28,519 nt of DNA. It comes from a virus. The DNA lies in the IMG/VR virus record IMGVR_UViG_3300037258_000151, positions 1-28,519 of that record; one strand, written 5' to 3'. Within the stretch, counting starts at the first letter, position 1. Each line of letters begins with the position of its first letter. Below are positions 1-28,519 of this stretch, piece after piece. Below the pieces are notes generated by a model that ran no database searches, was not told the DNA's origin, and saw only the letters and a program-made list of their open reading frames with translations. The position numbers and the translations under genes are program-made.

Positions 1-2
1 AT

Positions 3-1991
3 CCGATCGATGCATACAAGCGTCTCGCATCGGATGCTGGGTTCACGCCTGGCGCGATCGCGGCCGTCACGCGTGAGCGTGTGGCGAAGCAGCAGGCAGT
101 ATCTAAACCTAGCGAGACATCCCTCGGCACGCTCGTAAGAACCTACGACTACACCGACGAGCGCGGCGTGACTCTCTACCAGGTCTGCCGGTACGATCCG
201 AAGGACTTTCGGCAACGCCGGCCGGACGGCAAAGGCGGCTGGGACTGGAGCCTCAACGGCGCGCGCCTGGTGCTCTACCGGCTTCCGGACGTGCTGAAGG
301 CTGAAACGGTGCACCTCTGCGCTGGCGAGAAGGATGCCGATAACCTGCGCGAGATGGGACTCGTCGCCACCACTAACGCCGGCGGCGAGAAGAAATGGGA
401 CGCCTCGTTCACCAAAGCTCTCGCCGGCCGCAATATCGTGCTCTGGGTCGATAACGACCGCGCCGGCATCCAGCGCGAGACTCGGCTACTGCGCGAGCTC
501 GCACCTGGCGCTAAATCGCTTCGGCCGGTCCGGACGCCATACGGCAAGGATGTCTCCGACTGGATCCAGCACGGCGCCACGGCTGAGCTTATAGCTGGCC
601 ACGTGCGGAGATCGCCAGACTACGCGCGCCAGTCGTTCGCGGCGGCCGGCGCGATGTCGGAGCAGAAGGTTCCGGCCAACGAGATCGGTCGCGCGATCCT
701 GGCTCGCCACACGATCATGAGTGGCCAGCAGGGCTACGTCTGGGAATACACCGGCACGCATTGGAGACTGGTAGATAATGGAGCGCTCGAAGCGTACGCC
801 CACCAGATAGACACCGTCGAACACACCTCACGGCGCCGCTGTTCGGAGGCTGCCTCGTTCGTGGTGCGCGAGTCCTACAACCCAAACCTCACGTGGAACC
901 GTTTGGAGCCGTATGAGATCGCGTTCGCAAACGGCGTGCTGAACCTACGGCTGGACAACCTGATGCGCGATCATCGGCACGAAGATAACCTCGAAGCGGT
1001 AACGCCCCATACATTCCCTGGTTCGCAGGCCTGCCCGAACTGGGTTGCTGCTCTTGAGCGCTACTTCCGCGGTGATCCTGACTCGGCCGAGAAAATAATC
1101 GCCCTTCAGGAATTCTTCGGCTACTGCCTGATGCCGCATGCGCGCTATAAGAAGTGCCTGATGCTCGAAGGCGAGTCGAACTGCGGCAAATCGCAGATCC
1201 TGACGGCGATCGAGATCCTGGTGGGCTCGGAATACGTCTGCTCGATACTGCCTGGCCTGATGGACGATGCGCGCAACCTGGAGCCAATCCTTGGCAAGCG
1301 GGCCAACATCGTGCATGACCTGCCCAGCAACACAGTGATCGCCGATGGCGGCTTCAAATCGCTGATCGACACCGAGCACAGCATCACCGTGCGGCCAATG
1401 TACAAATCTCCCATGCAATACCGGCCGATCGCGAAGCATATTTTCGGATGCAACCGGAGGCCGCGAGTGAATGACCTCACCGGCGGCGTCTACAATCGCA
1501 TCCTTTATCTGAAGTTCAACAACGTGATTCCGGCGGCAGAGCAGGATCCGTTCTTTGCCGACAAACTGCTTAGCGAGTCGGAAGGCATCGTTTGGTGGGC
1601 AGTGCTGGGAGCTGCGCGGCTACTGGAGCGCAATGGCAGGTTTACGGAGCCACAATCGTCACGGGAAGAACTGGCGGCGTATAGAGAAGAGCAAAACCCG
1701 ATCGGTGGGTTTATCGAGATGCACTGTGAAATTCCGCCGGCGGATCTCGACCCAGAGCAGGCGAGGCGAACTTATGCCGCTTCCTTTACAGAGTTCCGAA
1801 GACTCTATGAAGCCTATCGGAAGCAGAACATTTCCCCTCAGAGCCTCGGTATGCAGTTGAGGGCCGCAGGATTCCTATCGGAAAAGCCAAAGGGCGGAGA
1901 ATTCCGGGATCAGCGCATCATTTTCGGGCTCAAGTTGAAGAACCAAAAAGCCCCCGACACTCCCCAAGAACATCCCGCCGACTGGGTCTAA
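3..1991 (+). CDS. DNA primase/helicase (TOPRIM plus SF3 D5-like helicase), 5' truncated
   Basis: Replication protein of the phage/plasmid primase-helicase type. The reading frame is open to the left edge, so the gene most likely starts outside the window; GTG at 81 is the first in-frame start candidate and residues are numbered from it. A TOPRIM-like region shows GEKDAD (E83) and VDND (D124, D126). A D5_N-like FANGVL motif lies near residue 283. The SF3 helicase part has Walker A GESNCGKS (364-371), a Walker B-like VHDL (D413) and a motif C-like FGCNRRP with Asn near 458. In this family the TOPRIM part supports primer synthesis and the hexameric SF3 ATPase unwinds the origin. A zinc-binding or other N-terminal primase part may lie upstream. 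The gene is followed directly by the repeat block at 2028-2290, which fits an origin next to its initiator. Function is confident; the true start is unknown. Confidence 0.9.
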   Translation, partial: PIDAYKRLASDAGFTPGAIAAVTRERVAKQQAVSKPSETSLGTLVRTYDYTDERGVTLYQVCRYDPKDFRQRRPDGKGGWDWSLNGARLVLYRLPDVLKAETVHLCAGEKDADNLREMGLVATTNAGGEKKWDASFTKALAGRNIVLWVDNDRAGIQRETRLLRELAPGAKSLRPVRTPYGKDVSDWIQHGATAELIAGHVRRSPDYARQSFAAAGAMSEQKVPANEIGRAILARHTIMSGQQGYVWEYTGTHWRLVDNGALEAYAHQIDTVEHTSRRRCSEAASFVVRESYNPNLTWNRLEPYEIAFANGVLNLRLDNLMRDHRHEDNLEAVTPHTFPGSQACPNWVAALERYFRGDPDSAEKIIALQEFFGYCLMPHARYKKCLMLEGESNCGKSQILTAIEILVGSEYVCSILPGLMDDARNLEPILGKRANIVHDLPSNTVIADGGFKSLIDTEHSITVRPMYKSPMQYRPIAKHIFGCNRRPRVNDLTGGVYNRILYLKFNNVIPAAEQDPFFADKLLSESEGIVWWAVLGAARLLERNGRFTEPQSSREELAAYREEQNPIGGFIEMHCEIPPADLDPEQARRTYAASFTEFRRLYEAYRKQNISPQSLGMQLRAAGFLSEKPKGGEFRDQRIIFGLKLKNQKAPDTPQEHPADWV

Positions 1992-2027
1992 TCCGCGCCA
2001 GAACCGCGCCTAATCAAGAACCAGAAT

Positions 2028-2290
2028 TGGGACAACCTTGGGACAACCTGGGACAACCTTTCCATCAAGTTGTCCCAAACTTATCTATTCACCTTTTCTT
2101 ATACTTACGAGGAATTGGGACAACTGGGACAACCTTTTCTCTTATGTAGTGAAAGTGAGTGTAAAGAAAAGAGAATATATAGAAGAGTGCGAAAAAGTTG
2201 TCCCAGTTGTCCCAGTTGTCCCATTCTTTTTACTTTCAACAAGATAGAGTTGGGACAACCTTAACGCTAGTTGTCCCAAAGGTTGTCCCA
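2028..2290. repeat. Iteron-like block: 12 copies of TGGGACAAC/GTTGTCCCA (candidate replication origin)
   Basis: The 343-bp gap between the primase and the small terminase holds no credible gene. It has six direct copies of TGGGACAAC (starts 2028, 2039, 2049, 2116, 2125, 2251) and six inverted copies GTTGTCCCA (2069, 2197, 2206, 2215, 2270, 2282). Arms 2116-2139 and 2191-2214 are complementary over 24 positions with one mismatch. Arms 2250-2259 and 2270-2279 form a perfect 10-bp stem with a 10-nt loop. The stretches between clusters (2080-2113, 2134-2195) are strikingly AT-rich for this genome. Repeated binding sites around an AT-rich segment beside a replicative helicase gene are typical of origins. 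An operator array or structured RNA is also possible. Short frames here simply translate the repeats and are not genes. Confidence 0.75.
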
Positions 2291-2297
2291 TTTCCCT

Positions 2298-2307
2298 CTG
2301 GTCGAGT
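2298..2307 (+). promoter_or_regulatory. CTGGTCGAGT motif, 27 nt before terS
   Basis: This exact 10-mer recurs at 4388-4397 and 23777-23786, each time in an intergenic gap 27-29 nt before a start codon that lacks a clear Shine-Dalgarno sequence. Here it follows the repeat block and precedes the ATG at 2335. The spacing suggests the upstream element of a promoter giving a leaderless or near-leaderless mRNA. GAATCT at 2323-2328 is only a poor -10 candidate. The promoter role is inferred. Confidence 0.4.
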
Positions 2308-2334
2308 CTCTCTTCTACCTGCGAATCTGGGTCC

Positions 2335-2706
2335 ATGCCCGGCGGAAGACCACCTAAATTCAGCAGTGTAGAGCAGCTCGAAGGGCTCATCGCGGCGTAT
2401 TTCGTTGACCGAGACGAGAAGCGCAAACCCTACACGATACAGGGCTTAGCTGCTGCTCTCGAAACCACGCGGGAAACACTCCTGGATTACGAGAAGGATA
2501 AGCCAGCCTTCGCCCAGTTCTCTGACAGCATAAAACGCGCGAAGTGTCGCATCGGTGCGGACGTCGAGGAGCGGCTACTGTCCGGCGAGCAGCACGCGGC
2601 CGGCCCGATCTTCTGGCTGAAGAACCATGGCTGGGCAGACAAACAGGAGCGCGAGCTGTCCGGCGGCGTCACGATCACGTTCACGGATGCGGAGAAGGAA
2701 GCATGA
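2335..2706 (+). CDS. terS: Terminase small subunit
   Basis: A 123-residue protein. It recognises phage DNA and delivers it to the large terminase for packaging. The N-terminal half is helical and helix-turn-helix-like (GLAAALETTRETLLDYEK, about residues 38-55). The C-terminal half carries the segment FWLKNHGWADKQE typical of one family of small terminases, followed by a short strand-rich oligomerisation tail. Length is normal for the family. The start ATG has no strong ribosome binding site but sits 27 nt after the CTGGTCGAGT motif. Its stop overlaps the next gene by ATGA. Position two genes before the large subunit supports the call. Confidence 0.85.
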   Translation: MPGGRPPKFSSVEQLEGLIAAYFVDRDEKRKPYTIQGLAAALETTRETLLDYEKDKPAFAQFSDSIKRAKCRIGADVEERLLSGEQHAAGPIFWLKNHGWADKQERELSGGVTITFTDAEKEA

Positions 2707-2858
2707 GCCCTGACTACCTCCGCGGCCTGCATGACGCCCTGGACATCGTCACGAGCTGGATCAACGGCGCCAACACCAGCGATGAGCAAAAGCTCGTACT
2801 GGCGGACGTGGCGGCCGATATCCGCGTCAAGCTGCCGCCTGACGATCCCCAGTCGTGA
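2703..2858 (+). CDS. Small hypothetical protein between terminase genes
   Basis: A 51-residue acidic protein that overlaps terS by ATGA and the large terminase by GTGA, so the three are probably translationally coupled. It begins MSPDYLRGLHDALDIV and ends with a polar tail rich in Pro and Asp. It is predicted mostly helical, with no cysteines, signal peptide or membrane segment. I do not recognise a family. Its place suggests a packaging accessory factor or simply a conserved spacer gene, but the sequence does not show which. Confidence 0.65.
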   Translation: MSPDYLRGLHDALDIVTSWINGANTSDEQKLVLADVAADIRVKLPPDDPQS

Positions 2859-4354
2859 GCTTCATCCCCACGTCCAGGCAGCGGGAAGCCATCAACCTAC
2901 TCGCCAGCCCACAGCGCCACACGGGCCTTGTCGGCGGCTCACGTAGCGGCAAGACCACCACCTTCACTCGCCATTGCTGTATACGCGCCCTGAAGGCGGC
3001 AAATAGCCGGCATGTGATCTTGCGGCGCCACTTCAACAGCGCTCGCAAGTCGATCTGGCTCGACACGCTGCCTGGCGTCATCCGCAAGTGCTGGCCGCAG
3101 CTCTCGCCGATGCTGAAGCGCAACGAACAGGATTGCCGGCTGATCTTCCCGAACGATGCGGAGGTGTGGGTTGCAGGACTCGACGACAAAGAGCGTATCG
3201 AGAAGATCCTCGGCACCGAATACGCCACGATCTATTTCTGCGAGTGCAGCGAAATCCCGTGGCCCACGATCCCGGTTGTCCTGACTCGGCTCGCCCAGAA
3301 CATCACTGGCTTGCGGCAGCGCGCCTATTATGACCTCAACCCCACTGGCACGGGCCACTGGACCTACCGGCTATTCATACAGCACCAGCAGCCCGAATCG
3401 CGCGAGAAGCTGCCCGATCCGGAGAACTACCGCATGCTGTACATGAACCCGAACGACAACGCGGCCAATCTGACGCCAGAGTACATCGCCTCGCTGGCCA
3501 GTTTGCCAGAGAAGCAGCGCAAACGCTTCTTGCTGGGTGAGTACGTGGCGGAAGTCGACGGTGCGCTGTGGACGATGGAGTTAATCGAGCAGGATCGCAT
3601 CGACGTTGATTCACTCCCGCAGTGCCAGCGCGTTGTCATCGCGGTAGATCCTTCCGGTTCGAAGGGCGAGTACGATATAAACTCCGACGAGATCGGCCTA
3701 GTCGCTGTCGGCCTCGGAGTCGACAAGCGGCTGTACATCCTCGAGGATCGCACCGGCGCCGGGTCGCCAGAGCAATGGTCGCGCAAGGCTGTGCATATGT
3801 ATCACAAATGGCAAGCTGACGCGATCGTGGGTGAGGCGAACTTCGGTGGAGACATGGTGCGGGCCTGCATTCACTCAGCCGATCGCAACGTGAGGTATAA
3901 ACCTGTCACGGCAAGCCGCGGTAAAGCCGTACGAGCCGAACCAGTCGCTGGCCTGTACGAGCAGCATCGAGTCTCGCACGCTGGCCGCTTCCCGCAGCTT
4001 GAGGATCAGCTTCTAAACTTCTCGACCGCGGGCTACATGGGCGATCGTTCACCGAACAATGCCGACGCGCTCGTGTGGGGCGTCACTGAACTCGCCCTTG
4101 ACATACCTACCGATGGTTTGCTGGAATTCTACCGGGGCGAGACGGTGCTCAAAGTCCAAACCGCTGCGGCGCTTATAAAACCAACGATCTCACCCCAAAC
4201 CCCAACGTGCACCGCGTGTGGATCTGCTGCCGTGCACGTAGTCAGCGCAACGCACAACCGATGCGGGCAGTGCGGAGCCACATGGCAGACTACGCCGACT
4301 CCGGAAGCTTATCCGCTGGCTGATCGACCGTTCGCGAACTACCTGCGCAAGTAA
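2855..4354 (+). CDS. terL: Terminase large subunit with C-terminal zinc ribbon
   Basis: ATPase-nuclease that pumps DNA into the prohead and cuts the concatemer. It is 499 residues, with a GTG start overlapping the previous stop. The ATPase domain has Walker A GGSRSGKTT (about 27-35) and a Walker B-like TIYFCECSE (about 124-132), where the usual Asp before the catalytic Glu is Cys. The RNase H-like nuclease domain shows AVDPSG (about 263), GEANFGG (about 326) and NNADALVWG (about 402), which supply the acidic metal ligands. After the normal domain end comes a roughly 50-residue tail with a C-x2-C-x14-C-x2-C zinc ribbon (C452, C455, C470, C473). That tail is unusual and resembles the separate small protein encoded at 4723-4911. 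The terminase assignment is secure. Confidence 0.95.
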   Translation: MSFIPTSRQREAINLLASPQRHTGLVGGSRSGKTTTFTRHCCIRALKAANSRHVILRRHFNSARKSIWLDTLPGVIRKCWPQLSPMLKRNEQDCRLIFPNDAEVWVAGLDDKERIEKILGTEYATIYFCECSEIPWPTIPVVLTRLAQNITGLRQRAYYDLNPTGTGHWTYRLFIQHQQPESREKLPDPENYRMLYMNPNDNAANLTPEYIASLASLPEKQRKRFLLGEYVAEVDGALWTMELIEQDRIDVDSLPQCQRVVIAVDPSGSKGEYDINSDEIGLVAVGLGVDKRLYILEDRTGAGSPEQWSRKAVHMYHKWQADAIVGEANFGGDMVRACIHSADRNVRYKPVTASRGKAVRAEPVAGLYEQHRVSHAGRFPQLEDQLLNFSTAGYMGDRSPNNADALVWGVTELALDIPTDGLLEFYRGETVLKVQTAAALIKPTISPQTPTCTACGSAAVHVVSATHNRCGQCGATWQTTPTPEAYPLADRPFANYLRK

Positions 4355-4360
4355 GCACGC

Positions 4361-4390
4361 TCCTGATCAATCCTGATCGCTCCTGAACTG
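4361..4390. repeat. Three tandem 10-bp repeats (TCCTGATCaa / TCCTGATCgc / TCCTGAactg)
   Basis: Units begin at 4361, 4371 and 4381, exactly 10 bp (about one helical turn) apart. They share TCCTGA, and the first two share TCCTGATC. They lie in the 71-bp gap between the terminase and the next gene and run straight into the CTGGTCGAGT motif at 4388. Same-face spacing next to a putative promoter element is what an operator or activator site would look like. The binding role is inferred. Confidence 0.55.
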
Positions 4391-4397
4391 GTCGAGT
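4388..4397 (+). promoter_or_regulatory. CTGGTCGAGT motif, 28 nt before the 4426 gene
   Basis: Second intergenic copy of the shared 10-mer, directly after three tandem repeats. A -10-like TAAAGT lies at 4412-4417. The downstream GTG has no Shine-Dalgarno sequence, which fits a transcript starting at or near the start codon. Confidence 0.4.
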
Positions 4398-4425
4398 TTC
4401 CAAATCCCCGCTAAAGTTCGGTTCA

Positions 4426-4722
4426 GTGCTCGACTCGACACCCTCGACACCGGACAAAAAAACCGTGCCAATAGAACGGCAATACCTCACCTTGGGCGGG
4501 GCCGCTGTCATTGTGGCTTTCGCCTGTGGCTTGGCGCTCAACGTTGGCAGCAAGCTTCAGAACATTGAAAACCTTACGACGCAGGTCCGAGAACTGGCCG
4601 CTGCTGTCAACACCCAGACCGTGGCTTATCAGGTAAGTGAAAAGGAAAACCTTCTCAGCCTCGCGGACCTGAAAGCGCGTGTGACGGTGCTTGAGGACGA
4701 GCGCGCCGAGGGACGCAAGTAA
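4426..4722 (+). CDS. Small membrane-anchored coiled-coil protein
   Basis: A 98-residue protein with a GTG start. Residues 1-20 are polar. About 21-42 form one transmembrane helix (core LGGAAVIVAFACGLAL). The rest is a heptad-rich coiled coil (ENLTTQVRELAAAVNTQT and VTVLEDERA). This layout is seen in phage spanin-like and holin-accessory proteins and in generic phage membrane proteins. No lipobox or cell-wall enzyme lies nearby to decide between them. It is the first gene after a regulatory-looking gap and is followed without spacing (TAA then ATG) by the zinc-ribbon gene. Coding is likely; function is unassigned. Confidence 0.6.
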   Translation: MLDSTPSTPDKKTVPIERQYLTLGGAAVIVAFACGLALNVGSKLQNIENLTTQVRELAAAVNTQTVAYQVSEKENLLSLADLKARVTVLEDERAEGRK

Positions 4723-4911
4723 ATGCAGTGGCTACGCCGCTGGTTCGTTCTGCATTTCGTCCGTGTCGATCCAAACGCGAAGTGCCCGGCATGCGGCTGG
4801 AGTAAGGGAAAGATCGTGTACGCCGAACGAATGATTGCCCATCACTGCGATGTCTGCACCGCGGAGTGGGCAGAGCCGTGTGTAGTTCAACCCAGCATCT
4901 GGAGCGCATGA
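4723..4911 (+). CDS. Zinc-ribbon protein
   Basis: A 62-residue protein starting immediately after the previous stop. After a basic, aromatic N terminus (MQWLRRWFVLHFVRV) comes a treble-clef or ribbon pattern C21-x2-C24-x17-C42-x2-C45 with HH before the third Cys and TAEW after the fourth. The spacing and the CPACG...HC..C.AEW signature closely match the zinc ribbon at the end of the large terminase (CTACG...RC..C.ATW), which suggests a shared origin. It may bind nucleic acid or the terminase/portal complex; that is inference. The stop overlaps an ATGA, and a GGAG at 4901-4904 could serve the micro-ORF that follows. Confidence 0.65.
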   Translation: MQWLRRWFVLHFVRVDPNAKCPACGWSKGKIVYAERMIAHHCDVCTAEWAEPCVVQPSIWSA

Positions 4912-4912
4912 A

Positions 4913-4975
4913 ATGCCTGAGCCAATCATCCTCGAACACCTGATCAGCCTCATACGAATCGTATTTGGTCTCTAG
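4913..4975 (+). CDS. Possible 20-codon leader ORF before the portal gene
   Basis: A very short frame, beginning MPEPIILEHL and rich in Ile and Leu, with GGAG 8 nt upstream of its ATG. Its stop codon (4973-4975) lies between two in-frame candidate portal starts (TTG 4965 and TTG 4980), neither of which has its own Shine-Dalgarno sequence. It could therefore act by translational coupling, letting ribosomes re-initiate on the portal gene. It may equally be chance; only the ribosome-site spacing supports it. Confidence 0.3.
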   Translation: MPEPIILEHLISLIRIVFGL

Positions 4976-7319
4976 TACCTTGCCTAAGCAACCCAACGTC
5001 GGACCATACCAAGCACCGCGGGTGCTCTCGCCAAGCCAGATCCTCGCCACCGGCGGGACGCAGAACGTCCGCGGCGTCGGCATGGCCGATTGGTTTGGAC
5101 CGCTACAGCCAATCAAGCCCGTTGCGCCGGCGGACACAAAGCCGCGCCAGTGGGAGTATGCTCCGGGATCGAACTTAGTCTGGACACCTCGCGGCGAAGA
5201 GACAATCTCGTTCGCGATGCTGCGCAACCTTGCCGACTCGTACGACCTGCTACGCGGCGTGATCGAGACGGTGAAAGATCAGATTTGCAAAGAGGCCTGG
5301 TCGATCAACGTTAAGCCAGAGCCTGGCGAGAAGAAGAAGGACCGCGAGAAACGTCAAGCTCAGAATCCAGACGTAAAGACGCTCACGGCTCTGTTCGAGG
5401 CACCTGACGGGGATCACGACTGGCCCACATGGCTGCGCATGGTGCTTGAGGACATGTTGGTCCTCGATGCGCCGGCGGTCTACATCGAGCGCGCGATCTC
5501 TGGCGTCACGCCAACAGGCAAGACCATGAAGGCCGCGGACAACTCTACCGTGCCTGTCGTTCGTGCTCAGCAAGCGGGCAAGGTAAATGCATTGCGGCCA
5601 GTCGATGGCGCCACGATCAACCGCTACATCACCACGCAAGGCTTCATCCCGTCTCCGCCATCGGCCGCGTATTGCCAGACGCTCTACGGATCTCCCGCGG
5701 TCGATCTCACCACGGCCGATCTCGTCTATGCCCCACGCAATCCGCGCACGTGGAAGATGTACGGCTATAGCCCGGTCGAGCAGATGATCGTGACCGTGAA
5801 CATCGCGCTTCGGCGCGAGATGTTCCAGTTGCACTATTACACCGATGGCAGCGTTCCGGATGCAATGACATTCACTCCGCCGAGTTGGACGCCTGGCCAG
5901 GTGAAGGAATTCCAGGATTACTGGGATTCGATGCTCACCGGCAACCTACGCACTCGTCGCCGTATGCGCTTCCTGCCATCGTTCGGTGAGTCCACAGCCA
6001 AGCCAAACATCGTCTTCCCGAAAGAGGCGCTACTAAAAGACGAGATGGATGATTGGCTGGCTAAGCTGATCTGCTATTTCTTCTCGGTCCCGAGTACGCC
6101 ACTCCAGAAGGCAATGAACCGGGCAAGTGCGCAGCAGAATGCAGACGACGCGGAAGAGTCAGGACTGGATCCGAAACTTATCTGGGTCGAGTCGATGGTT
6201 AACCGGATCATCCGGCTACTGCAGTATGTCGGAGTCGAGTTCGCATTCTCTCGCCATCGCGAGACTGACGCTCTCAAGCAAGCGCAAGCGGACAACGTCT
6301 ACATCGGCAAAGTGAAGCGCGTAAACGAGGTGCGTGAGGATCTAGGCCTCGATCCAGACCCGAACCCTCTCGCTGATCAACTTGGCGAGTACACGCCGAT
6401 GAACGGCTTTATCCCACTGGGGACGCAACCGGCACAGCAGCAGGCGGGCGCGGACGGCGAGAAACCGCAAGCGGACAAGCCGGACGACTCGAAGCAGATG
6501 GATCGTAACCGCGCGGAGAAAACCGTTCGGGTGCACCAAGTACTGGAAGAGGTACGCAGCGAGCGCACCACTCGCAAACTCGAACGCGCGGTCGCCTCGT
6601 TCCTGAAGAACGCTGGTGAGCAGGCGGCGAGTCGAGTTGCGGCAGAACTCGGAGCCAAGAAAGCCGCGAAGCCTCTACCACTCGACGACGACGAAACGGC
6701 GCGACTCGTCAACACGGCAATCGTGATTCCCTGGGAGGATCTAGTTCCCGTGGTCCGCGAGCCACTGATCGAAGCTGCGCAGCAGGGAGCGACGTCTGGG
6801 CTGCTGAGTGTCCACGCGGTGACTGGGCCGCTGTTCTCGAAGTCCAATCAACTCGCGGCGGACTTTGCCGCGCATCGAGCGGCGGAACTCGTCGGCAAGA
6901 AACTGGTCGACGGCGCGCTGTTAGACAACCCATCGGCGAAGTGGGCGATAGACGAAACAACGCGCGAAGAATTGCGGCGCACGATCACGCAAGCACTCAG
7001 TGAAGAGACCACGGTGGATGAACTCCTGGACGCTATTCGAGAGTCGCCAGCATTCAGCGAGCAGCGGGCGCGCATGATCGCCAGGACGGAAGTATCGCTC
7101 GCGCAAAGCAATGGCACGATGGCGGCGTGGAAAACAACCGGGCTGGTCGAGTCCCTGAAATGGGTACTATCCTCCGATCACAGATGTTGCGACGAGTGCG
7201 ATCTCAATGCGGCGGCGGGTCCAGTGGAGTTTGGGAAGGCTTTCCCTTCCGGCGACTTCACGGCACCAGCACATCCGAATTGCAATTGCGCCGTGATCGC
7301 AGCGAAGGTTAGGTACTGA
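4965..7319 (+). CDS. Portal protein fused to a MuF-like head morphogenesis domain
   Basis: A 784-residue protein. Residues about 60-480 are an HK97/SPP1-type portal: dodecameric ring at the capsid vertex, dock for terminase and tail. Typical segments are LRNLADSYDLLRGVIETVKD, LRPVDGATI, YAPRNPRTWKMYGYSPVEQ, and a helical stem with YFFSVPSTPLQ. A charged, Gln-rich linker (about 485-530) leads to a C-terminal domain (about 640-784) with the MuF hallmarks ARTEVSLAQ (near 707), the pair CCDEC, and HPNCNC (near 768). In SPP1 and Mu these two functions are separate neighbouring genes. Start choice is weak: TTG 4965 gives this length, TTG 4980 is also possible, and neither has a ribosome site. The domain content is clear. 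Confidence 0.9.
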   Translation: MVSSTLPKQPNVGPYQAPRVLSPSQILATGGTQNVRGVGMADWFGPLQPIKPVAPADTKPRQWEYAPGSNLVWTPRGEETISFAMLRNLADSYDLLRGVIETVKDQICKEAWSINVKPEPGEKKKDREKRQAQNPDVKTLTALFEAPDGDHDWPTWLRMVLEDMLVLDAPAVYIERAISGVTPTGKTMKAADNSTVPVVRAQQAGKVNALRPVDGATINRYITTQGFIPSPPSAAYCQTLYGSPAVDLTTADLVYAPRNPRTWKMYGYSPVEQMIVTVNIALRREMFQLHYYTDGSVPDAMTFTPPSWTPGQVKEFQDYWDSMLTGNLRTRRRMRFLPSFGESTAKPNIVFPKEALLKDEMDDWLAKLICYFFSVPSTPLQKAMNRASAQQNADDAEESGLDPKLIWVESMVNRIIRLLQYVGVEFAFSRHRETDALKQAQADNVYIGKVKRVNEVREDLGLDPDPNPLADQLGEYTPMNGFIPLGTQPAQQQAGADGEKPQADKPDDSKQMDRNRAEKTVRVHQVLEEVRSERTTRKLERAVASFLKNAGEQAASRVAAELGAKKAAKPLPLDDDETARLVNTAIVIPWEDLVPVVREPLIEAAQQGATSGLLSVHAVTGPLFSKSNQLAADFAAHRAAELVGKKLVDGALLDNPSAKWAIDETTREELRRTITQALSEETTVDELLDAIRESPAFSEQRARMIARTEVSLAQSNGTMAAWKTTGLVESLKWVLSSDHRCCDECDLNAAAGPVEFGKAFPSGDFTAPAHPNCNCAVIAAKVRY

Positions 7320-7582
7320 TGTCTTACCGGCTCAAGATGAAAGTCGCGTCCGTAACGCCAGTGGCCTCGCACAACGCGGCCAATCCAGCGATCAAGACGG
7401 TACAGGCTCGGGACGTGATTGAGATGAACGTTGTGGCCGTGGACGGCGCGGCTTCGGAGAACTCGAACTACGCGAAGCTTACCGTGTCTGGAAGCCTGCA
7501 GATCACAAGCTCTGATCCGGCGCTCGTAAGCACGGTGAGGGCCGGGCAGTACTACTACGTCGATCTGACGTTGACCTCATGA
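7319..7582 (+). CDS. Small beta-rich structural-like protein
   Basis: An 87-residue protein starting in a TGATG overlap with the portal gene. It is strand-rich and Thr/Val/Ser-rich, with segments such as VIEMNVVAVDGAA and YYYVDLTLTS. It has no Cys, membrane helix or signal peptide. Its composition and place between portal and prohead protease suggest a small virion or capsid-associated protein, possibly a decoration protein, but no family is recognised. It overlaps the next gene by ATGA. Confidence 0.6.
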   Translation: MSYRLKMKVASVTPVASHNAANPAIKTVQARDVIEMNVVAVDGAASENSNYAKLTVSGSLQITSSDPALVSTVRAGQYYYVDLTLTS

Positions 7583-7788
7583 ATCCATGCGGAGAGCTGC
7601 TCAGCGTCATTCACAACCCCTGGGTCATCTGGGGATTCTTTCTGTTTCTGGGAACGTTTTTGCGTGCAATGCCGGACCCGACCGCGCAAAGCGGCCTGAT
7701 TTACCGCTGGCTATACGGCATGGCGCATGGTCTGCTGTCGAACTGGGACGAAGTTGGTAAGGCGCTGAAGCCGGGAGCTAAACAGTGA
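7579..7788 (+). CDS. Small single-pass membrane protein
   Basis: A 69-residue protein with one hydrophobic helix (about residues 12-29, WVIWGFFLFLGTFLRA) and a soluble basic tail. It overlaps both neighbours (ATGA upstream, GTGA downstream). It could be a holin-type or other inner-membrane protein; similar small membrane proteins are often found among phage head genes without known role. With no lysis enzyme beside it, a holin call would be a guess. Confidence 0.55.
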   Translation: MNPCGELLSVIHNPWVIWGFFLFLGTFLRAMPDPTAQSGLIYRWLYGMAHGLLSNWDEVGKALKPGAKQ

Positions 7789-8012
7789 GGATCAGGATAT
7801 TTCAATACGCGGGCATCTGGGTAGCGCGGATCCCGCAAAGCGACGGAAAAAACGCCAACATCTACGGCTTCCCGACGATGCAGGCTGCTCATGTGTTCGC
7901 CACTACCGTGATCGAGCAGGCCCGCAAACTGCAGGCCAACATCACCGAGATGCTGGGCCCTAACGGATTCCTGAAGACGTGGAAACCGGCCGAGGGTGTG
8001 AGGGTCCAATGA
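7785..8012 (+). CDS. Small hypothetical protein before the prohead protease
   Basis: A 75-residue basic protein starting at GTG in a GTGA overlap and ending in an ATGA overlap with the protease gene. It begins MRIRIFQYAGIWVARIP, followed by a helix (HVFATTVIEQARKLQANITEML). The alternating strands then helix could form a compact alpha/beta fold. No motif, cysteine or membrane segment is visible. Coding is supported by tight coupling to both neighbours; function is unknown. Confidence 0.55.
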   Translation: MRIRIFQYAGIWVARIPQSDGKNANIYGFPTMQAAHVFATTVIEQARKLQANITEMLGPNGFLKTWKPAEGVRVQ

Positions 8013-9064
8013 GCGCAACGTTCCGCAAATACATTCCGTTCTCGAAGGTCGACGAAGCAAAGCGTGAAGTCTGGGGCATCGTCACTGCCGAAGTGCCGGA
8101 CAAAGACGGCGAAGTCTGCGACTACGACACCACCAAGCCGTACTACAAGGCCTGGAATGATGAGTTCAGCAAGGCTACTGACGGCAAGAGCATTGGCAAT
8201 CTGCGGCGCATGCACCAGCTCGACGCGATCGGCAAGGGTGTGGGGATCGACTTCAACGATCCGAACCGCGAGATCTCCATGGGGTTCAAGGTCACTGACG
8301 ATCGCTCCTGGAACGATGTCCAGGAAGGCGTTCTGACAGGCTTCAGCCACGGCGGCTCGTATGTCAAGACATGGCAGGAAGACGGCAGGCGCTACTACAC
8401 GGCTGAGATCTCCGAGGTCTCGCTGGTCGATAACCCCTGCCTGGGCGTGGCGCACTTCGCGTTTATCAGGGCAGACGGCGAAGTGGAAATGCGCAAGATT
8501 CGCAGTGAGGCAGTTACGGCCGTAGACGCAACGGGGGAAGCGTTGAAGGCTTTGCAAGCTGAGTTGGCCGCTATCAAAGCGGATTTGGAGAAAGGGAAAA
8601 ACAGTATGGACCTCGAAAAAGCAAAATCCGCGATGGGCCACTTGAACAAGGCGATGGAACATCACGGCAAGATGGGCGATCACATGCAAGAGTGCATGAA
8701 GTGCATGGGTGAAGGCGGCACGGAAAAGGCTGCTGGAACTGGCACCGCGGCCGCCGCTGGCACGTCTCTCACTATGGCGGATGTCCAGAAGGCCATCACC
8801 GACAGCATGAATGCTGCGTTCCAGGGCTTCGCGAAAGCGATCACGCCGGCGGCCGCTGGCGGTGTCCAGCAGACGCAGCTCGTGACCAAGTCCCAGGACG
8901 CCCTCGGATCCGGAGTCAAGAAGCAGACCGTTAACGACATTCAGGACGATGCCTCTGACGTCAAGCCACTGAAGACCGTTGGCGCAATGGCGCGCGCTGC
9001 CGCGACCATTGAAGCTGGCACCCCACCGGCAAACGTACTGGCCATCGTCGGGGGAAGGCACTAA
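8009..9064 (+). CDS. Prohead protease with C-terminal scaffold region (XkdF/S78-like)
   Basis: A 351-residue protein. ATG 8009 in an ATGA overlap is preferred over GTG 7979, which would overlap the previous gene deeply. The N-terminal ~165 residues form a prohead protease-like domain: GIVTAEVPDKDGEV, then RRMHQLDAIGKG with candidate catalytic His69, then EISEVSLVDNPC with candidate Ser138. Such enzymes cleave scaffold and capsid proteins during maturation. The remainder is a scaffold: a coiled coil (ALKALQAELAAIKADLEK), a Met/His/Cys-rich stretch (about 208-235), a Gly/Ala linker and an amphipathic C terminus. An internal start at 8606 probably yields the scaffold alone. It lies directly before the capsid gene, as in HK97 and lambda. 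Confidence 0.85.
   Translation: MSATFRKYIPFSKVDEAKREVWGIVTAEVPDKDGEVCDYDTTKPYYKAWNDEFSKATDGKSIGNLRRMHQLDAIGKGVGIDFNDPNREISMGFKVTDDRSWNDVQEGVLTGFSHGGSYVKTWQEDGRRYYTAEISEVSLVDNPCLGVAHFAFIRADGEVEMRKIRSEAVTAVDATGEALKALQAELAAIKADLEKGKNSMDLEKAKSAMGHLNKAMEHHGKMGDHMQECMKCMGEGGTEKAAGTGTAAAAGTSLTMADVQKAITDSMNAAFQGFAKAITPAAAGGVQQTQLVTKSQDALGSGVKKQTVNDIQDDASDVKPLKTVGAMARAAATIEAGTPPANVLAIVGGRH
8606..9064 (+). CDS. Probable nested scaffold protein (internal in-frame start)
   Basis: The ATG at 8606 lies in frame inside the protease/scaffold gene and is preceded by the purine-rich GGAGAAAGGG at 8587-8596, a better ribosome site than many real starts here. Translation from it gives 152 residues that contain exactly the scaffold half (MDLEKAKSAMG onward) and none of the protease. 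Lambda C/Nu3 is the classic case of such nesting. No protein data are available, so this rests on the start context and the domain boundary. Confidence 0.5.
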   Translation: MDLEKAKSAMGHLNKAMEHHGKMGDHMQECMKCMGEGGTEKAAGTGTAAAAGTSLTMADVQKAITDSMNAAFQGFAKAITPAAAGGVQQTQLVTKSQDALGSGVKKQTVNDIQDDASDVKPLKTVGAMARAAATIEAGTPPANVLAIVGGRH

Positions 9065-9078
9065 CAAGCTTTTAGCAG

Positions 9079-9121
9079 GAAGGGCGCACCGCTCGGCGCT
9101 CCTTCGAAAACAAACGAAGGA
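9079..9121 (+). promoter_or_regulatory. Two mutually exclusive hairpins before the capsid gene
   Basis: Hairpin A pairs GAAGGGCGC (9079-9087) with GCGCTCCTTC (9096-9105), with one bulged T. Hairpin B pairs CCTTCG (9101-9106) with CGAAGG (9115-9120). Both need 9101-9105, so only one can form. Hairpin B buries the capsid gene's Shine-Dalgarno GAAGGA (9116-9121), while hairpin A frees it. There is no T-tract, so this is not an ordinary intrinsic terminator. A translation switch is inferred from complementarity only. Confidence 0.5.
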
Positions 9122-9130
9122 CACAAAACC

Positions 9131-10732
9131 ATGGATGCGCTCTTAACTCAGGAAACTCTCGAACTCCTCAAGGCAAGCCCTCTTGCTAAGGACACCACCA
9201 CCACCGGTATCTCGACTGGCACCGGCCTGCTGTTCTATAACTTGGAACCGCTGGCTCGCCGCATTTACCCGGTCCACTATCCGCTGCTCGCGAGCATCCC
9301 GCGCGTCGTTTCGCCGAATGCTGGCAGCGGTACAAGCGTCAACTGGAAGGCAATCGTGGGCGCTGATTCCACGAACGGCGGTTACCCGGGCATCTCGGAA
9401 GGCCACCGCAACGCATTCATGCCAGTTACCGAACGCAACTACCAAGCGGCGTTCAAGTACCTCGGCAAGGACATCTTCACGACCTTTCAGGCGCAGTATG
9501 GCGGCGAAGGTTTCGACGATGCCCGCGGACAGGCGCAGGTTAACCTCCTGAACTCGCTCCTCAACTCCGAAGAGCGCATGATCCTGTTCGGCAATTCCGG
9601 CACGTCGGGGCTCGGCAATGGCTTCCAGCTCGGGACCTGTGGCGCCCCGACAGTGGCCCTCAAGGCGACTGCGGCAATCGTGGCTTCGCAGGCCGTTGGC
9701 TCTGGCTTCGCTAACTCCACCAATGTTTCGGTAGCGTGCGTGGCCCTAACCGGCTGGGGGCTACAGATGGGCTCGGTCTCGTCTGGCATCGTGACTTCGT
9801 TCACGCGCACCAATGCGGACAGCACTCCGGACGTGATCTACGGGGGCTCCTCAGCGATCAGCGCAATATCCGCAGTCGTGACGGCCCTCACCGCTACGCC
9901 TTATGTCCAGGCCACTGTAACCCCGATTGCAGGCGCGATGGGCTATGCCTGGTATGTAGATTCCACCGACGCGGGCACCGGCAGCTTAGCGAACGCGAAA
10001 CTGGTGGCCATCACCCCGACGCCCACCGTTTATCTCGGCAGCGTAGCGGCCGGCGGAGCGCAGACCGGAACGGCGACGGGCTTGAATGCTGACAACAGCG
10101 CTAACCCCCTCGACTTCGACGGCATCACGACTTGGACGCTAGGAGTCGGTCAGGCGCAGGGTTCCTACTGGAAGGATCTCCGCGGCGCTGGACTCACGGC
10201 GAACGGTGACGGGACGATTCAGGAGTTCGAGGATGTTCTGAACTACCTCTGGAACGCTTTCAAGTTGGCCCCGAGCAAGATCTACGTCGGCGGCTCGCTG
10301 ATCTCGACCATCACGAAGGCAATCTTGACTGGCCCTGCGTCCGGCTCCACAACCGGCGTATCGGTTCAGCGCTTAAACTTCACGACTGACCAGGCGGGCG
10401 CGTTGACTGGCGGAACGCTGGCGGCGAGCTATCGCAAGAAGTACATCGTCTCGGCGCAGGCCGGTACGGCGGACATCCCGATGCAGACGCACCCCTGGCT
10501 GCCCGATGGCGTGATTCTGTTCGACCTCGAAGAGAATCCATACCCTGGCTCGAACATCCCGGCAGTGCGCCGCATCATGACGATGGCGGATCACTTCTCG
10601 ATCGCATGGCCGCTGAAGAGCCTGCAATGGGAAATTGGCGCGTACTGCTTCGAAACGATGCAGCACTATATCCCGTTCGGGAGCGCCATGCTTACCGGCG
10701 TCGGGCACTTGGTGAACGGACAACCGGCCTAA
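9131..10732 (+). CDS. Major capsid protein (HK97 fold) with central insertion domain
   Basis: A 533-residue shell protein, preceded by GAAGGA 9 nt from ATG. The N-terminal arm is followed by HK97-type segments (LARRIYPVHYPLLASIPRV, YQAAFKYLGKDIFTTFQAQY, LNSEERMILFGN) and, at the end, the P-domain-like QWEIGAYCFETMQHYIPFGSA. Between about residues 165 and 335 lies a beta-rich, Ala/Thr/Gly-rich insertion that looks like an Ig- or fibronectin-like surface domain; the core resumes near GSYWKDLRGAGLTANGDG. This makes the protein longer than the basic fold of about 300-400 residues. The gene stands between two non-coding gaps with hairpins, unlike its overlapping neighbours, consistent with separately tuned high expression. 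Confidence 0.88.
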   Translation: MDALLTQETLELLKASPLAKDTTTTGISTGTGLLFYNLEPLARRIYPVHYPLLASIPRVVSPNAGSGTSVNWKAIVGADSTNGGYPGISEGHRNAFMPVTERNYQAAFKYLGKDIFTTFQAQYGGEGFDDARGQAQVNLLNSLLNSEERMILFGNSGTSGLGNGFQLGTCGAPTVALKATAAIVASQAVGSGFANSTNVSVACVALTGWGLQMGSVSSGIVTSFTRTNADSTPDVIYGGSSAISAISAVVTALTATPYVQATVTPIAGAMGYAWYVDSTDAGTGSLANAKLVAITPTPTVYLGSVAAGGAQTGTATGLNADNSANPLDFDGITTWTLGVGQAQGSYWKDLRGAGLTANGDGTIQEFEDVLNYLWNAFKLAPSKIYVGGSLISTITKAILTGPASGSTTGVSVQRLNFTTDQAGALTGGTLAASYRKKYIVSAQAGTADIPMQTHPWLPDGVILFDLEENPYPGSNIPAVRRIMTMADHFSIAWPLKSLQWEIGAYCFETMQHYIPFGSAMLTGVGHLVNGQPA

Positions 10733-10739
10733 CACGACT

Positions 10740-10765
10740 TTCGTCCAGGCCTCCGACTGGACGAA
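10740..10765 (+). promoter_or_regulatory. Hairpin downstream of the capsid gene
   Basis: TTCGTCCAG (10740-10748) and CTGGACGAA (10757-10765) form a perfect 9-bp stem with an 8-nt loop, starting 8 nt after the capsid stop. No T-run follows (TCAAA), so efficient intrinsic termination is unlikely. mRNA 3'-end protection or partial termination is more plausible. Confidence 0.55.
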
Positions 10766-10769
10766 TCAA

Positions 10770-10801
10770 AGGGGTCTTTAGTCGAGCGGCTAAGGGCCCC
10801 T
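10770..10801 (+). promoter_or_regulatory. Second hairpin before the connector gene
   Basis: AGGGGTCTTTAG (10770-10781) pairs with CTAAGGGCCCCT (10790-10801) over 12 positions, including two G-U pairs, with an 8-nt loop. It ends 12 nt before the ATG at 10814, which has no clear Shine-Dalgarno, so it may limit connector translation or stabilise the capsid message. The stretch AGTCGAGCGGCTAAGG resembles a tRNA D-arm, but no tRNA body follows. Confidence 0.5.
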
Positions 10802-10813
10802 GAGACCACTCAG

Positions 10814-11467
10814 ATGCCACTCACCACACAACCTCAGGACCTAACCACCGTCGCGCTGGTGGCGGCTTGGATGAACATAACCGGCAATGCCGCGAATGAC
10901 ATCATCCAGGGCGCGATCACTGCTGCGTCAACCATGGTCCTGCAGCGTACTGGGGTTGCATCGCTTAACTCGCTGGCCAGCTACACCGAACGCTATGACG
11001 GCAACGGTGGCAAGCGGCAGTTTGTACTCAACCCTCTGATCACCGCAGTCGCTTCGGTTGTGGTTGGCGGGATCACTCTCGCGCAATCGACCGACTATGT
11101 TTCGCCCGGTTGGGTCATTGACCAATCAAAGAAGAGCATTTCACTCATAGGCCCGATGCTGAATGCGGTCGGTTATAGCAGCTACGCGATCTATGGTCTC
11201 GCGCCGGCAAAGTTCCCGATGGGCAACCAAAACGTGGCGATCAGTTACACCGGCGGCTATTCCGACTCGACCACCGCAACGCATGCGCCGTGGGACGTAG
11301 AGCAGGCCGTTACGGAGCTCGTCGCAATCAATGTTTCTCGCCGTGGCTGGATAGACAAGGCCTCGCTGGACCTGAAAGAGGGCGGCACAACGACTTATCA
11401 ACGGTGGGAAATGACGCCGTCGATTCAGGGCGTGATCTCGCGTTATACCCGGAGGGCGATCGTCTGA
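10814..11467 (+). CDS. Head-tail connector protein (gp6-like)
   Basis: A 217-residue protein of the HK97 gp6/SPP1 gp15-like adaptor type, which forms a ring under the portal and joins head to tail. The N-terminal helical part (DLTTVALVAAWMNITGNAANDIIQGAITAASTMVLQRTG) matches the usual connector bundle. A beta-rich middle (VASVVVGGITL...VAISYTGGY) and the typical late helix DVEQAVTELVAINVSRRGWI follow. It lies directly after the capsid gene and before the neck genes, the normal position. The stop overlaps the next ATG (TGATG). Confidence 0.82.
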   Translation: MPLTTQPQDLTTVALVAAWMNITGNAANDIIQGAITAASTMVLQRTGVASLNSLASYTERYDGNGGKRQFVLNPLITAVASVVVGGITLAQSTDYVSPGWVIDQSKKSISLIGPMLNAVGYSSYAIYGLAPAKFPMGNQNVAISYTGGYSDSTTATHAPWDVEQAVTELVAINVSRRGWIDKASLDLKEGGTTTYQRWEMTPSIQGVISRYTRRAIV

Positions 11468-11829
11468 TGTGGACCTACCAGCAAAAATCCGGTTGCCTCT
11501 GGCATGACTTGGACTTCGTAGCGGACGGCTATTCCGGCAAGAATGCCGGGCTCAATAACCCATTGCTGCAAGAAGTGCACAACGTTGGCCCTATCCCGCA
11601 AGGAATTTATAAGATTGTGTGCTGGTATCCCAGCGATTACGAACTCGGACCAACCGTCGCAGTACTGGTTCAGGTTGTGGGTGAATCCTTTGGGCGCTCG
11701 GGCTTTCGCATTCACGGCGACAATTCGGCGCGCAACCATACGGCATCTGAAGGTTGCATCATCCTCGATCACGCGACCCGGATTCGGATGCAGTACTCGA
11801 ACGATCAGGTAATCGAGGTGACCGCATGA
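11467..11829 (+). CDS. Tlde1/DUF2778-like L,D-transpeptidase-fold protein
   Basis: A 120-residue protein; ATG 11467 in a TGATG overlap is chosen because longer frames start inside the connector gene. The pattern GLNNP...GPIPQGIYKI...GFRIHGDN...ASEGCI matches the DUF2778/Tlde1 family, which has an L,D-transpeptidase-like fold and cuts or exchanges peptidoglycan cross-links. The expected catalytic pair is His83 (IHGDN) and Cys97 (SEGC). No signal peptide or membrane helix is present. A cell-wall enzyme between connector and neck genes is unexpected. It could be the phage endolysin, a virion-carried wall-opening enzyme, or a defence against wall recycling. Family assignment is good; role is open. 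Confidence 0.8.
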   Translation: MWTYQQKSGCLWHDLDFVADGYSGKNAGLNNPLLQEVHNVGPIPQGIYKIVCWYPSDYELGPTVAVLVQVVGESFGRSGFRIHGDNSARNHTASEGCIILDHATRIRMQYSNDQVIEVTA

Positions 11830-12302
11830 TCGAGTTCACCGTAGAGGGCGATGGCCTGCTGGCGTCACTGCGCGGCAAGCGAGATCTGTTGGTTACGGCG
11901 CTGACTACGCGTCTGAACGGGCTACACCTAGAGCTGCAGCGGCGAATCCAGGAAAGCGTGCAGGGTCCGATCCTGCAGCAGCGATCGGGGAAACTCGTTC
12001 GCTCAATCGAGATGATTCCGGCTACGGTTACTGGCGATGCGATCGAGGGGACGGTTCAGGCCGGCGGCGGCATGGCGCCGTACGCGATCTACCAGGAACT
12101 AGGAACCCGTGGGCCATACAAGATTGTGCCGATCAACAAACAGGCTCTGGCGTTCATGATCGCCGGCCAGTCGGTTGTTCGGCGGTCCGTGATGCACCCT
12201 GGATTACAGCCGCGGCCATTCATGTCGACGGGCGTCGAGGCAATGGAACCGGAGATCATATCCGGCCTGCAGGGCGCAGTTGATCAGGTGGCAGCGCAAT
12301 GA
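11826..12302 (+). CDS. HK97 gp10-like neck/tail protein
   Basis: A 158-residue protein starting in an ATGA overlap. It matches the HK97 gp10-type family: an N-terminal helix with basic residues (TTRLNGLHLELQRRIQESV), then SGKLVRSIEMIP, a central YAIYQELGTRGPY segment, and the C-terminal LQPRPFMSTGVEAMEPEI, a typical ending (RPFL..A). These proteins sit at the head-tail junction. The neighbours (connector before, tail completion after) agree. Confidence 0.85.
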   Translation: MIEFTVEGDGLLASLRGKRDLLVTALTTRLNGLHLELQRRIQESVQGPILQQRSGKLVRSIEMIPATVTGDAIEGTVQAGGGMAPYAIYQELGTRGPYKIVPINKQALAFMIAGQSVVRRSVMHPGLQPRPFMSTGVEAMEPEIISGLQGAVDQVAAQ

Positions 12303-12739
12303 ACCATCCGCGGGAGACCATCTACGCCGCGATCTTCGCGCAACTGCAGAGCGCTGGGGCAGTGTTCAGCACCTATTCGCGGAAGCTTTTGAAGTGGGAT
12401 CAGGTGGACGCCTCGATTCAGCCGGCGCTTTTCATGTCGCAGATCCGAGAGGGCGCCGATCAGAACGCGGCTTTCGGACTGACCAGGTGGACCGGCCGGG
12501 TTTTGCTGTACATTTATGCGCGAGTCGATGAGCTTCCCACCACGGCCGGTTCGAGTACATTGAATCCGCTTCTCGACGCGGTCGAGTCGGCTCTCGCGAG
12601 CACGCCTCCCGGAGAGAAGCAAACGCTTGGCGGACTCGTTAACGAGTTACGGATCGATGGCGAGATCTTGATCGACGAAGGATTGATCGATGGGCAGGCA
12701 ATAGCAGCTATCCCGCTCGTGTTTACGACGGGCATCTGA
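12299..12739 (+). CDS. Tail completion/terminator protein
   Basis: A 146-residue protein starting in an ATGA overlap. It has the usual layout of siphovirus tail terminators (lambda U-like): an initial helix (RETIYAAIFAQLQSAG), a strand with KWDQV, then RVLLYIYARV, a helix LNPLLDAVESALAS, and C-terminal strands. Such a protein caps the finished tail tube and joins it to the head. It precedes the major tail protein, the standard position. The assignment rests on layout and order more than on a specific motif. Confidence 0.75.
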   Translation: MNHPRETIYAAIFAQLQSAGAVFSTYSRKLLKWDQVDASIQPALFMSQIREGADQNAAFGLTRWTGRVLLYIYARVDELPTTAGSSTLNPLLDAVESALASTPPGEKQTLGGLVNELRIDGEILIDEGLIDGQAIAAIPLVFTTGI

Positions 12740-12752
12740 AAGGACTCTTCAC

Positions 12753-13520
12753 ATGGGCAACTACATTCAGTTCGGATCGGGCATCTTATACGTAAACCCC
12801 AATGCGGGCAACCTTGCGACCAACCCAACGCCGACACGCGGCCTGACCATTCAGGATATAGCGATCGACCAAAAGGGAGAAATCAAAGAACTGCGCGGAT
12901 CAAGCCAGTATCCCGACGACACAGCGAAGGGCGACGTAAAGGGGACGTTCAAGTTCGGCATCGGCCGCAAAGACTTCTTGATGTTGAACCAGATCTTCTA
13001 CGGCGACGTCCAGGCGGCCGGCGGAACATCGGTAGCGGTGGACGTTTCGGGGTCGATTCCTGCGACTAGCACTTATACCGTGACGCCCACCGTTCCAGGC
13101 TCCGGGACGTTCTCCGTTGATCTAGGCGTTCGCTATGCGGCTACCGGCATCGAGTTTATAAAGGTGGCGAGCGGCCCAACGGTTGGACAGTATGCGGTTT
13201 CCGCCGGCGTCTACACATTCGCCGCGGCCGACGAAGGTGTAGCGGTGCTGTTCGGCTTCGCCTATACCTTGACAGCAACCGGAGCGACATACCAGGTGAA
13301 CAACCAGGCGATGGGCTATGGGCCCCAGTTTGAGGCTTACATCGTCGATCAGTATCAACCGAAGAGCGGCGTTTACTCCACCGTGCGGCTCTATGCCTGC
13401 AAGATTACCGGCGTGAGCATGACCAACAAGCGCGACGACTACGACAAGCCAGAACTCGACGGCACTTTTTTCGCTGCTGCCTCTGGTCGAGTCATCGACT
13501 GGTATAGCAACGTGGGATAG
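12753..13520 (+). CDS. Major tail protein with an inserted repeat module
   Basis: A 255-residue tail-tube protein with Shine-Dalgarno AAAGGA before ATG. Tube-type strands appear early (IQFGSGILYVNP, GEIKELRGSSQYP, KGTFKFGIGRKDF) and late (PKSGVYSTVRLYACKITGVS). In between, about residues 137-172, lies a module of the form G-x-Y-x-V-x-G-x-Y-T-F-x-A-A-D-x-G that also occurs twice in the tail-tip protein. A CTGGTCGAGT copy falls at 13483-13492 near the gene's end. A 75-bp gap with a hairpin follows. Confidence 0.85.
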   Translation: MGNYIQFGSGILYVNPNAGNLATNPTPTRGLTIQDIAIDQKGEIKELRGSSQYPDDTAKGDVKGTFKFGIGRKDFLMLNQIFYGDVQAAGGTSVAVDVSGSIPATSTYTVTPTVPGSGTFSVDLGVRYAATGIEFIKVASGPTVGQYAVSAGVYTFAAADEGVAVLFGFAYTLTATGATYQVNNQAMGYGPQFEAYIVDQYQPKSGVYSTVRLYACKITGVSMTNKRDDYDKPELDGTFFAAASGRVIDWYSNVG

Positions 13521-13534
13521 GCAGGCAAGGGCAG

Positions 13535-13567
13535 AGCGGGCCGCGTTACTCCTTTCGCGGCTCCGCT
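13535..13567 (+). promoter_or_regulatory. Hairpin downstream of the major tail gene
   Basis: AGCGGGCCGCG (13535-13545) pairs with CGCGGCTCCGCT (13556-13567), leaving one bulged T, with a 10-nt loop. It is followed by TCTT, too short for a convincing intrinsic terminator, then by a perfect GGAGG (13581-13585) for the next gene. The stem with a single bulged T is built like hairpin A before the capsid gene. A role in partial termination or mRNA protection is inferred. Confidence 0.55.
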
Positions 13568-13595
13568 TCTTAACCGCTACGGAGGTAGCAAGCTT

Positions 13596-13970
13596 ATGAA
13601 AATCCATTCGATCGATCTGGGAGACAGCACGGTTATATCCGTATCTCCTCTCACCATGGAACAAGTGGAACGAATCATCGACGCTCCGCCCACCGATAAT
13701 CAGAAAGAATTACGCGAACGCACTTGGGCTACGATCTGGGCCGCTATCCAGAACACAGGCAAAGCCGTTCCGTGGAATCATCGCATCCCTCTCGACGCCA
13801 ATGATCCAAGGCTCACGCTCTACGACCTTAAGGCAGCGATCACGATGCCGCAGTACATGCAACTGCATCGCGCGGTGCTCGAAATCTCCGGACTGCGGGT
13901 AGCATCGCCGGGGGAATCCGCGGCAGCAGCGGAGACAAGCTCGACTTTGCAGAGCTCCGAGGCTGCCTAG
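13596..13970 (+). CDS. Tail assembly chaperone, short form (G-like)
   Basis: A 124-residue protein with GGAGG 10 nt before ATG. It lies between the major tail protein and the tape measure, where siphoviruses encode the G/GT chaperones that coat the tape measure during tail assembly. Features: a strand-rich start (IHSIDLGDSTVISVSPL), a helix beginning MEQVERIIDAPP, and an Ala/Ser-rich C terminus (SAAAAETSSTLQSSEAA) reached only without frameshifting. The -1 frame is open across its end and continues into a T-like domain, supporting the pair. Confidence 0.82.
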   Translation: MKIHSIDLGDSTVISVSPLTMEQVERIIDAPPTDNQKELRERTWATIWAAIQNTGKAVPWNHRIPLDANDPRLTLYDLKAAITMPQYMQLHRAVLEISGLRVASPGESAAAAETSSTLQSSEAA

Positions 13971-14236
13971 TCACAGCAACTGGATGGACCTATGCGGACA
14001 TCGACCAGACGCCATTCATACGTGTCATGGAGTTGTTCGAGTATTGGCGTTCACATCCTCCGGTGCATCTGATGGTGGCCGCTTACCTGGGCATTAAGCC
14101 ACAAGAAAAAGCTGCCGCGAGTTCACCCGAGCAGATCGACTCCTTCGTTAAGTCTTGGGGCGGATCGACCATGCACCCAGACAACCTTCCGGAGTGGGTC
14201 CAAGCATCGATAGCCATGACGGAGCCAAATGCCTGA
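13596..14236 (+). CDS. Tail assembly chaperone, long form (GT-like) by -1 frameshift
   Basis: The -1 frame is open from before 13900 to 14236 and encodes DFAELRGCLVTATGWTYADID, continuing with QTPFIRVMELFEYWRSHPP and onward, which reads as one folded domain of T type. The first Met in this frame (14027) lies in the middle of that domain, so an independent start there would cut it. A shift at GGGGGAA (13910-13916) would give about 213 residues: 106 from the G frame and 107 from the T frame. The G and GT products are normally made at a fixed ratio in siphoviruses. The slip heptamer pairs well in the P site (GGG to GGG) but poorly in the A site (GAA to GGA), so the exact site is less sure than the fusion itself. 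Confidence 0.75.
13910..13916 (+). other. Candidate -1 frameshift site GGGGGAA
   Basis: The reading frame is G GGG GAA near the end of the short chaperone gene. A small hairpin, TCCGC (13917-13921) with GCGGA (13929-13933), follows immediately. No canonical X XXY YYZ heptamer was seen in the overlap. The G-run allows perfect P-site re-pairing. Confidence 0.55.
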
Positions 14237-16478
14237 CGATACTATCCGCGTTGGTACCACCGTAGACCTGTCCGGCCTGAATTCAGGCATGTCCGCGGCC
14301 GTCGAGACCGTCAAGCGGTCGATGTCTCAGCTAAAGGCCGAGTTCCGATCGGCACAAGCTGCACTCACACAAGCGACGGCAGACCTGGCAGAGGCGCAAG
14401 CACAGTTGGGTGCAGCGGCGGCGGCGGGCAATCAGCAGGCAATTGAGATCATCGGGCAGTACGAGGCCCCGGTACAGGCTGCAGCCGCCAGCATGAAGGA
14501 GCTGCAGGCGGCAATCCTCCAAGAATCCGCGGCGGCCAATGAGGCGGCAGCATCCACGCAACGCATGACCGGCTCGATAGTGGAAGCGCGGGCCGCAGCG
14601 CAATTACTGAGCCGTGACCTCGGGGTGCGGCTCCCATTCGCCATTACCGGCCTGATGTCGCGCAGCGAGGCTCTGGCACCGCTGCTTCGCGCCGCACTGC
14701 CCGTTGGCATCGCGGTGTTCTTCGGTGAGGCCCTGGCCCGCATCGTCGACAAGACGTGGGACTGGGCTACCGGGCTGGACGTAGTCAAAGAAGATCTCAA
14801 GACTATTGGGAAAGTCCAGGAAGACGCAGCCAAGCAAGTTGAGCGCCTCACGGCCAACACGAAGCAGGCCCAGCTTGAGATCGTCGGCATCGTCGGCGGA
14901 AAGGGCGCGGAAGACGCGGCGCGCGGAGGAATCCTCAGCCGGGCAGTCGCTACCGATCAGGCCAGCCTCAAATCCCTGGACGCGCAACTGAGTAGCATCC
15001 AGTCGAGGATCAGTACGATCCGGCCGCCGGAGCCGCAAACCAAGGTCGGCAAGGGTGGAGCGGAGTACTCAGTCACCGCTGTAGATACAAATGTTGCGGC
15101 TCGCCATGAACTCGAAAACGAGATGAAGCAGATCAACGCGCAGATAGCTGTTGATCAGGCCAAACTCACGAACGACATGACCAACGCCGCGAAGGAACAG
15201 GCGGCGGCCGCTAAGTCGACCAGCGAAGAGCAGCAGCTGGCATCAAAGAAGGCAGAACAGGCGCTCAAAGAACAGGAACGATACCTCGATGCCCACAACG
15301 CCGAGATTCTACGCGAGCAGAACGAGGCCATCGAAGCGGAGCGTAAGGCGACTGATCAGCAGTTAAAGTTACGGGCCGATCTACTGCGAGGGATTGCTGG
15401 CTACAACCGTGCACTGGAAGACGAAGAAAAGCGGGCAACCGAAGAGCGTAATCGGCAATTTGCAGACTCCATTCGTAAGCAGCAGACTGACCTTAAAGAG
15501 CAGATCGAATCCGAAAAGGATCTGCTGAAGGCATCCCACGAAGCGGCGATGTCGGGCCTGGATTCCGGATCGAGGGGGCCGAGTCTCAATAAGTCCCTCG
15601 GCGTAGCAAGCCCAACTGAAAATCTTGATCGCATGAAGGCAATGCATCAGGCGGAACTCGCGGAAACGCAGTCCTACTATGCGCAGCTGGCCCGAATCGC
15701 GGCAGCATCGGATAACCCGGCGGAAGTGGCGAAGGTTGAAGCGGAGCGTGTGGCCGCGGTGGGCAAGGCGAATCAGCAGATCATCCAGGATCAGGAACGG
15801 CTCCGCGACCAGCAGCTTGCCGTATTCCGCCAAATGACGGACGGTTTCAACAGCGCTGTAAGGCAGTGGGTGATCACCGGGCAGGGATTCGGGCGCGACA
15901 TGCGCAATGTGTTCGCGGGGATGCTGGCAGACCTAATGGTGAACCTCATCAAGATGGCCGAGCAGTGGGTTGTGCACGAAGTTGTGACGCTCGCAACCCA
16001 CGTAGCGGGTAACCAGGCGAAGGTGGCCAGTGATGCGGCGGCCGCCGCTCAATCGAGGGCGATTACCTCCGCAACGACGTTGCAGCAGGTAACCGCAAAC
16101 GCCGTGAAGGCTGCTACTGGGGCGTACGGCGCCGTAGCGGCTATCCCGATCATCGGGCCAGTCTTGGCACCTATCGCGGCGGCTGGCGCATTCGCTGGCG
16201 TCGAGGCCATCGGAGCTGTGGGGGCATTCGAGATGGGCGGAATCGTTCCGAACACCGGCTTGCACTTGCTGCACGCGAACGAGATGGTGCTGCCTCGCCA
16301 GATCTCCCAGAACGTGCAAAACATGACGGAGCGCGGCGGCGGTGGAGGAAACCAGTTAAACTACACCGCGAATTACCACAACATCAGCGATAAGCAGTTC
16401 CTGTCGCTCGCGACCAAGCACGGCTCGACGATAGCTGGAATAATTCGCCAGCACGCGCGGAGGCAGAACCTTGGGTAA
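14229..16478 (+). CDS. Tape measure protein
   Basis: A 749-residue protein overlapping the GT stop by 8 bp. It sets tail length and is ejected with the DNA. The N-terminal ~110 residues are Ala/Gln-rich coiled coil (AEFRSAQAALTQATADLAEA). A hydrophobic segment at about 140-165 (LLRAALPVGIAVFFGEAL) is followed by long charged helices (about 280-540) and a second hydrophobic stretch at about 630-670 (VAAIPIIGPVLAPIAAAGAF). The C terminus has the common FEMGGIVP and LLHANEMVLP motifs. Length is on the short side for siphoviruses, predicting a tail of roughly 110 nm at 1.5 angstrom per residue. No lytic domain is seen inside it. Confidence 0.93.
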   Translation: MPDDTIRVGTTVDLSGLNSGMSAAVETVKRSMSQLKAEFRSAQAALTQATADLAEAQAQLGAAAAAGNQQAIEIIGQYEAPVQAAAASMKELQAAILQESAAANEAAASTQRMTGSIVEARAAAQLLSRDLGVRLPFAITGLMSRSEALAPLLRAALPVGIAVFFGEALARIVDKTWDWATGLDVVKEDLKTIGKVQEDAAKQVERLTANTKQAQLEIVGIVGGKGAEDAARGGILSRAVATDQASLKSLDAQLSSIQSRISTIRPPEPQTKVGKGGAEYSVTAVDTNVAARHELENEMKQINAQIAVDQAKLTNDMTNAAKEQAAAAKSTSEEQQLASKKAEQALKEQERYLDAHNAEILREQNEAIEAERKATDQQLKLRADLLRGIAGYNRALEDEEKRATEERNRQFADSIRKQQTDLKEQIESEKDLLKASHEAAMSGLDSGSRGPSLNKSLGVASPTENLDRMKAMHQAELAETQSYYAQLARIAAASDNPAEVAKVEAERVAAVGKANQQIIQDQERLRDQQLAVFRQMTDGFNSAVRQWVITGQGFGRDMRNVFAGMLADLMVNLIKMAEQWVVHEVVTLATHVAGNQAKVASDAAAAAQSRAITSATTLQQVTANAVKAATGAYGAVAAIPIIGPVLAPIAAAGAFAGVEAIGAVGAFEMGGIVPNTGLHLLHANEMVLPRQISQNVQNMTERGGGGGNQLNYTANYHNISDKQFLSLATKHGSTIAGIIRQHARRQNLG

Positions 16479-17103
16479 TCTCGTATTCTCTCCGCCTGTT
16501 GGTCGAAGCTGGCCGATAAAAAAGACGCCCAAGTTCTCGACGCAGGTCTTGAGCACGGTCTCCGGACGCGGACAACTACGGAACCCGCTGTACCAATACC
16601 CGATCTGGGAATTCGATATGAACTTCGGATACCTGCGCGGCAACGAGCAGCTTTCCCAGAGCGAGTATCAATACCTAGTGGGCTTCTATCTCGCTGTGCA
16701 GGGTGCGTTCGATTCGTTTCTTTATTGGGATCTGAAAGACAATCAGGTCACAAACTGCTACTTCGCGACTGGCAATGGTGTCGCTACCGAGTGGCAGCTT
16801 ACGCGCAACATCGGCATCGGAGTGGACATCGTACAGGCCCCGATCATCCCAGGTCCATCCGTTGCGCCGTTCACGATTTACGCCAACAACACTGCGCTTT
16901 CGGCGTCTGGCTACACCGTGCAAAACGGTCTAGTGGAATTCATAAGCCCGCCGGCCAACGGAGCCATTCTCACATGGAGCGGCCAGTATTACTATCGCCT
17001 GCATTTCCTCGAAGACTCGCTCAGTGATTTGCAGATGTCCATGGATTATAAGGGCGGTCTCTGGGAACTGGACAGCCTAAAGATGGAGAGCGTTCTGCTG
17101 TGA
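16471..17103 (+). CDS. Distal tail protein, DUF2460 family
   Basis: A 210-residue protein with a TTG start that has a good GGAGG at 16459-16463, overlapping the tape measure gene by 8 bp. It fits DUF2460 (TIGR02217): F.P.VGRSWPIKKTPKFST early, FDMNFGYLRG and YQYLVGFYLAVQGAFDSFLYWD in the middle, and a C-terminal beta domain with LTWSGQYYYRLHFLEDSLSDL. In the gene transfer agent RcGTA the homologous protein forms the ring at the tube's distal end. Position right after the tape measure matches that order. Confidence 0.85.
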   Translation: MGNLVFSPPVGRSWPIKKTPKFSTQVLSTVSGRGQLRNPLYQYPIWEFDMNFGYLRGNEQLSQSEYQYLVGFYLAVQGAFDSFLYWDLKDNQVTNCYFATGNGVATEWQLTRNIGIGVDIVQAPIIPGPSVAPFTIYANNTALSASGYTVQNGLVEFISPPANGAILTWSGQYYYRLHFLEDSLSDLQMSMDYKGGLWELDSLKMESVLL

Positions 17104-17987
17104 AGAACTTCTCACCAGCCTTGCTCGCGCTGCTCCAGGGCAACACCGAACTGATCCGCGCGGACCTGTTCAAGTTCCAGTTGCGCAATGGCCAGGTGCT
17201 CGCGGCCACGTCCGGGCAGCTCGACATCACGTATAGCGGCGTGACTTACAAGGCATCGAGTCAGTTGACGAACGGCGCATGGAAGCGCGGAACGGTCAGG
17301 CTGTCACTCGGTACCGAGTCGAATAACTGCACAATGACCTGCAATGCCGGACCGCTGGTCTACTTCCCGGGAACGACGACACCAATCCTTACGGCTCTCC
17401 TGAAGGGACTTTTCGATAACGCAATCCTGACGATCTATACCGCTTACATGCCGGTTTACGAATACGGCAATGTGAGCGCTGGAGTCGAGACTAAGTTTGT
17501 CGGCATCTGCGGCAAGATCACGAAGCAGGGACGCACCACTGTGCAGCTAGAGGTGAATGACCTGCTGTACATCCTGAACGTGCAACTACCGCGAAACCTG
17601 ATTCAATCGAGCTGCAGGCACACTCTCTACGATCCGAACTGCACGCTCAGCCGCTCGACGTTCGCCCAGGGCAACGCGATCAACGCCGTCTCAGGAACTT
17701 ACGTTAACCTGCAGTCCGCGATCAGCCAGCCTCCTCCGTACTTCTCGCAAGGAACTATCGATGTCACGAGTGGGCAGAATGCGGGACTGGCGGCCACTAT
17801 CGTGCAGCAGAACGGACCGACCCAGTTACTCATCACGGTTCCGTTTCCGTTCCCTTTTGCAAATGGTGACTCGGTAAGCATCGCTCCCGGGTGCGACAAG
17901 ACAGTAGCTACCTGCACCAGTCGATTCAACAACCTGATCAACTTTGGCGGAGAGCCATTCGTTCCGGCTCCGGAGACAGTTTTATGA
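17100..17987 (+). CDS. Tail hub protein, DUF2163/BR0599 family
   Basis: A 295-residue protein with a GTG start in a GTGA overlap. It matches the DUF2163 (TIGR02218) family by the N-terminal ELIRADLFKFQLRNGQVLAA, the central VGICGKI...LEVNDLLYILNVQLPRN, and the C-terminal CTSRFNNLINFGGEPFVP ending. Four cysteines, C172-x8-C181 and C265-x6-C272, are spaced like a metal or Fe-S site; related hub proteins (lambda L, RcGTA hub) are reported to hold an Fe-S cluster. As the hub it would connect the distal tail ring to the large tip protein. The stop overlaps the next ATG. Confidence 0.85.
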   Translation: MKNFSPALLALLQGNTELIRADLFKFQLRNGQVLAATSGQLDITYSGVTYKASSQLTNGAWKRGTVRLSLGTESNNCTMTCNAGPLVYFPGTTTPILTALLKGLFDNAILTIYTAYMPVYEYGNVSAGVETKFVGICGKITKQGRTTVQLEVNDLLYILNVQLPRNLIQSSCRHTLYDPNCTLSRSTFAQGNAINAVSGTYVNLQSAISQPPPYFSQGTIDVTSGQNAGLAATIVQQNGPTQLLITVPFPFPFANGDSVSIAPGCDKTVATCTSRFNNLINFGGEPFVPAPETVL

Positions 17988-18175
17988 AGTGCGCTTATTG
18001 CAACGCGGATATCCGAACGCCGTTCCTGCTTCAGAGGGCCAGCACGCAAGCGCTGGAGGTTTCCTGGAACACGGTGGAGATGCGCCCCGGCGATCTCGCG
18101 TTCTGCAATGAATCGCACCACGCGAGGCACCTGGCGGAGCATCAGGCGAAGCCACTGCCGGGAGGTAAGCATTGA
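17984..18175 (+). CDS. Small putative zinc-binding protein
   Basis: A 63-residue protein starting in an ATGA overlap with the hub gene. It begins MKCAYCNADI (C-x2-C) and later has FCNESHHARHLAEH, so the four ligands could be two Cys then Cys plus His. It overlaps the peptidase start by TTGA and contains that gene's GGGAGG ribosome site. It may be a structural zinc finger or a tail assembly factor; no family is recognised. It is the third zinc-ribbon-like element in the window. Confidence 0.6.
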   Translation: MKCAYCNADIRTPFLLQRASTQALEVSWNTVEMRPGDLAFCNESHHARHLAEHQAKPLPGGKH

Positions 18176-18618
18176 CCCGCGAGGACATCACCGGCGAGGC
18201 GCTTAGCTGGCTGCGCACCCCGTACCATTTCGAAGCTAGGCTGAAGGGCGTAGGCGTCGACTGTGGCACCTTCCTGCTATGCGTGTTCGAGGCCTGCGGC
18301 TATCTGGGGCGCGTAGACGTGGGCCACTATTCGCAGCAGCACCACTTGCACTCATCGGAAGAGAAGTACCTCGGGTGGGTCAGTAAGTTCTCGCATGAAG
18401 TACCGGAGTCAGAAGCCGGGCCCGGCGACGTTGTTATGTATCGCGTCGGCAGATGCTTCAGCCACGGCTCCATAGTGATCAGTTGGCCGGATCGGATCAT
18501 CCATTCGGTTTACCGACAGGGCGTGATCCTGAGCCACGGGACGAACGAGAGCCTGATTCAGGGGCGTGCAAGAAAGTTTTTCAGTGTATTCGGAGGGAAT
18601 GATGCTTCAAGCATATAA
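18172..18618 (+). CDS. NlpC/P60-family tail peptidase
   Basis: A 148-residue protein with a TTG start preceded by GGGAGG. NlpC/P60 cysteine peptidases cut peptidoglycan stem peptides; those in tail tips (lambda K C-terminal part, RcGTA gp14) open the wall during DNA entry. The core is clear: YHFEARLKGVGVDCGTFL with catalytic Cys31, then GPGDVVMYRV, and FSHGSIVI with His98; a polar third residue probably follows (IIHSVY). No signal peptide is present, as expected for a virion enzyme. Position before the large tip protein is canonical. Confidence 0.9.
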   Translation: MTREDITGEALSWLRTPYHFEARLKGVGVDCGTFLLCVFEACGYLGRVDVGHYSQQHHLHSSEEKYLGWVSKFSHEVPESEAGPGDVVMYRVGRCFSHGSIVISWPDRIIHSVYRQGVILSHGTNESLIQGRARKFFSVFGGNDASSI

Positions 18619-19015
18619 GCAAGTAATCTCAGACATAACCGCGAAGCGCGATGCGCTTACGATGACACTCGACGCGCTGTTGGCGTGCTGTCCAGAAGGG
18701 GAAGCTCCGGAGCCTAAGAAGGCAGTCCGGAAGGCTGCGCCAGCTGAGCGGACGCCACGGGAACCGGCCAGCGAGGAAAAGCCGGTTAGCGCTCCCCGTC
18801 CGGAGCCAACCATGACGATATCGGCCGCAGTTCTGCAGGCCGTGAAAGAATCTCCTCGAACGAGCACAGAGGTTGCGGATCGAGTTGAAGAGTTGCGACC
18901 TGGAACGTACCGCACGTCCATCTGGCCGGATATCAATACCTTGGTGCGGGCCGGGAAGCTTCATAAGGACGATGCGCTCAAGCTTCGCGTTGTTCAGAAC
19001 GGCCGCATCGTATGA
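18602..19015 (+). CDS. Coiled-coil/linker protein with winged-helix-like C terminus
   Basis: A 137-residue protein. Two ATGs (18599, 18602) follow GGAGGG; the second has the better spacing. The N terminus is a helix (LQAYKQVISDITAKRDALTMTLDALLACC). Residues about 38-78 are a Pro/Ala/Glu/Lys-rich, probably disordered linker. The C-terminal ~60 residues read as a winged helix: helix AAVLQAVKESP, helix TSTEVADRVEEL, recognition-like RTSIWPDINTLVRAGKL, then a wing. The pattern suggests DNA binding or a protein-protein use of the fold. Such a protein within a tail-tip operon is odd. It overlaps the next gene by ATGA. Confidence 0.65.
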   Translation: MLQAYKQVISDITAKRDALTMTLDALLACCPEGEAPEPKKAVRKAAPAERTPREPASEEKPVSAPRPEPTMTISAAVLQAVKESPRTSTEVADRVEELRPGTYRTSIWPDINTLVRAGKLHKDDALKLRVVQNGRIV

Positions 19016-19164
19016 AGTACGAATACTTCGTGCTCGACACCAAGATGTCCGCAACCGAAACCCAGAAGATCCTGGATGATTGCGGTAAGAACGGCTGGGA
19101 ATTGGTCTCGGTCGATAAAGGCGTGATGTATCTCAAGCGTCAAATCGTCATTGCCAAGCGCTAA
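19012..19164 (+). CDS. DUF4177-like small protein
   Basis: A 50-residue protein beginning MKYEYFVLDTKMS and containing LDDCGKNGWELVSVDKGVMYLKR. That is the pattern of DUF4177, a small alpha/beta fold (YEY...L...G..GWELV......LKR). It starts in an ATGA overlap and ends TAA directly before the tip gene's ATG. Function of the family is unknown. The match and tight packing make it a confident gene despite its size. Confidence 0.75.
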   Translation: MKYEYFVLDTKMSATETQKILDDCGKNGWELVSVDKGVMYLKRQIVIAKR

Positions 19165-22100
19165 ATGAGCCTCTTCAACTCTCCGAACGCCAACGCGAAT
19201 TCGAAGCTCTCGAACGTCCAGGTCACCCAGGCGATCCAGGGCAGCGTGATCCCGTTGGTGTTCGGGAGGAACCGGGTTGCAGGCTTCCTGCTCTGGTACG
19301 GCGACTTCCGGGCCACGGCGCAAAAGCAGCAGGGCGGCGGAAAAGGGATCGGATCTCCGACCACCACAACGTGGGATTACACGGCGGCAATGCAGATCCT
19401 GATTTGCCAAGGCCCCATCGGATCAGTCCCGCAGATCTGGAACACAAACGGCCAGATCGGGCAATCGAACAACGTCGAGAATTACACTGTCCCGCCTGGC
19501 GGCGGCAGCTACACGATAAGCCAAGGAGCATACAGCCCAACCGATCAGGGCGTCACGGTTGAGGGATCATTTAGCTTCACGGCGAACGATTATGGCTCAC
19601 CTGGGCCGACTTCATTCAGCGGCACGTGGGGCGTCCCGATGCAGGCCGTTGCGTCCAGTCCGGCAACTGGACAGTACACCTTCAACTCGGCTACGGGCAC
19701 TTACACCTTCAGCGCGGCGAACGCTGGAGCGGTGGTAACGGTCTATTACAGCTACAGTCTGCAATGGCTCACGACCAGCGAGATCTACAACGTTCCGCCA
19801 TCATCGCCATGGCAGATCGGTGTGCAGAACGCTGCCACCTTTCACGGCAACATCAGCGTCGTGTTCTATCCCAGTGGCACGCTGCTGACGAAGGTTGGTG
19901 GAAGCCCGACAGCCACCGGGCAATATCAGGTTGTTGGCAGCGGCGTTTATAACTTCTTTTCTGGTGATGCAAACAAGGCTATCGAGATCACCTATCAGTA
20001 TGAGGACAATTCCGCGCTCACGCTGCCTTCTACGGCTCTGAACCTTACGCTATTCAACGGTGCGCAGGGGCAAGCCGCATGGAGTTGGTTGATCGCTCCG
20101 TTCCCCGGCAACGTGCTGGGCTACACGCAACTCGCGTACATGGCCAGCAGCGAGTTCCAGCTCGGCACAACGGGCGAGATGCCGAACTACAACTATGAAG
20201 TTGTGGGGTTCTTCCCGTTCGGCGGCAGCATTCAGGACGCGCACCCGTGCGATGTGATCACGGGCCTTCTTATTGAGTCGGCTTATGGCGCCGGTTTCCC
20301 GGAGGCTAATCTCGATAATTGGAAAAACGGAAGCACCAGCGTCTACAACTTCTGGGCCGCTAACAATTTCTTCATCAGCCCGATATTGAACTACCAGCAA
20401 ACGGCGGCATCGATCATTCAGGAATTCATCGAAGCCGGGCAGGCTGGCATGTATTTCTCGGAAGGCCTGCTGAAGCTGAAGCCATACGGAGACACCTCGG
20501 CGGCCGCGAACGGGTATGTCTTCAATCCGCCAACTACCCCGATCGTCGATCTCGACGACGATGATTTTATAAGCGATGGGGGCAGTGACGAAGATCCGGT
20601 AACGTTCAGCCGGGCGGACCCGATGGACATCTGGAACGCCGTGAAGGTGCAGTACTCGCCGCGGATCAACAGCTACAACTCGGACGTCGTTGAGGAAAAG
20701 GACGATTCGCTGATCTCGATCTATGGCTTGCGGGCGGAAGCGAGTCAGGATTATTCGTTCATCTGCACGGTCCAGGCGGCTCAGTTCGCTGCAAACCTGA
20801 GGCTGCGGCGTCAGTGCTACATCCGCACAACCTACCAATTCTCGCTTGGCTGGAACTACTCATACCTGGAGCCGATGGATCTTGTTACGATCCCGCAGGG
20901 CGTGCTGGACGGAACCGGATCAACGGTCAAGGTTCCAGTGCGCATTACGGAGATCCAGGATGATGAGACGGGCGAACTGAAGATCACCGCGGAAGAGTTT
21001 CCGTGGGGCAATGCCAGCGCCACGCTCTATCCAAAACAGAGCGGGAGCGGGTTCAATCCGGCGGCTGGCAATGCAGATCCCGGCAATACCGTTGCGGTGG
21101 TGATTGAGGCTCCTAATCGGCTGGCGCTGCAAAAGGGGAACATCCTTTATATCCTGTGCACCGGATCTACGCCGGACTGGGGCGGATGCGATATCTACGT
21201 TTCGACAGACGGTACGGATTACACCTTCTACGAGCGCTGCAACACGCCGGCACGTACCGGGGTTTTGCAAACCGCGCTCCCCTCTGCGTCCGGAACCGCT
21301 ACAGGGTTCACGGCATCGCCCAACCCGGCGACCGGTCTGGCGAGCCACACAGCGACGTTCTCAACGACCCTCACGTGGAGCGCTGCTGGCTACACCACTG
21401 TAGATATCTATCTCGGCGGCGGGCCAGGCGTGGGAACGCTCGTCTTTAGCAACCAATCTCCAAGCTCGTCCGGATCCGTCACAGCCACAACGGGCAATCA
21501 ATACTATCTCTGCGATCATGTTTCCGGATTCGTGATCGCAATTCTGGGAGTCATCGGTACCACCGCGACACCAACGGGAGCAGGCAGCATCTCGGCCACG
21601 CCGAACCCGATCCCGGTAGATGGTGCTACCTCTCTCGGACTTTGCGAGGTCGCGTGGAGCGGCGGAACGAGCAACACCCAAATATGGGTAGGCTACCCAA
21701 CCTCAGCCGAGGGCGGAACGCTTTGGGGCGCTGGACTATCCGGAACATCGTTTTCCTTCACTGGCCAGTGGGTACAGAACGGGCAACCATATTACCTTGT
21801 GGACGGAACAACTGGGACCGTCTATGCGGTTACCACCCTATATCTGAGCTTCCCCTATGTCGGGCAAGAAGTTACGGTCCAAATGGCGACCCAGTCAATG
21901 ACCCTGTCTAGCGTGAATGCGGCTTCCGCGGCCCAGGATCAAACGCTATCGGCGATCATTTCTTCGGGTGGCGTAGAGCTGTTCGACTACCAGGCGGCAA
22001 CGCTCATTGGTCCAGGCCTCTACCAACTGCAGTCATTACTCCGCGGCGTCATGGGCTCAAGCGTCGTCGCCCACGTCGTCGGTGATCAGTTCGTACGCCT

Positions 22101-23094
22101 CGATCAAGCCGCGGTCGAGTATCAGTTTGACCCGAACTATCATGGGGCGACCATCTACCTGAAATTCGTGTCATTCAACACCCTGGGCCAGATGCAGCAA
22201 AGCCTAGCAAACGTAAGCCCATTGACCGTTGCACTTCTCGGCGCCGGACAGGGGCCGATCGCGCTTGAGACCGGGATATTTCAGGCAGGACTCGGGGCGG
22301 TTCCGAACTCGTACGCGGGAACGCTCACTTACACCTCGGCAACGACCAGCATCTCATGGACCTGGAATCTGACCGTCTATCGTACCGACAGCAACCTAAC
22401 GGTAAACACGTATGCCGGCCAGCAAGGGGTGAATGGACTTACGGCGAACACGTCATACAACTTCTACCCATTTCTGGATGATTCCCAATCCCCTTCGGTT
22501 GTGACCATGGTCACGGACGGAGGCGTAGGCAGCCCGGCTTGGGCGCACTCGGGGACGAATGTGCTGTGGACGCAAGAGCAAGCGAGCGCTAATCACCTGG
22601 CGCTCTCCAGCGGCCCTGTCGCAGCGGCGACCACCACCAGCGGAACGGGCGGAGGAAGCGGCGGCGGAACGGGCGGAGCATGCCCGCGAGAGGACATGCG
22701 GGTGCGGGAGCGCACATACGGAGTGATCCCGTGCGGTGAGCTATTCGTGGGGGCCGAGATCGAGGCGGATTGCGGGTGGGTGCGCGTGAAGCGCTGCGAC
22801 CGTAAGCAACGCTACCTATGGATCGAGATCGATACCGATTGCGGCGAAACCCTGGTGGTAACCCCGATGCATCGCTGGCCAACAATGGAACGGGAACTGG
22901 TCGCCTCGAACGCCTTGACGGTCGAATCAATCCTTAAGCAGCGGGACGGAGCTGCATTCATTAATGGCCTGAGAGTGCTCCGCGAGGAAGCATGTGCGAT
23001 CGCGCTGGAGGTGGAATCGCTGGAGCACTGCTACTACATCGGCTCCGCGGAGCCCTGCATCCTGACCCACAATCTGCAACCGGACATCAGCTAA
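19165..23094 (+). CDS. Large tail-tip (J/RcGTA gp15-like) protein with C-terminal Hint domain
   Basis: A 1309-residue protein. The N terminus (VIPLVFGRNRVAGFLLWYGDF) matches siphovirus host-specificity tip proteins. Two copies of the YTF module sit near residues 161-198 and 243-280. The central part resembles phage tail-tip domains (WNAVKVQYSPRINSYNSDVV, near 490). Two tandem Ig-like repeats (about 710-895) resemble repeats common in Acidobacteriota proteins (TASPNP..., SATPNPIPV...). After a Gly/Thr linker, residues 1173-1303 form a hedgehog/intein domain: Cys1173 as first residue, VTPMH (Thr1233, His1236; block B), CYYIG (near 1289; block F) and ILTHN with His1302-Asn1303 (block G). Six residues follow, the first being Leu, not Cys/Ser/Thr, so normal splicing is not expected but cleavage is. 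The tip would recognise the host and trigger ejection. Confidence 0.88.
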   Translation: MSLFNSPNANANSKLSNVQVTQAIQGSVIPLVFGRNRVAGFLLWYGDFRATAQKQQGGGKGIGSPTTTTWDYTAAMQILICQGPIGSVPQIWNTNGQIGQSNNVENYTVPPGGGSYTISQGAYSPTDQGVTVEGSFSFTANDYGSPGPTSFSGTWGVPMQAVASSPATGQYTFNSATGTYTFSAANAGAVVTVYYSYSLQWLTTSEIYNVPPSSPWQIGVQNAATFHGNISVVFYPSGTLLTKVGGSPTATGQYQVVGSGVYNFFSGDANKAIEITYQYEDNSALTLPSTALNLTLFNGAQGQAAWSWLIAPFPGNVLGYTQLAYMASSEFQLGTTGEMPNYNYEVVGFFPFGGSIQDAHPCDVITGLLIESAYGAGFPEANLDNWKNGSTSVYNFWAANNFFISPILNYQQTAASIIQEFIEAGQAGMYFSEGLLKLKPYGDTSAAANGYVFNPPTTPIVDLDDDDFISDGGSDEDPVTFSRADPMDIWNAVKVQYSPRINSYNSDVVEEKDDSLISIYGLRAEASQDYSFICTVQAAQFAANLRLRRQCYIRTTYQFSLGWNYSYLEPMDLVTIPQGVLDGTGSTVKVPVRITEIQDDETGELKITAEEFPWGNASATLYPKQSGSGFNPAAGNADPGNTVAVVIEAPNRLALQKGNILYILCTGSTPDWGGCDIYVSTDGTDYTFYERCNTPARTGVLQTALPSASGTATGFTASPNPATGLASHTATFSTTLTWSAAGYTTVDIYLGGGPGVGTLVFSNQSPSSSGSVTATTGNQYYLCDHVSGFVIAILGVIGTTATPTGAGSISATPNPIPVDGATSLGLCEVAWSGGTSNTQIWVGYPTSAEGGTLWGAGLSGTSFSFTGQWVQNGQPYYLVDGTTGTVYAVTTLYLSFPYVGQEVTVQMATQSMTLSSVNAASAAQDQTLSAIISSGGVELFDYQAATLIGPGLYQLQSLLRGVMGSSVVAHVVGDQFVRLDQAAVEYQFDPNYHGATIYLKFVSFNTLGQMQQSLANVSPLTVALLGAGQGPIALETGIFQAGLGAVPNSYAGTLTYTSATTSISWTWNLTVYRTDSNLTVNTYAGQQGVNGLTANTSYNFYPFLDDSQSPSVVTMVTDGGVGSPAWAHSGTNVLWTQEQASANHLALSSGPVAAATTTSGTGGGSGGGTGGACPREDMRVRERTYGVIPCGELFVGAEIEADCGWVRVKRCDRKQRYLWIEIDTDCGETLVVTPMHRWPTMERELVASNALTVESILKQRDGAAFINGLRVLREEACAIALEVESLEHCYYIGSAEPCILTHNLQPDIS

Positions 23095-23496
23095 ATGAGA
23101 CGCCTTTACGTAACCCAGAAATCCGTATGGTCCGGACCGCACAAATGGGCGGAAGGCCACACGCGGCCGCGATACGAGTTGTGCCACCCGCAGACCGGCT
23201 CTCACTATATCGACCTGCCCGGCGGCTTTATCCTGTGCAGCACGGACTTTGCGAGCGAGTGGGCCGAGGAAGAATGGCACGCGCACCCGGAGATCGCGCG
23301 GCTCCCGCATCCGACGATGGAGGGCGGCGTGAAGCTGGGCGACCTACTGACGCCGGCGTGGGAGCACAAACAATACCGGGCGCACCATCGCGAGGCGCTC
23401 GCGGCGATCGGGATCGAGGACGCCCACACCGTCTGGGACGTCCACCGCATCGCGAAAGCTATCCACCCGCTCGTGCGGCTGAGTCACACGTATTGA
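23095..23496 (+). CDS. Unrecognised His/Trp-rich protein after the tail tip
   Basis: A 133-residue protein whose ATG follows the tip gene's TAA with no gap, in the same frame. It is rich in His and Trp (SGPHKWAEGHTRPRYELCHP, EWHAHPEIARLPHP, HHREALAA, DVHRIAKAIHP). No signal peptide or membrane helix is seen. The N-terminal half is strand-like and the C-terminal half helical. The many histidines could bind metal, but no enzyme motif is recognisable. It may be a tail-tip accessory protein, a chaperone for the Hint-bearing tip, or unrelated. No strong ribosome site is seen, so translation probably depends on termination of the tip gene. Confidence 0.6.
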   Translation: MRRLYVTQKSVWSGPHKWAEGHTRPRYELCHPQTGSHYIDLPGGFILCSTDFASEWAEEEWHAHPEIARLPHPTMEGGVKLGDLLTPAWEHKQYRAHHREALAAIGIEDAHTVWDVHRIAKAIHPLVRLSHTY

Positions 23497-23533
23497 CGAG
23501 CCACCAAACAATGCGGTACTGTTTTGTTTTCGA

Positions 23534-23607
23534 CGCGGGTTAGTAGAGTGGCTCTACGCTAGGCTCATAACCTTGAAACGCCGGTTCAACTCCGGCACCC
23601 GCTACCA
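23534..23607 (+). tRNA. tRNA, CAT anticodon (Met/fMet or Ile2), CCA encoded
   Basis: The 74-nt cloverleaf has a D stem GTAG/CTAC with loop AGTGGCT, an anticodon loop CTCATAA, a 4-nt variable loop, a T stem GCCGG/CCGGC with loop TTCAACT, and an encoded CCA end. The acceptor stem has six pairs plus a C1.T72 mismatch. An unpaired C1 is a hallmark of bacterial initiator tRNAs, but the D-stem pair T11-A24 is elongator-like, and the anticodon stem has a T.T mismatch. CAT also occurs in Ile2 tRNA after lysidine modification, so identity is open. Confidence 0.88.
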
Positions 23608-23776
23608 AAGATACAACCCCACAACAGAAGGGGCGCATGATAGACAGCTACCCGCAAGGGGCCTGACAATGGATGTCCCGGGACTGTAGTTCCGGTTCAT
23701 GAGGCAACGGGCCATAGAGTTAAATAACCGTTGACGCTGGAACGTTCGTGAAATCCTAAGCGCCCAAAACTTCCCG
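23608..23776. other. Non-coding stretch after the tRNA
   Basis: No convincing gene lies between the tRNA and the next gene. Visible features are a perfect palindrome GTCCCGGGAC (23673-23682), a loop CTGTAGT flanked by CCGG pairs that looks like a Tyr anticodon arm but lacks the other tRNA arms, and a TTGACG at 23731 without a matching -10. It may hold a degraded tRNA or an untranslated regulatory RNA; nothing is certain. Confidence 0.3.
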
Positions 23777-23786
23777 CTGGTCGAGT
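23777..23786 (+). promoter_or_regulatory. CTGGTCGAGT motif, 29 nt before the tailspike-like gene
   Basis: Third intergenic copy of the 10-mer. A -10-like CAAAAT lies at 23802-23807, about 9 nt before the ATG, and no Shine-Dalgarno sequence is visible. A new transcript for the three exported-protein genes could start here. Confidence 0.4.
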
Positions 23787-23815
23787 CCCTTCTAGTCTCT
23801 CCAAAATAGTCCTGA

Positions 23816-26221
23816 ATGCTAACGAGGGTAATTGCGCTCGCCCTGCTCACTTGCGGTGCGCTCTTTGGTCAGGCCTACACGACCATCACGGCGAATCAGA
23901 TAAAAGACAATAATGGAAACCCGTTGGCGTCCGGGAATCTCTGTTTCGTCGCGACCGACTCCGCTAACAGCAACATCACGTATACGCCGTCTGGCGGATC
24001 TCCCATCTCGTCCGGCACGCCGGTCTGTGGGACGGTCACTGCTGGCGTGCTCGCCTCCGGATTCCAGATAGCCAATATCGCGACGGCGAGCCCGGCTGGA
24101 CTCAATTACCGAGTCTTCACAAGCGACGGCATCTCGACCGTCTACGTCATTGTCCCGCTGGTCACTGCGGTCACTGGCGCGTCGTTCAACTGGGATGCGT
24201 ATGCTGCGCAATCGCTGAATAGCGGATCTTTCAAGGTAACTGGCGACGGCGTACCGCGCATTGCCTGCAACGCTGGAGCGCAATACGATCAGACCGACGT
24301 GACGGCGCACTGGCTATGCGTGAACATCGCTGGGCAGGGAAGCTGGGGCCTCAACGGCATCATCCCGAACCAGGGCAGCGTCGGACTCTTCGGAGCGCAG
24401 GCCGTGCTCGGATTCTATCCGGGGCTCTTCGGCGCATTCGATACGGGCATCTCGCGGCAATCCGCCGGCGTCCTGGCGCTGGGCAATGGCACATGGGGCG
24501 ACACCTCGGCGACCGTTAAGGCTGCCCATTTCGTGGGCGACGGCTCGGAGCTCACCAACGTGGCCTCAACCGTGATGAGCATCAAGAGCCTCGGCGCGAC
24601 TTGCAACGGAGCCTCTGACGACACCACGGCGCTGACGACTCTTGCCACCATGGCGAACGTAACCGTCGTATTCCCGTCCGGCGGCGCATGCGGCCTCAGC
24701 GCTAACATCACCATCCCGAGCACGGTTCAGATCCAAGTGCAGTCCGGAGGTGGTATCGACGTAGCCAGCGGATTCACCCTCACCGAGAGCGGTCCGATTG
24801 ATGCGGGCCAGTACCAGATATTCTTCGGCTCCGGAACGGTTTCCGTGACGTTCCAGCGCGACGTCTACGCGTACTGGTTTCCGGGTAGCGGCCTGGGGGC
24901 TCAGGTTACAGCGGCCGTTGCAGATCTCGGCGTGGGATGCGGACACATCAGATTGCCGCGGACTAGTACAAACTTTTCCACCACGTGGAATCTGGACAAC
25001 AGCGTCGGGTGCGACGTCGACGGCGGCGGAAGCATCACGGGCGGAAGCGCGACGAATAACGTCTACCTGATCTACACCGGAACGAGCAACATAATCAGCG
25101 CCCGCTCAGCCACCGGACTAAAACTACACGGCTTCTCGATAGTGGCCAACAATGGCAGTTTTAATGCGAAGGGAATCGACCTCACGCATTCATCGGCAGC
25201 CACCGACACCTTCAAGGCCAAAATCTCGGATATAGCCTTAGTGACCACGGCTGGCGCGAAGTACTCGATTGCCGTAGATTTCAACCTGGCTATTGATTCC
25301 TCGATCGAAGATTCGCTCCTCGCTGGCTATGTGATCGGGGTGAATGGGACAAGCTCCGCAAGCCCCGGGTACTCGAACGCGAATGGGATCAAGCAAGTCG
25401 ACTTCGAATCTTCCTCGGTCAGTACTTATTCGATCCTTAACCCCGGCGAAGGTTGGTCTATTGATAACGACACCTTCGAGAATGGCGGAAACACAACCCT
25501 GTCACCGATCGGATGCAACCTGACTGGCGGGAATGAATTTAAAGCCGCTGGCGTAGTCATCACTGCTGGCTGGTTCGGGGATTGGGCGAACAACTCAAAC
25601 GCAACCCAAGTGCAGGTGTGCGGTCCAGGCTGGAACGTTGCGGGCAACTTCATGGCTGGACCGGGGGGAACCCCAACCTTTAACGAGTTCTCCATTACCG
25701 CTGGAGTGGCCGGGTTCAGCGCTACGGCGAATGATTTCGACATTGTCAGCACGGGCACGAACAACATCGTAAACCTGGGATCTCCAAACGCAAACATCGT
25801 GCTCATGGCGAACAAGATGGAATCTGCGCCGACCAACTTCCTGGTAGGTACATGCACGAACGGATACATCACGGATTACAACGGCGCGCAGTTGTGTCCG
25901 TATCCGTCCGGCCCCCTATCTGGAAGCTTCAATGCTACGACTGCGCCGACGCTCCCCGCGCAGGTCGGAGGAAGCGGCGCATTCTTCACCGGCGGATACG
26001 CAAGCCCAACTGTAGGCGCGCTTTACATTGGCGACGGCTCTGGATATCACTTTGTCTTCCGCAAGCGCGTATCGAGCACTGACACCGACCTGGGCTACAT
26101 CCAGGACAACGGAACCTTGCATTTCTCCGGATACTTCTCCGGGGCTTCCGCCGGCGTTTCTTGCACCGGCACACCGACTTCACTCTTCACCAGCTTAAAT
26201 GGCATCGTGACGCACTGCTGA
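23816..26221 (+). CDS. Tailspike/fibre-like beta-helix protein with a signal peptide
   Basis: An 801-residue protein. The first ~20 residues are a classic Sec signal (MLTRVIALALLTCGALFGQA): short basic start, hydrophobic core, small residue at the end. Next come a beta domain (about 22-130), a fibre-like segment with HFVGDGSELTNV (about 240-251), and a pectate-lyase-type start SLGATCNGASDDTTALTTL (about 257-275), equivalent to the GAKGDGVTDDT motif of tailspikes. A long right-handed beta-helix-like region rich in Asn/Gly follows. The C terminus (YIGDGSGYHFVFRKR...TLHFSGYFSG) resembles fibre tips. Phage fibres normally lack export signals, so this is either an exported fibre, a secreted surface-acting enzyme, or a host-modifying protein. 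It has no Shine-Dalgarno. Confidence 0.8.
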   Translation: MLTRVIALALLTCGALFGQAYTTITANQIKDNNGNPLASGNLCFVATDSANSNITYTPSGGSPISSGTPVCGTVTAGVLASGFQIANIATASPAGLNYRVFTSDGISTVYVIVPLVTAVTGASFNWDAYAAQSLNSGSFKVTGDGVPRIACNAGAQYDQTDVTAHWLCVNIAGQGSWGLNGIIPNQGSVGLFGAQAVLGFYPGLFGAFDTGISRQSAGVLALGNGTWGDTSATVKAAHFVGDGSELTNVASTVMSIKSLGATCNGASDDTTALTTLATMANVTVVFPSGGACGLSANITIPSTVQIQVQSGGGIDVASGFTLTESGPIDAGQYQIFFGSGTVSVTFQRDVYAYWFPGSGLGAQVTAAVADLGVGCGHIRLPRTSTNFSTTWNLDNSVGCDVDGGGSITGGSATNNVYLIYTGTSNIISARSATGLKLHGFSIVANNGSFNAKGIDLTHSSAATDTFKAKISDIALVTTAGAKYSIAVDFNLAIDSSIEDSLLAGYVIGVNGTSSASPGYSNANGIKQVDFESSSVSTYSILNPGEGWSIDNDTFENGGNTTLSPIGCNLTGGNEFKAAGVVITAGWFGDWANNSNATQVQVCGPGWNVAGNFMAGPGGTPTFNEFSITAGVAGFSATANDFDIVSTGTNNIVNLGSPNANIVLMANKMESAPTNFLVGTCTNGYITDYNGAQLCPYPSGPLSGSFNATTAPTLPAQVGGSGAFFTGGYASPTVGALYIGDGSGYHFVFRKRVSSTDTDLGYIQDNGTLHFSGYFSGASAGVSCTGTPTSLFTSLNGIVTHC

Positions 26222-26239
26222 TCTAAAGGAACACTTTAC

Positions 26240-26923
26240 ATGAAAAGGCTTCTCCTCTTTCTACTCTTCACCACCGCTCCGCTTCTGGGGCAAAGCAAGG
26301 TCGAGACAATCTCAATATCCACCGATTTCACCGTGGGGACTTGGTGTCCGGCTTCGCAGTTCAACGCCATCTACGTTAACGTGCAAGGGTCCGGGAATCA
26401 GTTCGTTTGCACGCCAGCTTCGCCAACCGCGAACTACGGAAGCTGGACCAAGTTGGGAGGATCGAGCGGCGCCGCGAATGTCACTTGGACCCTGACACCG
26501 ACTGACGTCATTGGCGTAACCGAGGCCTGCGCGCATTGGTCGATTCCATACACGTCAATCCAGGCGTCCGCGACGACTCAGGACATCACGCTGTTCACGC
26601 TGCCGGCCGGTTACCAGATGGAGAGCCACGTCCGCGAAAGTACGTCATTCACTGGGCCGACTGGGCTTACGGCGGCGAGCGTGAGTATCGGCATGACCGC
26701 GCTTGCGGCAACCGAATACATGCTGCCCTTCCCGCTCTTCCAGACGGCCAACACGCTACGGTACACCTCGGGCATGTACTCGGCGCAATACGCTGCTCAC
26801 GCGGTGTATCTGGAGTTCAAAAACACGACCGCGGTTTCGCCAATCAACTTCGGGAACGGAACCGCCACAAACTTCACCGCCGGCAGAGAAGAGGTGCATG
26901 TATGCGTTCAGCAATTGCCCTAA
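26240..26923 (+). CDS. Exported beta-rich fibre-like protein
   Basis: A 227-residue protein with AAGGA before ATG and a signal peptide (MKRLLLFLLFTTAPLLGQSK). The mature part starts with a short Cys-containing strand domain (FTVGTWCPASQFNAIYVNV) and continues with a jelly-roll-like domain (ITLFTLPAGYQMESHVRES, TGLTAASVSIGM, AVYLEFKNTTAVSP) of the kind found at fibre tips or as carbohydrate-binding caps. It follows the tailspike-like gene by 18 bp, and its 3' end overlaps the next gene by 22 bp, so the three are one unit. Partner or ligand is unknown. Confidence 0.65.
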   Translation: MKRLLLFLLFTTAPLLGQSKVETISISTDFTVGTWCPASQFNAIYVNVQGSGNQFVCTPASPTANYGSWTKLGGSSGAANVTWTLTPTDVIGVTEACAHWSIPYTSIQASATTQDITLFTLPAGYQMESHVRESTSFTGPTGLTAASVSIGMTALAATEYMLPFPLFQTANTLRYTSGMYSAQYAAHAVYLEFKNTTAVSPINFGNGTATNFTAGREEVHVCVQQLP

Positions 26924-28519
26924 TCCTATTCGCTGGTGCGCTCCATGCGCAGTACGTCACTGCGTCTTTCGGCCCTTCCAGCCGCTACAATGATCAGTTC
27001 TTCGGCATTAATGGATGGGCACAGACGGGCAAGTCAACATCTGGAGACACATGGTCCTGCGCGTGGGCGGATGATAGCAATACTTACTGCACGTGGAACG
27101 ACGGGCAAGGAACGGTGGCTGGCAATGCCTCGGGACGCAACGTCGGCGTGTACATCATGTCCACTGACCTTAAGGCCGCCACGATCCAAAATTCATTGGA
27201 CGACTTCGCGATCAGCGTTTGCGTCTATAACGGAGTGGCTGGAAATAATCTATGCACGAACCAGCCCGGATCGTGGACGGACGGGTATACCTGGAAATCG
27301 ACCGGCTTGGCGAGCGTCCATGGCGTGCTCTATCTGAGTGTGCAAAGGCAATATGACAACCCGCCGTTCAACACGAACAATGCCTCGATCATAAAGAGCT
27401 ATGACCATGGGTTGACCTGGTGCAATTACACTCATTCGACGCCGACCGGCTGTAGTGGGGCCAGTAGCATATCTGGCGAGACTGGCGACGTGTTGACGAG
27501 TGGACAGTCCCTCTGGACTACAACGACGATGCGCGGACCGACGCCGGTAACATATTGCCAAGACAATTCGATCAACTGCCCCAGCGTCGACAGCAACGGG
27601 ACGTACACGTACCTGACTACGAATGCCTCAGACTTCAGCGGCTACCGGCTGCTGCGCATTCTCACGACGCAGCTTCAGGACTTGGCGAACTTCACCGCAA
27701 ACGTTCAGTACTGGCAGGGAACATCTGGAGCCGACATAGGTGACTCATCGAACTGGTCGAGCACGGTTGGGGATGCGGTTCCGATCATCACTGGGCATCA
27801 CCTCGGGCAGTCGCAGGTCTATTACATAGCGGCGTTGCAGCGATACATCTTCATCGCCTGGGAATTCCAGGAATACTCGACGAGCCTGACGCCAGGTGGC
27901 AATTACTCACAGCGGGTAGTCTACTCGTCTCCGTCTCTGTCTGGTCCATGGACGGCTTCACCAATCATTCCCGGCGACGATCAGTACCTCGCTTACTTTG
28001 CGCTCTTCCCATCCACCGTCTCGCAGATCAGCCCGAGTCAAGTTACGGCAACATTCGCAAGCGTTGGAGACTACACCACGCAGAGCGGGGGATCTGCATG
28101 GGCACTAAACCCGTACGCCCTTCACTATGAGCCAGTGACGCTCACGCTTTCGAGTGCCCCTATCGCGGCTCCGAAGTACGTTGGGCACGGCCGTGACAAC
28201 CTAATCTCCAACGGGTTGGTGCAGGACCTGCGATTCTTCCCCGAGCAAAGCTCGTCAGGCGCGATCACGGATTTCTCGGGCAACGGAAATACGGCCAGTG
28301 GCGCATTCCAGGGCATCTATACGGGGCAGGGCGATGCCTCTTTCGACGGGCAGACTTACGATGTTAACACCGGGATCAGATATACGGGGCGCGATTTCAC
28401 GACGTTTCAAGTATTCCGGAAGCAGTGGACTACAACTTCCTATGAGCAAGTTATCGGCAACGGAGGTTCGGCGAGTTGCCCAATTAATGTATATCGATAT
28501 TCCACGGGCTTTTCGGCGC
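26902..28519 (+). CDS. Exported DUF4185-like/LamG protein, truncated by window end
   Basis: At least 539 residues, open to the right edge. ATG 26902 has GAAGAGG 7 nt upstream and gives a good signal peptide (MRSAIALILFAGALHAQ) with a likely HA|Q cleavage. The mature N-terminal ~400 residues contain GDTWSCAWADD and IIKSYDHGLTW and YSSPSLSGPW, resembling the DUF4185/sialidase-like beta-propellers that act on polysaccharides. From about residue 430 a LamG/concanavalin-like domain begins (LVQDLRFFPEQ, DFSGNGNTASG), usually sugar-binding. No nucleophile can be pinned down. This is the third gene in a row with a leader peptide. The call is a domain-level resemblance by eye. Confidence 0.7.
   Translation, partial: MRSAIALILFAGALHAQYVTASFGPSSRYNDQFFGINGWAQTGKSTSGDTWSCAWADDSNTYCTWNDGQGTVAGNASGRNVGVYIMSTDLKAATIQNSLDDFAISVCVYNGVAGNNLCTNQPGSWTDGYTWKSTGLASVHGVLYLSVQRQYDNPPFNTNNASIIKSYDHGLTWCNYTHSTPTGCSGASSISGETGDVLTSGQSLWTTTTMRGPTPVTYCQDNSINCPSVDSNGTYTYLTTNASDFSGYRLLRILTTQLQDLANFTANVQYWQGTSGADIGDSSNWSSTVGDAVPIITGHHLGQSQVYYIAALQRYIFIAWEFQEYSTSLTPGGNYSQRVVYSSPSLSGPWTASPIIPGDDQYLAYFALFPSTVSQISPSQVTATFASVGDYTTQSGGSAWALNPYALHYEPVTLTLSSAPIAAPKYVGHGRDNLISNGLVQDLRFFPEQSSSGAITDFSGNGNTASGAFQGIYTGQGDASFDGQTYDVNTGIRYTGRDFTTFQVFRKQWTTTSYEQVIGNGGSASCPINVYRYSTGFSA

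Follow-up and report, generated by a model that had tools for sequence, protein, structure and literature searches.

The tail-tip protein encoded in a 28.5-kb virus record of IMG/VR (IMGVR_UViG_3300037258_000151; the whole stretch of 28,519 nucleotides is called the window here) ends in a genuine intein-like Hint domain, and this domain belongs to a scattered family of Hint domains in the tail proteins of soil phages. The domain is best filed as a variant resembling the A-type bacterial intein-like (BIL) domains, with predicted activity, and autoprocessing is likely. With a rough probability of 0.48, i.e., a little short of even, this mini Hint domain excises itself and rejoins the linker before it to the peptide LQPDIS after it during tail-tip maturation.

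Identification of the Hint domain

The tail-tip gene (19165–23094, plus strand) encodes a baseplate hub-like protein of 1309 residues, similar to the GTA megatron and Rcc01698. The protein matched Phage-tail_3 (1.3e-23) and Rcc01698_C (1.4e-13) in Pfam, the tail protein family phrog_1101 (7.8e-85) in PHROGs, and GTA_megatron in NCBIfam at 4.5e-42, a match under that family's curated cut-off. The tail-tip core is alike, at 29–36% identity, in the GTA megatron/Rcc01698 and in relatives from Acinetobacter, Pseudomonas and Brevundimonas phages; no Hint was found in the annotated phage relatives examined from these three groups, whereas the window's tail tip has one. Residues ~710–905 (~21290–21880) form an insertion of ~190 repeat-like residues that is absent from the relatives in alignment A2, and phrog_8234 matched both tail-tip residues 155–199 and an upstream tail gene (12753–13520), marking a module common to the two.

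The final 137 residues of the protein (1173–1309; 22681–23091) comprise the Hint domain and a short end peptide, and the C-terminal part reads GGGSGGGTGGA-CPREDM...VVTPMHRWP...EHCYYIG...ILTHN-LQPDIS-stop. A Gly/Ser/Thr-rich linker, TSGTGGGSGGGTGGA (residues 1156–1172; 22630–22680), which in Hint-less relatives forms the C-terminal tail as well, is followed by the domain itself, 131 residues from Cys1173 to Asn1303 (22681–23073). The C-extein-like end peptide LQPDIS (23074–23091), 6 residues resembling the LPxx ends of Hint-less proteins, then precedes the stop codon; all of these features are on the plus strand. Within the domain lie Cys1 (Cys1173; 22681–22683), the predicted nucleophile of an N-S acyl shift, the block-B His (His1236 in VTPMH; 22870–22872), and the block-G pair His1302-Asn1303 (23068–23073), the predicted site of Asn cyclisation. 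These landmarks, which a preliminary description of the DNA had picked out together with CYYIG, are all present in the open reading frame at 19165–23094, and the residue at +1 is Leu1304, in agreement with the absence of a +1 nucleophile noted there. There is no room in the domain for a homing endonuclease.

The AlphaFold2 model of the domain had a pLDDT of 94.3. In VIA comparisons, residues 1–131 of the model were superimposed on residues 1–125 of the gp41-1 intein (6riz), with Z 20.3 and an rmsd of 1.2 Å over 123 residues; the scores were Z 18.2 against the BIL domain 2lwy and Z 18.6 against hedgehog autoprocessing domains. The 50 top-scoring entries of the VIA table were all inteins, BIL or hedgehog domains (Z 15–20), and the top entries found by Foldseek, at a TM of ~0.83, were of these three kinds only. 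As a single sequence, the window's Hint had no match in Pfam, NCBIfam or PHROGs because it is too diverged to be seen singly, and its best match in the PDB was the gp41-1 intein at E 0.79. A 12-row profile of the window's domain and 11 relatives, searched against the PDB, matched gp41-1 at 2.3e-10, the C. thermocellum BIL domain 2lwy at 2.1e-7, and a DnaB intein at 4e-6. Shuffling the domain 20,000 times never produced the landmark pattern C-(50–90)-TxxH-(40–110)-HN-(0–10)-end, and of the 5,430 ORFs in the loci retrieved, the only ones to contain it were those of Hint-bearing tail proteins. Fold, from AlphaFold2, Foldseek and VIA, and profile homology thus agree on the Hint identity that had been claimed from the letters alone, the model matching known Hint structures, gp41-1 and BIL among them.

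Downstream, the stop codon of the tail-tip gene abuts the start (TAA ATG) of a gene for a protein of 133 residues (23095–23496, plus strand) that had no family match. Small genes resembling this one sit after many Hint-bearing tail tips and after some, or a few, Hint-less ones, and their products are perhaps partners of the tail-tip C-terminus. A tRNA-Met (CAT) gene at 23534–23607 lies within the tail-gene cluster, between the 133-residue gene and a gene for a tail-fibre-like protein of 801 residues (23816–26221). The N-terminus of the latter is an apparent Sec signal peptide (MLTRVIALALLTCGALFGQA), which is odd for a virion protein; a similar signal-like N-terminus is found directly after the tail tip in Hint-less relatives (e.g., L226, L233 and L300).

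Hint domains in other viral tail tips

Relatives were found by alignment-guided scans of viral contigs, which yielded a few hundred related tail tips. When the Hint, the tail protein and TerL were each searched as single sequences against viral contigs, there were no matches, and tblastn searches of cultured phages with four Hint domains found nothing convincing. Most of the relatives have no Hint; 16 distinct tail tips, the window's included, end in one (the others being L020, L111, L112, L122, L124, L127, L129, L133, L154, L166, L169, L205, L274, L293 and L314). All 16 have a Gly/Ser-rich linker, Cys1, and 4–8 residues between the Asn and the stop. Among the first 12 domains, which reach down to 21% identity to the window's, only Cys1, the block-B His and the Asn were invariant, the pattern that selection on a catalytic domain should leave, and Gly14 and the block-G His were kept in at least 90%. 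In an alignment of 18 domains Cys1 (18/18) and the Asn were still invariant, with the block-B His in at least 90%. The catalytic residues named in the preliminary description, Cys1 and Asn, are strictly conserved in the family, and the two His residues are strictly or nearly so. At +1 the relatives have G, Y, V, F, P, L, M or I, and Ser once (L133). The block-G His is absent in L265, and in L124 (8001–8525) it is replaced by Cys (TCN for THN) in a Hint that is otherwise intact. A downstream motif in Pseudomonas phage KT1 (L003, ADTEISTPIGSAPLAELV) was rejected as a Hint; it belongs to a repeated spike-like protein without block B or HN.

The Hint is located in the exchangeable C-terminal part of the tail tip. 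Because its presence requires at least eight gains or losses on the tree of tail cores, the module appears to have been gained and lost repeatedly, coming and going among tail tips. It also evolves faster than its surroundings, L111 and L112 being 63% identical in the Hint and 80% in the remaining protein; dS was saturated in most pairs, and dN/dS of the Hint was of little use.

Hint domains were also found at a second site and on other proteins. In three proteobacterial relatives, L085 (8169–8657), L103 (ORF from 7248) and L351 (1252–1755), a Hint sits in the Gly-rich loop close to the N-terminal end of the tail protein, flanked by Gly on both sides and with Gly at +1; for these, splicing is the one reaction that would keep the chain intact. 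C-terminal Hints after a Gly linker, with 5–6 residues following, were present on a tail-fibre-like protein (L335, 103–1938, plus strand), a 1575-residue ORF (L338, 1486–3405, minus strand), a PA14-domain protein (L265, second ORF, 8088–10913, plus strand), and another phage protein (L429, ORF from 6955). Genome-wide Hint matches in Acidobacteriota and Pseudomonadota were, judging by flanking residues, mostly on other proteins; only two were on this tail protein, both of the N-terminal-loop kind.

The end peptide and the predicted reaction

After the Asn, Hint-bearing tail tips end in GNILPRS, GNILPRC, GNTLPRS, GGGVLPRS, GGILPTTG, VNKIPVS, VVPTS, FIPYC, YSANPC, LQPDIS and others, often a short peptide of the type hydrophobic-Pro-x-Ser/Cys. 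In Hint-less relatives that share the Gly linker, the C-termini are GRPLPQS, GRPLPGM, NNKLPQM, SRKLPQM, GRPLPRN and similar peptides, and when the Hint was removed in silico the resulting tails aligned with the Hint-less tails. Since LPQM, LPQS or LPGM closes the same Gly linker where no Hint is present, the Hint looks inserted, and the simplest reading of these sequences is an intein-like insertion that separates the linker from an end peptide that stays useful. An internal Pro was present in 11/16 Hint-bearing ends, 16/20 Hint-less Gly-tailed ends and 3/127 other tips, counts that are partly non-independent, most Hint-less cases with the Pro motif coming from one clade of the tree; with the L111 clade collapsed, the Hint-bearing count was 8/13 (Fisher 6e-8). 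A terminal Ser or Cys, found in 9/16 Hint-bearing ends, 3/20 Hint-less Gly-tailed ends and 11/127 other tips, may be a displaced nucleophile in the Hint-bearing end peptides. A Shine-Dalgarno origin for the common PRS/PRC ends was rejected, given that the codons vary (TCA, TGC, TCG, TCT, AGC) and that the ribosome-binding sites lie mostly after the stop. LPTTG in L205 was likewise rejected as a sortase signal; elsewhere the ends read LPRS, LPQM and the like, and there is no membrane segment downstream.

Hint domains work through an N-S shift at Cys1 and cyclisation of the Asn. The window's Hint, with a flexible Gly-rich linker before it and a short conserved peptide closing the chain after it, would act on its own protein. 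Cys1173 would convert the Ala1172-Cys1173 bond to a thioester, and Asn1303 would cyclise, releasing the end peptide. The +1 residue is not Cys, Ser or Thr, being Leu in the window's protein and often Gly elsewhere in the family, and for this reason the released peptide would attack the thioester directly with its amino end, so that the Hint would be removed and the linker joined to LQPDIS, giving a C-terminus as in Hint-less relatives. We consider this the best explanation of what was observed, i.e., the fold, the catalytic residues, their conservation, the position of the domain, and an end peptide resembling the C-termini of Hint-less relatives. That the reaction occurs, that it runs in this order, that cleavage is followed by ligation, and that it serves tail-tip maturation, we infer. 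According to reviews, A-type BIL domains without a +1 nucleophile are capable of both cleavage and splicing (PMC5874633, PMC7765530). Splicing is favoured over simple discarding of the end because the Hint looks inserted before an end peptide that seems to be kept, and the N-terminal-loop Hints of L085, L103 and L351 speak for it too; against splicing are the 5/16 end peptides without the Pro motif and the block-F Asp, which is Ala in the window.

The main rival of splicing is cleavage alone, a possible reading that we hold tentatively, in which the Hint would remove itself by hydrolysis of the Cys1 thioester and/or by Asn cyclisation, the end peptide would be lost, and the tip would end in a Gly-rich tail. 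Such an outcome is consistent with the missing +1 nucleophile, BIL domains that lack one giving predominantly cleaved products (PMC7664689), with Hint-less relatives that stop almost straight after the Gly run (GGGGRNIY, GGGGGHNIL, GGGGRQFF), and with the C-terminal Hint modules on other phage adhesin-like proteins (the tail fibre of L335 and the PA14 protein of L265). Against it, the protein would shed a peptide whose hydrophobic-Pro-x-x type is found again with strongly diverged Hints and in Hint-less relatives. Thus the self-cleavage to a Gly-rich tail of 1172 residues put forward in the preliminary description is a possible outcome, though not the one that fits best, since the 4–8 residues after the Asn are conserved in kind and match Hint-less C-termini.

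That match suggests retention of the end peptide, whether through splicing or because no cleavage takes place, and an unreacted Hint would likewise leave it at the C-terminus. A Hint that is folded, no longer reactive, and serving as a structural cap to display the end peptide would account for the retention without ligation. The faster evolution of the Hint than of the remaining protein (63% versus 80% identity, L111/L112), the block-F Asp that is not kept, and the Cys replacing the block-G His in L124 point the same way, but the strict conservation of Cys1, the block-B His and the Asn at ~20–39% identity makes an inert domain improbable. Least credible is a transfer reaction coupling the tip C-terminus, through the Cys1 thioester, to a virion protein, lipid, sugar or host surface: Cys1 and the Hint fold are intact, and hedgehog autoprocessing domains, which transfer their acyl group to cholesterol, match the model (Z 18.6), but the protein has no region beyond the Hint for binding an acceptor or adduct, conservation extends to the Asn and block-G His, which are dispensable for hedgehog-type transfer, and no acceptor candidate was found, so that the attachment to a host amine or hydroxyl suggested at first drew nothing in its support from the sequence.

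Relation to known Hint systems

The gp41-1 intein, a phage-type class 1 mini-intein (6qaz/6riz), is the closest solved structure and the best profile match, with equal length and the same HxW/F block B. It has Ser at +1 and interrupts a conserved enzyme, whereas the window's Hint lies in a dispensable-looking linker and has no +1 nucleophile (Leu1304), and for that reason is not class 1. The usual class 1 block-F Asp is also replaced, by Ala in the window and by Gly, Asn or others in relatives at a position assigned by eye. Neither is the domain class 3 (no Cys1, a WCT motif, and a block-F Cys), because Cys1 is present; the Cys of CYYIG is, by eye, off the block-F nucleophile position. It is not a hedgehog domain because it has no acceptor-recognition region, the stop coming 6 residues past the Asn. 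Nor is it part of a polymorphic toxin: in PT-HINT proteins a toxin follows the Hint, whereas in all C-terminal cases of the window's family only 4–8 residues do. Some family members matched PT-HINT, Vint and Hint_2 (PF07591, PF14623 and PF13403) weakly (best 5e-6 for PT-HINT and 1e-4 for Vint); the window's domain itself matched none of the three.

The A-type BIL domain of C. thermocellum (2lwy) shares with the window's Hint Cys1, the block-B TxxH, the terminal HN, no required +1 nucleophile and no endonuclease, and both lie in a variable, non-conserved part of the protein. The window's family differs in being on phage tail tips, where a Gly-rich linker invariably precedes the Hint and just 4–8 residues come after it, and in having an end peptide that resembles the natural C-terminus of Hint-less relatives. 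The autocleaving C-terminal intramolecular chaperone domains of tailspikes and fibres are likewise self-removing C-terminal domains on tail adhesins, but their fold and chemistry are unrelated, and a Hint must bring its own Cys/Asn chemistry.

Hint, intein and BIL domains are well known, and phage inteins lie mostly in replication and packaging enzymes. In the literature surveyed, which included few subscription journals, no intein in a tail tip was found, nor any C-terminal tail-tip Hint with a conserved C-extein of 4–8 residues and without a +1 nucleophile. The fuller picture, in which the tail tip is matured by built-in splicing without a +1 nucleophile, the conserved end peptide is religated, and the terminal Ser/Cys may be the displaced nucleophile, is doubtful. 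The family is a possible source of short-C-extein, Gly-flanked mini-Hints for protein ligation, and its pairs of Hint-bearing and Hint-less tail tips are a natural test for splicing by domains without a +1 nucleophile in nature. If the domain is self-excising, its place at the end of a receptor-binding protein would provide virions with a post-translational maturation switch.
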